A stretch of DNA of 64,000 bases from an uncultured Saprospiraceae bacterium (GTDB lineage Bacteria; Bacteroidota; Bacteroidia; Chitinophagales; Saprospiraceae), in contig CALFWO010000017.1 of the NCBI GenBank assembly GCA_937928045.1, positions 62,001 through 126,000 on the forward strand, given 5' to 3'. The stretch's first letter is position 1; every line of letters begins with the position of its first letter. A program made the position numbers and the translations under genes. The notes under the pieces are model-generated. The model had not been told where the DNA came from. It searched no databases and saw nothing but the letters and a program-made list of their open reading frames with translations. Shown piece after piece: positions 1-64,000 of the stretch.

Positions 1-1010
1 CCGGCGCCAAAAATATTGGCAAATACACCGACTACCGTACCGGTATTGAACATGGTATTGATTCCACATTTACTGTGATCTCCCATTATCAATCCACAGA
101 AAGTCAATCCTGTATTTAAGAATCTTTCTGAAGGATAATTCCAAAGACGCACATCTGCGTAGTTGTTCTTAAGATTTGAACTGTTGGTATCAGCTCCAAG
201 ATTGCACCATTCTCCCAGCACAGAATTACCTAAATAGCCATCGTGACCCTTGCTCGAGAAACCAAAAGTAACAATGTTACTAACCTCGCCTCCAATTTTT
301 GAATACGGACCAAGCGTCGTAGCACCATATACTTTAGCACCTAGCTTAAGAACGGAATTTTCGCACATTGCCAAAGGTCCTCTAACCAAAGCGCCTTCCA
401 TGATCTCAGCATTTTTGCCAATGTAGATGGGTCCTTTAGTTGTATTCAAAGTCGCAAATTCAACTATTGCTCCTTCTTCTAAAAAAACAGGATGGTCTCC
501 AATGGTTTGATTGCTATCACTTAGAGGTTTAGAAGTTCGTCCTTTGGTAATCATTTCAAAATCGGCCAAAAGCGCTTCTTCATTTTTAGAAAATATCTCC
601 CAGGAATTTTTGATTCGGGTATACTCTGTGTCTTCTAATTCAAAACCATGCAATTCCTCTAGTTCTTCTTCTTCCATCAAAAGATGAAATTGACGACGTG
701 AAAGTCTAGTCGCGATTAAGTCTCCATTTTCAAGCAACGCTTGATTGGGTTCTAATTGAAGAATTAACCTTTTAAGTTGGGCAGATGGCAGCACTGATCC
801 ATTGATTACAAAGTTGTCTTCTTCGATATTGATATCGAATTTGTCTGAAAGATAATCTTGAGTAATGAAAGAAGCTTTTCCTTCAAGGATTTGCTCCCAT
901 TTTTCGCGAATGGTCAGTATGCCAATTCTAATTTCGGCGACTGGCCGAGTATAGGTAAGTGGCAAGAAGTTTTCCCTAACGGAATCATCAAAGAGGATGA
1001 TATTTCTCAT
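1..1010 (-). CDS. GlmU-type sugar nucleotidyltransferase / left-handed beta-helix acyltransferase, 3' end cut by window
   Basis: The reading frame is open from an ATG at 1010-1008 to the window edge, about 336 residues, and lacks its C-terminus. The N-terminus reads MRNIILFDDSVRENFLPLTY and continues with a TRPVAEIRIG-like segment, as in the Bacteroidota putative sugar nucleotidyltransferase (GlmU-like) family. Residues from about 180 onward carry hexapeptide-like repeats (IGKNAEIMEGALVRGP, LGAKVYGATTLGPYSKIGG, TMFNTGTVVGVFANIFGAG), typical of a left-handed beta-helix acyltransferase. By family it should act on sugar phosphates for cell-envelope precursors in the cytoplasm; the exact substrate is not known. 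It lies downstream of rpmE2, separated by a strong hairpin, so it probably has its own promoter or depends on read-through. Confidence 0.85.
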   Translation of the reverse strand, partial: MRNIILFDDSVRENFLPLTYTRPVAEIRIGILTIREKWEQILEGKASFITQDYLSDKFDINIEEDNFVINGSVLPSAQLKRLILQLEPNQALLENGDLIATRLSRRQFHLLMEEEELEELHGFELEDTEYTRIKNSWEIFSKNEEALLADFEMITKGRTSKPLSDSNQTIGDHPVFLEEGAIVEFATLNTTKGPIYIGKNAEIMEGALVRGPLAMCENSVLKLGAKVYGATTLGPYSKIGGEVSNIVTFGFSSKGHDGYLGNSVLGEWCNLGADTNSSNLKNNYADVRLWNYPSERFLNTGLTFCGLIMGDHSKCGINTMFNTGTVVGVFANIFGA

Positions 1011-1021
1011 AGGTCAAAAAT

Positions 1022-1055
1022 AACAAAAGGCCCGATGATTATCGGGCCTTTTGTT
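1022..1055 (-). terminator. Intrinsic terminator after rpmE2
   Basis: A perfect 15-bp inverted repeat (AACAAAAGGCCCGAT and its complement) with a 4-nt loop. It lies between the L31 stop codon and the start of the GlmU-like gene. On the minus strand the stem ends in CCTTTTGTT. The symmetry would let it work in both directions. Confidence 0.8.
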
Positions 1056-1074
1056 AAAACGAAGTGTCAAATTT

Positions 1075-1347
1075 TTAAGATTTCTCTTTTCCAGCAAATT
1101 TGGACTTTGAGAATTTCTTGTTAAACTTATCGATACGTCCTGCAGTATCAACAAACTTCATTTTTCCAGTGAAAAAGGGATGAGATTTGTTAGAGATCTC
1201 TAACTTAACCAATGGGTATTCGTTACCATCTTCCCAAGTAATCTTATCTTGAGTAGGTGCACAAGATCTAGTTAAAAAAGCTTCGTCGCAAGACAAATCC
1301 TTGAAAACAACTAGTCTATAATCTGATGGATGAATATCTTTTTTCAT
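1075..1347 (-). CDS. rpmE2: 50S ribosomal protein L31, type B
   Basis: A 90-residue protein beginning [17 protein letters not shown]. This matches type B L31, whose members start with a M-K-x-x-I-H-P motif and are about 80-90 residues long. The zinc-binding CxxC of type A L31 is absent, so it is the zinc-independent type. The C-terminus has the expected HPFFTGK and [13 protein letters not shown] segments. An upstream in-frame ATG at 1419 would add 24 residues with no counterpart in the family. The 1347 start has an AAAGGA-like sequence just upstream and a promoter at 1368-1398, inside the would-be extension. Role: a protein of the large ribosomal subunit. Confidence 0.93.
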
Positions 1348-1367
1348 GTCCTTTTTATTTTGGAGTG

Positions 1368-1398
1368 CAAAGATAAGGGTTTCATCACTTTTTTGAAA
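1368..1398 (-). promoter_or_regulatory. Bacteroidota-type promoter for rpmE2
   Basis: On the minus strand, TATCTTTG at 1375-1368 fits the -7 consensus TAnnTTTG exactly. TTTC at 1398-1395, 19 nt upstream, is one base off the -33 consensus TTTG. It ends 20 nt before the L31 start codon. This supports 1347 as the true start. Confidence 0.6.
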
Positions 1399-1434
1399 GC
1401 TTTTTTTAAGAAATTCCAACTTATTTTCAAGGAT

Positions 1435-2172
1435 TTAGGCGGAAAGGTGTTCCGATAACGACTTCTTGATCAATCGTTCCCAATTTTGCTGCTGAGTTTT
1501 GATCGATTTGCTGTCAAATTCTCCAAACAAGGTACAAGAGAAAGCTAGTATTGACAGACCTTTCGACTTCTTTCTTAGCTCAAATTGTAAAAATGAAATG
1601 GCTGGACCTCCGAGTTGCGGAATAAGCTGACCTTTTAAAAGGAGTTGTTTTTCTTTTTCAAAGCCGATCACAGTGGCCCAAAGGAAACCGTCGTTAGGGC
1701 CAGTACTTTCTAGTAGCTTACCTCCGACCTCAAGTTCTATATTGAGATCGGAGTTGTTGCTGTAGTATCGTAAATCCCGTGGCCACCAATCGTTGACTTC
1801 AGCCGTGAGTACTTGCCAGAGCCTCAGGGGAGAGGCGGCTAGCGATTGCTCAATGCTGAAAGTCGCAGTCATGATGGTCTTCTTGGCAGTCCCCATTGTA
1901 GGTGTACTTTGCTGAGATATTTGAATCAACTCCTTTAACCATTGCTCGTACGATTTCTGGATCGGGTTCGCGTTGAGATAATTCCAACGAAATTTCCCTT
2001 CTCGACGAGTGTTGATTAAATCAGCCTTTTCTAGGATCCCTAAGTGTTTCATGACAGCATAGCGTGAGAGGTCATCAATCCTTTCACTAATCTCACCGGT
2101 AGTAAGCGGCGACTCTTGAAGTAGACTGATTATCGTCCTACGCGTGGGATCTGCCAGGGCTTTCCATATCAT
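1435..2172 (-). CDS. ArsR-family repressor fused to an SRPBCC (AHSA1-like) domain
   Basis: A 245-residue two-domain protein. Residues 1-80 form an ArsR-type winged helix: MIWKALADPTRRTIISLLQE, then LTTGEISERI and the recognition helix around SRYAVMKHLGILEKADLI. No metal-binding ELCVCDL motif is present, so it is probably not a metal sensor. Residues about 100-240 resemble the SRPBCC/AHSA1 fold (TFSIEQSLAASPLRLWQVLT, DWWPRDLRYY, GGKLLES), a hydrophobic ligand-binding cavity. The fusion suggests a one-component regulator in which the SRPBCC part binds a small molecule; this is inference. A promoter and an 8+8 palindrome lie directly upstream, which points to autoregulation. No target gene is visible nearby. 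Confidence 0.85.
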   Translation of the reverse strand: MIWKALADPTRRTIISLLQESPLTTGEISERIDDLSRYAVMKHLGILEKADLINTRREGKFRWNYLNANPIQKSYEQWLKELIQISQQSTPTMGTAKKTIMTATFSIEQSLAASPLRLWQVLTAEVNDWWPRDLRYYSNNSDLNIELEVGGKLLESTGPNDGFLWATVIGFEKEKQLLLKGQLIPQLGGPAISFLQFELRKKSKGLSILAFSCTLFGEFDSKSIKTQQQNWERLIKKSLSEHLSA

Positions 2173-2186
2173 ATTATGGAAATTTA

Positions 2187-2208
2187 CATGTTACTAAAAG
2201 GTAACATG
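2187..2208. promoter_or_regulatory. Palindromic operator, probably for the ArsR-SRPBCC regulator
   Basis: A perfect inverted repeat, CATGTTAC-N6-GTAACATG. It starts 15 bp upstream of the regulator's ATG and only 1 bp downstream of the -7 element, so it covers the expected transcription start. Arm length and spacing suit a dimeric ArsR-type repressor. Confidence 0.7.
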
Positions 2209-2209
2209 A

Positions 2210-2240
2210 CAAAAGTAAGTATACTTCTGTGACTGGCAAA
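2210..2240 (-). promoter_or_regulatory. Perfect Bacteroidota promoter of the ArsR-SRPBCC gene
   Basis: On the minus strand: TTTG at 2240-2237, a 19-nt spacer, and TACTTTTG at 2217-2210. This matches TTTG-N19-TAnnTTTG exactly, and the palindromic operator follows immediately downstream. Confidence 0.75.
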
Positions 2241-2619
2241 TGTTGCAGGACATTTATTTCTAATTATTTATTTGGGTGGAATTGCAATTGCTATTTCAGA
2301 TAAATAGAAGTTCCATTCAACTGAGGCGTCTCGCTCATACGATTTTCCGCAAAACGAAAAAATCGTATTTTTCTTCAACGCTTTTAGCTCGACGGTGCTC
2401 GCTTTCAAATGCTGTATGGAACAAGCGATGATGATGATATACTCCTTATCAGTCGTACGTCACATATCGCGTAGCCGTTTATTGAACATGGGTTCTTTTG
2501 GATGCTTGCGGTAAAGGCTGATTTTTTAAACGGTATAATTATATTCTATCCGGTTTGACCTCGATATTATTTTCACGTTTGTGATCTTAGCGCATAAGAT
2601 TTTGTTTACCCAATAAAGT
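2241..2619. other. Intergenic region without a recognised gene
   Basis: About 380 bp with no convincing coding frame on either strand. The only structure seen is a weak 8-bp inverted repeat (ACGATTTT / AAAATCGT) near 2338-2366. Confidence 0.5.
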
Positions 2620-2652
2620 AAAGCCAAACTCCTTAACAAGGAACTTGGCTTT
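2620..2652 (-). terminator. Hairpin downstream of the interrupted thioredoxin-like gene
   Basis: AAAGCCAAACTCCTT and its near-complement flank a 3-nt loop (15-bp stem with two mismatched or wobble positions). It starts 22 bp past the stop codon of the minus-strand gene ending at 2675. The downstream minus-strand sequence is T-rich (TTTACTTTATT). Confidence 0.6.
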
Positions 2653-2674
2653 AAAAAACTAAAAACTTGGAATA

Positions 2675-3577
2675 TCAGGTTTTTGAATCTTTTTGTGTTT
2701 TTAGGATCTCGTTAAGCTCCGCCAACTTAGAAATGGCTGATTCGAGTTCGGGAGCAAGTCTTAATGCTTCAAGATATTGTTCTCGAGATGCCTCATATTT
2801 AGCACGTTCCATTAGAATTTCTCCATAGCTGTCTCTTACATTTGAAGTATAGGGGAACAAGTATCTATTTAATTTGAAGACAAAATCCGCTTGCTCGAGT
2901 TTGTTCTCTGTTAATAAGACATAGCCGTAAGTATTGAGTTCAGATGAACCGTTAACTTCTCGCCGAACTTTATGGTATATGGTATTTAGGGTTGACTTGG
3001 AATCTAAAGAATCAACTGGAGTTGCTTTCAAAAATTCGTTTATTAAGGTGATTGCTTTATATCTAGGTTGATATGGATGCCCTTGTGCAATAGTTTTCAG
3101 ATCTGTATCTAAATCAAAGACCGTTCGTTCAACGATTCTTCCTATTTCTTTACCTCCTTTTTGGAAAATGAAAGTGGGTACTCGATGAATATCGAGTCCG
3201 GCAGTTTCCTGATTAGGTCCTTGTTTGTATAGGCCACTTTTGTTGTGCTAAGCGATAATCTCAATATTCTTCTCAGATAAATTCATCTGTTCCCAGCACT
3301 TAACAAACTTGGGGACTAAATATTTAGTGTCCCCGCACCAAGTACCAATAAATACTTTAACTCTGATGTCCTCAAATAATTTTCCATCACTTGAAGTTAG
3401 TTTGGAGTCAAATTCATCGTAATTTTTCTTGAACCAGTCTTTATAGTCTCCACTTTTTAATTGAGAGACATCACAACTTCCCCACAAATGAGTATTTCCT
3501 TTTTTATCGATGTAAGACTGAGCGGGAAGTAAAATGGCTGAAAGAAGGAATAGACAAATAAAGTTAAGCGCTTTCAT
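2675..3577 (-). pseudogene. Secreted thioredoxin-fold protein interrupted by one in-frame TAG
   Basis: Read in one frame from the ATG at 3577, the sequence encodes about 300 residues with a single TAG at 3250-3248 after residue 109. Before it: a signal peptide (MKALNFICLFLLSAILLPAQ) and a thioredoxin-like core with FIGTWCGDTKYLVPKF (WCGDT around residue 77). After it the same frame continues as HNKSGLYKQGPNQETAGLDI, then HRVPTFIFQKGGKEIGRIVE, the expected cis-proline (VPT) half of a thioredoxin fold. The C-terminal part looks TPR-like (ALRLAPELESAISKLAEL). No frame change is needed and no other stop occurs. The likely ancestral codon is Leu TTG or TTA. Possibilities are a recent nonsense mutation, a sequencing error or, less likely, amber read-through. 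A TTG at 3031 is only an artificial start for the second half. Confidence 0.8.
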
Positions 3578-3848
3578 AAATTCATTTTATGTATTTTGGA
3601 ATAGTGTAAAGGTATGCTTTCGATTAAAAGAAGACTGTTAATGACGGCCAAACGAGCTGTTAACTCCATTATCATAATCAATTGTTAATGTGACTATTGA
3701 GTTAAGAATGGGATTAAATTAGTCGGTAAGAATTGACTAAAATTTGGGCGAAACTGAGATCTTGAACTTGAAAATTTTATAATTTGAATCTTAATGGAGA
3801 GAAATTTTAAACCGACTTTAACTTGTAACTTGTAACTTCTGAGAATGA

Positions 3849-4223
3849 TCACCATTGCCCGGGCCAAAAGGCGTCCTCAAAATGCTCAATGCTATAAGAA
3901 TCTGCGGTCTTGAGTTGAATGGCAATGATGTCGAATCGAATTTCAGACTCATAATTGTAGGCATCTATATAGGCTAGAGCACCTTTGATAATCATCTTCT
4001 CTTTTTTGCGATTTACTTTTTCGGCCGGGGTAGGGCCGGAGGAGGTGCTTCGGGTTTTTACTTCAACAAAGACTAGAAGACCTTCTGGTGAAATGACAAT
4101 GATATCCAACTCCGCTTTTTTGTATCTCCAGTTTTTTTCCAAAAACTGATAACCTTCTCTTTGCAAATATGCCAAGGCATATTCTTCTCCCAGATCACCG
4201 ATTAGTTGTTTATCTGTTTTCAA
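3849..4223 (-). CDS. YraN family (UPF0102) endonuclease-like protein
   Basis: A 124-residue protein with the YraN pattern: GDLGEEYALAYLQREGYQFL at the N-terminus, then NWRYKKAELDIIV and LVFVEVKTRS. The conserved E, D and ExK residues form a restriction-endonuclease-like (PD-(D/E)xK) core; the biological role is poorly known. No ATG is available: a TAA lies in frame four codons before the TTG at 4223, so TTG is the likely start. The gene is divergent from pgi with about 70 bp between the starts. Confidence 0.88.
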   Translation of the reverse strand: MKTDKQLIGDLGEEYALAYLQREGYQFLEKNWRYKKAELDIIVISPEGLLVFVEVKTRSTSSGPTPAEKVNRKKEKMIIKGALAYIDAYNYESEIRFDIIAIQLKTADSYSIEHFEDAFWPGQW

Positions 4224-4294
4224 GTATTTGATTTATTAGTCAAAGTAGGAAAATATCCTTAAAATTGTGTCCACTAAAGAAAGAAAGCAAGACC

Positions 4295-5965
4295 ATGGGA
4301 CTAACAAATATTTCACCCGTTAAAACGCTTGCTTGGGGTAAGTTGGCGAATCATTTTGAAAGACTTCGTACTCAGCAAATTAAAGGTTTATTCAAATCAG
4401 ATAGTAAACGTTTCGATCGATTCTCTGCGAATTGTGAAGGAATGCTTTTAGATTATTCTAAAAACTTAATTGATCATGATCTTTTAGAAGATTTGTTTGC
4501 GTTGGCTAAAGAGTGTCAACTAAAGGAAAATATTGATAAAATGTTTTCTGGAGAAACGATAAATGAGACTGAAGGTCGATCAGTTTTGCATGTGGCGCTA
4601 AGAAATCGATCCGGTCGCGCCATTGAAGTAAATGGATCGGATGTAATGCCGGATATTGAAAAAGTACTGGCTCAAATGAGTGCATACTCCGAAGGGATTC
4701 GATCTGGGGAAAGGAAAGGATACTCTGGAAAAAAAATTACGGATATCGTCAATATAGGAATAGGTGGATCAGACCTTGGTGGAGTAATGGTAACCGAAGC
4801 ATTGAAACCATTTCAAGCAGAGGATCTTACTGCGCACTTCGTATCCAATGTGGATGGAACTCATATTTCGGAAGTTTTGAAAAAAGTAAATCCCGAAACG
4901 ACGGTATTTATTATTGCTTCTAAATCTTTTACAACACAAGAAACAATGGCCAACGCTTTTTCTGCTCGGAATTGGTTTTTGGAAAAAGTTGGAGAAGTGT
5001 CAGAAGTTAAACATCATTTTGTGGCGGTGTCTACAAACCTAAAGGCCGTCGAAGCTTTTGGTATTGATCCGGCCAATATGTTTGAATTTTGGGATTGGGT
5101 TGGGGGAAGATACTCTATAACTTCTGCGATTGGTCTGGTTGTACATTGCTTGATAGGAACCAGTAATTTTGAAAAATTATTGGATGGATTTCATCAGATG
5201 GATGAACATTTTAGAACCACTAGACTGGAAAATAATTTGCCGGTTATCTTGGCTTTGATTGGTATATGGCACAATAATTTTTTCAATTTTGAATCTGAAG
5301 CTTTGTTGCCTTACGATCAATACCTCCATAGGTTTGCCGCATATATGCAACAAGGTAATATGGAAAGCAATGGAAAATTTGTGGACCGTGCTGGTACTCG
5401 TGTAGATTATCAAACTGGGCCGATTATTTGGGGAGAACCTGGAACAAATGGACAACATGCTTTTTATCAATTAATTCATCAGGGAACTAAAATTATTCCT
5501 TGTGATTTTATCGCTACTGCGAATTCCCATAATCCAATTGGTAATCATCATCAGCTTTTATTGTCAAATTTCTTTGCGCAAACTGAAGCATTGATGAATG
5601 GAAAAAAAATGGAAGAAGTTGTTGCAGAGTTAAAAGCAAAAGGAAAATCAGAAAAAGAGATTGAGCGAATTGCTCCCTTTTTGGTTTTTGAAGGTAACCG
5701 GCCTTCAAATTCAATCTTGATGCCTGAATTGGATCCGTTTTATCTTGGTATGTTGACTGCACTTTATGAGCACAAAACATTCACTCAAGGTATAATTTGG
5801 AATATATTTTCTTTTGACCAACCTGGTGTTCAACTTGGAAAAGAATTGGCTAATAAGATATTACCTGAATTGGCTGGAAATGAAACCATAGACAGCCATG
5901 ACAGCTCTACCAATGGATTGATTAATGCTTATAAATCCATGCGAAAAACTTGGTTCCTTAGTTAA
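4295..5965 (+). CDS. pgi: Glucose-6-phosphate isomerase
   Basis: A 556-residue enzyme that interconverts glucose-6-phosphate and fructose-6-phosphate in glycolysis and gluconeogenesis. Visible family marks: [18 protein letters not shown] (phosphate loop), [13 protein letters not shown], the GPI signature [14 protein letters not shown], and [16 protein letters not shown]. The C-terminus holds the expected [10 protein letters not shown]. An in-frame TTG at 4265 would add ten residues ([10 protein letters not shown]), but the ATG at 4295 begins [14 protein letters not shown], as in relatives, and is preferred. The next gene starts 6 bp after the stop, suggesting co-transcription. Confidence 0.96.
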
Positions 5966-5971
5966 TTATTC

Positions 5972-7432
5972 ATGACTGGCAATACTGATAACCATTCCTA
6001 TTACAAATATCTTACATGGGGTATTCTTTTGACTGGAATTATATTGAGAATTGTCGTTTTTCTTCAGAATCGATCGCTCTTTATTGATGAAGGCGCATTG
6101 GCATCACAGATTGTGTCCAAAAACTTCAGTGCTTTTTTCGAGCCTTTGAGTTATCAATTTTCCCCACCTATTTTTTCTTGTTTGGTAAAAAGTTCCACCC
6201 TTTTATTCGGAGCAAATGAATACGCCCTTCGCTTGGTTCCACTGCTGGCTGGAATCATAACTTTACTATTTTTCGCCAAGCTAATATTTCATTTATTTAC
6301 TCCAAAAATTTACCTTTTTTCGTTGGCCGTCTATTCTTTTACAATACCATTTATTCATTATTCGACAGAGTGCAAGCAGTATAGTACAGATGTATTGATT
6401 ACAACAGTTTTATTGTGGTTGTTTTATAAATATTATAAAACAAGATTACGGGGAAAGGAGTTGTTGCTTGCAGGCGTTTTAGGAATTGTCTTGGTTTGGT
6501 GCTCTATGCCCGTTGTTTTTACGCTATTTGGCTTAGGGCTCTATTGGTTGTATCAGGCCTATCGTAAGAATGATTTTAAGCAGTTGGTTAAGCTATTGTT
6601 TATTTGTCTAACTTGGTTGATTAGTTTTACCATTTACTTCTTCCTAATTTTGAAAAAGGATGCAGGTATTGGTTCTTTGGTCAAGTACCATACTGATTAT
6701 TTTTTTCCATTGTTGCCAACTAGTTTTACTGAAATTTATAAAGCCTTGGGATTATTGATGAGCTTCTTAAAGACAATTTTAAGAGCTACCGTTTTGTCCC
6801 AACTTCTTGGATTAGCTTTATTTGTAGCAGGTATTATCCAACTTTGGAAATCCAATAAGTCATTGCTTATTCCTTTGTTCATTCCTATTTTAAGTTGCAT
6901 TATCGCTTCTGGAATCGGATTGTATTCCTTGATCCCAAGAATGATATTGTTTGCGATGCCATTGGTTATATTAATATTGACTTATGGTGTTAAATTTATT
7001 TTTAATAAATGGCCTTATCGTGGAGTAGGAATACTATGTATCTTGATGGTCGTCGTTCTAATAAATATAGATACCTATAAATATTTTTTCAAACCATTTC
7101 AGAAAGACGAGATTCGACCGGTTATAGAGTATGTGCGTGAACATCAAAAGGAAAGTCATTCAGTGTTTGTACATCATTTAGGAATTACTGCATTTCAGTT
7201 TTATCAATACCATCACGAATCTAAATCTTCTTTTGAATTACAACGGGTAACTGAGAACAACTGGAAGGATAAGTTGAAAAATTCTGCGGCGAATCAGCCA
7301 CTTCCTTGTTGGTTAATCCTAACCCATTTGAATCCTCAAGAGTTAGAGGAAGTTGTCAATGAGTTTGAGAAGTATGGAAGTATAGCAGATGAATTTAAAT
7401 CAATAAATTCATCTGCTATATTGATTAAGTAG
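5972..7432 (+). CDS. GT39/ArnT-type polyprenol-phosphate-dependent membrane glycosyltransferase
   Basis: A 486-residue multi-pass membrane protein. The first loop contains NRSLFIDEGALASQI; the Asp-Glu pair is the catalytic mark of the PMT/ArnT (GT-C) family, which transfers a sugar from a lipid carrier to an acceptor outside the inner membrane. About nine to eleven hydrophobic segments follow (for example LRLVPLLAGIITLLFFAKLI and GVGILCILMVVVLINI), with a soluble C-terminal tail from about residue 385. Donor and acceptor cannot be told from sequence. It follows pgi by 6 bp and its 3' end overlaps the convergent acyl-CoA oxidase gene by 8 bp. The last codons carry a long perfect palindrome (7381-7420). 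Confidence 0.82.
   Translation: MTGNTDNHSYYKYLTWGILLTGIILRIVVFLQNRSLFIDEGALASQIVSKNFSAFFEPLSYQFSPPIFSCLVKSSTLLFGANEYALRLVPLLAGIITLLFFAKLIFHLFTPKIYLFSLAVYSFTIPFIHYSTECKQYSTDVLITTVLLWLFYKYYKTRLRGKELLLAGVLGIVLVWCSMPVVFTLFGLGLYWLYQAYRKNDFKQLVKLLFICLTWLISFTIYFFLILKKDAGIGSLVKYHTDYFFPLLPTSFTEIYKALGLLMSFLKTILRATVLSQLLGLALFVAGIIQLWKSNKSLLIPLFIPILSCIIASGIGLYSLIPRMILFAMPLVILILTYGVKFIFNKWPYRGVGILCILMVVVLINIDTYKYFFKPFQKDEIRPVIEYVREHQKESHSVFVHHLGITAFQFYQYHHESKSSFELQRVTENNWKDKLKNSAANQPLPCWLILTHLNPQELEEVVNEFEKYGSIADEFKSINSSAILIK
7381..7420. terminator. Perfect 17-bp palindrome inside the 3' coding end, candidate bidirectional terminator
   Basis: Arms of 17 bp (TATAGCAGATGAATTTA and its exact complement) flank a 6-nt loop. 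The whole repeat lies within the last codons of the glycosyltransferase gene and 5 bp from the stop of the convergent gene. No long T-tract follows on either strand. Termination is an inference from position and symmetry. Confidence 0.5.
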
Positions 7433-9731
7433 TAGGTGGCTTTCCAATGTCTCCTAGGCATTTTTCTGGTACACCAAATGCAGCCACAAGTTCAGCTGCG
7501 TTTACTCTTAAATCTGAACATAAGCGATCCACTGCTTTGCGAATGGCTTTTGATTTGTTAGGATGAAAATATCCTTGCTCTAAGAACCAACCGCGGTTTT
7601 TCTCTAGTGCCGAAAGGGCATATAAATCTTTGACAGGTGTCAAAAATTCTCTTGATGCCGGGTCCATTTTGTCCAAAGCTTTTATAAAAGCGGTCAATAC
7701 TTTTCGTTCCACATAAGCATCTGCCAATTGCAACATATGAGTTTGGCATTTTAGGAATGCTTCGTAGGAGTCAATTTTCTTTTTGATGTATCCACGCATT
7801 CTTGTGCTTACACTATAAAGCAAATCTTTTTCTCTGTATTTGAAAGCAGCTATCTGGAATTCTGAATCAATCAAATGTGAATGATCTGTTTGTCTAGTTG
7901 AAATTGGATTTCTTTCAGAAATATTTGTAGTCACTTGATTGACCAACATTCTTAACACCGCTCTGAATCCTTCGTCGTGAAATTCCTGACTAAATTCAGA
8001 AAGAATTCCTTTAGCAACTAATTGCATCAATACCGTATTGTCTCCTTCGAAAGTGGTGAATATATCAGAATCTGCTTTCAAGTCTGAAATTCTATTTTCC
8101 CACAAATATCCTTTCCCGCCACAGGCTTCACGACATTCTTGCAATGCTTCTGTAGTAAACCAAGTAGCATAGGATTTCATTCCGGCCGCTAGGGTTTCTA
8201 CGTAGCGCACATCTTCTTCCTTGTCTTCTAAATATCTTTTGGCTAGATAATCTAAGCCAAAGTTTAGTGCATATGCTTTTGCTAACAATGGCATTAACCT
8301 TCTTTGATGAGAAGGATAGTCCAGAAGTAAGGTTTCTTTTAGTCCTGGCTTTGGAGCAAATTGTCTTCTTTTTAAACTGTGATTTATGGCTACAGTTAGG
8401 CCAGTTTTAGCGGCACTTAATCCTGCACGTGGAACACAAACTCTACCACCTACTAAAGTGCCAAGCATTGTGAAAAATCTTCTTGCCGGATTTTTTATAG
8501 TGCTAGTATAGTTTCCATTTTGATCAATATCTCCAAAGCGATTTAACAAATTCTCTCGAGGTACTCGAACTTGATCAAACCAAATTCTTCCATTGTCAAC
8601 TCCGTTTAATCCAACTTTGTAACCACAGTCTTCAATTCGAACACCCGGCAACAGTTGATGTTGATCATTTCGAATAGGAACCAAGATCGCATGGACTCCT
8701 TCGTTTTTACCATTGACAATTAATTGTGCAAAGACAGAAGCCATTGTACTGTCCATCGCATTACCAATATATTCTTTGCCGTCATTGTAAGTTGGCGTAT
8801 GAATGATTATTTCATCGGTATTCGCTTCATAAGTCGCTGTGGTTTGTAATTCTCGAACATTGGAACCATGTCCAGTTTCGGTCATTGCAAAACATCCTGC
8901 AATTTCAAGTGTGCCTGTTTTTGGAAGGTATTTTCTTTGTTGGGATTCGTTACCTAAATTGTAGATACTTCCGCCGAACAATCCAAATTGAACACCAAAT
9001 TTTATTACCAAACTTAGATCGTGAAATCCTAGTGTACTGAAAACACCAATGTAATCTGCCATATTTCCCCGGCCTCCGGCAAATTCAGGATAAGACATCG
9101 AGCCATACCCTTGTTTCGCCATTTCTTTGCACCAAGTCATTGTTCTTTTGCGATTGGCTTCTTTACCGACCGGATAGTCTATTTCAAATGCTGGATCTTG
9201 AATCAATCTTCTGACCTTTTCTGAGGTCTCATGAAAATCTCCATCGAGTATTTTTTTAATCGTTTCAGTTCTGTCTGAAACTTTAACTGGTTTGTCTTCA
9301 AAGTTGACCTCGGGGAAAATTGTTCTAAGTGTATGAGGAGGAATTGTTCCTAGCGTCTCTTCTAATTCCATAATGGCTTGTCTGGTCTGCTTATCTTCCC
9401 ATTTTATAGAATCAGATTCTCCTGAGCTTTTTTTCGCCATTTCAATTCCAAGAGAAGAGAGCGCATTTTTTTCTTTGTTGCTGATATGACTTGCATTCGA
9501 CTTCAAGATTTTCACCCATTCGGCGAATAATTCAGGTGAAGGAGGGTTTGTGGGGTCAGACCATGATTTTAACAATTTTTTGTCAGCATCAGATAAGTGT
9601 GTAAGCTCTTGAATTTTTTTGGCGGCTAGCGCTACTTCAGAAGGACTTAAAATGTTATCAGACCATCCCACATAATAAAGTGGGAGCAGAGATAGCACTC
9701 CAGGGGAGTATTTCTTGTGAATCTTATTCAT
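7425..9731 (-). CDS. Acyl-CoA oxidase/dehydrogenase-like flavoenzyme
   Basis: A 768-residue protein, longer than the usual 380-600 residues of acyl-CoA dehydrogenases and closer to acyl-CoA oxidases. The first ~130 residues are an extra helical region. The FAD core has AGCFAMTETGHGSNVRELQT, GYKVGLNGVDNGRIWFDQV and VPRENLLNRFGD, all ACOX-like. The C-terminal half has ECREACGGKGYLWENRI and DIFTTFEGDNTVLMQLV. It should oxidise the alpha-beta bond of acyl-CoA in fatty-acid breakdown; whether oxygen or an electron-transfer flavoprotein accepts the electrons is not visible. The TTG at 9770 would add 13 residues; the ATG at 9731 (MNKIHKKYSPG) is preferred. It overlaps the convergent glycosyltransferase by 8 bp. 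Confidence 0.85.
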   Translation of the reverse strand: MNKIHKKYSPGVLSLLPLYYVGWSDNILSPSEVALAAKKIQELTHLSDADKKLLKSWSDPTNPPSPELFAEWVKILKSNASHISNKEKNALSSLGIEMAKKSSGESDSIKWEDKQTRQAIMELEETLGTIPPHTLRTIFPEVNFEDKPVKVSDRTETIKKILDGDFHETSEKVRRLIQDPAFEIDYPVGKEANRKRTMTWCKEMAKQGYGSMSYPEFAGGRGNMADYIGVFSTLGFHDLSLVIKFGVQFGLFGGSIYNLGNESQQRKYLPKTGTLEIAGCFAMTETGHGSNVRELQTTATYEANTDEIIIHTPTYNDGKEYIGNAMDSTMASVFAQLIVNGKNEGVHAILVPIRNDQHQLLPGVRIEDCGYKVGLNGVDNGRIWFDQVRVPRENLLNRFGDIDQNGNYTSTIKNPARRFFTMLGTLVGGRVCVPRAGLSAAKTGLTVAINHSLKRRQFAPKPGLKETLLLDYPSHQRRLMPLLAKAYALNFGLDYLAKRYLEDKEEDVRYVETLAAGMKSYATWFTTEALQECREACGGKGYLWENRISDLKADSDIFTTFEGDNTVLMQLVAKGILSEFSQEFHDEGFRAVLRMLVNQVTTNISERNPISTRQTDHSHLIDSEFQIAAFKYREKDLLYSVSTRMRGYIKKKIDSYEAFLKCQTHMLQLADAYVERKVLTAFIKALDKMDPASREFLTPVKDLYALSALEKNRGWFLEQGYFHPNKSKAIRKAVDRLCSDLRVNAAELVAAFGVPEKCLGDIGKPPTT

Positions 9732-9785
9732 TCCGAAAAATAAGGCTAATAGTGGTTTATTGATAATCAAATTGTATAAAAAGGT

Positions 9786-9809
9786 AAGGCCATCTCAAGA
9801 GATGGCCTT
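9786..9809. terminator. Hairpin upstream of the acyl-CoA oxidase-like gene
   Basis: AAGGCCATCTC and its complement are separated by only 2 nt, giving effectively a 10-bp stem with a 4-nt loop. On the minus strand it is followed by ACCTTTTTAT, a moderate T-tract. It may end transcripts from the minus-strand genes upstream, or act in the leader of the oxidase-like gene. Confidence 0.5.
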
Positions 9810-10103
9810 GTTGCAAGAGACAACTGAATTATATAAGGGGGAAAAATCCAGTTGAGATGTTCTTGAAGTTATAATTTTCTTCTTTGTATTACGCTTCGTT
9901 TATTTAATTGATGCATAATTTGGCGATTATCTGATCCGTACGTATAGATTTTATCTATCTAGATGAGACATCGCAATATGTCCAATGCAAGTATTAGGCC
10001 AAGTTTTAATATGTTGAATTGGAATTAATTGAACTTGAAAACGCAGAATATTTAGCTGCACGGCTAGGATTCGTTGGAAATTATTGACTCGCGCAGTCTA
10101 TGG
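9810..10103. other. Intergenic region, nothing recognised
   Basis: About 295 bp, AT-rich, with no convincing gene, tRNA or strong hairpin seen. Confidence 0.4.
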
Positions 10104-10286
10104 CTAGGGAATACTAATTTCAAGCGGTGCATCAAGATACTCAACGGGTTGATCAAACATCGAGATATCTTCGGTGAGTTTAGTGTTCGTGATTTCTGTT
10201 GTGAATTGCTGTGGATTTGGAGTGGGCTGCAGGAATAAGGCCACTGTAGAAAGCATAAAGCAGAAAAGAGCAAGTACAGGCTTCAT
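10104..10286 (-). CDS. Small secreted protein, unknown function
   Basis: A 60-residue frame from the ATG at 10286 begins MKPVLALFCFMLSTVALFLQ, a convincing signal peptide or single membrane segment. A short polar tail rich in Thr, Asn and Pro ends in PLEISIP. A longer version using an upstream start at 10319 adds a poor N-terminus. It lies 50 bp after the glucosaminidase gene on the same strand. No family is recognised. A similarly built 71-residue frame lies at 16038-16253. Coding status is uncertain because of its size. Confidence 0.45.
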   Translation of the reverse strand: MKPVLALFCFMLSTVALFLQPTPNPQQFTTEITNTKLTEDISMFDQPVEYLDAPLEISIP

Positions 10287-10336
10287 AATAAACAATTTAA
10301 TAGTGCATAAAATGGTCAAACCAATCTACATTGGTT

Positions 10337-11227
10337 CTACTGGTCAAGCATGGTTAAATTGTACTTTTCGATTACGTTGATGAGCTTGGAAGCATAAGCT
10401 GGATCGGTAGCGTATCCGGCTTTTTTCAAGCCATGAGCCCATTTTTTGTAATCCTTTCCATATAGAGGTAATTTACTATACCGAGGGTTGCATAAGAGTT
10501 CAGAATGTGCTCTCCAACTCTCCCAAGCTGAATCAAAAACTCTAAACATATCATATTTATTGTCATCGGCGTAGTTTTTACAAGTACATCCAAGACATTT
10601 CGGCTTACATTTTATTCCAAAGAAATTATTGCTCCCTGCAGCCAAAACGGATTTACCAGCTTGAGATTCGATAATGGCTTGGCCCATCTTAATGCTGGCA
10701 GGAATTCCATATAGCTTCATTTCTTTTCTCGCAGTGGCTTCAAATCTTCGCACAAAGCCTTGAACATCAGGATTTTTTAAAAGGGCAGGGGAGATCGGGC
10801 TTAGATCTTTGGTACGCTCTTCTGCTTCGGTCACCTTCAATGTTTTTTCTTCCTCCTTAACTTCCTCTTCTTCAATATGGCTAGGAATCAACAATGCTCC
10901 CTTTCCCAAAGGATTGTTCATATCTATAGAAAAGCCCAAACCCTTGCCTAAGAGCAAATAGGCGACTAATCCTAAGATTGTAATCTTTCCCCAAGGCAAT
11001 CTTCTTATCCAAGGAGAATCACGCCATACACCTTTTCCAAAAGACAATAATCCAGTTACTAAGGCCCAAGTCACTTGAATCGTTGATCTGATTAAAGTGA
11101 AAATGAAATGGAGCAACTTTCCGAGGATTTGAAATACTTCGTCCGATTGTATAATTCGCTGAAATCGACTCTGAGCAGCCATTGAATTCTCAATTTCTAA
11201 AGGAATATTGTACTTAGATTTATACAT
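10337..11227 (-). CDS. Membrane-anchored glucosaminidase-domain protein (peptidoglycan hydrolase)
   Basis: A 296-residue protein starting at the ATG at 11227. One membrane segment lies around residues 75-95 (KITILGLVAYLLLGKGLGFS). An acidic linker (EEEEVKEEEK) follows, then a glucosaminidase (LysM-associated endo-beta-N-acetylglucosaminidase, GH73-like) domain from about 165: GIPASIKMGQAIIESQAGKS, then AAGSNNFFGIKCK, YDMFRVFDSAWESWRAHSEL and KKAGYATDPAYASKLINVIE. The Glu in AIIESQ is the expected catalytic acid. Four cysteines (CKPKCLGCTC) sit inside the domain, unusual for this family and possibly a metal site or disulfides. It should cut peptidoglycan glycan strands from the periplasmic face. 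Confidence 0.87.
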   Translation of the reverse strand: MYKSKYNIPLEIENSMAAQSRFQRIIQSDEVFQILGKLLHFIFTLIRSTIQVTWALVTGLLSFGKGVWRDSPWIRRLPWGKITILGLVAYLLLGKGLGFSIDMNNPLGKGALLIPSHIEEEEVKEEEKTLKVTEAEERTKDLSPISPALLKNPDVQGFVRRFEATARKEMKLYGIPASIKMGQAIIESQAGKSVLAAGSNNFFGIKCKPKCLGCTCKNYADDNKYDMFRVFDSAWESWRAHSELLCNPRYSKLPLYGKDYKKWAHGLKKAGYATDPAYASKLINVIEKYNLTMLDQ

Positions 11228-11256
11228 ATCTGGTTGTACTTTTTGTTTTACGAAAG

Positions 11257-11287
11257 CAAATATAAAACAAGATGTTTATTAAAGCAA
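11257..11287 (-). promoter_or_regulatory. Promoter of the glucosaminidase gene
   Basis: TATATTTG (11264-11257, minus strand) matches the TAnnTTTG -7 element exactly. TTGC, 19 nt upstream (11287-11284), is a weak -33 match. It ends 29 nt before the ATG. Confidence 0.5.
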
Positions 11288-11473
11288 CTATTTGTGAATA
11301 AAATATAACTAATATGAAAATATGCTTGTGTTTTATTCCTAATATGAAGTCAATAGCCAGAATACTTTAATGGATAATTTTTGTTATTTTTAAGAGTCCT
11401 AGGAAGTGGAATATTTTTTGCCATGAAATGAAAGAAATATCCCCCACAGATCGTTTCAGAAAAAACATAGAAA

Positions 11474-11641
11474 ATGAAGTCTAAACTATTAGTCGCCGGG
11501 GTACTATTGAGTCTCCCCATCTTATTCGGAAGCTGCCGTTCTTGTAAAGGCGGAGGTTGGTATGGAGATCGCAACTTGAACATTGATCAAGTACAATGTG
11601 ATGTAGAAATGGATAAAGACGCTATAAAGGAGTTTGAATAA
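11474..11641 (+). CDS. Small lipoprotein, 55 residues
   Basis: ATG at 11474, stop at 11641. The protein begins MKSKLLVAGVLLSLPILFGS and continues CRSCKGGGWYGDRNLNIDQV. LFGS-C is a good lipobox, so the mature protein would be a lipidated peptide of about 34 residues with three cysteines. It is followed after 24 bp by a strong intrinsic terminator with a run of T, which supports a real transcription unit. Function unknown. Confidence 0.65.
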   Translation: MKSKLLVAGVLLSLPILFGSCRSCKGGGWYGDRNLNIDQVQCDVEMDKDAIKEFE

Positions 11642-11665
11642 ACCCTTTGAATGCGTTCCATTTAG

Positions 11666-11705
11666 ATAGTTGAATTCGCCATGAGCTGATTCAACTATTT
11701 TTTTT
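11666..11705 (+). terminator. Intrinsic terminator of the small lipoprotein gene
   Basis: Stem ATAGTTGAAT / ATTCAACTAT (10 bp), a 13-nt loop, then an uninterrupted run of T directly after the stem. A classic Rho-independent terminator on the plus strand. Confidence 0.85.
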
Positions 11706-11781
11706 GTCCTAACGAAAATGATCAACCATTCATTAAAATTTCACTTTTGATTACCTTCGCCCCACATCAAATGATATCAAC

Positions 11782-12525
11782 GTGGGATTATTATCTGGAA
11801 AAATTGCATTGATCACTGGAGGTTCTCGAGGAATCGGAGCAGCCATCGTTAGAAAATATATTGCTGAAGGTGCAAAAGTGGCTTTCACTTACCGTTCTTC
11901 TTCTGCTAAATCAGATGCCTTAGTCGCAGAACTAGGTACAGCTGAAAATATAAAAGCTTATCAATCAGATGCAGCTTCTTATGAATCCGCCGAGACATTG
12001 GTAAAAGAAGTAATTGCGGATTTTGGTCGGATCGATATATTAATCAATAATGCTGGAATCACACAAGATAACTTGATGCTTAGAATGAATGAAGAGGCGT
12101 GGGATGCAGTGATTCAAACCAATTTGAAGTCGGTCTTCAATCTTACCAAGCACATCATGCGCCCGATGCTCAAACAAAGAGCGGGATCTATTATCAATAT
12201 GTCTTCTGTCGTTGGCGTTTTTGGAAATGCTGGGCAAGCAAATTATGCGGCATCCAAAGCGGGAATTCTAGGTTTTTCCAAAAGTATTGCAAAGGAAGTT
12301 GGTTCTCGGGGAATCAGATGTAATTCAATCGCTCCAGGATTTATCGCGACAGAGATGACCGATGAATTGGATGAAAAAACCAAGGAAGCTTTCCTTGGCG
12401 GAATTCCTTTGAAGCGTTGGGGAGATGCCAGTGAAGTTGCTGATGCTTGCGTTTTCTTAGGATCTGATATGTCCAAATATATTTCCGGCCAGACCTTAAG
12501 TGTTTGCGGTGGATTGAATTGCTAG
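11782..12525 (+). CDS. fabG: 3-oxoacyl-ACP reductase
   Basis: A 247-residue short-chain dehydrogenase. The N-terminal TGGSRGIG binds NADP(H). Further marks are ILINNAGITQDNLMLRM, the Ser in NMSSVVGVFGNAGQ, the catalytic YAASK, and IAPGFIATEM. The C-terminus ISGQTLSVCGGL fits FabG closely. Role: the first reduction step of fatty-acid elongation. The start is GTG (MGLLSGKIALITGG); the nearby ATG at 11771 is out of frame. A TACCTTCG element at 11752-11759 may be a one-mismatch -7 box. Confidence 0.93.
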   Translation: MGLLSGKIALITGGSRGIGAAIVRKYIAEGAKVAFTYRSSSAKSDALVAELGTAENIKAYQSDAASYESAETLVKEVIADFGRIDILINNAGITQDNLMLRMNEEAWDAVIQTNLKSVFNLTKHIMRPMLKQRAGSIINMSSVVGVFGNAGQANYAASKAGILGFSKSIAKEVGSRGIRCNSIAPGFIATEMTDELDEKTKEAFLGGIPLKRWGDASEVADACVFLGSDMSKYISGQTLSVCGGLNC

Positions 12526-12576
12526 CAAGTACTTTTCGCTACGCTTAAAAATAAATTTGATTTGGGGAAAACATTG

Positions 12577-12612
12577 AAGGTGATCAACGCTAGTGTTGAT
12601 TGATATCACCTT
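12577..12612. promoter_or_regulatory. Nested inverted repeats before the CBU_0592-like gene
   Basis: Outer arms AAGGTGAT / ATCACCTT (8 bp) enclose inner arms ATCAAC / GTTGAT with a 6-nt loop. The structure ends just before the candidate start codons at 12617 and 12626. It may be a leader hairpin or an operator; no T-tract follows. Confidence 0.3.
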
Positions 12613-12616
12613 TGAA

Positions 12617-12871
12617 ATGATCAACATGGACCAACAACTTTTGATTGATGTATTGGGCTGGGCAGGGGGAATCGCCTTGGTTATTGCCTTCGGATTGAAT
12701 AGCATGGGAAAGATTAAAGCGCAATCCAAGCCTTATCAACTATTAAATTTATTCGGTGGCATTGCACTAATTATCAACACTGCCTACTACGGTGCTTTTC
12801 CTTCTACTTTTGTAAATGTAATCTGGGTTTTTATTGCCTTGGTAGCGCTCTGGAAAATATTCAGTAATTAG
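12617..12871 (+). CDS. CBU_0592-like small membrane protein
   Basis: About 84 residues with three hydrophobic segments: WAGGIALVIAFGLNSMGKI, LLNLFGGIALIINTAYYGAF and VNVIWVFIALVALWKIF. The spacing fits the CBU_0592-type integral membrane family of unknown function. The frame opens further upstream with a GTG at 12593, but ATGs at 12617 (MINMDQQLL) and 12626 are better starts. It faces the deiodinase-like gene tail to tail with 12 bp between the stops. Confidence 0.68.
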   Translation: MINMDQQLLIDVLGWAGGIALVIAFGLNSMGKIKAQSKPYQLLNLFGGIALIINTAYYGAFPSTFVNVIWVFIALVALWKIFSN

Positions 12872-12883
12872 AATATTGCTGAG

Positions 12884-13534
12884 TTATTCCACCCAAACAC
12901 TTATCTCTTCTAATTCTTTTCTTTTCAATTCAGGAACCATGGCATCATCTGCTGGGTAGCCAACTGGAATTAAAAGAAAGGGGCGTTCGTTGGCTGGACG
13001 ATCCAAAATCTTTTGTAAGAAATTAAGCGGACTTGGTGTGTGGGTCAAGGAGACTAAGCCAGCATTGTGAATGGCTGTTAATAAAAAACCAGATGCCAAT
13101 CCTACGGATTCATTCACGTAATAATTTTTCTTTTTAACACCGTCTTCTACATCGTGGACTTTCTTAAACACAACGATTAGCCAAGGAGCGATTTCAAGAA
13201 AAGGCTTTTGGTCATCGGTTCCAAAGACCTTTAAATCTTCGAGCCATTCTTCGCTCATCCTGCCATTGTAATTTTCGAATTCTTCTTTTTCTGCAGCCGC
13301 GCGAATCTGTTTCTTAATTTCAGGATTTGATACTGCGACAAACGTCCAAGGTTGTTTATGCGCACCAGAGGGAGCCGAGCTTGCAGTTAATATTAACTGC
13401 TCAATTACTTCTTTAGAAACTGGCCGGTCAGAGAATTCTCTAACGGATCTTCTGGTGTCCAACTCTTGATAAAATGTTTTTGCGGCCTTGGTAGTTTCTT
13501 CCGCTGAGTATCCTTTGGTTTTATAATGGATCAT
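12884..13534 (-). CDS. Iodotyrosine-deiodinase-type nitroreductase-fold flavoprotein
   Basis: A 216-residue FMN enzyme. Residues 28-34 (RRSVREF) form the FMN-phosphate site, followed by SAPSGAHKQPWTFVAV as in iodotyrosine deiodinase (IYD). The lid residues that bind the zwitterion of iodotyrosine in IYD (Glu, Tyr four later, Lys 21 later) are present here as E85, Y89 and K110. The C-terminus matches IYD well (NAGLVSLTHTPSP, LLIPVGYPADDAMVPELKRK). By family it should catalyse reductive dehalogenation of halotyrosines, with FMN reduced by an unidentified donor; the bacterial role is unclear. It starts 10 bp after the stop of an upstream SDR gene, so the two probably form an operon. Confidence 0.85.
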   Translation of the reverse strand: MIHYKTKGYSAEETTKAAKTFYQELDTRRSVREFSDRPVSKEVIEQLILTASSAPSGAHKQPWTFVAVSNPEIKKQIRAAAEKEEFENYNGRMSEEWLEDLKVFGTDDQKPFLEIAPWLIVVFKKVHDVEDGVKKKNYYVNESVGLASGFLLTAIHNAGLVSLTHTPSPLNFLQKILDRPANERPFLLIPVGYPADDAMVPELKRKELEEISVWVE

Positions 13535-13544
13535 TTTTTTCTAA

Positions 13545-14240
13545 TTATAAGTCTCCCAATTGTGGTCGAATGACAATGTCTTCTACAACAGCCGAAGGAC
13601 CTAGGTTATATGCTGCAATGATGGTATCCGCAATATCCTTAGCGTCCATCAATCTTTCCTTCGGCAAATCTACACCATCCCAGCTAGCAGACCATGTTGC
13701 ACCGGGCATAATGGAAGACACTTTGATGCCTTTTGTTAGTAATTCCGCTCGCAACACTTTTGAAAAGCCAAGCAAGGCAAATTTTGAAATGCTATAAGAG
13801 CCTCCGTTTGGATAAGCCATAAAACTGGCGATTGAACACATATTGAAGATATGACCTTTGGATTCCATCAAAGGCAATATTGCTCTAGTCATGTAGTAGG
13901 CGCTGTATAAATTCGTTTCGATCTGAGATTCCAAAGTGCCATCAGCTTCTTTGGTGATGTCTCCTGGAAGAAAGATTCCCGCATTGTTGATCAGAACATC
14001 AACCTTGGTCCAACTTCCTTTGATAAATTCTGCGAATTTCAAAACTGCTTCTTTTTTGGACATATCGGTAGAAAGTACATGGAATTCTTGGTTTGGATAT
14101 TTTGAGTTCAAAGTTTTTTTGAATCCATCGAGGTCAGCTTCGTTTCTGGCGTTAAAAGCAATATTGGCCCCCATTTCAGCAAAGGCTTCTACAGTTGCTT
14201 TTCCAATGCCCTTGGTGGCTCCCGTGATGATCACATTCAT
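13545..14240 (-). CDS. Short-chain dehydrogenase/reductase
   Basis: A 231-residue SDR. TGATKGIG at residues 6-13 is the cofactor loop; VLINNAGIF, FNMCSIASFMAYPNGG and the catalytic YSISK follow. VSSIMPGATWSASWDG is the usual PG segment. Substrate unknown. The TTG at 14276 would add 12 residues; the ATG at 14240 (MNVIITGATKG) is the natural start. It lies 10 bp upstream of the deiodinase-like gene on the same strand, so its product may act on the same substrate or only share transcription. Confidence 0.88.
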   Translation of the reverse strand: MNVIITGATKGIGKATVEAFAEMGANIAFNARNEADLDGFKKTLNSKYPNQEFHVLSTDMSKKEAVLKFAEFIKGSWTKVDVLINNAGIFLPGDITKEADGTLESQIETNLYSAYYMTRAILPLMESKGHIFNMCSIASFMAYPNGGSYSISKFALLGFSKVLRAELLTKGIKVSSIMPGATWSASWDGVDLPKERLMDAKDIADTIIAAYNLGPSAVVEDIVIRPQLGDL

Positions 14241-14377
14241 ATCGTTGAATTTTGGGAAAAATAAAGAATTTATCAAGAGCGCTCGAATTTTTGCTTTGAA
14301 TAAATCTAGTATTCATGAACTTCATATCTTTATTATGGTTAAAGTACCTGGAATAAAGGATTTCTCTGAGATTCCCT

Positions 14378-14385
14378 TATTTTTG
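14378..14385 (+). promoter_or_regulatory. Candidate -7 element for mlaEF
   Basis: TATTTTTG matches TAnnTTTG exactly and lies 35-70 nt before the candidate starts of the MlaE gene. No -33 TTTG is present at the expected distance, so this is only a candidate. Confidence 0.3.
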
Positions 14386-14455
14386 CCTACTCTTTGAAAC
14401 ACGCTGGCTTTCCTTTGGGGTGAGTACGGTGAAAAACGATTATCGCACTAATTGC

Positions 14456-15202
14456 ATGGGATTAAATTTCTTTTACCATTTCGGTCGATATCTTCAGATG
14501 ATGAGGACTGCTTTTTCTAGACCGGAAAAGTTCTCCATGTATTGGAAAGAAACTACTCGTCAGATGATTGACATAGGGGTAGGCTCTCTGATAATCGTGA
14601 TTTTGATATCGGTTTTTATGGGGGCAGTGACTGCCGTTCAATTTGCCTACCAGCTTCAAGATAGTTTTGTTCCAAAATATTATATCGGATATGTTACTCG
14701 TGACATTACGATTATTGAATTAGCTCCTACGATTACCTGCCTGGTCTTGGCTGGGAAAGTAGGTTCAAATATAGCCACCGAATTAGGGGGCATGCGTCAG
14801 AAAGAACATATTGATGCCATGGAAATCATGGGTGTTAACACAGCTGCTTATCTCATTATGCCTAAATTGTTGGCAGCCTTGTTTGTAGTACCCTTATTGG
14901 TATGCGCAGCGGCACTGGTTGGTATTACTGGTGGTTACCTTTCTACAGTTCCTGCTGGTTGGATTACTGATCAAGAATATATTAGAGGAGCTCGAACATT
15001 TTTTGAGCCTTACTATGTTTTTATGATGTTCGTCAAGGCGGTTGTTTTCGCGATGATTTTGACCACGGTACCAGCCTTTCAAGGGTACAATGTAAAAGGT
15101 GGATCAATTGAGCTAGGACAAGCAAGTACGCAAGCAGTGGTCTACTCTGATATTTTGATCTTGCTCGCAGATTATCTTATTGCCGTAATTCTTGCGATAT
15201 GA
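14456..15202 (+). CDS. mlaE: MlaE-family ABC transporter permease
   Basis: About 248 residues in the inner membrane. Marks are GVGSLIIVILISVFMGAVTA, then AVQFAYQL, and the family segment ELAPTITCLVLAGKVGSNIA with ELGGMRQKEHIDAMEIMGVN. It should form, with the ATPase encoded next, the inner-membrane part of a Mla-type transporter that moves phospholipids between inner and outer membrane. A GTG at 14420 would add 12 residues (MSTVKNDYRTNC); the ATG at 14456 gives the usual length. The stop overlaps the next start by 4 bp (ATGA), indicating translational coupling. No MCE substrate-binding gene is visible in this window. Confidence 0.9.
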   Translation: MGLNFFYHFGRYLQMMRTAFSRPEKFSMYWKETTRQMIDIGVGSLIIVILISVFMGAVTAVQFAYQLQDSFVPKYYIGYVTRDITIIELAPTITCLVLAGKVGSNIATELGGMRQKEHIDAMEIMGVNTAAYLIMPKLLAALFVVPLLVCAAALVGITGGYLSTVPAGWITDQEYIRGARTFFEPYYVFMMFVKAVVFAMILTTVPAFQGYNVKGGSIELGQASTQAVVYSDILILLADYLIAVILAI

Positions 15203-15960
15203 TCAAGATCAAAGACATCAAAAAATCATTTGGAGATACTGCTGTACTCAAAGGCATTTCTACCACTTTCGAAGCTGGGAAGAATAACTTGATTATTGGA
15301 AAGTCCGGAGCTGGTAAAACGGTATTGCTAAAGTTGTTGGTTGGACTTTTTGAGCCGACATCTGGGGATATCTGGTATGGAGATCGCAGCTTTAGCGATA
15401 TGGACAAAAACCAGCGGCGTACACTTCGAATGGAAGTTGGGATGTTGTTTCAAGGAAATGCCCTATTTGATTCGATGACAGTAGAAGAGAACATTAGATT
15501 TCCATTAGACATGTTTACAGATCGAACGGCTGAGGAAAAGCTAGAGCGTGTAAATTATTGTTTGCAAAGAGTGAGTCTTGAAAATGCAAATCATAAATAT
15601 CCGTCAGAGATTTCTGGTGGAATGCAAAAAAGAGTAGGGATCGCACGCGCTATTGTTTTACAGCCGAAATATTTGTTTTGTGATGAGCCGAACTCAGGAT
15701 TGGATCCTAAGACCGCATTGGTGATTGACGAATTGATTCAGGACATTACTTATGAGAATAACATCACGACGGTTATCAATACCCATGATATGAATTCGGT
15801 AATGGGAATTGGTGATAATATCATTTTAGTCCATCAAGGGCAACTGGCTTGGCGAGGCAATAAATCTGAGGTACTCGCCTCGGAAAATGAATTACTTCAA
15901 GATTTTATTTTTGCTTCTCCCTTTTTACAACAATTGAGAGACGCAGCGCTTAAAAGGTAG
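15199..15960 (+). CDS. mlaF: MlaF-family ABC transporter ATPase
   Basis: A 253-residue ATPase with Walker A GKSGAGKT (residues 34-41), Q-loop GMLFQGNALFDSMTV, signature ISGGMQKRVGIARAI, Walker B YLFCDEPNSGLDP and the H-loop INTHDMNSV. The signature ISGGMQKR and LFQGNALFDS are typical for MlaF. It pairs with the overlapping MlaE-type permease. The start ATG overlaps the permease stop. Confidence 0.92.
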   Translation: MIKIKDIKKSFGDTAVLKGISTTFEAGKNNLIIGKSGAGKTVLLKLLVGLFEPTSGDIWYGDRSFSDMDKNQRRTLRMEVGMLFQGNALFDSMTVEENIRFPLDMFTDRTAEEKLERVNYCLQRVSLENANHKYPSEISGGMQKRVGIARAIVLQPKYLFCDEPNSGLDPKTALVIDELIQDITYENNITTVINTHDMNSVMGIGDNIILVHQGQLAWRGNKSEVLASENELLQDFIFASPFLQQLRDAALKR

Positions 15961-16037
15961 TGCGATTATTAGTATTAATGAGTTCCTTGATTTTAGGTCT
16001 GAGTTATAGTTTAAAAATATAAGCAGTCTGGGCACAA

Positions 16038-16253
16038 CTAGAAACTAGATGCTAGGCTGGCCATTTCTCTCATCTGTTGGTATTCCGTAAAGTTGTTATT
16101 TGAACCTGCTGATTCACCTGCAGGAGCTTCATAGGTTATTGGTGCCTCGTTGGCGTCTATGTTTAAAGAGAAATTTACTGGTGGTTGAGAAAGCGCGATG
16201 GATAAGAATGACACAAGGGCCATAATGATAGTGCATAGGAAAAATAACTCCAT
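16038..16253 (-). CDS. Small secreted protein, unknown function
   Basis: A 71-residue frame beginning MELFFLCTIIMALVSFLSIA, a strong hydrophobic N-terminus ending in LSQPP. The tail is polar and Asn-, Ala- and Glu-rich. No family recognised. It resembles the 60-residue frame at 10104-10286 in build (hydrophobic start, QP, polar tail) but not clearly in sequence. Coding status uncertain. Confidence 0.42.
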   Translation of the reverse strand: MELFFLCTIIMALVSFLSIALSQPPVNFSLNIDANEAPITYEAPAGESAGSNNNFTEYQQMREMASLASSF

Positions 16254-16622
16254 GGTATTACTGTAGGTTTTCGTTTAAAAATATTTGGTTTCTTAAGGAG
16301 TGTGTTGTAGATCCTAGCTGGGGAATTTCCCTTAGCGTTTGTTTCTGGGCTCAATAAAAGGCCATTTTCTGGATGCAGCAAATTTCTCTCAAAATTGCTG
16401 TGACAAGGCTGAAACCCTTGTATTTACTGGGTTTTTTGATGTTTTATGTTGCACTAATTTTGAAGTTATTTTCAAAATGTGCTGATTTTTGAGAAAACGG
16501 ATTCTTAGAAAAAGGAAACGGTATATTATTAAAATTTTATATGTGTTCTCAATTTGGTGCTTGACAGCAAAAAGCGAAAAGTGTGACAAAAAGTATTATT
16601 AAAAAGTTTAATGTGATTGCGA
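16254..16622. other. Intergenic region with one weak hairpin
   Basis: No gene recognised. An imperfect hairpin (CAGCAA ... TTGCTG) lies at 16376-16400. The rest is AT-rich and carries no clear frame. Confidence 0.35.
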
Positions 16623-16654
16623 TTTAAGCTATGAATTCAGAGAATATAATTTTG
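16623..16654 (+). promoter_or_regulatory. Candidate promoter for the CotH-like gene
   Basis: TAATTTTG at 16647-16654 is an exact TAnnTTTG. TTTA at 16623-16626, 20 nt upstream, is a near match to the -33 element. The CotH-like start codon is 120 nt downstream, implying a long leader. Confidence 0.35.
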
Positions 16655-16773
16655 GGTAGGTCTTTTTGCGTTTGGTTTGTCTTTAACGTAGCGACCAGTA
16701 TGGATTCCGAAGGAATCAATAAAAAAAGGCGTCTAATGAATATCTTTACAAAAATCAAAACTCAAGCAGTATA

Positions 16774-19038
16774 ATGAAACAAGTTTTTTCTTTATCCCTC
16801 GTCCTTTTCGCTTTGCAAATACAAGCGCAGAATTTCTATGATTTAAATTCCATCCAAACAATTGAAATCACTTTTGCTCAGTCAAATTGGGATCAAATAT
16901 TGGATGCTCAAGCAAATGGCAATGAGGACTATACTATGGCTGAGTCAGTAACGATCAATGGGACTGTAATGGATAGCGTTGGTGTAAAGTTCAAGGGCAA
17001 CAGTACTTACAATGCGAATCAGGCCAAGAATCCTTTCCATATAGAATTGGATACTTATAAAGATCACGAATATGATGGTTACACAGATATTAAGTTGAGT
17101 AATGTAGCGAAAGATCCTTCTTTTTTGAGGGAGGTTTTGTCTTATCAAATATTGCGTAAATACATGCATGCGCCATTGTCTAACTATGCAAATGTTTATG
17201 TTAATGGAACATTGATTGGATTGTATAGCAATAGTGAGTCTATCACTCGGAAATTTGTGGATAGTCGGTTTGGTTCGAAGAACAACACCTTTGTTAAATG
17301 CAATCCTCCGGCGGGAGCTGGCCCAGGGTCTAATGATTACCCAAGTTTGGAATATTTAGGAAATGATAGCACTGCCTATTATGATGCTTATGAGTTGAAA
17401 TCTGATGAAGGTTGGGATGAACTTATTGAATTGTGCAATGGTCTGGAAAATGATATTGCTAATATTGAAGAAATTCTTGATGTAGATCGCTCGCTTTGGA
17501 TGTTGGCTTGGAATAATGTTTTGGTAAATTTAGATAGCTACATTGGAGGCTTTAAGCAAAATTACTATTTGTATCGCGATGACAATGGTCGGTTCAATCC
17601 AATCGTTTGGGATTTAAATGAATCCTTCGGTAGATTCAGTATGACGGGGGCCGGCAATCTTCAAAATACTACAGCGAAGCAGCAAATGTCTCATTTATTG
17701 CATGAGAATGATGATGGTTTTCCTTTGATTCAAAAGTTGTTGAGTGTTCCAATGTATAAGCGGATGTACCTGGCGCATTACAAAACCATCTTATTGGAGA
17801 ACTTTGACAACGACTCTTATCATGACACTGGATTGATTTTTCAAGAATTGATTGATGCATCAGTGCAAGCCGATAATAATAAATTTTTCACCTACAATAA
17901 CTTTCGAGACAATTTAGAATCCGATGTAAATGCTGGAGGAGGCCCTGGTGGAGGAAATACACCGGGAATAACAAATCTGATGGACGGTCGAAACGACTAT
18001 TTGTTGGGGCTGTCGGATTTTATACAAACAGAGCCGAGTATCAATGCGATTGAATTTTCACCAGCGCCTGTTTTGAATGAAACTTTTACGGTGACCGTTG
18101 CAGTTGAAGATGGGAGTCGAGTTTATTTTAGTTATCGTTCTGATACAGAAGACCCATTTGTTAAATATGAAATGTTTGATGATGGAGCCAACAACGATGG
18201 TGGGGCGAATGATGGTGTATTTGGGTTTAGTTTGACAGTACAATCGACCATAACAGAATATTACATTTATGCAGAGAATGACAATGCTGGAAAGTTTTCT
18301 CCAGTTCGAGCAGAGCATGAGTTTCACATTTTGAATGCCACAACAGGAATAGTAACCATGGGTGACTTGGTGATCAATGAATTCATGGCTTCCAATGATG
18401 CATTTATTGCAGATCAAGATGGAGAGTTTGAAGATTGGATCGAGTTGTATAATAATGGTACCGAGACCATCGACCTTGAAGGCTATGCATTAAATGATGA
18501 AAACGATCAGACCAATGCTTGGACATTTCCAGCTGGTACATCCATTGGACCAGACGAATATATAATCGTATGGGCTGACAATGATGAAGATCAAGATGGC
18601 CTTCATGCGAGTTTCAAACTTTCGGGTGACGGAGAAATAATATTGCTTTGGGATGCTGCTGGAACACTCATTGATGAAATCAGTTATGGTGAACAGGAAT
18701 CGGATATTTCTTTTGGCCGTTTCCCGAATGGAACGGGAAGTTTTCAAACCATGTCGCCAACTTTTAATGAAGAGAATATTGGTGCTGTAGGAACTTCAGG
18801 ACCGTTAGAATCATCTATCAATTTGTCCGTATTTCCGAATCCTACACAATCTTCTTTTGCAGTCGTCATTGATAATCTTTCTGGAAAGGAACAGCAAGTT
18901 CAAGTATTTAACTTGCAGGGAGTATTGATGTATGATGGTGTTTTCTTGGAGAAAACATTGATTGACATTAAAGCTTGGGCTTCCGGGATGTATGTAGTTT
19001 CTGTTGCTGGGGAAAATATGCGCTTGGTTAAGTTGTAG
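16774..19038 (+). CDS. Secreted CotH-family protein with lamin-tail domain and T9SS sorting signal
   Basis: A 754-residue protein. Residues 1-19 are a signal peptide (MKQVFSLSLVLFALQIQAQ). Residues about 25-390 form a CotH-type kinase-like domain: VGVKFKGNSTY near the start, then SNVAKDPSFLREVLSYQILR and the metal-binding PIVWDLNESFGRF. Residues about 530-640 are a lamin-tail (LTD) domain (VINEFMASNDAF, WIELYNNGTETIDLEGYALN). The last ~80 residues form a type A T9SS C-terminal domain (LSVFPNPTQSSFAVVI, then VFNLQGVLMYDG, ending VSVAGENMRLVKL). It should be exported by Sec, then by the type IX system to the surface or medium. Relatives may phosphorylate proteins; activity here is unproven. Confidence 0.88.
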   Translation: MKQVFSLSLVLFALQIQAQNFYDLNSIQTIEITFAQSNWDQILDAQANGNEDYTMAESVTINGTVMDSVGVKFKGNSTYNANQAKNPFHIELDTYKDHEYDGYTDIKLSNVAKDPSFLREVLSYQILRKYMHAPLSNYANVYVNGTLIGLYSNSESITRKFVDSRFGSKNNTFVKCNPPAGAGPGSNDYPSLEYLGNDSTAYYDAYELKSDEGWDELIELCNGLENDIANIEEILDVDRSLWMLAWNNVLVNLDSYIGGFKQNYYLYRDDNGRFNPIVWDLNESFGRFSMTGAGNLQNTTAKQQMSHLLHENDDGFPLIQKLLSVPMYKRMYLAHYKTILLENFDNDSYHDTGLIFQELIDASVQADNNKFFTYNNFRDNLESDVNAGGGPGGGNTPGITNLMDGRNDYLLGLSDFIQTEPSINAIEFSPAPVLNETFTVTVAVEDGSRVYFSYRSDTEDPFVKYEMFDDGANNDGGANDGVFGFSLTVQSTITEYYIYAENDNAGKFSPVRAEHEFHILNATTGIVTMGDLVINEFMASNDAFIADQDGEFEDWIELYNNGTETIDLEGYALNDENDQTNAWTFPAGTSIGPDEYIIVWADNDEDQDGLHASFKLSGDGEIILLWDAAGTLIDEISYGEQESDISFGRFPNGTGSFQTMSPTFNEENIGAVGTSGPLESSINLSVFPNPTQSSFAVVIDNLSGKEQQVQVFNLQGVLMYDGVFLEKTLIDIKAWASGMYVVSVAGENMRLVKL

Positions 19039-19209
19039 TGGAAATAAAATCACCCAATAGGGTCCAAAAACACTAAGCATAAATTTGTTCGTTTATTTGG
19101 GAAATTAGCGTCATGATTGTCAAATAATTCTAAGACAAAAGATTTTAGAATCTTGTACTTTGGTGAAAAGAATAAAAGGGAAATTGGCATAGAGTGGCTT
19201 ATAAATCAT

Positions 19210-19217
19210 TACTTTTG
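19210..19217 (+). promoter_or_regulatory. -7 element of the tRNA-Leu promoter
   Basis: TACTTTTG matches TAnnTTTG and lies 13 nt before the first tRNA base, the right place for a transcription start at or near the tRNA. A clear -33 is not seen at 19 nt; ATTG occurs further upstream. Confidence 0.5.
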
Positions 19218-19230
19218 CGTTTCGATGGAA

Positions 19231-19313
19231 GCCCGGGTGCTGAAATTGGTAGACAGGCATGTTTGAGGGACATGTGTACAACGTACGTGGGGGTTCGAGT
19301 CCCCCTCCGGGCA
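19231..19313 (+). tRNA. tRNA-Leu (anticodon GAG)
   Basis: An 83-nt class II tRNA. The acceptor stem GCCCGGG pairs with TCCGGGC, with discriminator A and no encoded CCA. The anticodon stem CATGT/ACATG encloses TTGAGGG, giving anticodon GAG. The T arm is GGGGG-TTCGAGT-CCCCC. A variable arm (TGTACAACGTACG) is present, as expected for Leu. Its 3' end serves as attachment site for the 30-kb element that follows; an 18-bp copy is repeated at 49619-49636. Confidence 0.95.
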
Positions 19314-19315
19314 CA
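19298..19315 (+). repeat. attL: left 18-bp direct repeat
   Basis: AGTCCCCCTCCGGGCACA, the 3' end of tRNA-Leu plus two bases. Exact copy at 49619-49636. The bases flanking the two copies differ (CG before and C after here; CC before and A after there). Confidence 0.92.
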
Positions 19316-19814
19316 CTTATTTTTCGTATCTTATTGGAAGTGAGTGTAATATACGAAGAGTTTGGGGTGGTCCCGTAATAATCCCGTAAAAAATATTTCG
19401 AAAATTAGTATTCGAAAATTTCTTCTCATTTCCTTTGTCTAACCCGTTGTTTAAGAGAATCAAGCAAAGCATCAACTGCTTACATATCCAATTAACATGC
19501 AATTTTCTAAAGCCTTGAGTTAGAACGAACTTATTACCTTGCAATATCAAATTTTTTGAGTAGCAGTAAAGTAAGAGACCAAAAAATCTAGTATCCAATT
19601 ATTAAATGGAAGCGTAACTTTCTTTAGCCGTGTTAACTATCAATTACAAATAATAATAAGACTTTTACGTAATACTACGAATTCAAGATTGATATTAATT
19701 TGAAATTCAAATTGGTGAATGGACTATCTCATAACATCAAGATTACTTTGGCATTAATGTTGTCTTAACAAATTACCCTCATTAATATTATTTCTTTACG
19801 CTTAGATTAAGTCT
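19316..19814. other. Intergenic region at the left end of the element
   Basis: About 500 bp of AT-rich sequence between attL and the 1600-residue toxin gene. No convincing gene was found. The sequence CCCGTAATAATCCCGTAAAA near 19374 resembles CCCGTAAATATCCCGTAAAA just inside the right end (49489-49508), a possible recombinase arm site. Confidence 0.5.
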
Positions 19815-22800
19815 ATGATTACGATCAAAAGAGCAATGGCCACATTGCTACTATTAGGTATTTGTTTGTCCTATTTAACGGCTCAATTAGATTTAGGACT
19901 TCCACCAGTTATTATTAATGAAATAGGGTACAATTCACAGAATGACAAAACCTATATCGAACTCCTTGTTTTAGGAAATGGAATTCCAACTCAATCTCAA
20001 GAGAATTTGACTCAATGGTCAAACACCAATGGAATTGAACCAGAAGAAATTTTAGATTTAGAAGGTTGGACAATTGACAATTATACCGATGGAAATGAGG
20101 AGGATAATTATTTGATTCAATTTGGATCAAGGTTTTCCCAGATAAAAGCGGGTTCAATAATTATCATTTATGATCATGAAAATCCGTTTGACGAACTAAC
20201 AGATTTGAAAAAAGCTATTGATAACAATACATTAGAGAATGTATACTTGATTCCATTGAAAAGTAGAGCAATAGAGATTGTAGACGTTAAAGATGCCCAA
20301 ATTGTTTCTGGTAGGAGCGACTTAAATTGGGGGAATACATTGGGCTTAACTAGGGCGAATAATGGATTGTTCTTGGGAAATTCAAGAGGCCAAATAGTAA
20401 ACGGAATTGCTTGGGCAAATAATCGCAATCCATATGGACAGCTTTCAGGAGTAACAAATTTAGGAAATGCTTTACCACCAAGTGGGCTTAATATTTCAGC
20501 AGGAACTTTGTGTCCAAGTGACATTCATGTTCAAGTCGCTTTGGTTGGTACACCAGGAACAACAAATAATCAGGGTAATGCAAATTCAAATGGTAGTAAT
20601 ACAAGTTTTTCTATCGCTTGCAGTTCCAACAATTCTTCAAGCGCTGTTCCTGAAGGTCGTATTGACTTTATAGAAGGAGTTAGTCCCTATTCTGTTCAAG
20701 TAAAGAATTCTTCAGGTGTCGTAATATTTGACGAGACTATATCAACGAATTTTGTCATTGTTTCAGGAGAATACGGGGAAAGTTATACTGCCAGAGTAAC
20801 AGATGGTCGAGGGTGTAAGGAAAATTGTAGTTATAATCTTCCCAATGATTCAGAACAATCTTCTATTTGTGAAGGTAAAGGAACGTTAATTGGAGAACCT
20901 TCAGAAGAAGAATGTTTCAAATGGGTTCCGACTTTGGGGTTAGAAGATCCAAATTCCACCGAGACTTTGGCTAGTCCAGAAGAAAGTACAACATATACAC
21001 TAATTATTTCTGATGGTTGTGGTCTAGTAACTTCCAGACATGAGTATCAAGTGAATGTTGAACCACTTCAAAATGTCGAAATATTATCCCAACCTAGTCC
21101 AGCCGTAGTCTCTGTTAATAATGTAGTCTTATCAGTTTCAGGAAGCTGGGAATCTTTTGAATGGTCGCCAAGTGGAAGCACTCCAAACAATCATGAAACT
21201 TTTACTATAACTCAAAACGATTTTAACAATGGACTTCAAGGAAATTCAAGAGACTATTATGTGGTTGTTACAGATATTAATGGCTGTACCAACCAAGCTT
21301 CAATTTCTGTCGGTTTAGATTCTGACGGCGACGGTGTTTCTAATGATGAGGATTGCGATCCGAATAATCCTGCACTATATATTGATTCAGATGGTGATGG
21401 ATTTTGTGATGAGAATGATTGCGATCCATTTGATGCGCAGATTGGCGGAATTGGGGGTAGCTGTAATGATTATAATGTAAGTACTTTCAATGATGTAATT
21501 ATAAATTCGGATTGTGATTGTGAGGGAACTCCAGAAGATACGGATCCGTGTGAAGGAGACGATCAGGATGGTGATGGAATATGTGATTCAGACGATGACT
21601 ATCCATACAATGCCTGTTTGCCTGTTAATACTGATTCTGATGGCGATGGGATTTGTGATGGAATGGATTGCGAACCAAATAACTTTGATGTTAGTTATTT
21701 TATTGGACAATCATGCGATGATAATAATGCCAGTACAATTGAAGACCAAATAACTGAAGATTGTATTTGTCAAGGGTTTCCTGACCCCAATAATCTATGT
21801 AATGGCCAAGATCAAGATGGTGATGGAATTTGTGATGATATAGATCCTGAAGTTAATGATCCTTGTAATGGATTAAAGGTTAAAATTGAAGGAGAGTTAA
21901 CTCTTTGTGGGAGTAAGAAAGTTACGACTTTGAATGCAGAAATTGAAGGAGGAATTCCGCCATTTCAAATAAATTGGAGTCATGATGTTGACGAGGGAAA
22001 TAACGAATCAGTTGTTGTAAGTTATTCTGAAGGTACTATCTCCGTAACCATAACTGACATGCTTAATTGTCAGGTTTCAGCAGAAGTGGAATTAGAATAC
22101 TATCGATATTGCGATGATGTGCCATGCCAAGTCAATTTGCCAGAATTTAATGCAGCAAATTTATTTCCTGAAAATCATTTTTCTCAAGTAGCCTCCCGAT
22201 CAATAAATGATTTTAATTGTGATCTTATAGGTGATTGTTCTTTGAGCAGCAACAACACATGTGCTTATGAATATGTGCCACTAGAGTATAATCCAGCTAA
22301 TACTTGTATTTCTTCATTAAGTCCATTAGAAGATTTGGTAAATGGTATAGATTTTATCATTAGTCAGTTAGAAGATCCAAACTATCCAGGTTATACAGGT
22401 TCCTTAAATAGGACAGGTGTTGTTGTTATTACAAGTTCTGAATTTTTGTGTGAATGTGAGATCACAGCAGATGAGATAATTGAACAATTTTTTACTGATG
22501 TTGATCCGTCGGAAGTAGGAATATGGATTAATTTCCCATCCCCTAATCAAGGAATACCTTTTGAAGCACATGCAATTGGTTTTGATCCAGTAGAATTTAA
22601 TGTACAAAGACTTTTTGATCCTCAAAATTTTCAAGAGGATGTTAGACCACGAGCGGGAAGAATACATCCGTCTCAAGCTCGTTTGATTCAACCAGGTTTG
22701 GGAGGTAAAGATTATCGTGGAACCAAAATTGAAGGGGTGTCAGATTATACTGCTCTAGACCCAGAAGTAATTGATATCATCAAACAAAATGTGGAGAAAG

Positions 22801-24617
22801 CAAATAGCAGATATGGTCTAGGGATCGAATTTGTTTTAAGTACAGAGTGTATGCCTATCCATGATAAAAATGAGAATGTAATTGGTTCGTCACTTGAACT
22901 TGCTAATACAGCTTACGAAAATAATACCTCCACAGATCTAGTAATATGGATTCATAGCGGGAATGGTGGAATCGTGACTTTTGATGCTAAGTTTAATCGA
23001 GAAGTGATATTTACACATAATGGAGAATCTGTTGATCTAGTCGAGAATTTGAAAGACAATATTTTTCACAACGCATATGCTGATCTTGCTTCTATAGAAG
23101 ACAGTAATGTTCAACCGTCATTAAGCGAAGATGACGAAGTGGAGATAGGAAGTAATGGAGATGAAAGTGTATGGTATTTCGGACTTAGGAAGGGTGATGA
23201 ATACAAATCAGAGAATAATTTTTTCGGAATTGCTAAAGCAACAGCTGGAGTTGGTATTGAAACAGTTACAACTGGGGAGGTTAATGAAAGAGTTTGGAAA
23301 ACAGATCCAGATGCTAAATGTTTGTTTGATGCTCCTGGGATTCTTGTTGGGCCCTTAAATGCAATTGCAGAAGAGAATCCTATAACTGGAGTTATTCAAA
23401 CGCTTGATTTTGGTAAAACCCTATGCCAAGAACCTGAAGTTAGAAAGGCAATGGTCGAAATAGTAATACATCCCGTTAAGTTTGGTAAAACTATGTTGAA
23501 AGAAACTTGGGATGATGTAGTTACAGGTAATAACGGAAGAGAAGTTCAACAATACGAGATTGCAAATAGAATAACTGGTACTGGATTAAAAATAATGATG
23601 GGTGGTGGTTTCTTGGCCTATATCAAAGGCCTAAAGAAAGAAACCCTTAAAACAGTAGAATCGCTAAAAAAGAAATTTGATAGTTTTCCGAAAGATTTAA
23701 AAGATCAATGGTTCAAAAGATCCGATCAACTTTTTGAAGGTAAAAAAATTATTGCTGAAAAGTACTTTGAATTTCTCGAGAAAATTGGAGAACAAAACTG
23801 GAAAAATATTGTTGCAAGACCGGATTTATTAGACATTTGGAATAAGTTTCGCTTAGATGGTGTAGAAGCCCTAAATAAATTTCAAGATACTTTTAAAAGA
23901 CTTCCAACGAACAAAGGAGAATTTCTTGATGAATTCCAGAAAGTTTTCACTAAATTGAACAATGGCATAATTGAGGTAGACCAAGATATTACTAAGTTTG
24001 TCGATGATTTTAAAGACTTGCTGAAAGAAAAAAGATATGTAGACTTATTTAAAGATTACCCTTCTGTTTTAAAGGCTTGGAAGCTTGCTTTCGAAAGTGA
24101 ATTTCCGGATGGATGGAGAGTTGATGAAGATTTTTTAAAAAAATTAAGAAATGTTTGGGATTACACTTTTGTTAATGGGACCAATGCGAAGATACCCAAT
24201 GTTCTTTTAGAACCTAAGCAATTAACAAGAGTTACCAATGAAACTAGAGATCAGCTAAGAGCAATTTTCAATGCTACTGTTAAAAAGGACTTTTTAAAAG
24301 GTTTAGGAAATAATCCAAATATATCTAACATGTTAAAAAAAGCTGGATTCCCAGATGTTGAAATCCCTGATTTAATCGAAAGGTTAAAAAGTGGATCTGG
24401 AATTCCAGGTCATCAAGTTCATCATAAAATACCTTTAGGTTTAGGAGGGAGTAATGATTTGTCAAATCTTGTATTAACCAAACAAACTCCCTATCATTCT
24501 GCATTGACTTCATTTCAAAATTCAAAAATAAACCCTATTCTACCTGTAGGTAGTTCCGAAATTTTAGACTTCCCCATTGTAACTGGGAGCTTTTACTCAC
24601 CACCTTATATTGAATAA
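19815..24617 (+). CDS. Giant secreted protein with C-terminal HNH-like nuclease domain (polymorphic toxin)
   Basis: A 1600-residue protein with a signal peptide (ending LLLGICLSYLTAQ). Residues about 30-200 resemble a lamin-tail/LTD domain (VIINEIGYNSQNDKTYIELL). Immunoglobulin/SprB-like stretches follow. Residues about 500-690 hold TSP3-like calcium-binding repeats (DSDGDGVSNDEDCDP, DQDGDGICDSDDD). A long charged helical region (about 1230-1500) leads to the C-terminal HHKIPLGLGGSNDLSNLVLT preceded by GHQV, with H1533, H1536 and H1537, an HNH/treble-clef nuclease pattern. No T9SS sorting domain is at the C-terminus. A SUKH-type gene starts 3 bp after the stop, as in toxin-immunity pairs. The export route is unknown. 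Confidence 0.8.
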   Translation: MITIKRAMATLLLLGICLSYLTAQLDLGLPPVIINEIGYNSQNDKTYIELLVLGNGIPTQSQENLTQWSNTNGIEPEEILDLEGWTIDNYTDGNEEDNYLIQFGSRFSQIKAGSIIIIYDHENPFDELTDLKKAIDNNTLENVYLIPLKSRAIEIVDVKDAQIVSGRSDLNWGNTLGLTRANNGLFLGNSRGQIVNGIAWANNRNPYGQLSGVTNLGNALPPSGLNISAGTLCPSDIHVQVALVGTPGTTNNQGNANSNGSNTSFSIACSSNNSSSAVPEGRIDFIEGVSPYSVQVKNSSGVVIFDETISTNFVIVSGEYGESYTARVTDGRGCKENCSYNLPNDSEQSSICEGKGTLIGEPSEEECFKWVPTLGLEDPNSTETLASPEESTTYTLIISDGCGLVTSRHEYQVNVEPLQNVEILSQPSPAVVSVNNVVLSVSGSWESFEWSPSGSTPNNHETFTITQNDFNNGLQGNSRDYYVVVTDINGCTNQASISVGLDSDGDGVSNDEDCDPNNPALYIDSDGDGFCDENDCDPFDAQIGGIGGSCNDYNVSTFNDVIINSDCDCEGTPEDTDPCEGDDQDGDGICDSDDDYPYNACLPVNTDSDGDGICDGMDCEPNNFDVSYFIGQSCDDNNASTIEDQITEDCICQGFPDPNNLCNGQDQDGDGICDDIDPEVNDPCNGLKVKIEGELTLCGSKKVTTLNAEIEGGIPPFQINWSHDVDEGNNESVVVSYSEGTISVTITDMLNCQVSAEVELEYYRYCDDVPCQVNLPEFNAANLFPENHFSQVASRSINDFNCDLIGDCSLSSNNTCAYEYVPLEYNPANTCISSLSPLEDLVNGIDFIISQLEDPNYPGYTGSLNRTGVVVITSSEFLCECEITADEIIEQFFTDVDPSEVGIWINFPSPNQGIPFEAHAIGFDPVEFNVQRLFDPQNFQEDVRPRAGRIHPSQARLIQPGLGGKDYRGTKIEGVSDYTALDPEVIDIIKQNVEKANSRYGLGIEFVLSTECMPIHDKNENVIGSSLELANTAYENNTSTDLVIWIHSGNGGIVTFDAKFNREVIFTHNGESVDLVENLKDNIFHNAYADLASIEDSNVQPSLSEDDEVEIGSNGDESVWYFGLRKGDEYKSENNFFGIAKATAGVGIETVTTGEVNERVWKTDPDAKCLFDAPGILVGPLNAIAEENPITGVIQTLDFGKTLCQEPEVRKAMVEIVIHPVKFGKTMLKETWDDVVTGNNGREVQQYEIANRITGTGLKIMMGGGFLAYIKGLKKETLKTVESLKKKFDSFPKDLKDQWFKRSDQLFEGKKIIAEKYFEFLEKIGEQNWKNIVARPDLLDIWNKFRLDGVEALNKFQDTFKRLPTNKGEFLDEFQKVFTKLNNGIIEVDQDITKFVDDFKDLLKEKRYVDLFKDYPSVLKAWKLAFESEFPDGWRVDEDFLKKLRNVWDYTFVNGTNAKIPNVLLEPKQLTRVTNETRDQLRAIFNATVKKDFLKGLGNNPNISNMLKKAGFPDVEIPDLIERLKSGSGIPGHQVHHKIPLGLGGSNDLSNLVLTKQTPYHSALTSFQNSKINPILPVGSSEILDFPIVTGSFYSPPYIE

Positions 24618-24619
24618 AT

Positions 24620-25048
24620 ATGACAAATGTAATAGACAAAATAAATGCTGGAACATATAGTGATTATTCAAAAAACTCTTCAAGTGTTCAAGAATTAAAG
24701 AATTTTAAAACTTTAATTGAGAAGGATTGTAACGTTTTATTGGATCAACATTATTTGGATTTCCTAAGTAAACTAAATGGATTTGAATTGAACGGATTAA
24801 ATTTCTATGGCACAAAAGAACAAACTGATATTTATGTTTTGAGTGCAGTAATTCAAAATCAATTCTGGAGGAACGAAGTATCTCTATTATCAAAATATTA
24901 TATACTTGCAGATGGTGATTTGGATTTTTATTGCTTCGACCATGAAAGTCAAGAATATATGATTTTCTCAAAAGATGATATTAGTAAAGTAAATGCGTAC
25001 TGTGATTTTGAAGAATTTATGAATGAGTTGCTAAATATATATATGTAA
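24620..25048 (+). CDS. SUKH/SMI1-KNR4-like (YrhA-type) immunity protein
   Basis: A 142-residue acidic cytoplasmic protein. The middle has LLDQHYLDFLSKLNGFELNG followed by LNFYG, the hallmark of SMI1/KNR4 (SUKH) proteins, and later YYILADGDLDFYCFD. SUKH proteins are common immunity proteins for nuclease toxins. It starts 3 bp past the toxin stop, indicating coupling. It should bind and block the HNH-like domain of the preceding protein inside the producing cell; this is inferred from family and position. Confidence 0.75.
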   Translation: MTNVIDKINAGTYSDYSKNSSSVQELKNFKTLIEKDCNVLLDQHYLDFLSKLNGFELNGLNFYGTKEQTDIYVLSAVIQNQFWRNEVSLLSKYYILADGDLDFYCFDHESQEYMIFSKDDISKVNAYCDFEEFMNELLNIYM

Positions 25049-25230
25049 ATTGATAATTATCCGAATAGAAATTGCTTTGAAAAAAGAATCAAAATAACAG
25101 ATATATTTAAGTCATAGGTAAATATAAATTTGTCAGAAAGGAAAGACCAGATACTAAGCAATTAAATTATTGAGGAATCCTTTTTAAAATTTTATTAATG
25201 TTTGAGATATTCTTAAAATAAAAATTGCAA

Positions 25231-25947
25231 ATGCGTTATATAATTACAGCAATCTTACTCCAATTTGCCCTCATTTCTTCTGCGCAAACAGAAGCTTCAA
25301 AATTAAGTATTGGCCTTATATCAAAAGTTGATGTCTTTCAAACAGACCTTAACAATTGGTATCGATTTCACAACCATGGAATTGCTGGTAGTTGGGCTTT
25401 TTCGGATAAATGGAAAATGAATTTCAATTCTCTCATTTCTTCAAGGAAGTATGGATTTCAACAGAGATATTGGTCACTCCCCATAGGTGTGGTGGGTGCT
25501 CCGAATTCTTATCTGAATAGAAAACCAATAACTAGAGCAAAGGAACTATTGCTAGAATTGGAAAACAATATGACTTACTTTTTAAACACAAAGAGAGTTT
25601 CGCCATTTTTTGGGCTGGGTTATGCTTTGCAAATTCCAATCTCAACTGAGGGTGAAATTGTATATGGCCAAAATGATGAAAGGAATATGAATATTCCGGA
25701 AGATGTAAAACCTGCTGTTAAATTTGGAATTCATTTGCTCACTGGAATTAAATTTAGTTTAGGAAAGAGGATGTCAGTACTCCCTGGGTTAGAATTTAAA
25801 TATTTCACGAATTCAAATGCTGACATCTATCAATATGATGCTTCTAGATATTACACAACTATCAGTGGTTATAGAAAAGTAAATAGAGATCTTGATCATA
25901 GCTTTCTATTTAGTTTGAATTTACTGTATAGATTAAAGAAAATCTGA
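25231..25947 (+). CDS. Outer-membrane beta-barrel protein, unknown role
   Basis: A 238-residue protein starting MRYIITAILLQFALISSAQT, a signal peptide ending in SAQ. The body alternates hydrophobic and polar residues as in small outer-membrane barrels (SPFFGLGYALQIPIS, KFGIHLLTGIKFSLG) and ends with HSFLFSLNLLYRLKKI. A TTG two codons upstream (25225) is less likely than the ATG at 25231. It lies between the toxin-immunity pair and a T9SS surface protein on the same strand and might help anchor or secrete one of them; no family name can be given. Confidence 0.65.
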   Translation: MRYIITAILLQFALISSAQTEASKLSIGLISKVDVFQTDLNNWYRFHNHGIAGSWAFSDKWKMNFNSLISSRKYGFQQRYWSLPIGVVGAPNSYLNRKPITRAKELLLELENNMTYFLNTKRVSPFFGLGYALQIPISTEGEIVYGQNDERNMNIPEDVKPAVKFGIHLLTGIKFSLGKRMSVLPGLEFKYFTNSNADIYQYDASRYYTTISGYRKVNRDLDHSFLFSLNLLYRLKKI

Positions 25948-26005
25948 AAATCAAATATACCCTCACTAAAACCATTATTAAACATCCCCCCGCAATTAAA
26001 TAAAT

Positions 26006-29000
26006 ATGCGGATAGTCACAACGTTTTACGTTCTCTTATTTTCCTTTTTCACACTACATGCTCAGTATAATATTAGTATAACCACTCCCTCTGTTGGGAA
26101 TTTGTGTACCGGTTTTATGCTATTCGAAGTACCAAGTGAAGGTGGTCGAGTAGATGTTGAATTATTGATTGTTGATCCCAGTAATTCAACTGAGTCATTA
26201 GTTGATCTTAGAAACAATTGGACGGGTACCGGGTACTTTAGTCGACTATGTCCAGGTGATTATATTTTAAGATTCAAGGATTCTTTTGGATGTTCAAAAG
26301 ATTTGATGGCCACTATAGAAGGTGAATGTGCTGAAATCAAACTTGAAATTCAGCCTAATATTTTTGAAGCCACAGCATGTAAAAATAACGGAGCAATAGA
26401 ATTTAATGGCGGTAGTCCAGCAGATTACTACTTCAACGGTCTAGAGAATCCTGTTGAATTTGAATGGTCAAACGGGTTTGAAGGACCATTAAATAAGAAT
26501 TTGTTTCCTGGTAATTATCAATTGACCGTAACGGATGCGAAGTATTGTTCGGAAACATTTGAATTTATTGTTCCAGGTAATTTAGACGGATTTTCAGTCG
26601 AAGCTTTTGCGTCAGCATCTTGTAGTAATTTGAATTCTGGCGCAGTGGATGTTTGGATATCTTCTCAAGCTCCAGCACAACACAGTTTCTATTGGTATCA
26701 TAGCGGAGAAACAGAATTCGGTACTGTTAGTCGAAAAGAAGGCTTGGCTCCGGGAAGTTATCAGATAAGAGTTAGTCCGATCGAGGAATCTTGTCCACCT
26801 ATCGAGGTTGTAGTTGTTGTGGAATCATTAGAAAACAATGGCCCCCTGCAGATATCTTTGGAAAATAGGACACCGACTTGTAATAATGCACCTACCGGAA
26901 CTATTGATTTTACAATGACAGGAGGGACTCCGCCTTATAAAGTGCAAAGTACAATTGGGGATCCTTATTTAATTGATGGAAGAATATATGGTTTGAGTAG
27001 TGGCAATCAGACTATAACTTTTAAAGATAATTGTGGGGAGGAGATTACTCAATTGGTGGTCATTGAAGAAAGAGAGCCGTTTGAAGTTTTTATTACAAGA
27101 AAGGGTTTTCCTGATTGTAGTCAAGAAAAGGGGATTATAAAATTTGAAGCATCTGAAAGCTTTAGCATTCAAAGATTGGGAAATCTCTATGTTTCACAGC
27201 AAGATGCGTTTAATCCAAATATTCACTATCTAACTGTAGGAGATTTAGAACCTAACATTTACGATTTTTATCCGGAAAATTCATATGGTTGCGTTCAATC
27301 AATCATGAATGTAAATCTACAAGTACCAACACAAAGTAGTTCACCTTTCACATTATTGGACCCAACGATTAATTGTATGAATGGTACCGCAATCCAACCA
27401 TTCATCGGTAGTTCGAATCCAGTCTCAATAGTCTGGAGATTAAATGGCCAAGTTCAAAGTACAGACTTTGTGATGTCAGGAACTCCAAATGGAACATATA
27501 CCGTTACAGTGGTAGATGCTTGTTTGAATGAACTGACAAGTAGTATTGACTTTAACTGTGAATGTTCAAATCCCTTTACAATAAATTCGCAAGATGGTTG
27601 TGGATCTGATAGTGCCCAGCCTTCCATATTTAATTTGATAAAGTTGGACAAAGATTCAAAATTAAAGCCTGGAAACTATAGAATAGTATGGACAAATGCT
27701 CTTGACCCTGAATGGCAAAGAATTGGAAGAATAAAGGTTGATAACGACTTCGATGAAAAATGGACTAATGAGCAAGAAATCTATATTCCGATTGGACCGC
27801 ATAAAATGAATGTTGAGGTAAGCGATCCTGAAGGTTGTATTTTCATATTTGAGTGGGAATCAAGCAATGGAGTACATGGGCACGTTACCGTTCCTGTACC
27901 AAGCAACAGTCATAATTCAAGTTTAGGTTTTTGGACCGGTTATCCAGAGGACGAAGAAACAGTCTCAACAGATTGTTGGTCAAGAATTCTTTGTGATGGA
28001 TTTGAGGTGAATTCAGATGCTTTCGGAAATGAAACATTTCCTTTAGGTTCTGTAAATACAAATACACAATTATTTAATTATCAACCGTCAGATCCTCAAT
28101 TTCCATGTTCAGGTGGAAGAATAAGTTGTTCAATATCTGAAGGTGCCTATTTTGAATTTGAAGGAAATGGGATCCCATATGATATAGAAACTGGAACAGA
28201 CAAATGTGGATGCTTATGGGAAGTAGGGTCAATTTATGTTACTTCTGCAGGCCCAATAGATCTAAATCTTAATGGAAGGGTATTGGCTGTTTTTGATTGT
28301 GATGGCGATGATATAACAATTAACGTAAATCTTACAAATGATACATATTTTCCTAATGTAGATTGTGAAGGTATAGTCTCTAATGATTTTGACGATGTAA
28401 ATTGTACGGCAACGGTTTCATGTATAGTTGACGGAGAGGTTGTTGGAGATCCTGTTGTAGAGGCGTTTGTTGGAGATTATAAATATTATATTCAAAGCTG
28501 TGATAATGATGCTTTAGAACAATTATTTATATATACAGAATGTAGCACCGAAGGAAGCTGTGAAGAAAGGGTAAAACTTATCGAATATGATTCATCTATT
28601 GGAGGTGGAATTCGAATGACTGATTTTTTGAAAGCACATGATGAAAATAGATGTTGGACATTGGATAATATACATTATCGACAACTCTGTAGAGATTTTA
28701 ATCCATATGACGAACAAAGTCCATACACAGATGATATTCTATACGAAGATTCTTGCTCAGATTTTTTAAACACTAAAGGCCAGTGTACCCAATTCACAGG
28801 TGACCCACCAAACACCTTCACTGGGAACGAAACAGGTAGTGGAATACCAACTGCAATTCAACTGTTTCCAAACCCCACTTCAGGAAGCACGACCATTCAA
28901 TTTGCCAAGGACGCCAGAGAAACTAGTTACACCGTAATGATTTTAGATGTTTTAGGTAACCCTAGGTATAGTCAGAATGTTAATCAATTTACCTCTACAG

Positions 29001-29116
29001 GAATTGTTTCATTGAATGTAGCTGCTACTTCGCAATTTACGGCTGGGGTGTATTTCGTCCAAGTGCATTCAAATACATTGCAAGAAAAGAATATGGCGAA
29101 ATTAATTGTCCAATAA
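26006..29116 (+). CDS. SprB-like repeat surface protein with T9SS sorting domain
   Basis: A 1036-residue secreted protein. Signal peptide at the N-terminus (ending FFTLHAQ). Residues about 30-560 contain repeated units with phrases such as SNGFEGPLNKNLFPGNYQLT, MTGGTPPYKVQS and NGTYTVTVVDACLNE, typical of SprB-type repeats of gliding and adhesin proteins. A Cys-rich middle follows. The C-terminus is a type A T9SS sorting domain (AIQLFPNPTSGSTTIQF, then VMILDVLGNPRYSQN, ending NMAKLIVQ). Probably an adhesin or surface filament. A candidate terminator follows at 29133. Confidence 0.82.
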   Translation: MRIVTTFYVLLFSFFTLHAQYNISITTPSVGNLCTGFMLFEVPSEGGRVDVELLIVDPSNSTESLVDLRNNWTGTGYFSRLCPGDYILRFKDSFGCSKDLMATIEGECAEIKLEIQPNIFEATACKNNGAIEFNGGSPADYYFNGLENPVEFEWSNGFEGPLNKNLFPGNYQLTVTDAKYCSETFEFIVPGNLDGFSVEAFASASCSNLNSGAVDVWISSQAPAQHSFYWYHSGETEFGTVSRKEGLAPGSYQIRVSPIEESCPPIEVVVVVESLENNGPLQISLENRTPTCNNAPTGTIDFTMTGGTPPYKVQSTIGDPYLIDGRIYGLSSGNQTITFKDNCGEEITQLVVIEEREPFEVFITRKGFPDCSQEKGIIKFEASESFSIQRLGNLYVSQQDAFNPNIHYLTVGDLEPNIYDFYPENSYGCVQSIMNVNLQVPTQSSSPFTLLDPTINCMNGTAIQPFIGSSNPVSIVWRLNGQVQSTDFVMSGTPNGTYTVTVVDACLNELTSSIDFNCECSNPFTINSQDGCGSDSAQPSIFNLIKLDKDSKLKPGNYRIVWTNALDPEWQRIGRIKVDNDFDEKWTNEQEIYIPIGPHKMNVEVSDPEGCIFIFEWESSNGVHGHVTVPVPSNSHNSSLGFWTGYPEDEETVSTDCWSRILCDGFEVNSDAFGNETFPLGSVNTNTQLFNYQPSDPQFPCSGGRISCSISEGAYFEFEGNGIPYDIETGTDKCGCLWEVGSIYVTSAGPIDLNLNGRVLAVFDCDGDDITINVNLTNDTYFPNVDCEGIVSNDFDDVNCTATVSCIVDGEVVGDPVVEAFVGDYKYYIQSCDNDALEQLFIYTECSTEGSCEERVKLIEYDSSIGGGIRMTDFLKAHDENRCWTLDNIHYRQLCRDFNPYDEQSPYTDDILYEDSCSDFLNTKGQCTQFTGDPPNTFTGNETGSGIPTAIQLFPNPTSGSTTIQFAKDARETSYTVMILDVLGNPRYSQNVNQFTSTGIVSLNVAATSQFTAGVYFVQVHSNTLQEKNMAKLIVQ

Positions 29117-29132
29117 ATTTAAAGTAATAATT

Positions 29133-29185
29133 AACTCCATTATTCAGATACTATTGTAATTAGTGTTTGAGTAATGGAGTTTTAT
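29133..29185 (+). terminator. Hairpin after the surface-protein gene
   Basis: AACTCCATTATTCA pairs with TGAGTAATGGAGTT (14 bp with one G-T pair) over a 21-nt loop, followed by TTATATAAA. It lies 17 bp after the stop codon of the preceding gene. Confidence 0.55.
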
Positions 29186-29741
29186 ATAAAACCTATCCTT
29201 CGCTGTTTTTGACCAGAAAAAAATTATTTTCAAAATTTTGAACATAATTTGAAATCTAAATCGTGAAAGTCAAACCTCTTCCATTCTAAGGGCGGTTCAA
29301 GGATGATTGGACTTGATTGTATTTTGTTACTATTCCATTAATCCCACTGTATTTCAAATTTTTAATTCTGTAACACAATTGCGACTTTATCCGTCTTTTA
29401 TTGACCTTACTTAAAAATATATCTTAAGTAAATCGTTCATTTTCCACCTTCTTTTCTCCAATTGTTCGACTCATATTTGATTTAATTGCTTTGTAAATTA
29501 GATAGTAGAAGATAGTCTACCATCCAATCTTTAGGCTAATGGGCAAATATCAGGATCAAGTGTTGATTAATTCGTTGATGTGTATGAAAATTCAATACAA
29601 AATATTCGTTTTCGTTTTGTAATTCGGAATCAGAAAATAGTTCTAACAAAAAGCAATCTTACCTTCTATATCCTACCCTAAAACCTTAAATTCATCCTTG
29701 GTAACAATCATTACTCAAAATAATAAACTTAAAGGTATTAA
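29186..29741. other. Long untranslated region before the restriction cluster
   Basis: About 550 bp with no gene recognised. It should contain the promoter of the hsdM-S-R/mcrBC unit, but no clear TTTG-N19-TAnnTTTG was found. A short inverted repeat (ACAAAA / TTTTGT) lies near 29600. Confidence 0.4.
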
Positions 29742-32090
29742 ATGAACCAATCGGTACACAATAGACTCGTTTCATTCATATGGTCAATCGCCGACGATTG
29801 TCTTAGAGATGTTTACGTTAGAGGAAAATATAGAGATGTTATCCTTCCCATGGTAGTCCTTCGAAGATTGGACGCACTTTTAGAACCTACCAAGGATGCG
29901 GTCATGGAAGAACTTGCTTTTCAAAGGGATGACGCAGGATTTACAGAATGGGATGAAACGGGGCTACAAACCGCAAGTGGCTATGTATTCTATAATACCA
30001 GCGAATGGACTTTGCAGCGCTTACATGATACAGCGACCAATAGTCAACAAATACTACTAACAAATTTTGAAGAATACCTGCTGGGTTTTAGCCCGAACGT
30101 TAGGGAGATCGTAGATAAGTTCAAATTGAAAAGTCAGGTTCAGCACATGGCCAAGAAGGATGTGTTGTTGGACGTGTTGGAAAAATTTACTTCTTCAAAA
30201 ATTAATCTGACACCTTTCGAGAAAGAAGATGGAGATGGAAGAAAACTTCCAGCGCTGTCTAATTTAGGAATGGGCTACGTCTTTGAAGAATTGATTCGGA
30301 AATTCAATGAAGAAAATAATGAAGAAGCTGGAGAGCACTTTACGCCAAGAGAAGTGATTGACTTAATGACGCATATTGTTTTTGAGTCAATCAAATCTAA
30401 ATTGCCTCCGGTAATGACGATATACGATCCAGCATGTGGTTCTGGAGGAATGCTAACAGAGGCACAGAACTTTATAAAAGATGAGGACGGCGGAATCAAA
30501 GCATCTGGAGATGTCTACTTATATGGTAAAGAAATTAATGATGAGACTTATGCCATCTGTAAGTCGGATATGATGATTAAAGGAAACAATCCTGAAAACA
30601 TCAGAGTAGGATCCACACTTTCTACGGATGAATTTTCAGGAAAAACATTTGATTTCATGTTGTCTAATCCTCCTTATGGAAAATCATGGAGTAGTGAAGT
30701 GAAATATATCAAAGATGGAAAAGACATTATTGATCCTAGATTTATAGTTCCTCTAAAAGATTATTGGGGAAATGAAGAGGATGTTGATGCGACACCAAGA
30801 TCTTCCGACGGCCAATTGCTGTTCTTGATGGAGATGGTCAATAAAATGAAGTCTTTGGATCAAAGTCCAATAGGGTCTAGAATTGCTTCTGTGCATAATG
30901 GCTCTAGTTTATTCACTGGAGATGCGGGCGGCGGTGAAAGCAACATCAGAAGATATATCATTGAAAATGATCTGTTGGATTGCATCATTCAACTTCCAAA
31001 CAACTTATTTTACAATACAGGCATTACCACTTACGTCTGGATTTTACACAATAACAAAAAAGGAAAGCGCAAAGGTAAAGTTCTCCTCATTGATGCTTCT
31101 CAACGCTTTGTGAAATTGAGAAAAAACTTAGGGAATAAAAATTGTGAATTAAGTCCCGCGCATATTGAAGAAATAAAAAAAGCTTACAAGGATTTTAAAG
31201 ACATCGATCGAGTAAATGATGATTCTTTAGTAGCGAAAGTGTTCGATAATAAAGATTTTGGATATTACAAGGTAAGTATCAATCGGCCAGCTCGATTAAA
31301 GGCGCAGTTCACTGAAGAAGGCATTGCGGATTTGCGCTACGATAAATCGGTAAAAGATGCCATGCAATATGCTTATGAAACATACGGGGAGCAGGTGTAC
31401 ACCGACTTGAAGTCTATTAAGCAAGAATTACTTGATTGGTGTGAGAAAAACGATCTCGATCTAAATACCAAAAAGCGTAAAATATTAACCTCTGCTGCAA
31501 CTTGGAAAAAACATCAAGCCATTTTAAAGCATGCTACAATGTTAATGGAAAGCATGGGGACAGAAGTCTATTCTAATTTTAACGAACTCGCCAAACAAGT
31601 GGACAATGTGCTCAAAGATAAAAAGGTAAAACTATCGTTGTCTGAGAAAAAAACTATTCTACAAGCAATTAGTTGGTACGAAGAGTCGGCGGATAAGGTA
31701 ATTAAGAAAGTTCAAAAATTGCCCAAAGAAAAACTAAATGAGCTGCTAGAAGAACTAGAGTGTACAAAGGATCAACTTCCTGATTACGGATATTATCCTA
31801 GTGATAAATCTGAGGAGTACATTGTCTATGAAAACCAAACTGACTTAAGGGATAATGAAAGTGTTCCATTATCTGAAAGCATACATGATTATTTCTTAAA
31901 AGAAGTTAAGCCTCATGTTTCAGAAGCATGGATTGATATTGATAAAACAAAAATTGGTTATGAGATTAGTTTTAATAAATATTTTTATCAACACAAACCT
32001 TTGAGGACGATTGAAGAAGTGAGTAAAGAAATTTTTGCTTTAGAGAAAGAGAATGAAGGGTTGATTATGGATATATTAAATTTGACTTAA
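29742..32090 (+). CDS. hsdM: Type I restriction-modification methyltransferase (M subunit)
   Basis: A 782-residue N6-adenine methyltransferase subunit. The N-terminal helical domain (IWSIADDCLRDVYVRGKYRD) is typical HsdM. SAM-binding motif I is YDPACGSGGMLT (Asp at residue 229); catalytic motif IV is SNPPYGKSW (Asn at 309). GEHFTPREVIDLM lies before them. Normal HsdM is around 500 residues; here about 250 extra C-terminal residues form charged, coiled-coil-like helices. It methylates the type I site and forms the complex with HsdS and HsdR. Its stop overlaps the hsdS start by one base (TAATG). Confidence 0.93.
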   Translation: MNQSVHNRLVSFIWSIADDCLRDVYVRGKYRDVILPMVVLRRLDALLEPTKDAVMEELAFQRDDAGFTEWDETGLQTASGYVFYNTSEWTLQRLHDTATNSQQILLTNFEEYLLGFSPNVREIVDKFKLKSQVQHMAKKDVLLDVLEKFTSSKINLTPFEKEDGDGRKLPALSNLGMGYVFEELIRKFNEENNEEAGEHFTPREVIDLMTHIVFESIKSKLPPVMTIYDPACGSGGMLTEAQNFIKDEDGGIKASGDVYLYGKEINDETYAICKSDMMIKGNNPENIRVGSTLSTDEFSGKTFDFMLSNPPYGKSWSSEVKYIKDGKDIIDPRFIVPLKDYWGNEEDVDATPRSSDGQLLFLMEMVNKMKSLDQSPIGSRIASVHNGSSLFTGDAGGGESNIRRYIIENDLLDCIIQLPNNLFYNTGITTYVWILHNNKKGKRKGKVLLIDASQRFVKLRKNLGNKNCELSPAHIEEIKKAYKDFKDIDRVNDDSLVAKVFDNKDFGYYKVSINRPARLKAQFTEEGIADLRYDKSVKDAMQYAYETYGEQVYTDLKSIKQELLDWCEKNDLDLNTKKRKILTSAATWKKHQAILKHATMLMESMGTEVYSNFNELAKQVDNVLKDKKVKLSLSEKKTILQAISWYEESADKVIKKVQKLPKEKLNELLEELECTKDQLPDYGYYPSDKSEEYIVYENQTDLRDNESVPLSESIHDYFLKEVKPHVSEAWIDIDKTKIGYEISFNKYFYQHKPLRTIEEVSKEIFALEKENEGLIMDILNLT

Positions 32091-33385
32091 TGGAAGTTTT
32101 GAAATCGAAAATAGAGTTTCAGAAGCACCTTGAATACAAACGTGCAGGGATGGATTCTTCGGTAAAAATCCCCTCTCATTGGAAACTTTTATCTAACAAA
32201 TACATTTTTAAATTAAAGAAGTTCCAAGTAGGTAAAAAATCAGCTAGCTTCAAACTTCTTTCTCTTACACTCAAAGGTGTGATTCAACGTGATTTAGATG
32301 GAGGAGGGAAATTCCCCGCAGAATTTGACACTTATCAGGAAGTTAAGATTCATGACTTTATTTTTTGCCTATTTGATGTCGAGGAAACTCCAAGATGTGT
32401 AGGCCTATCTAGTTATGACGGCATGATTACTGGAGCATATACAGTCATGGAGGCTGCTCCTTCTTTTGACAAACAATTTTTGTATTTCTTTTATTTAAAT
32501 CTAGACTCAGATAAGAGATTAAAGTCTTTGTATACAGGATTGAGAAACACAATATCCAAAGATAATTTCTTTGGATACAAAACTTTTGTACCGCCACTCT
32601 CCGAACAAACCGCCATCGCCAATTTCCTAGACGACAAAACATCCAAAATAGATAAAGCCATCGCCCAAAAAGAAAAAATGATAGACTTACTCAAAGAACG
32701 TAAGCAAATCATGATTCAAAATGCGGTAACCAAAGGTTTAGATCCTAAGGTGAAGATGAAAGATTCTGGAGTGGAATGGATTGGGGAGATTCCGGAGCAC
32801 TGGGAGGTGAAAAAATTGAAATTTTTAGCATTAATTAGAAGTGGTCAAGTAAACCCTTTAATATTGCCGTTCAAAGAAATGATTCTTGTAGCGCCAAATC
32901 ATTTGGAATCTTGTACTGGAAGGATTATTTATACAGAAACGGCAGATCAACAAGGTGCAGATAGTGGAAAGTATTTTTCATTTAAAGGTGACATTATCTA
33001 TAGTAAAATAAGACCTGAGTTAAGAAAGGTTTGTATAGCAACCGATAACTGTCTTTGTAGTGCAGATATGTATGCGATTAAACCATCAAGTATTATAAAT
33101 TCTGAATATTTATTGCTAGTTTTTTTAGGTGAACAATTCAACGCTTTCATGATTAACCAATCAATGAGAGTTGCTATGCCCAAGGTCAATAGAAACGATG
33201 TTTTAAATTATCCCATAATTTTTCCAACTATTAAGGAGCAAAATGAAATAGTAGCGAATATCAAATCGAAAGCACTAAAAATTGACAGGGCAATTGAGAG
33301 TCAACAATCTCAAATTAAAAAACTCAAAGAATACAAAGCCACGCTGATCGATAGTGCAGTGACTGGGAAAATAAAAGTAAGTTAA
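32090..33385 (+). CDS. hsdS: Type I restriction specificity subunit
   Basis: A 431-residue S subunit with two target-recognition domains. The first TRD spans about 1-165, then the conserved segment PPLSEQTAIANFLDDKTSKI and a coiled-coil helix (KMIDLLKERKQIMIQNAVTKG). The second half opens with GVEWIGEIPEHWEVKKLKF, a common second-TRD start, and ends with a second coiled coil (SQQSQIKKLKEYKATLIDSA). It reads the bipartite DNA site; the site itself cannot be predicted by eye. Overlaps hsdM by one base; hsdR begins 3 bp after its stop. Confidence 0.93.
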   Translation: MEVLKSKIEFQKHLEYKRAGMDSSVKIPSHWKLLSNKYIFKLKKFQVGKKSASFKLLSLTLKGVIQRDLDGGGKFPAEFDTYQEVKIHDFIFCLFDVEETPRCVGLSSYDGMITGAYTVMEAAPSFDKQFLYFFYLNLDSDKRLKSLYTGLRNTISKDNFFGYKTFVPPLSEQTAIANFLDDKTSKIDKAIAQKEKMIDLLKERKQIMIQNAVTKGLDPKVKMKDSGVEWIGEIPEHWEVKKLKFLALIRSGQVNPLILPFKEMILVAPNHLESCTGRIIYTETADQQGADSGKYFSFKGDIIYSKIRPELRKVCIATDNCLCSADMYAIKPSSIINSEYLLLVFLGEQFNAFMINQSMRVAMPKVNRNDVLNYPIIFPTIKEQNEIVANIKSKALKIDRAIESQQSQIKKLKEYKATLIDSAVTGKIKVS

Positions 33386-33387
33386 CC

Positions 33388-36300
33388 ATGGTATCAAAAA
33401 CCAATGAACAGGCTTTAGAAGCAGCCATTGAGAAAGCCCTGACAGGAAGCTGCTTGGAAGAACTTAAAGCAGATGGGGAAACAGTGAATGATACTCCTAA
33501 TCTGTATCGTTCTGGCAACGGTTTTTACATGGGCATAGCGAGTGACTTTAATGTGAAATATGCCATTGATGAATTGCGCTTTTGGGACTTTTTAGAGACT
33601 ACTCAAAAAGAAGAACTAGAAAAATTGCAGCGTTCATCCGATTGGAAACTTCGAATATTAGAGCGTTATCATCGCATGATTAAGAAATATGGGGTTTTGC
33701 GAATTCTGCGTAAAGGATTAGAGGTAGAAGATGCGCATTTTACCTTTTTATATCATGTTCCCAAAGCAGGCGATAGTAAAGCGGTAAAAGACCGTTTTGA
33801 ACAAAATCAATTTAGTGTTACGCGTCAAGTAAGATACAATGCTGACAATTTGCGAGAGGAGATAGATATGGTGGTTTTCCTAAACGGAATCGCGATCGTT
33901 ACATTGGAGCTTAAAAATCAATGGACCGGGCAAAATGCAAAAGTGCATGGAATCAAGCAATATAAATATGATAGAGATATTCGCCAACCTTTATTGAATT
34001 TTGGGCGCTGTATCGTGCATTTCGCGGTAGATACTGATGAGGTATACATGACCACAAGATTGGCTGGGGCGAAGTCTTTTTTTCTACCCTTTAATAAGGG
34101 GAATAATCATGGTATGGGGAACCCTCCAAATCCTTTTGGGCATAAGTCTGCCTACTTGTGGGAGGAAGTATTTACACGTGAAGGTTTAGCCAGCATTATT
34201 CAGCATTTTGTTCGATTCGATGGTAAGGCCACTGATGCCTTGAGTAAGCGAACTTTATTTTTCCCAAGATATCATCAATTGGATGTAGTAAGGAGGATAT
34301 TAGATCATGCAGCAGAATTTGGTGTCGACAATACCTATTTAATCCAACATTCCGCAGGTTCAGGAAAGTCGAACTCTATTACATGGGTAGCTTTTCAGTT
34401 GATCGAAACTTACCCCCAAAAAGATGACCTTCCAGGCTCTAAAGGAACTGGATTTCCTTTGTTTGATTCTGTTATTGTGGTTACCGATAGAAGATTATTG
34501 GATAAGCAATTGAGAGATAACATTAAGGAGTTTTCCGAGGTGAAGAATATCGTAGCTCCTGCCATGTCTTCCAAAGAATTGAAAGAGAGTTTGGAGGAAG
34601 GGAAAAAAATCATAATCACGACGATTCAAAAATTTCCATTCATCATAGATGGTATTGCCGACTTAAGTGATAAGCGTTTTGCTGTTATCATCGATGAAGC
34701 CCATAGTTCGCAAAGTGGGACAGCAGCTGGAAAGATGAATCAAGCTATGGGAATCGGGCAAAACGAAGAAGAGGACTTAGATAATCAACAAAAAATATTA
34801 AATGCGATGCAGGCTAGAAAGATGAAAGGCAATGCCTCTTATCTAGCTTTCACTGCGACGCCTAAAAATGCGACTCTTGAGCGTTTTGGAACTGAACAAG
34901 CCGATGGATCTTTCATCCCGTTTCATTTATATTCAATGAAGCAAGCCATTCAGGAGGGATTTATCTTGGATGTCTTAGCGAACTATACGACCTATAAAAG
35001 CTACTACGAAATTGAAAAGTCCATTGAAAATAATCCTCTTTTTGATACGGTCAAGGCACAGAAGAAGTTAAGAGCTTTTGTGGAGCGAGACAAACGGACG
35101 ATCGCGACAAAGGCTGAAATTATGTTGGACCATTTTATCAGCAGAGTGTACAAAACTAAGAAGCTTAAAGGGAAGGCAAAGGGAATGGTACTTACTCAAA
35201 ACATTGTTTCCGCCGTCCGATACTATCTTGCCTTAAAGCGCATACTAAAAGAAAAGGGTGATCCATTCAACATTGCAATTGCTTTTTCAGGAAAAAAGGT
35301 GGTGGATGGCATTGAGTATTCTGAAAGTGAATTGAATGGCTTTCCAGCGAAAGACACAAAGGAGAAATTTGATTCAGATGAATATCGCCTACTAGTGGTA
35401 GCGAACAAGTATCTAACAGGATTTGATCAACCCAAGCTGACCGCAATGTATGTAGACAAAAAGTTGCAAGGTGTCCTTGCTGTGCAAGCTTTAAGTAGAT
35501 TAAATCGCTCGGCAGATAAGTTAGGTAAGAAAACAGAGGATCTTTTTATTTTGGATTTCTTTAATCAAGTTGACGACATCAAGGCTTCTTTTGATCCATT
35601 TTATACCTCGACATCCTTAAGTGGCGCGACAGACATCAATGTATTGCATGAAATAAAAAGTGCTCTAGATGATCTAGGGGTTTATGAACAGTCCGAAGTA
35701 GAGTCTTTTGTGATTAAATATTTTGAGGGAGTGGATGCGCAGCAACTAAGCCCAATCATTGATACTGCGGCAGATCGTTTTAATCAAGGATTAGAATTAG
35801 AAGATGGTGAGAAGGCAGATTTTAAAATTAAGGCTAAGCAATTCGTGAAAATCTATGGACAAATGGCCTCTATTATGCAGTACGAAGTGCTGGCTTGGGA
35901 GAAGTTGTTTTGGTTTTTGAAGTTCCTAATTCCTAAATTAATTGTACAGACCAGAGAGGATGATTTGATTGATGAACTATTAGAATCTGTTGATTTGTCT
36001 ACATACGGTCTTGAGCGCACCAGACTTAATGTTCAAATTGGCCTAGACGATTCTCCTGCTGAGTTAGATCCTCAAAATCCCAATCCTAGAGGAGCGCACG
36101 GAGATGATAACGATCGTGATGTATTGGATGAAATCATTAGAGCATTTAATGAAAGATGGTTTCATGGCTGGGATGCTACTCCAGAAGATCAGCGTATCAA
36201 GTTTATTACATTGAGTAATCAAATTCAGGCACATCCAGATTTTCAATCTAAGGTTGCGGACAATATGGATAGTCAGAATAGAGACTTGGCTTTCAGAAGA

Positions 36301-36441
36301 ATATTGGATGAAGTAATGGCACAGCAGCGTAAAAAGGAATTAGACCTATATAAACTATATGCAAAGGATGATTCCTTTCATCAAGCTTTTTTAGATACGA
36401 TGAAAAGGATGGTGGATAATCCTGGGCTTGGGAGGATGTAG
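33388..36441 (+). CDS. hsdR: Type I restriction endonuclease and translocase subunit
   Basis: A 1017-residue R subunit. The N-terminal nuclease domain has EIDMVVFLNGIAIVTLELK with D160, E174 and K176 as the PD-(D/E)xK core. The helicase part has Walker A HSAGSGKSNS (residues 321-330), DEAH at 436-439 (IIDEAHSSQSG), FTATPK, and motif VI LSRLNRS. It translocates DNA with ATP and cuts it far from unmethylated sites. All catalytic residues are present, so the system looks intact. Confidence 0.94.
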   Translation: MVSKTNEQALEAAIEKALTGSCLEELKADGETVNDTPNLYRSGNGFYMGIASDFNVKYAIDELRFWDFLETTQKEELEKLQRSSDWKLRILERYHRMIKKYGVLRILRKGLEVEDAHFTFLYHVPKAGDSKAVKDRFEQNQFSVTRQVRYNADNLREEIDMVVFLNGIAIVTLELKNQWTGQNAKVHGIKQYKYDRDIRQPLLNFGRCIVHFAVDTDEVYMTTRLAGAKSFFLPFNKGNNHGMGNPPNPFGHKSAYLWEEVFTREGLASIIQHFVRFDGKATDALSKRTLFFPRYHQLDVVRRILDHAAEFGVDNTYLIQHSAGSGKSNSITWVAFQLIETYPQKDDLPGSKGTGFPLFDSVIVVTDRRLLDKQLRDNIKEFSEVKNIVAPAMSSKELKESLEEGKKIIITTIQKFPFIIDGIADLSDKRFAVIIDEAHSSQSGTAAGKMNQAMGIGQNEEEDLDNQQKILNAMQARKMKGNASYLAFTATPKNATLERFGTEQADGSFIPFHLYSMKQAIQEGFILDVLANYTTYKSYYEIEKSIENNPLFDTVKAQKKLRAFVERDKRTIATKAEIMLDHFISRVYKTKKLKGKAKGMVLTQNIVSAVRYYLALKRILKEKGDPFNIAIAFSGKKVVDGIEYSESELNGFPAKDTKEKFDSDEYRLLVVANKYLTGFDQPKLTAMYVDKKLQGVLAVQALSRLNRSADKLGKKTEDLFILDFFNQVDDIKASFDPFYTSTSLSGATDINVLHEIKSALDDLGVYEQSEVESFVIKYFEGVDAQQLSPIIDTAADRFNQGLELEDGEKADFKIKAKQFVKIYGQMASIMQYEVLAWEKLFWFLKFLIPKLIVQTREDDLIDELLESVDLSTYGLERTRLNVQIGLDDSPAELDPQNPNPRGAHGDDNDRDVLDEIIRAFNERWFHGWDATPEDQRIKFITLSNQIQAHPDFQSKVADNMDSQNRDLAFRRILDEVMAQQRKKELDLYKLYAKDDSFHQAFLDTMKRMVDNPGLGRM

Positions 36442-36504
36442 AGATGAATGATCGGTATGGATAAATAGAAAAAATAGTAAGCGTTTCATATTATAGTTGA
36501 AAAT

Positions 36505-36534
36505 ATGTCTGAACAAAATATGTCTGAACAAAAT
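36505..36534 (+). repeat. 15-bp tandem duplication at the mcrB start
   Basis: ATGTCTGAACAAAAT occurs twice in direct succession, encoding MSEQN-MSEQN. Each copy begins with a possible start codon, so two products differing by five residues could be made. Confidence 0.8.
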
Positions 36535-39522
36535 CTTTTTGAACACATCTCCAAGAACCACATTTTACAGGCCCTAACAAAAATAGATCAAGAAGGCTTC
36601 TCCGCTCGAAGAAAATCGACTGACTATCACTTAGTTTATCAAAACAAATGCTATCCACCAAAGTATGTGGTTTCTTTGGCCAGTTACATGGCAAACAATG
36701 ATTTCATACCTCATGATCAATTTGCAAGTGGAGAAAAAAGTGCCTGTTTTAACTTTTTACGAAGTCATGGATTTGACATCCACGCTCATGATGAAGTTAA
36801 AGATATACCTAGCGCTAAATCTGTTCAAACTAGGATTCAAAGGAAGTATGTAAATCGATTTCGCCGAAATGAATTAGACGATCAACTTTTCGAAGAATAC
36901 TTTGAAAAATATATCAACCATTGTTTAACATCAAATTGGTTGTCTGAATTGGAGGCTTATAAGTTTAGATTTGGAAGGTGGTTAACCGAAAGAATTGACT
37001 TTGAAACCCAGACAGATGAAGAGATTTTAGAAATTATTAAGGCATCTCAATTGGAACAGTTTGATCCTTTAACCAAAGAAAGAGGAATAAATTTTGTCCA
37101 AGTCCTAGTTCGTTACCATGACGATTTTATTAGATTAGAAGATGTTGAGCTTTTAAGGAAAATGATTGCCGGATATCTTATTGAGGATTGGGATCTTAGA
37201 AAATCTGATTCTACTTGGCCGGTTTTTTCAGTTTGGGCTGGTTTATTTATTCCAGAGCGATTTAAAATTATTGCCAAAGCTGAATTGATGCAAGGATTTA
37301 TTAAGCTTTATCATCTAAACCATCCGATTACCACAGAAGTACGAGGATTTAATTTGATGAATACTTATCTGAGCCATTTATCAATGGTAATGATTGAGCG
37401 TTACGAAAACCAATTAATTAGGTTAGTTAAAAGTGTATTTGGAGAAAATGAAGACTTGCAAAGTTCAGATATTGCTTGGTTTGTACAAGACTTTATGTTG
37501 TACTTAAATAAATACCTACCATCTTATTACTGGGTAAATCAAGGTAGTCAATATGACAATGAATTAAAAAATCAATGTATCTGTGCAGATGCGAGTAGTA
37601 CACAAACTCACCATAAACGTCTAAGTGAATTAAAATCTGGAGATATTCTTATACACTATGCGAATCAAGCTATTCAGGCAGTTTCGAAGGTTACGGCCGC
37701 TTCTGAAACTAAATCTCGCCCTTATCTCAACGACAATGAACAAGCATTAGTAGTAAGCACTAGATACTATCCTCTTGACCATCCCATTGCTATAGAAGAT
37801 ATTAAAAAGAGATTTGAGACAGACCAATCAATGCTGCCTAAGAAGTATGGTCCATTCAACAAGAATCTAGGAGTAGTTCAGTCCTATTGTTTATTATTTA
37901 ACAAGCCTTCATTCGACCTAATATTCGAGAATTCTCCATTTAGGAGTAAAAACCTATCAGATATGAAATTCCCTTTGAATAATATATTGTTCGGTCCTCC
38001 TGGAACCGGAAAAACGTTTAATACAATTAATTATGCTGTGGCAATTGTTGAAGGAAAAACCTTGGAAGAGATAAGAGCAGAGGAAAGAGGCGACATTAAA
38101 AACAGATATAACAAATATTTAGAAAAAGGAAAAATTGTATTTACTACTTTCCACCAGTCAATGAGTTATGAAGATTTCATTGAAGGAATTAAACCCACTT
38201 TGTCGCCTGAAGAAGATAATGGAGGTGATATCCAGTATGAAATTAGAGATGGAATATTTAAAGAATTAGTCGAAATAAGTCTTGGGGAGAATGCCATCCA
38301 ACAAAAAGCGGCAGATTCGCTATATGTTGATAAAAAATATTTCAAAGAGAATATTAATAAAATTTCACTAGGTAATTCTCAAAGCCCTGAGGATAATGAT
38401 ATTTACAAATATTGTATAGAAAACAATTGTGTAGCATTGGGTTGGGGTGAAAATCTTGATTATACTGGTGCTTCTTCCAAAGTTGAGATTCGAAAGATAT
38501 TTGAAAGCTTAGAAGGTTATAAATCCAAAAAAGATTTCAATGTTGATGCGATGTATCGATTCATGATTTGGATGAAAAAGGGACAATTGGTATTTATACC
38601 AAATGGAAATAAGAAACTAAGAGCGATTGGCGTCGTCGATGGTGATTATCAATATAATCCGGAAGCACCAATTCGTTATTCTCAATTCAGGCCAGTAAAG
38701 TGGTTGCATGTGGATTTGGATATTCCAATAAAGAGTATCTATCCAAAATACTTCAGTCAACAATCTATTTATCAAATATATGGCTCGGAGATAGATCAGT
38801 CCTATTTTACTAATGACGGAGCGAATAAAAAAGAGAAGGATAATTATGTTTTGATTATTGATGAAATCAATAGAGGAAATGTCTCTCAAATATTCGGAGA
38901 ATTAATAACACTGATTGAAGACAACAAAAGACTGGGAAGAGACGAAGAACTTAAAATTAAGCTCCCGTATAGTAAGGAAGAATTTGGAGTTCCAGCAAAT
39001 ATTCATATCATTGGCACTATGAACACCGCTGACCGCTCCGTAGAAGCGTTAGATACAGCATTGCGTCGAAGGTTCAGTTTCCTAGAAATCCCGCCTGATC
39101 CAAAATTGATTAAAACGGCTGGACTTTCCAAGGGTATGATCGAATCGTTTGATTTAGTAGAACTCTTAACTACAATCAATGGCCGAATAGAGAAATTATT
39201 GGACAAAGATCATATGATCGGTCATAGCTACTTTTTATCTACAAGTAGCTTAGCAGATTTCAAAGCGGTCTTTCAGAATAAAATCATTCCATTGCTTCAA
39301 GAATATTTCTTTGGCGATTTTGGTAAAATAGGATTGGTCATTGGCAAAGGATTTTTTAAACCCCAAGTAGACAATGTTGGCGAGAATTTCTTCGCAGATT
39401 TCAATTACGATGGAACTAGTCAACTTGTGGAACGAAAAGTCTATCATCTATTAGACGTTGAAAAAATGTCAGATGAAGCATTTGGCGATGCGCTGAACAT
39501 GCTTATGAGAAAGACTAATTAG
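36505..39522 (+). CDS. mcrB: McrB-like GTPase of a modification-dependent restriction system, with extra recognition domains
   Basis: A 1005-residue protein. The N-terminal ~95 residues look like a ScoMcrA-type head domain (NKCYPPKYVVSLASYM, SGEKSACFNFLRSHGFD). Residues about 350-480 include an EVE-like segment (LKSGDILIHYANQAIQAVSK). The AAA domain has Walker A FGPPGTGKT (GPPGTGKT at 497-504), TFHQSMSYEDFIEGIKP, Walker B LIIDEINRGN (Asp 786) and the McrB mark MNTADRS (Asn 840). Between Walker A and B lies an insertion of about 190 residues (roughly 590-775) that again resembles an EVE-type module (ENNCVALGWGENLDYTG, YRFMIWMKKGQLVFIP). The start lies in a 15-bp tandem repeat: ATG at 36505 or 36520. 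Overlaps mcrC by one base. Confidence 0.85.
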   Translation: MSEQNMSEQNLFEHISKNHILQALTKIDQEGFSARRKSTDYHLVYQNKCYPPKYVVSLASYMANNDFIPHDQFASGEKSACFNFLRSHGFDIHAHDEVKDIPSAKSVQTRIQRKYVNRFRRNELDDQLFEEYFEKYINHCLTSNWLSELEAYKFRFGRWLTERIDFETQTDEEILEIIKASQLEQFDPLTKERGINFVQVLVRYHDDFIRLEDVELLRKMIAGYLIEDWDLRKSDSTWPVFSVWAGLFIPERFKIIAKAELMQGFIKLYHLNHPITTEVRGFNLMNTYLSHLSMVMIERYENQLIRLVKSVFGENEDLQSSDIAWFVQDFMLYLNKYLPSYYWVNQGSQYDNELKNQCICADASSTQTHHKRLSELKSGDILIHYANQAIQAVSKVTAASETKSRPYLNDNEQALVVSTRYYPLDHPIAIEDIKKRFETDQSMLPKKYGPFNKNLGVVQSYCLLFNKPSFDLIFENSPFRSKNLSDMKFPLNNILFGPPGTGKTFNTINYAVAIVEGKTLEEIRAEERGDIKNRYNKYLEKGKIVFTTFHQSMSYEDFIEGIKPTLSPEEDNGGDIQYEIRDGIFKELVEISLGENAIQQKAADSLYVDKKYFKENINKISLGNSQSPEDNDIYKYCIENNCVALGWGENLDYTGASSKVEIRKIFESLEGYKSKKDFNVDAMYRFMIWMKKGQLVFIPNGNKKLRAIGVVDGDYQYNPEAPIRYSQFRPVKWLHVDLDIPIKSIYPKYFSQQSIYQIYGSEIDQSYFTNDGANKKEKDNYVLIIDEINRGNVSQIFGELITLIEDNKRLGRDEELKIKLPYSKEEFGVPANIHIIGTMNTADRSVEALDTALRRRFSFLEIPPDPKLIKTAGLSKGMIESFDLVELLTTINGRIEKLLDKDHMIGHSYFLSTSSLADFKAVFQNKIIPLLQEYFFGDFGKIGLVIGKGFFKPQVDNVGENFFADFNYDGTSQLVERKVYHLLDVEKMSDEAFGDALNMLMRKTN

Positions 39523-40775
39523 TGGGAAAACGAAAAAATACAATTACTATATACGAGCATCAGGTACTGCGCACAGATCGTGGTATAGATAGACTTTCTC
39601 CGGATGAATTAACTTCACTACAAACATTTCATGGTGAAAAAGGAGTTCCTTATTACAATCTGATTTACAACGGTGTGCGATTCAATGAACATGTTGGAGT
39701 AATTCAGGTCGGAAGGACGGTGATTGAAGTTTTACCGAAGGCGGACAAGTCTAAGGATTCGACTAAATGGCGTGAACTATTAATCGGCATGCTACAGTCA
39801 GTTGGCCTATTTAAAATCCACGCTCCAAGTTCGAGTAATCTAAGTTTAAAGACCAACTCTATCCTTGATCTATATTTTGAGTTGTTTATCAAAGAACTGG
39901 AGTCCATACTCCATCGAGGGTTAATTAAAAAGTATCGAAAGGTAGTAAGCAATCAAACCGCATTGAAAGGCAGTATTCAATTTGCCCAGCACATCAACAA
40001 GAATCTAATTCATAAGGAACGCTTCTTTGTTAAGCATTCAACATATGATCAGCAACATGGCTTGCATGCTATCCTTTACAAAGCGCTTAAACTCCTCAAG
40101 TTTATTAATGTAAACACTGCTCTGAATAGCAGGATAGGTTCTCTGCTCTTAGATTTTCCCGAGCAAACGGATATTAAGGTGTCTTCGACCACTTTTGATA
40201 AAATTGCATACAATAGGAAAACTGCACCTTACAAGGATGCCATAGAAATAGCAAGATTAATATTATTGAATTATCATCCAGATCTGAGTAAAGGGAATAA
40301 TAATGTATTGGCCTTGATGTTCAATATGAATTTACTTTGGGAGCAGTTTGTCTATGTTAGTTTGAGGAAATACAAACCAGCAGGAGTGACGGTCACAGCG
40401 CAAAATTCAAAGAACTTTTGGAAGCCCGAAAATGGATATCGATCAAAGATTAGACCTGACATTGTCATTAATAAAGGAAAGCCTACGTGTGTAGTAATCG
40501 ATACTAAGTGGAAGAATTTGAATGGGAAGAATCCTTCGCCAGATGATCTAAGGCAGTTATTTGTTTATCTGAAGTACTATGGGGCTAGGAAGGTTGCGCT
40601 TGTTTATCCCGGAGATGAAACTAAGTGTCAATCTGGTCGGTACTATCCACACAGTGGAGATATAAATATTGAATCCAGTGCAGAAGAATGTAGTGTGATA
40701 ACCTTGGCTGTTGAAGATAATATCAGCGAGTGGCAGGAAAAAATATGTGAAGAGTTAATAAAACAGTCGATTTAG
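39522..40775 (+). CDS. mcrC: McrC-like nuclease subunit
   Basis: A 417-residue protein starting with GTG that overlaps the mcrB stop (TAGTG). The N-terminal part has KNTITIYEHQVLRTDRG and a segment VIQVGRTVIEVLPKADKS typical of McrC. The C-terminal PD-(D/E)xK nuclease is seen in KIRPDIVINKGKPTCVVIDT followed by KWK, with D313, D327 and K329. It should be recruited by McrB and cut modified DNA. Confidence 0.88.
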   Translation: MGKRKNTITIYEHQVLRTDRGIDRLSPDELTSLQTFHGEKGVPYYNLIYNGVRFNEHVGVIQVGRTVIEVLPKADKSKDSTKWRELLIGMLQSVGLFKIHAPSSSNLSLKTNSILDLYFELFIKELESILHRGLIKKYRKVVSNQTALKGSIQFAQHINKNLIHKERFFVKHSTYDQQHGLHAILYKALKLLKFINVNTALNSRIGSLLLDFPEQTDIKVSSTTFDKIAYNRKTAPYKDAIEIARLILLNYHPDLSKGNNNVLALMFNMNLLWEQFVYVSLRKYKPAGVTVTAQNSKNFWKPENGYRSKIRPDIVINKGKPTCVVIDTKWKNLNGKNPSPDDLRQLFVYLKYYGARKVALVYPGDETKCQSGRYYPHSGDINIESSAEECSVITLAVEDNISEWQEKICEELIKQSI

Positions 40776-40809
40776 AAATTATAAAGCAATCTTAAATAAA
40801 ATAGTTGAA

Positions 40810-42420
40810 ATGTTAAATACTAAAGTAGATCCAAGAGCGGTTTTGAATGATTTCTTTAATGAATTCTTGACACATTATAAAACTAAAACAATACTTGTTT
40901 TATCTATTTCAAATTTTGGACTGTATTCTGACCTAGGTAATTCGATTAAGGTTACTGGTTTAGATTGGGGAAAAGATATAGACACAAATTTTGATTTAGT
41001 ACTATGCGACCTACCTTTTGGACCAAAAAAAGTTCTTATCGATGATGACACTAAAACTAAATTTCCTGAAAATTGGAAATATTTGGTCCAAGCATTAAGT
41101 TATATAGGTAATAACGGTATTGCGTTTTTCAATGTAGAGCCAAGAATATTACATGGAAAAAACGGAATTGAGTTTATAAAATACTTAGAAATGAAAGGAT
41201 ATTTCATTAATTCTGTATTGAATCCTCCGGAAAAAATACTACATCCAACAACATCATTTAGACCAATATTGATTGGAATTCAAAGAATTAGCAATAAAGA
41301 GTATTTTATCGGAGAAATTGGTAATGAGAGCATTCCGGCCTTATCTGAAAATTTATATAAAAGAGTTGATCTGGGAAATTTAGAACAAGGCCATCTCGTA
41401 AAGAAGGAATTGTTTGAATCATTTGAAAAATTCAAAATTGACAAACAAATATTAAACTTAAAGACTCAATATAAAAATTACGAGAAATATACTCTAAAGT
41501 CAATTTGTAAGAATATTAACTTGACGAGAACCTCTTTTGAAGCAGTCCAAAATTCAATATACTTACCTAAAATTGGATCATCTGCAGTCACTTCTAAAAT
41601 CGAAAATATTAAAATAAAACATCAAAATATTTTTCAAATAACTCTGGATGAAGCTTTCGTACAATCCGAATATCTAAGTCTATTTTTCAAATCAGAAATA
41701 GGAAGGATGACACTTCGCTCTTTAAATACAGGTAGTTTTATTCCCAACATAACGAAAGCATCAATTGAAAACTGCGTTGTCGCTGTACCAACTTTAGACG
41801 AACAGCAAATCCTAGTACATACAAATAATAAATTGAGAGAACTTCAGTTAACTATTAATGATTTAAAAAATGAATTAAGTTTAAATCCTCAAAATGCAGG
41901 TATAATTCTAGATCAATTTGATTCTATGTCTAAGTTCCTTAAAGAAATGACCAAGGAAGACGAAATTTTAGGAATTATTAGAAAAGGAGAAGGAAAAAAA
42001 ATAGAGTTTAAACAAACATTTTCCAAAAATATTAGAACAGGTAAAAGTGATAAAGAAATTCAAAAATCAGCATTGAAAAATGTTGTAGGATTTTTAAATG
42101 CTGATGGAGGTTGTCTTTTGGTAGGTGTAACGGACGAAGGAATGATTACAGGAATTAAAGATGATTTTTACAAATCGGATGATAAATACCTAAACAAATT
42201 CAAAGATATTTTGAAATCAAAAATTGGCGTCGAATTTTTCTCCTTTATAGAATATAATATTTTCACTGTCATGGGCAAGAAAGTATTGAAAATTGATTGT
42301 AAACCATCAAAAGATCCTTGCTTTTATGAAGAGGTGGAGTTTTATGTTAGGTCAAATCCCGCAACGGATAGATTAGAAGGAAAAAAGCAAATGGAATATA
42401 TTAGAAGGCACTTTGGGTAA
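40810..42420 (+). CDS. Fusion of methyltransferase-like fragment, HsdS-like recognition segment and Schlafen/AlbA_2 domain
   Basis: A 536-residue protein. Residues 25-160 resemble the second half of an N6-adenine methyltransferase fold: FDLVLCDLPFG (residues 61-71) stands where NPPY/F would be, and LNPPEKILHPTTSFRPILIG follows; the SAM-binding DPACGSGG motif is missing, so methylation is unlikely. Residues about 220-360 look like half an HsdS (SLNTGSFIPNITKASIEN, VAVPTLDEQQILV and a coiled coil). Residues about 390-536 are an AlbA_2/Schlafen-type domain (KGEGKKIEFKQTF, VVGFLNADGGCLLVGVTDEG). It starts 34 bp after mcrC. Probably a DNA- or RNA-binding helper of the defence cluster; no named family is known to the annotator. 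Confidence 0.75.
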   Translation: MLNTKVDPRAVLNDFFNEFLTHYKTKTILVLSISNFGLYSDLGNSIKVTGLDWGKDIDTNFDLVLCDLPFGPKKVLIDDDTKTKFPENWKYLVQALSYIGNNGIAFFNVEPRILHGKNGIEFIKYLEMKGYFINSVLNPPEKILHPTTSFRPILIGIQRISNKEYFIGEIGNESIPALSENLYKRVDLGNLEQGHLVKKELFESFEKFKIDKQILNLKTQYKNYEKYTLKSICKNINLTRTSFEAVQNSIYLPKIGSSAVTSKIENIKIKHQNIFQITLDEAFVQSEYLSLFFKSEIGRMTLRSLNTGSFIPNITKASIENCVVAVPTLDEQQILVHTNNKLRELQLTINDLKNELSLNPQNAGIILDQFDSMSKFLKEMTKEDEILGIIRKGEGKKIEFKQTFSKNIRTGKSDKEIQKSALKNVVGFLNADGGCLLVGVTDEGMITGIKDDFYKSDDKYLNKFKDILKSKIGVEFFSFIEYNIFTVMGKKVLKIDCKPSKDPCFYEEVEFYVRSNPATDRLEGKKQMEYIRRHFG

Positions 42421-42712
42421 AGGAATGTAACCAAAAGCAATTAATTCAATTATCATTTAAGCAAGTATAATTTATACTGCAAGTAAATCTTACTAACTAC
42501 TTCTAATAGTATCCATTATTACCTCAAAATCAAAATAGGTGCCATAGACAATTAGCTCTTGTTCTGATTTTCTAATTTTATTCTTAAAATTTAAAGTTGC
42601 TTCCTTTCTCAGTAGGGATTCCCCTCAAAAAGGACCCCCAGCTCCATCCTGGCAACAGTACCCTCCTCTGTTTCCTTTTCACATTTATTTTTCACATTTA
42701 AATTTAATTACA

Positions 42713-43093
42713 ATGGTAACTATTGTAGACTACCGGAAGTCCACCAATTCGGAAGGACAGGACTATTTTTCACTTAAACTTCAAGGAGATATTGAAATGA
42801 TACAATCTTCTTCTGGTTCCTTTTACGCCACCGCTAAAACAGCATTCATTTCCTCGACATTTGATGAAGAAGGATGTAAAGCTATGATCGGGAACAAAAT
42901 TCCTGGCTCAATTGAAAAGGAAGAATCAGAACCTTATGATTACACTATCGAATCTACCGGAGAAGTTATTCAATTATCCCATCGCTATCGATTTAAGCCT
43001 GAAGGAGCTAGAACTTCTAGTAAACCGAGTCCTATTAAAAGAAATAGACTAGATCTGGCAACACTTCGACAGGCTAGTAACGGACAAGGTTAA
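42713..43093 (+). CDS. Conserved hypothetical protein of Bacteroidota elements
   Basis: A 126-residue protein starting MVTIVDYRKSTNSEGQDYFS. Features include GSFYATAKTAFISSTFDEEG, KIPGSIEKEESEPYDY and TGEVIQLSHRYRFKPEG, ending in a basic tail (KPSPIKRNR). Length and mixed beta content would fit a small nucleic-acid-binding accessory protein, but no family is assigned. It is the first gene of a plus-strand group with the Sak4-like ATPase and the DUF3871 gene, and the 290 bp before it hold no gene. Confidence 0.7.
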   Translation: MVTIVDYRKSTNSEGQDYFSLKLQGDIEMIQSSSGSFYATAKTAFISSTFDEEGCKAMIGNKIPGSIEKEESEPYDYTIESTGEVIQLSHRYRFKPEGARTSSKPSPIKRNRLDLATLRQASNGQG

Positions 43094-43336
43094 TTAAAAG
43101 GGAGTCAGAAGTCAATTTTTGATGTAAACATGTTCTGAAACTCCTATAAACTACTATAGCTAATGCTTGTGCTAATAACAAATTAGAGGCTATTAAGGTC
43201 AATACTAAATTATAAGCCTTTATCCTTTATAACTCCTTTTAGTATGCTATTAACTTCTACTGCTTTTTTACAGGCATTAGCTATTTCATTATTCACATTC
43301 AAAATTATTTCATCAGAAAAATTAATAATAAATATT

Positions 43337-44134
43337 ATGAAAATAAGAAAAGCGACCAAAAAGCAAAGTAAAATAAAAATGAGTCTGCAAGGTCCTGCTG
43401 GTAGCGGGAAAAGCTTCAGTAGTATTTTGCTAGCGAAAGGTTTGGTATCTGATTTAAGCAAAGTCGTAGTAATTGATACCGAGTCTGGTAGTGCAGATTT
43501 ATATTCTCACCTAGGCGACTATCAAGTTTTAAGATTAGTTCCGCCGTATAGTCCGGAACGATATATCGAAGCTATTGAGTCTTGTGAAAAGTTCGGAGCT
43601 GAAGTTATCATCATTGATTCCATTAGCCATTGTTGGGAGGAGTTACTATTCTATCATAGCCAGTTACCCGGCAATAGTTTCTCTAATTGGGGTAAGGTAA
43701 CACCTAGACAAAATCAATTTTTAAGAAAGATCCTGAGCTCCAGCGCTCACGTCATCGCCACCTTAAGAGTGAAACAGGATTACGTACTAAGCGAAAAAAC
43801 CAATGGAAAGGTTCAGGTGGAAAAACTAGGTCTAAAGTCTATTCAAAGAGATGGCGTTGATTATGAATTTACAGTCTCTTTCGAATTAGATATGCAAAAC
43901 AACGCAAAGGCTATTAAAGATCGTACTGGTTTATTTGCAAATCAACCTGCATTTAAGATTTCCAGCGAAACGGGTAGGACAATCGCTAACTGGTGTACTT
44001 CTGGGTTATCAGCTAATGACATTTCAGAGATGATAAGCAATTCTAAGAACGAAGCTGAACTAGTTGAAATCTATAAGAGCTATCCAGATTTCTATCATGT
44101 CCTTCAAGATGAATTTATCAACCGTAAGGAATAA
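43337..44134 (+). CDS. Sak4-like (AAA_24) ATPase, phage-type recombination protein
   Basis: A 265-residue RecA-fold ATPase. Walker A QGPAGSGKSFSS (GPAGSGKS at 19-26), then VVVIDTESGSADLYS and Walker B EVIIIDSISHCWEE. The order and the ESGSA segment fit the AAA_24/Sak4 group, single-strand annealing or recombination ATPases of phages and elements. The ATG at 43244 would add 31 residues with poor resemblance; the ATG at 43337 (MKIRKATKKQSKIK) is chosen. It likely helps element replication or recombination. Confidence 0.78.
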   Translation: MKIRKATKKQSKIKMSLQGPAGSGKSFSSILLAKGLVSDLSKVVVIDTESGSADLYSHLGDYQVLRLVPPYSPERYIEAIESCEKFGAEVIIIDSISHCWEELLFYHSQLPGNSFSNWGKVTPRQNQFLRKILSSSAHVIATLRVKQDYVLSEKTNGKVQVEKLGLKSIQRDGVDYEFTVSFELDMQNNAKAIKDRTGLFANQPAFKISSETGRTIANWCTSGLSANDISEMISNSKNEAELVEIYKSYPDFYHVLQDEFINRKE

Positions 44135-44162
44135 TTTTCTTTAACATCAAAATCTAAGCAAA

Positions 44163-45137
44163 ATGGAACAACTACAGCATCTTAATTTACCAGCGCCTTC
44201 TTCAAACGGTATAGATTCCTCTATAATAACTAATGAACCATTTATTGCAGCTAATACTATTAGTATCTCTCAAGAGGAGATAATGGATAAGCATATCATT
44301 CCTGTTTTTGTGAAAGATAATACTCCGTTAATATCTCATATGGATTTTGTAGCGCTTGCTAAAAAGAAGGCGGAGGAATTTTACAACATTAAAATCCTTA
44401 GCTCATGTATTCGCGTATCTCATCCTATTAAAGGTAGAATCTATTCCGCGCGTAAAAAGCCCGTAAAGGACTTATTGGAGCATGAGAAAACGATCTATTA
44501 CGAGCGAATGGCCTTTACATTGACTATTCCAGGTTTTAAAACAACTCTGCACGGAAAAGAAGTCGATCTTAAGTTAGTAGGCGTTAAGTCTTATCAGCAA
44601 GATAATCTTTATCAAAAGTCAGGTGGCATTCAGAAGTTTAAAATTGGTATTGGCTATCAGGTCCTAGCTTGTACTAATCTTTGCCTAACTGCTGATGGAG
44701 CTGCTTTTGATATTAAAGTGCAGTCTATAGAAGGACTAAGTTCTGCTTTAGATGAACTGCTTAATAGCTTTGATCCAGTTGCTAACATGGATAACTTCTC
44801 TAAACTCGATGAAGACTTCTTAACAGAACAGCAGTTTGCTAATTTATTGGGTAGGTGTAGGATGTATCCGTTCTTAAGTAAGGAGGCTAAATTAGACTTA
44901 CCCAACTTGCGGTTATCTGATCGTCAGGTATCGTTAGTGGCTAAGAACTACTACAAGGATGGTTTGGATGTTAGTAGTGGTATTAGTCTTTGGGAGTTGT
45001 ACAACTTGATGACTGATGCTGTGAAGACCTCTTACATTGATACTTTTCTGGAGCGGAATCTTGGGGCTTTTGAGTTGGTTAAAGGGATTCAAGGGGCACT
45101 CGAAAAAGAGAACGGCTTTAGTTGGTTTTTGAATTAG
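44163..45137 (+). CDS. DUF3871 family protein
   Basis: A 324-residue protein. Marks are CIRVSHPIKGRIYSARKKPV, RMAFTLTIPGFKTTLHGKEV, LVGVKSYQQDNLYQKSGG and VLACTNLCLTADGA, a pattern of the DUF3871 family found in Bacteroidota mobile elements (phage-style DUF932-like proteins are a looser comparison). Function unknown; placed 28 bp after the Sak4-like gene, so co-transcribed. It may take part in element replication. Confidence 0.75.
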   Translation: MEQLQHLNLPAPSSNGIDSSIITNEPFIAANTISISQEEIMDKHIIPVFVKDNTPLISHMDFVALAKKKAEEFYNIKILSSCIRVSHPIKGRIYSARKKPVKDLLEHEKTIYYERMAFTLTIPGFKTTLHGKEVDLKLVGVKSYQQDNLYQKSGGIQKFKIGIGYQVLACTNLCLTADGAAFDIKVQSIEGLSSALDELLNSFDPVANMDNFSKLDEDFLTEQQFANLLGRCRMYPFLSKEAKLDLPNLRLSDRQVSLVAKNYYKDGLDVSSGISLWELYNLMTDAVKTSYIDTFLERNLGAFELVKGIQGALEKENGFSWFLN

Positions 45138-45197
45138 AACAAATTTTAAATGGGTTTCATGGCAAAATTCATGGAACCCATTGATTTATAGATTAAG

Positions 45198-45361
45198 ATG
45201 CCAAAGATTAGACTAGACTAAGGTTATTCATTGAAGTAAAAAATTGTGTCTATTTACCTTCAGAAATTACTGAATTTTTAAATAAACTAGTTCAACCGGA
45301 AAGACAATTTTTTGAAAATACATTGGGACTATATCTATATGCAAAAGGCCATTTTCGGTGA
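45198..45361 (+). pseudogene. Possible decayed small gene
   Basis: ATG at 45198 opens MPKIRLD and stops; another frame continues LFIEVKNCVYLPSEITEFLN and on to KGHFR before a TGA at 45361. The protein-like run suggests a frameshifted remnant, but it is short and no family is recognised. Confidence 0.22.
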
Positions 45362-45429
45362 TTTTTTAATTACTAAAATAACCATAACCAATTCTTAAGT
45401 CTGTTATGTATCTGAACACATAAAGTATT

Positions 45430-45569
45430 AACCATTTACCACCCATAATATAATAGTAAGTGGTTGGTTGTTTTTTTTAATTTAAAATTAAAAAGGACTC
45501 AACGTGAAAAGTTGAATCCTTTTTTAATATTTACCACCAATCAATTTATAAGGTGGGTGGTAAATGGTT
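45430..45569. repeat. 140-bp segment bounded by 16-bp inverted repeats, MITE-like
   Basis: AACCATTTACCACCCA at 45430-45445 and its exact complement at 45554-45569. A third related site, ATTTACCACCAA, lies at 45529-45540. A terminator hairpin is inside. It lies between the two convergent gene groups of the element. It could be a miniature transposon, a protein-binding array, or part of an origin. Confidence 0.5.
45490..45525. terminator. Bidirectional terminator between convergent genes
   Basis: AAAAAGGACTCAAC pairs with GTTGAATCCTTTTT (one mismatch) over a 7-nt loop. T-runs lie on both sides when read in either direction. It sits between the DUF3871 gene (plus) and the RepA-like gene (minus). 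Confidence 0.8.
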
Positions 45570-45579
45570 TAGATCAGAG

Positions 45580-46719
45580 TCAACTCTCATTATGAGAAGG
45601 CCCAGGTTGCTTGAATTCTTTAAAAGAGCTGACCAAACTGTACTCAATTCTATTCCCAGTTTTATCTGATTTTAAATAGAATTTGTCTTCTCCTATTGAA
45701 ATTCCCAACTTTGCTTTTATTACTTTTGGTACTAGTTCACCACATTTTCTTCTAGATTCTCCACTCAACATCCTTATTTTTTCCCAGAATTCGGAAGAAG
45801 TAAACTTCTTGGAAGTTTCATCTGAAAATAATTGGGAGATAGCAGTAAGGACTTTTGCTTCAACGTCTAGCGATATTGAAGTTTCATCCTTGGCCACTAA
45901 CACCAAAGTATGTTTGAAGTTATCATATCTTGCGTATTTCATTGGACAGCGCATAAAACCTCTAGCCTTTTTAAATGCAATTTTGATTTCCGAATAGCTA
46001 CCTTTTACAAAAGATAAGGAAAGTACCAATGAACTTTTATTAGTTAATTCCGTTCCTAAGTGCCCTCTACCTTTTCCACTGTTTCCAGAATATGCCGGAT
46101 TATAAGGATTTTCGTGGATTAGAGCCACAATCGTACAATTATTCTCTTGTATCATCGTGTTTAGAAAATCAATGAGCTCCATACTTTCTTCTGGATCATT
46201 GAAATTCTGTACAAAATCAGATATCACATCAATTACTACAACCAATTGGCGGTCACCTTCCGTCTTGCGAATTTCCTTTAGATAATCCTGCAACGCTATT
46301 AATCGTTCTTTACGGTTGATTTGTATAAAGGAAGCGAAGTGAAAGTGTTCAACTTTCTCTTTACCAGTAAACCCACAGGCTCGCTCTATATCTCCTATTG
46401 ACTTAGAAAATTGATATTTAATATTCCTTTCTGTGTCCAAGTAACAAAGTGCAAGACCATTATTTCCTTTTAAATTTAACGAATTAGAATAGTCAGCTTC
46501 TTTTGATAATATAGAACGTACAATTAACTCAGCTAAGCGTGACTTATGTACACCGCTTTGACCTTGAATAATATTGATAGTATTCGGATATATTAGAGGA
46601 GCCCCTTCCCAAGTCACAATTGGTTCAGGTGTAGACAATGTCAGACCTTTATACTTTTTAATCTTAATGATCGAATTATTAATTAATCGCGCGTTTTTAC
46701 TTTGTGAATTATTACTCAT
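45580..46719 (-). CDS. RepA-like (AAA_25-type) ATPase of the element
   Basis: A 379-residue RecA-fold ATPase. The Walker A is an unusual GQSGVHKS (residues 53-60) in NIIQGQSGVHKSRLAE. LALCYLDTERN and Walker B VVVIDVISDFVQ follow, then IVALIHENPYNPA and SGKGRGHLGTEL, as in RepA/AAA_25 helicase-like proteins of plasmids and integrated elements. The C-terminal ~90 residues may be a winged-helix. Probably acts in replication or maintenance of the element. Its start overlaps the upstream HTH gene by 8 bp. Confidence 0.75.
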   Translation of the reverse strand: MSNNSQSKNARLINNSIIKIKKYKGLTLSTPEPIVTWEGAPLIYPNTINIIQGQSGVHKSRLAELIVRSILSKEADYSNSLNLKGNNGLALCYLDTERNIKYQFSKSIGDIERACGFTGKEKVEHFHFASFIQINRKERLIALQDYLKEIRKTEGDRQLVVVIDVISDFVQNFNDPEESMELIDFLNTMIQENNCTIVALIHENPYNPAYSGNSGKGRGHLGTELTNKSSLVLSLSFVKGSYSEIKIAFKKARGFMRCPMKYARYDNFKHTLVLVAKDETSISLDVEAKVLTAISQLFSDETSKKFTSSEFWEKIRMLSGESRRKCGELVPKVIKAKLGISIGEDKFYLKSDKTGNRIEYSLVSSFKEFKQPGPSHNES

Positions 46720-46981
46720 GTCCGTTGTAATTTTGATGAAGAAATTGGTTTAAATCCTCACGCTTGTAGAAATTCTGCTTGCCGTTTTTGGAATATGGAA
46801 GCCCTTTGTTTAAGCGATAACTTCTTAGAGTACCTTTCGAGACATTTAGAAATTTGCATGCTTCTTTTTCTGATAGCCAAGGAGAAGGCACTTGCTTTTT
46901 TGCAAGAGACATGTGGTGTTTGATTAGGAATGAGATTTCTGTTTTGAAATCATCCCAATCTTTAGTTTTAATTAAAACCAT
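46712..46981 (-). CDS. Helix-turn-helix (excisionase/AlpA-like) protein
   Basis: About 89 residues. The C-terminal half reads SEKEACKFLNVSKGTLRSYR and on to YSKNGKQNFYKREDLNQFLH, a MerR-like HTH of the DNA-binding excisionase group. The first half is short and helical. A start at 47029 (MHISKRAIGL) adds 16 residues; the ATG at 46981 (MVLIKTKDWDDFK) looks more natural. Overlaps the RepA-like start by 8 bp. It may control excision or the ATPase gene. Confidence 0.78.
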   Translation of the reverse strand: MVLIKTKDWDDFKTEISFLIKHHMSLAKKQVPSPWLSEKEACKFLNVSKGTLRSYRLNKGLPYSKNGKQNFYKREDLNQFLHQNYNGHE

Positions 46982-47129
46982 TATTAATAAATTTAAATTG
47001 AGCCCAATTGCTCTTTTAGAAATATGCATTCAACTACCTCAACTTGTTTTGAGGTCAATTAAATAACAAGCGCAAATTTATTACGAGATAAGCTGAAAAA
47101 CCGTGGAAACCGTGGAGGTCAATATAGCT

Positions 47130-48182
47130 TTATGCGGAGATGGGGTATTTTCTGAATAATACCTCTAGTTCGCTTTTAAATTCTTGATGTTTATATCCTT
47201 TTTTTATACCTTTTCTATTATCCAAATTAGACTCAAATTCTTTCAATCTTTCTTTGAGATTATTGTATTTCAGCAACTTAGATTTTGACAAGAACAATTT
47301 ACTCTTTTCAATGGTTTTAAAATCAAAGTTTTTGAAGTATCCTTTTTCTTCAAGACTTTTTAATAGAAAAGCCGCTGCTCCGGTGCTACAGTTGAATTTA
47401 ATTTTTAATGAGTTTGATCCCGGATCGATTGGATTTGAAAGTAATTCGACTAATTCTGTTGGAGAGTAGTCAATAATAGCAACTTCGTTGTTGTTAAATT
47501 CTAGGTCAAAAAAGAGAGCAATTAGAAATTCGGTAGAGCCATTAAAACCAAAGTCAATTACCTTTCCTTCTATAAAATTCTTTGTGGAGGTGAGCTCGGA
47601 ATATCTATACTTATAATTCGAAGCAATATGATCAGATCTTTCTGTTATTTGGGTCATTAATCTAAAAATTTCACTTTCCAGCGAGGGGCATAATTCCTTA
47701 AGACCATTTTTATAACTAAGTGTAATAATTGATTTACACTTTTTTAGAATATCTAATAGTTCTCCGGAATTCCCATTTATTGCAGCGCTAACCTGTTTCG
47801 ACAAATATTTTCGGAACTGCTGTATTCCAATTAGGATGAAATCTCCGGTAGTTAGCCGTACCTCTTTTCCAGAACTATTAAAATCAATACTCAGCGTATC
47901 CTTACTTCTATCGGAGCTTATAATGAGATGATTACTAAAAGTATTCTTGGGATAGATATCATCTCGCAATAACTCAACCCCTCCAGGTGTTAAGAATTTC
48001 CTTAAACACTCAAAAGCACTAATTTGCAAAAACTCCAAAGTTCCAGGTTCTGCTCCTCGGTATTCCAAAGAGCCATCACCTGACTCAGTAACTATTGCGG
48101 TATCAAGCCATGGATTTACTTTAACATATTTCGTAATGTTAACATCCAAACGATCATAATATTTGTGCTTGTTTAATTCCAT
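47130..48182 (-). CDS. Hypothetical protein next to the integrase
   Basis: A 350-residue protein without a recognised family. It begins MELNKHKYYDRLDVNITKYV. A possible helical segment is NSGELLDILKKCKSIITLSY; the C-terminal ~110 residues are Lys-rich (KLLKYNNLKERLKEF). Its start is 9 bp after the integrase stop, so both genes probably share a transcript. Similar large hypothetical genes often lie beside integrases in Bacteroidota elements (general impression, not searched). Confidence 0.7.
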   Translation of the reverse strand: MELNKHKYYDRLDVNITKYVKVNPWLDTAIVTESGDGSLEYRGAEPGTLEFLQISAFECLRKFLTPGGVELLRDDIYPKNTFSNHLIISSDRSKDTLSIDFNSSGKEVRLTTGDFILIGIQQFRKYLSKQVSAAINGNSGELLDILKKCKSIITLSYKNGLKELCPSLESEIFRLMTQITERSDHIASNYKYRYSELTSTKNFIEGKVIDFGFNGSTEFLIALFFDLEFNNNEVAIIDYSPTELVELLSNPIDPGSNSLKIKFNCSTGAAAFLLKSLEEKGYFKNFDFKTIEKSKLFLSKSKLLKYNNLKERLKEFESNLDNRKGIKKGYKHQEFKSELEVLFRKYPISA

Positions 48183-48191
48183 TAATCTAAT

Positions 48192-49406
48192 CTACAAAAT
48201 TCCATCAAATTTCTCCATTGCCTCATCCAATTGCTTACCCAACACCTTAGCATAGATCTGAGTCTCCTTAATATTCTTATGCCCAAGCAATTTCTGCATC
48301 ACTTGAATAGGAATCCCTTTGTCTAATCCAAGCGTGGCCATCGTATTTCTCCCGCAATGCATCGATATTCGCTTAGTAATATTAGCTCTATTAATAATGG
48401 ACTTAAGAGTATTATTAAAGTTAGAATTCTTAGAAGCTATAACTCGATCAAGTTCATTAATTCCTACATCGGCCATGGAATCTTTTAAAATAGGAAACAC
48501 AAACAAAGAATCAGTGTCATTATATTTTCTTGTTAGTTCAAGTGCTTTTGTTGGAAGCTTAAGCCCGATAGTTTCTTGAGTCTTTTTCATGCGGAAACTT
48601 AGTTTATAAGACTTTGAGGTAGTAGCTCCAATTAATTTAATATCACTCTTTTGTATCAAACAGAGATCACTAAACCTAACTCCGGTCAAACAACTAAATA
48701 CAAATGCATCCTTAACAAACTCCTCCTTATTGCTATGGGTTTCGACATTTATTAATCGTACTAATTCCTCTTCCGTTAAATATTCCCGTTTACCTTCCTG
48801 CTTCTTACTCTTAATATCCTCAAATGGGAAGCAATCTAGAACGCCTTCTTTAAATGCCAACCTTGTTAACTTCCTTAAAACCTTCATATGATCCTCGATA
48901 TAATTAATAGACAGTTTCTGATCTAAAAGTCTTTTATAGAATTTCTTAATCCACTTTTCGTTTACTTCTCCCAATCTAATTTTCGGATAATGCTTCTTAA
49001 GATTGTGAATCAGGTTAGTATAGTTCTTCTTGGTATTAAATCTATAGTGGTTTTCTTCGATGTTTTGATTGACATAATCAACTAGAAGCATTTGCCGCAA
49101 TTTGGTTAAGTCTCTTTCAGCTTTGGGGTCTACCACTTCTTCTAAGCTTAAACTTTTCTCCTTGATAAAGGCATCCGCAAACTTGGCTTCATACTCAGCC
49201 ATTTTCCTTTTTATTAGGATATTCAGTTGCATAGAATTGGGGTGATTACTTTTGACGACTCTCTTTTTTATATTCCATTGGTCAACTTGGATTTTCTGCT
49301 TTAAGGAAATCTCAGTATTCCGACCATTTTGATAAAGTCTGATTTGCAATGTTCCTTGTTCAGGATTAGATTTACTTTTACGAAGTATACATTTAACTGT
49401 AGGCAT
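48192..49406 (-). CDS. Tyrosine recombinase (integrase)
   Basis: A 404-residue integrase. An N-terminal Arm-DNA-type part (CILRKSKSNPEQGTLQIRLY), a SAM-like core-binding domain and the catalytic domain are visible. Catalytic residues: Arg in CLTGVRFSDLC, His-x-x-Arg in SMHCGRNTMATLGLD, His in LLGHKNIKETQIYAKVL, and the nucleophile Tyr in QIYAKVL. It faces inward from attR (213 bp away) and is the probable enzyme for insertion at tRNA-Leu. Confidence 0.93.
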   Translation of the reverse strand: MPTVKCILRKSKSNPEQGTLQIRLYQNGRNTEISLKQKIQVDQWNIKKRVVKSNHPNSMQLNILIKRKMAEYEAKFADAFIKEKSLSLEEVVDPKAERDLTKLRQMLLVDYVNQNIEENHYRFNTKKNYTNLIHNLKKHYPKIRLGEVNEKWIKKFYKRLLDQKLSINYIEDHMKVLRKLTRLAFKEGVLDCFPFEDIKSKKQEGKREYLTEEELVRLINVETHSNKEEFVKDAFVFSCLTGVRFSDLCLIQKSDIKLIGATTSKSYKLSFRMKKTQETIGLKLPTKALELTRKYNDTDSLFVFPILKDSMADVGINELDRVIASKNSNFNNTLKSIINRANITKRISMHCGRNTMATLGLDKGIPIQVMQKLLGHKNIKETQIYAKVLGKQLDEAMEKFDGIL

Positions 49407-49488
49407 AGAAACGAATTTTTAAGCTCAACTAGAGCAGGTTGAAAAAAGTTTTCGTTCCAATAGGATACTTCATGAAAAAGGCAAAGTC

Positions 49489-49508
49489 CCGTAAATATCC
49501 CGTAAAAT
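49489..49508 (+). repeat. CCCGTAA repeat pair near the right end
   Basis: CCCGTAAATATCCCGTAAAA, two CCCGTAA units 11 bp apart. A closely similar pair (CCCGTAATAATCCCGTAAAA, also 11 bp apart) lies near 19373-19392 in the left end. Candidate integrase arm-binding sites. Confidence 0.55.
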
Positions 49509-49618
49509 TACTGTGCTTTAATGATTCTTATTGATCTTTATTAACATTTAGAAATTATGTAAGAGTCAATTAATCAATCATTTAGACACATTAGAGAATA
49601 ATAGAGCACAATAAAACC

Positions 49619-49636
49619 AGTCCCCCTCCGGGCACA
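49619..49636 (+). repeat. attR: right 18-bp direct repeat
   Basis: AGTCCCCCTCCGGGCACA, identical to the tRNA-Leu 3' end at 19298-19315. Followed immediately by a strong terminator that probably served the tRNA before insertion. Confidence 0.92.
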
Positions 49637-49668
49637 AAAAAGCCAGACTATTAAGTCTGGCTTTTTTT
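49637..49668 (+). terminator. Displaced tRNA-Leu terminator
   Basis: AAAAAGCCAGACT pairs with AGTCTGGCTTTTT (13 bp) around a 4-nt loop and ends in a T-run. It begins one base after attR, exactly where a terminator of tRNA-Leu would lie in the unoccupied chromosome. Confidence 0.85.
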
Positions 49669-49953
49669 ATACCTATCTTATCTGTGATTTATTAGATGTA
49701 ATTAAGTTCTGAATTTAGAGACAAACAATTCTTTTCAACCGGCTATTGGAGGTTAAAAATCGTCGAAGAAAATGGCTCAATAAATTATTCTGATTTAATT
49801 TCAATTGATACAAACTGGGAAAAGCGAATGACATTCTTCGCATAATTTAGAATCGCCCATTGTTGTAATAGGTAAATTCTATCACGAAAGCCCGACCGAT
49901 AGGGGACAGTTCCAATTTATTAAATGAATACCAGTCTATAAGTTATCAAAAAG
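49669..49953. other. Intergenic region with a short protein-like fragment
   Basis: A frame at 49702-49845 (plus strand) reads LSSEFRDKQFFSTGYWRLKI and ends DTNWEKRMTFFA, with no start codon and a stop just before it. It may be a gene remnant on the chromosomal side of attR. Nothing else seen. Confidence 0.3.
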
Positions 49954-52779
49954 CTATCCTACTTTTTCCCCTTTTATAACTTGGCCAGGAGTAATGCCAT
50001 ATTCCTCTTTAAAGCATTTAAAGAAATAATTTGAATTGCTAAAACCAACCTGATAGGCAATCTCAGAAGCGTTTCCAGCGGATTTTTCTAAGAGTTGATA
50101 GGCTCTTTTTAATCTAATAATCCTCAGAAAGGCGCTTGAACTTTGACCAGTCAATGCTTTTAATTTTCTGTGCAATTGACTTCGACTCAATGCAATTGCC
50201 TTGCTCATCTCTTCTACACCAAATTTTTCATTACTCATATTTTCTTCAATGATGTTTAACAGATTTTCTAAAAAAGCTTCATCTAATGAATTGACTGCGA
50301 TGTCCTTTGGATGTACTGTGTTAGAATGAGAAAATTTGCTTCGCAATTGATTTCTTTGTTCGATTAGATTTTCTACGCGAGCTCTTAAAATTTCACTATC
50401 AAAAGGTTTGGTGAGGTAATCATCAGCTTGCATTTTCAAACCATGAATTTTGTCAATAGGATCAGATTTAGCAGTTAACAATATTATTGGGATATGAGAA
50501 GTGTGTTCATTTGATTTTATCTGATAACATAAATCTAGGCCATCGATTCCCGGCATCATAATATCTGAAATAATGAGATCTGGAATATCTTCTTTGGCTA
50601 TTGCTAAACCTTCGGTCCCATCAGCAGCTTCTAATATTTGATATTCAGATTGGAATTGTTCTATAATATATTTTCGAAGTTCTTGATGATCTTCTATGAT
50701 CAAAAGAATTGGTGGTTCTTTCCCATTCTTTTGCACTTGCTTCAATGAATTTACTACTGTTGCTTCTTTGTTGCGATGAGTATCTTGACAATCTTTTCTT
50801 TGCTGATATTCGGCTAATGTTTTAGCGGGTAAAATGTCTGAGGGTTGAAGATGAGTTTTACCTAAAGGTAATTTAATGGTAATGATGGTTTCCGATCCTT
50901 CCGTACTTTTAGCCGTTATTTTTCCATGATGTAACTCCACTAACTCCTTTGCTAATGATAAACCAATCCCCGTACCTTGAACTTTACGAGTTTCTGAATC
51001 ATCTACTTGATAAAATCTATCAAATATAAACGATAATTTATCTGCTGGGATGCCAATTCCATTATCCTTAATATGTATTTCGGCTTGTTGATTATTTTTC
51101 AGCAATTTCACTAATACCCGATCTCCTTCGTTTGTGAACTTGAAAGCGTTGGATAATAAATTAGAAATAATCTTTTCAAACTTATCTGGGTCAATATATG
51201 TCTCTAATGATTTTACTTCACTAATAAAATTTAAGTTAATATTTCTTTGTTCAGAAAAATTTTGGAATGAATTTACGATAGCAGATAGGCTTAACCTTAG
51301 GTCTCTTTTTTGCGCTTTTAAAGGAAGTTTTCCTGCTTCTAATTTATTAAGATCTAACATTTGATTCACCAATTCCAACATGCGCTCTGCATTACCAGAT
51401 GCAGTGTTAACCAATTTTTTCTGACTTTGGTTATTTAAATTTTCTTTCAATTGATTTAACGGATCGATGATTAGACTTAAAGGAGTGCGCAGTTCATGCG
51501 ATATGTTAGTGAAGTAGCGTGTTTTTTGTCTATTGAGTGCTTCTAAGTTTTTGGATTCTTTTTCTTTCAGCTTTAGTCGATTTCGAGACCAAAAGAAAAA
51601 GCCGCCAAGTAAAGCTAAAATAAATGAAGCCCAGCCAAGTAAACTTTGAAAACGATTTTGTTGAAGTACCAATGCCAATTCTTGATTTTTTAATTGTAAT
51701 TCTTGCTTGGCAATTGCCTCTTCTTTTTGCTCTGTTTTATACTTGAGCTCTAGATCTGCGATTACTTCTACTCGTTTGATTTCTTCAACCGAATCCCTAA
51801 GGCTGCTTGATAATTTTAAATCTTTAATTGCCTTTTTGTAATAGCCTAATGAGTTATTGATTTCCCCAGAGGCTTCTGCTGCATTAAACAAGGCAAAAAT
51901 ATCTTCTCCCTCTTGTGCAATTTCATAGGCTTCATCAATATAAACCTTGGCTTTTTCGTAGTCTCCTTTAGCAGAGTTGAGATCAGCCAGATTGTGTAAT
52001 GCATGCACCAAGGTGCTCGGCATATTTTCTTTGCGAAATTGTTTTAAGGCCTTTAGGATATAATCTTCAGCTAGTTTATATTTCTTTTGAACAATGTAAA
52101 TTTCTCCTATACCATTATAGACTCTGGCTCGTTCCCCTTCATTTAATGCTTCTTCACACTCCGCTGAAAGTAACTGATGACGAATATCCAGTGCTTTTTG
52201 GTTTCCCTCCTTAGTTCCTATCTGATTATATACATTGGCCAATGTAAGCAGGTAACTTCTACAATAACCGCCCTTCATCTCCAATTTCTTATAGAGTGCT
52301 CCCGACTTATTAAGATATTCTAAAGCTGGCTCAAATTGTCTTTGTAAACCAAAGTAACTTCCTAAATAGAAAAGATATCTTGCTTGAAGTTTCTCCATTT
52401 TTAGTGAATCTGCAGCATTCATTCCTTCTAAATAGTACTCAAAGCCCTTTTGACTTTCACCACGCATATTATAAGCCCATCCTAAACTTCCAAAAGACCT
52501 TACCCAAGTAATGGTATCCCCAGTAGCCTTTCCAGTTGCATGAGCATTTTCTAAAATAGGAATAGCATCAGAATATTTTTCAAACATGATATTTTGATTA
52601 CCCAATTGAAGATAGGCGTTTGCTAATCCCTTGCCGCTCTTCTTGCATAGTTCGATGTTGCGGATGAGACTATCTAATATCTGGTTTGCATCATTCTGGG
52701 AATGTCCAATAATGGAGAAAAGTAAAAAAGAGTAGATTAAAAAACTCTTTTTCAACTTAGTTGGAGTTGTAGGGAACAT
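49954..52779 (-). CDS. Hybrid two-component regulator (TPR, histidine kinase, receiver, AraC)
   Basis: A 941-residue one-protein signalling system. The signal peptide ends around FSIIGHSQ. Periplasmic TPR-like helices span about 35-370 (LEKAEDYILKALKQF type repeats). A membrane segment (LLGWASFILALLGGFFFW) lies near 385-402. The HisKA box is FTNISHELRTPL with phospho-His 428. The ATPase domain has NLLSNAFKFTNEGD and GTGIGLSLAKELVELHHG. The receiver has DLIISDIMMPGIDG with Asp 739 and LTKPFD. The C-terminal AraC HTH (IALSRSQLHRKLKALTGQSS, IAYQVGFSNSNYFFKCF) binds DNA. It is divergent from the secreted-protein group starting at 53841, a plausible target. Confidence 0.93.
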   Translation of the reverse strand: MFPTTPTKLKKSFLIYSFLLFSIIGHSQNDANQILDSLIRNIELCKKSGKGLANAYLQLGNQNIMFEKYSDAIPILENAHATGKATGDTITWVRSFGSLGWAYNMRGESQKGFEYYLEGMNAADSLKMEKLQARYLFYLGSYFGLQRQFEPALEYLNKSGALYKKLEMKGGYCRSYLLTLANVYNQIGTKEGNQKALDIRHQLLSAECEEALNEGERARVYNGIGEIYIVQKKYKLAEDYILKALKQFRKENMPSTLVHALHNLADLNSAKGDYEKAKVYIDEAYEIAQEGEDIFALFNAAEASGEINNSLGYYKKAIKDLKLSSSLRDSVEEIKRVEVIADLELKYKTEQKEEAIAKQELQLKNQELALVLQQNRFQSLLGWASFILALLGGFFFWSRNRLKLKEKESKNLEALNRQKTRYFTNISHELRTPLSLIIDPLNQLKENLNNQSQKKLVNTASGNAERMLELVNQMLDLNKLEAGKLPLKAQKRDLRLSLSAIVNSFQNFSEQRNINLNFISEVKSLETYIDPDKFEKIISNLLSNAFKFTNEGDRVLVKLLKNNQQAEIHIKDNGIGIPADKLSFIFDRFYQVDDSETRKVQGTGIGLSLAKELVELHHGKITAKSTEGSETIITIKLPLGKTHLQPSDILPAKTLAEYQQRKDCQDTHRNKEATVVNSLKQVQKNGKEPPILLIIEDHQELRKYIIEQFQSEYQILEAADGTEGLAIAKEDIPDLIISDIMMPGIDGLDLCYQIKSNEHTSHIPIILLTAKSDPIDKIHGLKMQADDYLTKPFDSEILRARVENLIEQRNQLRSKFSHSNTVHPKDIAVNSLDEAFLENLLNIIEENMSNEKFGVEEMSKAIALSRSQLHRKLKALTGQSSSAFLRIIRLKRAYQLLEKSAGNASEIAYQVGFSNSNYFFKCFKEEYGITPGQVIKGEKVG

Positions 52780-53227
52780 GGTTTTCTGAAATTGTATAAA
52801 CTAAAGATAATCATAATAAGACTGGTGACAATCACTAGAATCAAGTTTAGCACTGGATTTTTTCCAATATGCGCTTTTAACGCTTTTCATTTTTTAGGAT
52901 TTGAATCGTTTTATTCAAACAAAATCAATTTAGAAAATGGCATGAAAAAAAATCCTTCATGCAATTACTTTCTAAATGAAACTAAATCGATACAAAAAGA
53001 ACCGTTTATTTATGAAATTATGTTTCAAAACGCAGTAAAACGACGTTTTTACACACTTGTGCAACATAATTTCATAGCTACTGGCGTACATCTTGAGTAT
53101 ACAATTATAGTGGATTCAGTGATGCAACAACAGAAAGAGACATTGAATTCTTGGTAAATTAAGTTTTCGTTTTTGACCCATGGTCAAGTTAATGAGAAGC
53201 CCTGTAGAAAAAACTAATTTGGAACAA

Positions 53228-53554
53228 ATGAAAAATCTATTGATTACCGCACGGGTATTCCTTTTATCCCAGTTGATAATAAGTCTTCAAGTACAAAGTA
53301 AGTCTGAATTTAATTCTCAAAAAAATCTGGTAAAATCGAATACAACAGGTGGACAGAATCGTAAATATCAATTAGCCTTTGGGCTTTGGAATTCTACAAC
53401 AAATAAAAATCAAGCCTGGGAGAAATGCATGTATCAATTGGATATCAAAGGAGGTTTTTATGTTGTGGTCTTTGAACAACCTCCAACAATTCGATTAGCC
53501 GCCTATTCCAATTTACAATACTTCTATAGAAATAATTTTTCATGTTTTTTTTAG
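53228..53554 (+). CDS. Possible small secreted protein
   Basis: An ATG at 53228 gives 108 residues beginning MKNLLITARVFLLSQLIISL, a signal-peptide-like start (QVQSKS). The remainder (YQLAFGLWNSTTNKNQAWEK, IRLAAYSNLQYFYRNNFS) has no known family. A longer frame starts at 53180 with MVKLMRSPVEK. No clear promoter. Coding is uncertain; it may be a remnant. Confidence 0.35.
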   Translation: MKNLLITARVFLLSQLIISLQVQSKSEFNSQKNLVKSNTTGGQNRKYQLAFGLWNSTTNKNQAWEKCMYQLDIKGGFYVVVFEQPPTIRLAAYSNLQYFYRNNFSCFF

Positions 53555-53697
53555 CGAAAAATTAGAATCAAATCAATTCAAATAAAAGCCGCCTTAAAAT
53601 CCCTAGTTGATAATTCAAACAAGAGAAGAAAACCGAAAGAAGACAGGCCAGAAATAGAGCCCCAATTGTTACTACCAATATGTTGAATGATCTAGTT

Positions 53698-53725
53698 CTC
53701 AAAAGGAAGTAATCTTCCTTTTGAG
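53698..53725. terminator. Hairpin in the intergenic region
   Basis: CTCAAAAGGAAG and its complement flank TAAT (12-bp stem, 4-nt loop). No T-run on the plus strand, so termination is uncertain. Confidence 0.45.
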
Positions 53726-53793
53726 CTAGAATTCTTTAAACAAAAGCCAAAAAATTCACCCATTCGGGTGTACCTCGCACTCCTTCATATCCA

Positions 53794-53801
53794 TAAGTTT
53801 G
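53794..53801 (+). promoter_or_regulatory. -7 element before the surface-protein gene
   Basis: TAAGTTTG fits TAnnTTTG exactly and lies 39 nt before the ATG at 53841. No -33 TTTG at 19 nt; an activator such as the neighbouring AraC-type regulator could compensate (inference). Confidence 0.4.
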
Positions 53802-53840
53802 CTAAAGAATTAATTAAACCCCAATTCTTTAAATAAACTA

Positions 53841-55655
53841 ATGATGAAAAAGTATTCCATTTCAATTACCACATTTCTTTTGTTGCTCTTTGCAATAAAT
53901 CTTGCTACAGCTCAAAATGTAGGTATTAACGAAGACAATTCTTCTCCAAATTCCAAAGCAATTCTAGACGTTAAGTCAACCACAAAAGGAGTTTTGCTGC
54001 CAAGAATGACGACTAACCAGCGGACAAGTATGTCATTAAATCTAACCAATACGGCGATGGTTGTTTATGATACCGATTTGAAGAATTATTTCTTTTGGGA
54101 CGGAATGGAATGGGAATATTTTGGTGGTAACTACTGGATGTCCAATACCACGGGAATTCATAGTTTTCCTACTTCAAAAAATGTTGGGATTGGAGATGTG
54201 GCATATAGTCTTGCCAAGTTTAGAGTGGTAAGTGATGATAATCGATACGGTATTAGCACAAATGTTAGCAATCTCACCAATAATTCCATTGTCGGTCATT
54301 TCATTCAAATGAGTTCTTCAATTGATGCTACACAAGATGGTCTTTCAATTAATATGTCCGGTACGGGTGGCGTTGGAATTAAAAGAGGTGTGCGATCAAT
54401 CGTTCATCTTGCAGCTGGACAAACACAGGATGCTTTTGGATTGTATGGTCAAGTCAATGGTAACATTGCTACCAACAATAAATACGGTGTTTATGGAACG
54501 ATCTCAGGTTCTGCAGACAATAGTTATGGTGTATATGGAAAAGTTAATGGTGCTAACAATTATGCCATCTATGGTGAAAACTTAAACACCAATGGGTTTG
54601 GCGGATTCTTTGATGGGAAAGTAGCAATTACTAACAATCTTGGATTGGGACAATCTGGTACAAATGATGCCGCCGTCTTAGATATAGATAGCGACAGTCG
54701 GGCAACTGGAATAGATCTTTTTAATGATTATGACGGCAATAATCCTAAGTGGGGGATATATAATATCGTTTCTGGTGAAGGTACAGGTAATCACTATGGT
54801 ACCTTTAGTAGAGTATTCATGAATGCCAACGCTACCTTGGCAGGTTTTGGAACTTTTACAGAGATAGTTGATAACGGTCCAGCGGACACTTATGCACTTT
54901 TTTCAAGGGCAACCGGAGATCCGACGCAGAATAACTGGGCCGGTTATTTCGATGGTCGTGTTCAGATCGTCGGAGGAACAACAGCCACACTTCCAAGAGA
55001 TGGGCACTTGATGTTGGGGGAATCAAATAGCACAAATCTAGTCTTAGATGACACTCGAATCATTGCAAGGAATAATGGCGCTGCTTCCAACCTTTTTCTA
55101 AATCCTTATGTCGGAGATGTTGTAGTTGGTAGTCCAACCAATACCAGTAATTTTAGACTAAATGTTTCTGCCGATAGTGGCCAGGATGCACTTCGAGTTG
55201 GGGTAGGAGTGAATACAAAATTAAAAGTTTTAGCCAATGGAGCTACAGTAATTGGATCAAATGCAACCGCCAATATTCCCGCAAATGGATTGTATGTAAG
55301 TGGTAATGTTCGCTTGGGTTATACTGGTAGCGATGGTAATGCATATAAACTAGCAGTAAATGGTAAAATGTTAGGAGAAGAATTACGAATTGAAGATTCT
55401 AGCAATTGGCCGGACTATGTTTTTGCTGATGATTATCAATTAAAAACATTGGATGAAGTCGAAGCTCACATTAATCAATATTCTCACTTACCGGGAATTC
55501 CATCTGCCAAAGTTGTTGAAGCTGAAGGGATCTTAGTCGGAGATATGCAGAAAAAAATGATGGAGAAAATCGAAGAATTGACTTTGTATTTGATTGAAAT
55601 GAAAAAAGAAAATGAAGCATTGAAATCTCGTGTTGAAATTCTTGAATCTAAATAA
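53841..55655 (+). CDS. Secreted cell-surface protein with C-terminal coiled coil
   Basis: A 604-residue protein. Signal peptide (SITTFLLLLFAINLATAQ) then NVGINEDNSSPNSKAILDVK, KGVLLPRMTTNQRTSMS and a VVYDTDLKNYFFWDGMEWEY segment, the usual N-terminus of a widespread Bacteroidota surface family. The central part is beta-rich with repeated YGVYG phrases (NKYGVYGTISGSADNSYGVY). The end is SHLPGIPSAKVVEAEGI and an amphipathic coiled coil (MMEKIEELTLYLIEMKKENE). The final part resembles tail-fibre-like trimeric proteins. No T9SS sorting domain. Starts ATG-ATG at 53841/53844; the following protease gene starts 14 bp after its stop. Confidence 0.8.
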   Translation: MMKKYSISITTFLLLLFAINLATAQNVGINEDNSSPNSKAILDVKSTTKGVLLPRMTTNQRTSMSLNLTNTAMVVYDTDLKNYFFWDGMEWEYFGGNYWMSNTTGIHSFPTSKNVGIGDVAYSLAKFRVVSDDNRYGISTNVSNLTNNSIVGHFIQMSSSIDATQDGLSINMSGTGGVGIKRGVRSIVHLAAGQTQDAFGLYGQVNGNIATNNKYGVYGTISGSADNSYGVYGKVNGANNYAIYGENLNTNGFGGFFDGKVAITNNLGLGQSGTNDAAVLDIDSDSRATGIDLFNDYDGNNPKWGIYNIVSGEGTGNHYGTFSRVFMNANATLAGFGTFTEIVDNGPADTYALFSRATGDPTQNNWAGYFDGRVQIVGGTTATLPRDGHLMLGESNSTNLVLDDTRIIARNNGAASNLFLNPYVGDVVVGSPTNTSNFRLNVSADSGQDALRVGVGVNTKLKVLANGATVIGSNATANIPANGLYVSGNVRLGYTGSDGNAYKLAVNGKMLGEELRIEDSSNWPDYVFADDYQLKTLDEVEAHINQYSHLPGIPSAKVVEAEGILVGDMQKKMMEKIEELTLYLIEMKKENEALKSRVEILESK

Positions 55656-55669
55656 TTTTTCAAATCAAA

Positions 55670-56821
55670 ATGATCATGAGATTTATATTAATCATTTTAA
55701 TAGTGTTACCTATTCGATTGTTGGCGCAACAAATTAATTCTGCAGAATTGCTGAATGCCATCACACAACCAGATATGGAATGCGGTACTCCTGAGCCCAA
55801 CTACGAAGAGGCATTAAATCGTATAAAAAAACTTCGACCGACTATTGAAGCTCAAAGAAATTCAAGATCTGCTGCTCCAAAATTAATTGTTCGGATGGTC
55901 ATACATAGATTGAGTAGTTCAACAGGGTTAGAAGGCCCTCCAGAAGATACCATATTTGCGGCAGTTGATAAAGCTCGATCAGAATACGCAGCTGGAGACA
56001 TCTGTTTTTCGCTGGATTATATTAATTATGTTAATCAAGATACAGTAATGACAGCTGACGCTTCCAATTACAAAGATTTAGTATCCACCTTGTTTTATCC
56101 TGATCACGGTGATCCGGATAGAATAGATGTGTTTATTTTTCCGCAAGAATGCGGAACTTTTGGAGCATCTCTAGCTATTCCAAATGATCTATTTGCGATG
56201 TCTGAAGATTTGTTGTTGACTAGAGTAACCTTTTCTCATGAAATGGGACATGCTTTGGGACTCTATCACACGCATCAAGGTGATGGAGAATCTTGCGCAT
56301 CAGGCTTAAAGGAAAATATTGATGGATCAAATTGTTCTACCTCGGGAGATTTTATGTGCGATACAAATGCAGATCCAAGACTTTCAATAAATGTCAATAA
56401 CGGTAATGTAAATTCAGCAACTTGTGTTTACACAAATGGTGGAGCGACCGATTGTAATGGAGATTCTCCTTACGTTCCACCAATATCTAACATTATGTCT
56501 TACGGCGTGTTTTGTAGAACAACTTTTTCTAATGATCAATTTGATGCTATGCGTTCAGAATTATTAGTCGGAACAGTAGGGCCATTGGTCAGTGTAGTTG
56601 GCCAACAAACGGTTATACTTACAACAGGAAACGTTACAGGTGGAGAACATCATAGAACAGCGCTGGAAACAATTATTTCAAATTTTGGAGATGTTATTAC
56701 GATCTCAAATAATGCAAAAGTTCATCACACTGCTGGCGAAAATATAATTCTTCAGGAAGGGTATGAAATAAAACCTACTAATGGCAGATATACGGGAGTA
56801 GTAGGTGATCCTTGTAATTGA
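55670..56821 (+). CDS. Secreted zinc metalloprotease (M43/pappalysin-like), copy 1
   Basis: A 383-residue protein with a signal peptide (MRFILIILIVLPIRLLAQ after an in-frame MI). Zinc site: FSHEMGHALGLYHTHQGDG, an HExxHxxGLxH motif (first His at residue 190), and a Met-turn NIMSYG. Conserved cysteines in ENIDGSNCSTSGDFMCDT fit pappalysin-type members. The C-terminal ~90 residues (GTVGPLVS onward to VVGDPCN) form a domain resembling the 3-coathanger stack of secreted Bacteroidota proteins. It lacks a classic T9SS C-terminal domain. It is the first of a tandem pair and lies 14 bp after the surface-protein gene. Confidence 0.85.
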   Translation: MIMRFILIILIVLPIRLLAQQINSAELLNAITQPDMECGTPEPNYEEALNRIKKLRPTIEAQRNSRSAAPKLIVRMVIHRLSSSTGLEGPPEDTIFAAVDKARSEYAAGDICFSLDYINYVNQDTVMTADASNYKDLVSTLFYPDHGDPDRIDVFIFPQECGTFGASLAIPNDLFAMSEDLLLTRVTFSHEMGHALGLYHTHQGDGESCASGLKENIDGSNCSTSGDFMCDTNADPRLSINVNNGNVNSATCVYTNGGATDCNGDSPYVPPISNIMSYGVFCRTTFSNDQFDAMRSELLVGTVGPLVSVVGQQTVILTTGNVTGGEHHRTALETIISNFGDVITISNNAKVHHTAGENIILQEGYEIKPTNGRYTGVVGDPCN

Positions 56822-56928
56822 TGATGAGATATTTTTATCTGAAAAAGAACACCAACTGCATCTATCCATCTTTTTTATTGAAATCTCTTTCGAGTAGTTG
56901 ATTTTTGGAAATACTTAATAAAGAAAAT

Positions 56929-58065
56929 ATGAGAGTGTTGATGTTTTGTTTTTTGTGCTTGCCAATCGGAATGTTTGCGCAGCAAACAAAGACTAATCAG
57001 GTCCAAAATAGTTCTGTAAACGAATTTGTGGAATGTGATACTCCAGTTCCAGATTATTTTGAAGCCCTAAGACGAAAGCAAAAACTTGAACCTGCTATAG
57101 AAGCACAACGAAATGGAAGATCAGCTGCAGCAAAAATTGTGGTTAGATTAGTATTACATAGATTGAGTAGTTCTACTGGAATAGAAGGGCCGACGGATGC
57201 TACAATGATAGCGGCTGTTGAAAAAGTGAGAAGTGAGTATAGTGCCGGAGACATTTGTTTTTCTCTGGACTATATTAATTACATCAACTTAGATACAATT
57301 ATGACCATCACTGGTAATAAATATACTTTCATGATGGACTACTTATATCCAAATTACGGCGATCCTGATAGATTAGACTTTTTTATTTATCCAGATGAAT
57401 TGAATGCAGGTGCTTTTGCAGGAGCCATTGTCTCTGATGTTTTTGGCATGGGAGAAGATCGTTTGGTGCCTACGAGTGTTACAGTTGCTCATGAAATTGG
57501 ACATTGTTTGGGATTGGTACATACTCATGAAGATTATGGCCAATCTTGTCCAAGCGCATTAATTGAAAATATTGATGGATCTAATTGTGCCACTGCCGGA
57601 GATATGATTTGTGATACGCCAGCTGATCCAAATATTGGTCCTCCAAGTAGAAGGGATACTGTCACTTGCGAATTTATTGGAACAACACTTATGGATTGTA
57701 ATGGAGATGCTCCTTATACGCCAATTATGAACAATATTATGTCTTACGCTGGGCCATGTAGAACAGCATTTATCCCTGCCCAATTCGATGCTATGAGAGC
57801 CGAATTATTAACCGGAACTGTTGGTCCTCTAGTAAGTGACATTGCTCCTCAAACACTAATACTAACGACCGGAACAGTAAGCGGAGGTGAAAATCATAGA
57901 ACAGCTCTTGGGACGATCATCTCAAATTTTGGAGATGTCATTACAATCTCGAACAATGCAAAAGTTTATCACACCGCTGGTGAAAATATAATTCTACAAG
58001 AAGGCTATGAAATAAAACCAACCAATGGTCGATACACTGGAGTAGTGGGAGATCCTTGCAATTAG
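56929..58065 (+). CDS. Secreted zinc metalloprotease (M43/pappalysin-like), copy 2
   Basis: A 378-residue paralogue of the previous gene. Signal peptide MRVLMFCFLCLPIGMFAQQ; the ATG at 56929 is chosen over a TTG at 56905. Zinc site VAHEIGHCLGLVHTHEDYG (first His at 188), Met-turn NIMSYA. The catalytic half is clearly diverged from copy 1, but the last 46 residues differ by one (H versus Y), although many codons are different at synonymous sites. This points to strong protein-level constraint. Probably degrades extracellular protein. Confidence 0.85.
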   Translation: MRVLMFCFLCLPIGMFAQQTKTNQVQNSSVNEFVECDTPVPDYFEALRRKQKLEPAIEAQRNGRSAAAKIVVRLVLHRLSSSTGIEGPTDATMIAAVEKVRSEYSAGDICFSLDYINYINLDTIMTITGNKYTFMMDYLYPNYGDPDRLDFFIYPDELNAGAFAGAIVSDVFGMGEDRLVPTSVTVAHEIGHCLGLVHTHEDYGQSCPSALIENIDGSNCATAGDMICDTPADPNIGPPSRRDTVTCEFIGTTLMDCNGDAPYTPIMNNIMSYAGPCRTAFIPAQFDAMRAELLTGTVGPLVSDIAPQTLILTTGTVSGGENHRTALGTIISNFGDVITISNNAKVYHTAGENIILQEGYEIKPTNGRYTGVVGDPCN

Positions 58066-58100
58066 CTAGTTGAATAAAAAGTTCTTTATGAAGTCTTAAT

Positions 58101-58643
58101 TTAATAGAATCTTATCCAGTCAATTTCCAGGGAGAATTCTCCGGGCTGTTTATCACTAAGTATAAAGCCCATTCGAATGACTTTCTCAAACTCTTCTTCA
58201 GAACTTCCTTTTCGAATTACTTCGCCGACTTGTAGCAAATCAAATTCTTTCAAAGGCATTTTGATCGTTGTCCATTCGTTAATTGTAGTTGAAAAATTAA
58301 ATTTGTGATTAGGTCTCCACCAACGACGATCACTAGACAAGGAAAAACCATATTTTCGACCATCTCCTTTGACTCTAATTTCAATGCCTTCGTGAATAGC
58401 TAAATTCATTTTGGCCCATGGACTCCGGTAAGATGCAAAGCCACCATTGTTTTCCAATGATAAATTCCCAGAAAACAATACACTGTTTTTTTGATCAATA
58501 GCTTTGGAAGAAGACCGACCGCCCATAACATCGTCATTGATGATTAACCAGCTGTTTTCACCAAGTAACGGGAAATCAAATTCCAATTTACCTTTTTCAA
58601 TTGAACCAAAACTTATCATAAGAAGAATTATAATTGAATACAT
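58101..58643 (-). CDS. CIA30 family protein
   Basis: A 180-residue protein with a hydrophobic start (MYSIIILLMISFGSIEKGK). The body fits the CIA30 beta-sandwich: WLIINDDVMGGRSSSKAI, FSGNLSLENNGGFASYRS, GIEIRVKGDGRKYGFSL, LSDKQPGEFSLEIDWIRFY. In eukaryotes CIA30 helps complex I assembly; in bacteria the role is unclear. It is convergent with the metalloprotease pair, 35 bp between the stops. Confidence 0.82.
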   Translation of the reverse strand: MYSIIILLMISFGSIEKGKLEFDFPLLGENSWLIINDDVMGGRSSSKAIDQKNSVLFSGNLSLENNGGFASYRSPWAKMNLAIHEGIEIRVKGDGRKYGFSLSSDRRWWRPNHKFNFSTTINEWTTIKMPLKEFDLLQVGEVIRKGSSEEEFEKVIRMGFILSDKQPGEFSLEIDWIRFY

Positions 58644-58746
58644 TGTGGTTGGTTATCTTAATGTCTAAACATTGTAAATCTCATTCGGTTGAATCATAAA
58701 TAAGAATTTATAATTATCCAGTACCTTTACACTACAAATAAAATAC

Positions 58747-58959
58747 ATGAAGCTTATTCCTATTGTCTTTTTGGTGCTTAGTACCGGAATCGTTGTCACT
58801 TTGTTTACCTCCGTATTTAAGTTAATGAATTTTGATTTTGAAAAAGAACCAATGAGTACAAAAGTTATTTATAAGATTTTCCGGTTGCCTTTGTTGTTTT
58901 TCCTATTGTTAATTATGTTCATTGCAGTAGGAATTCCTATGCTAGAAGGAAATGGATAG
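58747..58959 (+). CDS. Small two-segment membrane protein
   Basis: A 70-residue protein: MKLIPIVFLVLSTGIVVTLF, a short loop (NFDFEKEPMSTKVIYKIF) and RLPLLFFLLLIMFIAVGIPM. A TACCTTTA sequence at 58722-58729 is a one-mismatch -7 element. Family unknown. Confidence 0.6.
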   Translation: MKLIPIVFLVLSTGIVVTLFTSVFKLMNFDFEKEPMSTKVIYKIFRLPLLFFLLLIMFIAVGIPMLEGNG

Positions 58960-59106
58960 AATTCCTATGTTCGTCAGGAATTTGTCAAACTTGATATGTT
59001 TGAGCGGCCAATTTTGAATTAACTTACGTTAAATCTATAGTGCTCTGCCAAATATCTAAGCAGTGTTACTATTTATCTTCATCAGGGTCCTTACAATTTA
59101 CCAATT

Positions 59107-62100
59107 ATGCGGATTACTGCGATATTACTTTTTTTCGTTTGGAGTGGAACGTTATTTAGCCAAGATCTCTATTCTTCTATTTCGACTACCAATAAATTCA
59201 TTTGGAGAATTTCAGCCGAGGAGGCAAAGTCTATTTTTGAAAATGGACCGACAACTGTAAATGAAAAGTATTTCCATACTTTGATAGATACCATTCCGAT
59301 TGGTAAGGATTTTAAAAACAATTACAACAAGGATTTATCCATTGGGCATTATTTGATTGCTGGAATTCAAAAAGAAAATCTAGTTTGGAGTTACTATGAA
59401 CGCTCCCCATATGATGTCCAGGTATTTCAAAATAATACAGATCTAGTAGTTCAAGTCACAGACAGTTTAATGCAGCCAATTGCTGATGCGAAGGTGGTTG
59501 TGAAAAAACGGAATTTGAAGTTCGACAAAAAATCAAAAAGCTATCGATCTAGAGTCAAGTTTAACAAAGAAAACATTGAGGTCACTATTGATGGTTTTCG
59601 ATCTTTTCATCAGGTAAAGAATACAAATATTAGAAGCAAAAAAGAAGTTTGGAGAAATGTGCTTTATGGAAAACCTCAGCGGTATGTTGTTTTGCCAATT
59701 CGATATATAATAAGATTACCCATTGATGGTTTTAAATCCATTCGCAGAAAAGGACACTACGGTGTCATTTACGGAACTAAAAATGGATTCAGGAAATTCA
59801 GAAGATTAGTGGCTTGTACATTTTCTTCTTCGCCTTGTACTCCAAAAGAGTATAAAGGATATGCCATCCTGTCAAAGCCAAAATATAGAATTAATGACAC
59901 GCTAAAAGTAAAGGCCTATTTAACCGATCATAAAAATCGACCTTTGAAAATTCCGTTAGAAGTGGAACTGGGAGGAGGAATTCGGAAAAGTTTCGGAATG
60001 ATTGAGCCAGCTGCGCCCGGATCTTATGAGTGGACTGTAATCCTTGATAAAGAAAAGTATAAATTAAAACTAGATAAAAAATACCGAGTTAATTTTCGAA
60101 AGGATCACTTGTTGATTAAATCCGTTGGATTCAAATTGGAGCAATATGACTTGAAGGCCATTTCGTTTACGGTTGATAAAAGTCGGGATGAACACATCCA
60201 TACATCTCCTTTTTTTCTAAAAATAAATGCGAAAGATGAAAATGAATTGAGGTTGAAAGATGCACGTGTAAAGATTAAGATTCAAACTACAAATGTTAAT
60301 AGTTTTTTGGAGAAAAATATGTTTGTACCAATAGCGGTACTTGATACCAATTTCTTACTTGACGCTAACGAGGAGACTGCATTTTATATTCCTGATTCCT
60401 TATTTCCAAAAGCCAATCTTAAATATAATGTCAATATTGAATTGTTAAATGGAAACAACGAAAGTAGAAAACAGACTTTAGAGGTCAACCGAAAGTATAA
60501 AACTTTTCCTTTTAGAATGGAATTGGATCAAGATTCAATTATTGTAACCAAAATAGATTCGACCAATAGTTCATTAGAGCCAGCATCCTTATTTTTCTAT
60601 AAAGATCGAATGGAAGAAATTGGGCAAACTAATGGAATGTCAAAATTTAAAATCGATCCGGGAGCCTCCTTCTATAGCTTGTTTCATGAGGGAGCTAGAC
60701 AGCTGTTGTATATGAGAAAAGAATCAAGTCAACTGTCCTTGTCTTACACCAGGAGCAAAGATTCAATTATTGTCAATATTGTAAATCCTAGAAAATTACC
60801 ATTTAGCTATTTTGTTTATAAAGTGAACCGGGAAGTGAAAAAGGGATTTGGAAATATTTCGAGAATTTCTTTTCCTGCAAAAAATAGTAAAAATTATACT
60901 TTTTCTATCGAATATCTTTGGGCCGGAATGGTGGACAACAAACATTATAGCATTCCTGCAGAATATTATAAAGTCAATCTGATCGTAAATCAACCTAGTA
61001 GAATAGTTCCCGGGCAACAGGTCGATGTTGAGATAACCGCGGTTGATCAAAAAGGAAAACCAATTGAAGATCTTGATGTTTCAGCTTTTGGAAGCACCGC
61101 TAAATTGAAACACTATCCTGAAAAATTCAAAGCGCATCAGAAAAATAAAAAGAGAAAGAAACTGCGCGCAAATTACCAAAAAGATGTTACCAATTATCAC
61201 GGTAAACTTTTAATTCCATATAGCGATTGGGCGCCACTGACTAGACTGGATACCATTGCATATTACAATTTAAGATTCCCAAAAGATAGTCTTTACAGAA
61301 TTGAATATTCTATATCCGATAGTATAACACAAGTGGCCCCCTTTGTAGTTAGAAATGGAAAAATTCAAAAAGTACATGTTGTTCACATTGACAATGTGCC
61401 TTTGTATTTTTCTTGGGCAACGCATGACAGGCCTTTTTCCTTTCCTTGTAAACCAGGTAAAAGAGAAATTAGAATCCGAATTGCAGATGCTGAAATCACC
61501 CTAAAAAATGTTGAAATTTTTGCCAATAAGAAAAACATTATAGCCATTGATCCTGATGAGTATTTTAATCAGAAGGCGATTGTGGAAAAGAAACATGAAT
61601 TAGACAAAAGGGAAGTTAAAAACTATGAGCGCTATACCTTCTTTTACTCTCATGGATTCGGACCTAAGCCGGTTTGGTTAGAACAAGATAGTTTGATTTA
61701 TGCGCTGCCGAAGACAAATGGTATTGGAGTAGTAGGACCAATATTCCCACGAAAGATTAAATTTGAATATTTAAATGAATTCAAACATGAATTTTGGAAT
61801 ACCTCAAAGTTTAGACATGAGTTTTATCCAAACTTGATGAAGATGTGGGAAGTTAATGAAGAGAAAAGGAAGTTTAACAATTTGCAAAAGTTCAGTAATG
61901 GCGCAGTTCATCCATCCTTTAGAGATACCGTTCGAACTGTGCAGTGGATCAAAGAAAAGGAATTGAGCTATTTGCGTGGACTAAGAAATAAAAAATATAA
62001 ATTTTCTTTTAAAGCGAATGACAATGGAGACAATGGCTCTTTAAATTTGAAGCCAAAGTTGCACAAGGGTGCAGCTCCAGTGAATTTGTTTTTCTTTAGC

Positions 62101-64000
62101 AAAAATGATCGAGAAGTATTTAGTCATTTGCCAGGCTATACCAATCGAATTCCTAAAATTAAAAAAGGGGAATACCAATTTTATATTTTATACAACGACA
62201 AGTCTTATCAAAAGGTTGAAATCCAAATTCAAGCGAATGGATCCAACTATCGCGATCTAGAAGAATTCGAAATATTACCACCTGATGAATATTCCGAAAA
62301 AATAGATAGTATTCTTCAACATGCTGTAGTGGAAGAGGCGGATGAACTGACGGAAAGTCAATTGAGAAAGATATACCAAAACCTGCAAAAAGGAACACAC
62401 CAAGGAATTGAAGGCACTGAAATATTTGGGAAAGTTACCGAATTCGGAACTGAGGATCCTATCATAGGAGCAAGTGTGGCTGCTTATAAAGATGGCGTTT
62501 TTGTGACCGGAACTTCTACTGATTTTAATGGTGAATATAGAATTAATGCTGGCGGCGGATTTTTTGATTTAGAGTTCTCCTATATTGGTTATGCTTCAAA
62601 AAGAATTAAAGATGTTTATGCAGGGTTTTTTCCAATTGATGTTGAATTTGATGAATTTGGTTCCATTCAATTAGAAGAAGTAGTAGTCGCGGCTTTCAAA
62701 GTACCGCTGGTAGAACAAAACAATACTACTTCAAGCATGATGATAACTGCGGATGATATTAGTAACATGCCATTACGCAATCTTTCCGGGTTGGCCGGCA
62801 GGGTGGCTGGAATCAGTATTTCCGAGGTTGGAAACGAAATTATGATTCGCGGAAGTAGAATCTCTGGAACATATTACTATATCGATGGAATTCGAGTTCA
62901 AGATACGCAAACGATCAATTTGAATGAGGTCGACGATTATAGAATCGTAAATGGAGCAGAGGCGAAAGCGGTTTATGGAGTCGATCAAGTGGTGTTGATT
63001 CAAAGTAAGTCCAAAGCTAATCAAGCGTTTTATGAAGCCAGTTTGGCCGCTAGCGGAATAAGAGATAATTTTTCCGATGAGGCATTTTGGAAACCAACAT
63101 TAAGAACAAACCGTGAGGGTAAGATTAATTTTCAAACTCGTTTTCCAGACGACATCACAAAATGGAATTTGCATTACATTGGTGCAAAAGGAAAATATGC
63201 TGGATATAAAAATGCAACTATTAAATCCTTTAAACCTATCGCTTCCATTTTAAGTATTCCGAAGTTTATTGTAGCTGGTGATACGACTTTAGCAAATACC
63301 AGAACGCTGAATTATACGCAAGACAGTCTAGCACTAAGTACTATGTTCAGTGTTGAGCAAAACGGCGAATTGATTAATGCAACAAATGACTCAATTAAAT
63401 TCAAAGATTCAGATGTCAGTTTGTTTCCAGTTTCTTCCAACTTGACGGATTCCTTGACGATTACTTATGAGGTAAAACGTTCGGATGGTTATTTGGATGG
63501 TGAAAAAAGAGAACTACCAATTTTGCCAAAAGGATTATCAGTCGCAAAAGGTTTTTTTGATGTGCTGAATTCAGATACCAGTTTTATTTACCAACCAACT
63601 AGCTCAAATGGTGAGACTACCATTTATATAGATCGGAGTAAATTAAATGTGGTGCGTCGTTCTTTGACCACTATAAAAAAATACCAGTACCTATGCAATG
63701 AGCAATTGGCTTCAAAACTCCTCGCGTATCTACATGATAAAATTTTGGCGGAATATTTAGGAAAGCAATTTGTAGGAGAGAAGGAGATTCTAAAGATTAT
63801 TGATAAACTAAACCAAAGAAAAAATGAAGATAAACTATGGGGTTGGTGGAGAAACAATAAAACGAGTTATTGGATTACTGGCCATGTTGTCAAAGCACTG
63901 GTTAAAGCAAAATCTATGGGATATGAAGTGGACCTTCAAACAGAAGAGTTGGTTGCCAATTTAATTTTTAATCTTGAGGGCAGCACGAATATTCGCAGGA
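59107..64000 (+). CDS. Alpha-2-macroglobulin-like surface protein with CarboxypepD-regulatory and TonB-plug-like domains, 3' end beyond window
   Basis: Open from the ATG at 59107 to the window end (1631 codons). Signal peptide MRITAILLFFVWSGTLFSQ. Residues about 100-1080 are macroglobulin (MG)-like beta domains: KGYAILSKPKYRINDTLKVK, VNLIVNQPSRIVPGQQVDVE. Around residue 1105 a carboxypeptidase-regulatory-like domain (IFGKVTEFGTEDPIIGASVA) is followed by a TonB-plug-like domain (LSGLAGRVAGISI, EIMIRGSRISGTYYYIDGIR). The A2M core resumes with TLRTNREGKINFQTRFPDDI, and a thioester-like CNEQ motif at 63694-63705 (Cys 1530). A2M proteins trap proteases; the plug insertion suggests an outer-membrane link. 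The start lies 147 bp after the small membrane-protein stop. Confidence 0.85.
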   Translation, partial: MRITAILLFFVWSGTLFSQDLYSSISTTNKFIWRISAEEAKSIFENGPTTVNEKYFHTLIDTIPIGKDFKNNYNKDLSIGHYLIAGIQKENLVWSYYERSPYDVQVFQNNTDLVVQVTDSLMQPIADAKVVVKKRNLKFDKKSKSYRSRVKFNKENIEVTIDGFRSFHQVKNTNIRSKKEVWRNVLYGKPQRYVVLPIRYIIRLPIDGFKSIRRKGHYGVIYGTKNGFRKFRRLVACTFSSSPCTPKEYKGYAILSKPKYRINDTLKVKAYLTDHKNRPLKIPLEVELGGGIRKSFGMIEPAAPGSYEWTVILDKEKYKLKLDKKYRVNFRKDHLLIKSVGFKLEQYDLKAISFTVDKSRDEHIHTSPFFLKINAKDENELRLKDARVKIKIQTTNVNSFLEKNMFVPIAVLDTNFLLDANEETAFYIPDSLFPKANLKYNVNIELLNGNNESRKQTLEVNRKYKTFPFRMELDQDSIIVTKIDSTNSSLEPASLFFYKDRMEEIGQTNGMSKFKIDPGASFYSLFHEGARQLLYMRKESSQLSLSYTRSKDSIIVNIVNPRKLPFSYFVYKVNREVKKGFGNISRISFPAKNSKNYTFSIEYLWAGMVDNKHYSIPAEYYKVNLIVNQPSRIVPGQQVDVEITAVDQKGKPIEDLDVSAFGSTAKLKHYPEKFKAHQKNKKRKKLRANYQKDVTNYHGKLLIPYSDWAPLTRLDTIAYYNLRFPKDSLYRIEYSISDSITQVAPFVVRNGKIQKVHVVHIDNVPLYFSWATHDRPFSFPCKPGKREIRIRIADAEITLKNVEIFANKKNIIAIDPDEYFNQKAIVEKKHELDKREVKNYERYTFFYSHGFGPKPVWLEQDSLIYALPKTNGIGVVGPIFPRKIKFEYLNEFKHEFWNTSKFRHEFYPNLMKMWEVNEEKRKFNNLQKFSNGAVHPSFRDTVRTVQWIKEKELSYLRGLRNKKYKFSFKANDNGDNGSLNLKPKLHKGAAPVNLFFFSKNDREVFSHLPGYTNRIPKIKKGEYQFYILYNDKSYQKVEIQIQANGSNYRDLEEFEILPPDEYSEKIDSILQHAVVEEADELTESQLRKIYQNLQKGTHQGIEGTEIFGKVTEFGTEDPIIGASVAAYKDGVFVTGTSTDFNGEYRINAGGGFFDLEFSYIGYASKRIKDVYAGFFPIDVEFDEFGSIQLEEVVVAAFKVPLVEQNNTTSSMMITADDISNMPLRNLSGLAGRVAGISISEVGNEIMIRGSRISGTYYYIDGIRVQDTQTINLNEVDDYRIVNGAEAKAVYGVDQVVLIQSKSKANQAFYEASLAASGIRDNFSDEAFWKPTLRTNREGKINFQTRFPDDITKWNLHYIGAKGKYAGYKNATIKSFKPIASILSIPKFIVAGDTTLANTRTLNYTQDSLALSTMFSVEQNGELINATNDSIKFKDSDVSLFPVSSNLTDSLTITYEVKRSDGYLDGEKRELPILPKGLSVAKGFFDVLNSDTSFIYQPTSSNGETTIYIDRSKLNVVRRSLTTIKKYQYLCNEQLASKLLAYLHDKILAEYLGKQFVGEKEILKIIDKLNQRKNEDKLWGWWRNNKTSYWITGHVVKALVKAKSMGYEVDLQTEELVANLIFNLEGSTNIRR

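Follow-up and report, generated by a model that had tools for sequence, protein, structure and literature searches.

The closest described systems are C-terminal domains of secreted proteins and the M43 metalloproteases. The type A domain of the type IX secretion system (T9SS; TIGR04183 / PF18962) is a C-terminal domain common to unrelated secreted proteins of the same bacteria as the one studied here. Substrates with a type B C-terminal domain (CTD) are encoded adjacent to a PorP/SprF-like shuttle, and one shuttle serves three substrates, according to the available text of two reports (PMC12618676, PMC9143113); type C CTD signals (cl41395) also exist, as stated in the accessible part of a third (PMC10202324). 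The GCX_COOH domain (3-coathanger stack) has a library name, NCBIfam NF045639, but no paper on it was found in the open-licence literature, searched partly by titles and the beginnings of abstracts, and the same holds for the LPGIPSA motif and the pairing of fibre and GCX genes described below.

The window analysed here is a stretch of 64,000 nucleotides from an uncultured Saprospiraceae bacterium, and the 64 kb fall within a single contig of 217,634 bases. A fibre-like secreted protein of 604 aa is encoded by an open reading frame at 53841..55655 (+), and 14 bases separate its stop from the ATG of protease A, an M43 (pappalysin-like) metzincin of 383 aa (Pfam PF05572; 55670..56821, +). Protease B, an M43 metzincin of 378 aa, follows at 56929..58065 (+), with its ATG at 56929 and an alternative TTG start at 56905. 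The PF05572 scores were 31.8 bits for A and 30.3 bits for B, above the gathering score of 23. Like other M43 proteases, the two proteins have the HExxHxxGxxH zinc-binding motif (HEMGHALGLYH in A, 56237..56269, +; HEIGHCLGLVH in B, 57490..57522, +) and, downstream of it, the Met-turn NIMSY; unlike them, they are small and end in a GCX-like tail. By eye, the N-terminus of A resembles a signal peptide and that of B is likewise signal-like. The identity between A and B was 61.5% over 377 aligned codons, and by sequence the two are tandem duplicates of a predicted exported M43 metalloprotease. With a four-sequence profile (A, B and two homologues), pappalysin-1 and -2 were the best relatives of solved structure, while B as a single query against the sequences of solved structures gave nothing at E<=0.1. 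AlphaFold models from B plus A, and from B plus A, L081 and L082, had low mean pLDDT values of 31.8 and 32.3, respectively. No gene for a PorP/SprF-like barrel lies beside A and B; the upstream neighbour is the fibre gene and the downstream one, on the other strand, encodes a CIA30 domain. This small, probably exported protein (58101-58643, -), just 3' of B, matched CIA30 with an E value of 7e-37 and also weakly matched a domain for surface glycan binding.

The original prediction from the DNA was that the last 46 residues of the two proteases differ by one amino acid and that about 19 of the codons differ synonymously. Our counts agree, with 45 of 46 residues identical and 18 synonymous codon differences. 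The near-identical block is slightly longer than this, comprising 49 of the last 50 residues (56669..56818, +, in A; 57913..58062, +, in B, where it ends ...GDPCN). The best 50-codon window outside this block had 38 identical residues, and none of 20,000 column permutations reached 49 in any 50-codon window. Residues differed at 1 of 50 positions in the tail vs 144 of 327 elsewhere (Fisher p 1.3e-10). The separate dN/dS estimates for the two parts, proposed as a check, were unequal: NG86 gave 0.009/1.25 for the tail and 0.37/1.43 for the rest, and the ratio ranged over 0-0.03 and 0.17-0.37, respectively, in bootstraps, with dS missing in 23 of 300 tail replicates. The dS values are close to saturation and therefore rough. 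These results bear out the idea of strong constraint on the tail at the protein level beside diverged catalytic parts.

Among full-length homologues whose end is comparable, L012 and L013, from the genomes G034 and G003, are the nearest. The identity of A and B to these two proteins was 28-29% in the tail and 37-38% in the body, while L012 and L013 were 62% identical to each other in their tails and 65% in their bodies. The frozen tail is thus a property of the A/B pair or of its lineage. No closer orthologues of A and B were found in three genomes of the genus, 396 of the order and 398 of the family, and scans of genome contigs for them returned only two loci, those of L012 and L013.

Two processes could have made the tails so similar, and the synonymous sites bear on both. 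Recent gene conversion, or an assembly artefact, would fit the base identity of the tails, which is 85% over 50 codons vs about 63% elsewhere. Nevertheless, 21 of the 49 identical residues in the tail use different codons, and the window lies inside one contig. We consider this explanation highly improbable, and recent gene conversion is rejected on the codon differences. The earlier denial of recent conversion thus holds, but it does not extend to an old event. At fourfold sites, A and B differed equally often in the tail (14/22) and in the rest (48/74), but transversions affected a smaller share of these sites in the tail (5/22) than in the rest (39/74; p 0.016). Transitions accounted for 9 of the 14 fourfold differences in the tail vs 9 of 48 in the rest (p 0.002). 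Twofold sites showed no difference (4/19 vs 18/69, p 0.77). The fourfold-transversion test was post hoc, with 22 tail sites and small counts. Because of the fewer transversions and more transitions at these sites, the tail looks less saturated than the rest, as if it derived from a younger common ancestor.

A comparison set was prepared from 80 regions of seven genomes, picked among the GCX matches listed, with 82 domains. In total, 126 pairs with homologous bodies were scored among the GCX proteins of the seven genomes together with A, B, L012 and L013. Among these pairs, tail identity reached 90% in 3 of 46 within a genome and in none of 80 between genomes, where the highest value was 0.69. 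In the two pairs other than A/B with tail identity of at least 0.9, fourfold transversions were 2/20 in the tail vs 52/119 in the rest (p 0.005) and 4/18 vs 74/158 (p 0.08). This deficit was absent in four hand-picked within-genome pairs with less similar tails. Because the deficit occurs in the tails of A/B and of two comparable pairs, the data, with their small counts, point to an old conversion of the 3' ends followed by strong purifying selection. It is unlikely, in our estimation, that constraint alone explains the tails, that is, that they were never converted and were kept by their own fold or ligand, the excess of transitions being due to chance or codon bias. The total synonymous difference is the same in both parts (21/49 in the tail and 80/178 elsewhere, p 0.87), and so is the equal share of differing fourfold sites, as constraint alone would have it; on the other hand, the lower number of fourfold transversions in the tail, with the same direction in the two comparable pairs, speaks for conversion, and the nearest homologues from other genera, L012 and L013, have no such frozen tail.

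The identity of the tail was examined by profile searches. NF045639 matched both tails with 16.4 bits each, below the cut-off of 26, and the match spanned only profile positions 12-36 of 49; in a genome search with this model the two tails scored 19.2 and 18.6 bits. The stronger signals came from L012 (22.2 bits, positions 3-49 of 49) and L013 (24.1 bits, positions 1-49 of 49), both also below the cut-off. With a profile of 21 tails taken from NF045639 matches in other genomes, A scored 17.2 and B 16.3 bits, while the best of 2000 shuffled tails scored 5.5 bits. A profile of 25 tails, three of which had been found through their similarity to B, gave 23.6 and 22.5 bits against 5.3 bits for the best of 1000 shuffles, and hhalign gave a probability of 95% for the tail against GCX in a set that includes the same three tails. 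In the genome of the window, one protein scored above the NF045639 cut-off, within an open frame of 2483 aa on another contig, and A and B came next. The GCX-like core matches lie at 56699-56803 in A and 57943-58047 in B. A cysteine next to the C-terminus, which we took as a criterion from the name of the model, is present in the ...GDPCN end of both proteins. On the profile scores, the shuffles, hhalign and the matches of L012 and L013 to the same model, the tail is called GCX-like but divergent, and because it scores below the cut-off we do not file it as a member of the family. The last ~50-70 residues of A and B are thus predicted to form a divergent GCX-type domain with a near-terminal cysteine. 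The tails share with GCX_COOH the C-terminal place, the core AGxxIxLxxG(F/Y)E(V/I), the near-terminal cysteine and the occurrence on proteins that bacteria of this family secrete, and differ from it by the low and partial match and, by eye, by a core in which Y replaces F and the turn (PTNG) is longer. A search of solved structures with the GCX profile gave weak matches only, the best with an E value of 0.1. A search of the genome for more proteins with a tail-like end had also been proposed. A genome search with the last 80 residues of B returned A, B and one weak match of 36 residues (E 0.2) only, so that the exact sequence occurs on no other protein of this genome, but the kind of module is found on many secreted proteins of the family.

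Known sorting signals were then compared with the tail. Neither the type A domain nor the type B domain (CHU_C, PF13585) matched A or B at E<=1, and the identity of the tail with either of these known T9SS signals is therefore rejected. The genome of the window encodes at least 150 type A domains, this being the number scored out of 364 candidates. In 11 of its regions, we compared the last 50 aligned residues with the body in homologous pairs from regions with neighbouring type A proteins, and in all five pairs, one of which perhaps has no type A ends, the ends were less conserved than the bodies. Neighbouring paralogues of L091, L092, L099 and L100, which are regions with type A sorting ends, diverge faster in their ends than in their bodies. 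Because this is the opposite of the A/B tail, a simple sorting tag fits less well. Within the original proposal of a sorting, anchoring or binding module, anchoring or binding is the better description.

It is still conceivable, although we regard it as rather doubtful, that the tail is an export signal, namely another C-terminal signal of the T9SS in addition to types A, B and C, with the fibre as a co-transported neighbour or assembly factor. By eye the N-termini of both proteases look signal-like, and both lack type A and type B signals in a genome rich in type A domains. Among 50 GCX proteins encoded next to fibre genes, described below as cassettes, the distance from GCX to the stop is at most 23 aa in 29 and 99-138 aa in 21, and a type A domain is present in 19, as if GCX and type A were interchangeable. 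Against this, many proteins carry both GCX and type A, and a machine-read tag is unlikely to freeze 49 of 50 residues when the ends were the less conserved parts in 5/5 pairs from the type A regions. Because both domains co-occur in many proteins, GCX is not merely an alternative to type A. Replacement of type A signals by GCX on a genome-wide scale is likewise rejected, since all 16 genomes tested, including those rich in GCX, have between 63 and at least 150 type A matches. With respect to the type A domain, the difference of our system is thus its absence from A and B and its presence in only a part of the cassette proteins. Type B substrates offer a parallel in arrangement: in the available text of the two reports (PMC12618676, PMC9143113), substrate and partner genes are adjacent, a C-terminal domain sets targeting or anchoring, and one partner may serve several substrates. 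However, the partner there is a downstream outer-membrane barrel, whereas here the putative partner is an upstream fibre-like protein, and many of the cargoes are hydrolases.

The fibre-like protein matched no family of Pfam or NCBIfam at E<=1, and we found no family model for it. No Pfam family was common to six relatives and no NCBIfam family to 12 aligned members; six NCBIfam families were each matched by a single member. Its C-terminal ~104 aa (55341..55652, +) contain conserved columns in an alignment of 12 sequences, namely a WPDYVF...HLPGIPSA...KIEELTLY block followed by a heptad-like end, probably a coiled coil (by eye). The reading as a phage tail fibre was set aside: one homologue weakly matched PHROG tail fibre families (E 1.7e-6), the fibre of the window had one weak PHROG match of unknown function and a third homologue had none. 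The C-terminus was found in 73 of 150 family genomes at E<=1e-8.

In G034 and G003, a homologue of the fibre gene immediately precedes the M43-GCX gene, and such homologues also lie directly upstream of related M43 genes in five further loci. Matches to B were found in 14 family genomes, its own included, and neighbourhoods were viewed for nine of these and one other locus. The upstream gene was visible in eight of these ten B-like loci; it was a fibre homologue in seven (L104, L105, L197, L198, L199, L200 and L202, of which L197-L199 belong to one genus) and not in one (L195). In L196 and L201 the contig ends and the upstream gene is outside the data.

To see the pairing from the side of the fibre, forty regions were chosen by the fibre alone, giving 40 clusters from 39 regions. 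In 36 of the 40 clusters, GCX is encoded by the gene that follows on the strand. Over all regions examined, to which those of G003, G034 and the genome of the window were added, the next gene carried GCX in 50 of 59 clusters vs 7 of 241 other genes there; the 59 include the cassette of the window and two loci to which the protease had first led, and three of the seven belong to double cassettes, where they are the second GCX gene. Twenty-six genomes contributed the 50 cassettes. The next open frame, measured from stop to stop and not from a start codon, was separated from the fibre frame by a median of 4 bases in 49 cases. In 150 genomes, the same as in the fibre search as far as they were listed, GCX was found at E<=1e-5 in 80; both were present in 59 genomes, GCX only in 21, the fibre only in 14 and neither in 56 (odds ratio 11, p 3e-11, both ignoring kinship). 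By synteny, A and B are the second and third genes of the proposed cassette composed of a fibre and GCX enzymes, in which the fibre gene is the first.

In nine of the 59 clusters, GCX was not called in the gene that follows on the strand (L206, L207, L211, L217, L218, L232, L236, L239 and L251). Five of the nine were read again. By eye, degenerate GCX-like stretches were visible in the next gene in L217, L232 and L239, a strong GCX in the gene after next in L239, and a GCX-like stretch in the third gene in L236; these cases are outside the counts. In L251 the next gene is on the other strand. In L218, on another contig of the genome of the window (C20:66500-86400), a very long frame with an internal GCX is followed by two fibre-like genes on the same strand, which is the reverse of the usual order. 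The long frame contains what we take to be Rhs-like repeats.

The cargo of the cassettes is diverse. Among the 50 GCX proteins, Sortilin-Vps10 (propeller) was matched in 14, subtilase in 7, reprolysin-like in 7, M23 in 7 and M43 in 4, and single matches were obtained to C10, M4, astacin, amidase, beta-lactamase and pectate-lyase-like families, in a tally from 25 of the 27 families listed in which the metalloprotease models overlap. NF045639 was matched at E<=0.001 in 47 of the 50. The near-fixed pairing of fibre and GCX genes suggests a common mode of surface mounting for these enzymes.

The explanation that we prefer, to which we would assign a probability of about 0.45, is that duplicate M43 proteases with GCX-type tails, homogenized by an old conversion and kept by selection, belong to a fibre cassette in which GCX serves for surface mounting. 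The exported protease would be held at the cell surface by the GCX domain, on or beside the fibre encoded by the first gene. After duplication, an old conversion of the 3' end, to which the transversion deficit points, would have reset both tails, which strong purifying selection has kept since while synonymous sites drifted. Sharing of one fibre by two proteases would account for the likeness of both tails in this organism, while the tails of homologues in other genera differ. We hold more tentatively, as a possibility only, the extended view that this is an undescribed two-part surface system of Saprospiraceae, composed of a fibre whose C-terminal domain has no name yet, together with one or two exported proteins whose GCX plugs into the fibre. 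GCX would then act as a docking module, and the near-identity of the A/B tails would be the footprint of one fibre shared by two enzymes. Many of the exported partners in such a system would be hydrolases (peptidases, peptidoglycan hydrolases) or beta-propellers. Were it true, type B substrates with SprF would be joined by a second example of a C-terminal domain whose partner is encoded in the neighbouring gene. The near-fixed gene pair gives GCX and the fibre a testable function, and surface mounting would offer a possible route for retaining secreted enzymes at the surface without, or besides, the known type IX anchors.

Co-evolution of the two partners was examined across the cassettes. Over 50 cassettes, the similarity of fibre C-termini did not correlate with that of the GCX domains (rho -0.07; a value as high came from 845 of 999 permutations), nor did it within genomes (rho -0.07, 433 of 999), and for the rest of the fibre, over 49 cassettes, rho was 0.07 (16 of 199 as high). 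Because this test was negative, docking on the fibre is something that we only infer. In two G003 cassettes with double GCX, the partner domains were 0.54 and 0.64 alike, vs a maximum of 0.47 to the other G003 cassettes examined; the GCX domains of A and B are 0.97 alike, and their genome has no other cassette for comparison. This would favour a shared fibre, but the similarity within a cassette may merely reflect tandem duplication. In a G003 cassette (L209, 4200-8646, -), a single fibre gene accompanies two GCX proteins whose GCX domains have the unusual stretch FLAD..NGSVFLA in common.

The role of the fibre can also be judged from the two other pairs whose tails are nearly identical. For the pair of G149, region L086 contains no fibre gene. 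For the pair of G003, none of the 16 fibre matches of this genome is on its contig, and region L084, which ends at the first GCX gene, shows none. The tail identity therefore does not need a shared fibre. GCX is abundant and the fibre scarce in some genera, with at least 42 GCX and no fibre in G072 and at least 42 and one in G050, and GCX must therefore also act without the fibre. Over G050, G072, G108 and G149, GCX is expanded to at least 42 per genome with 0 to 7 fibre genes. Repeated neighbourhoods were seen in L086 (1-13501) and L211, where two further gene families, which by resemblance we take to be DUF1800- and DUF1501-like, adjoin GCX or fibre genes.
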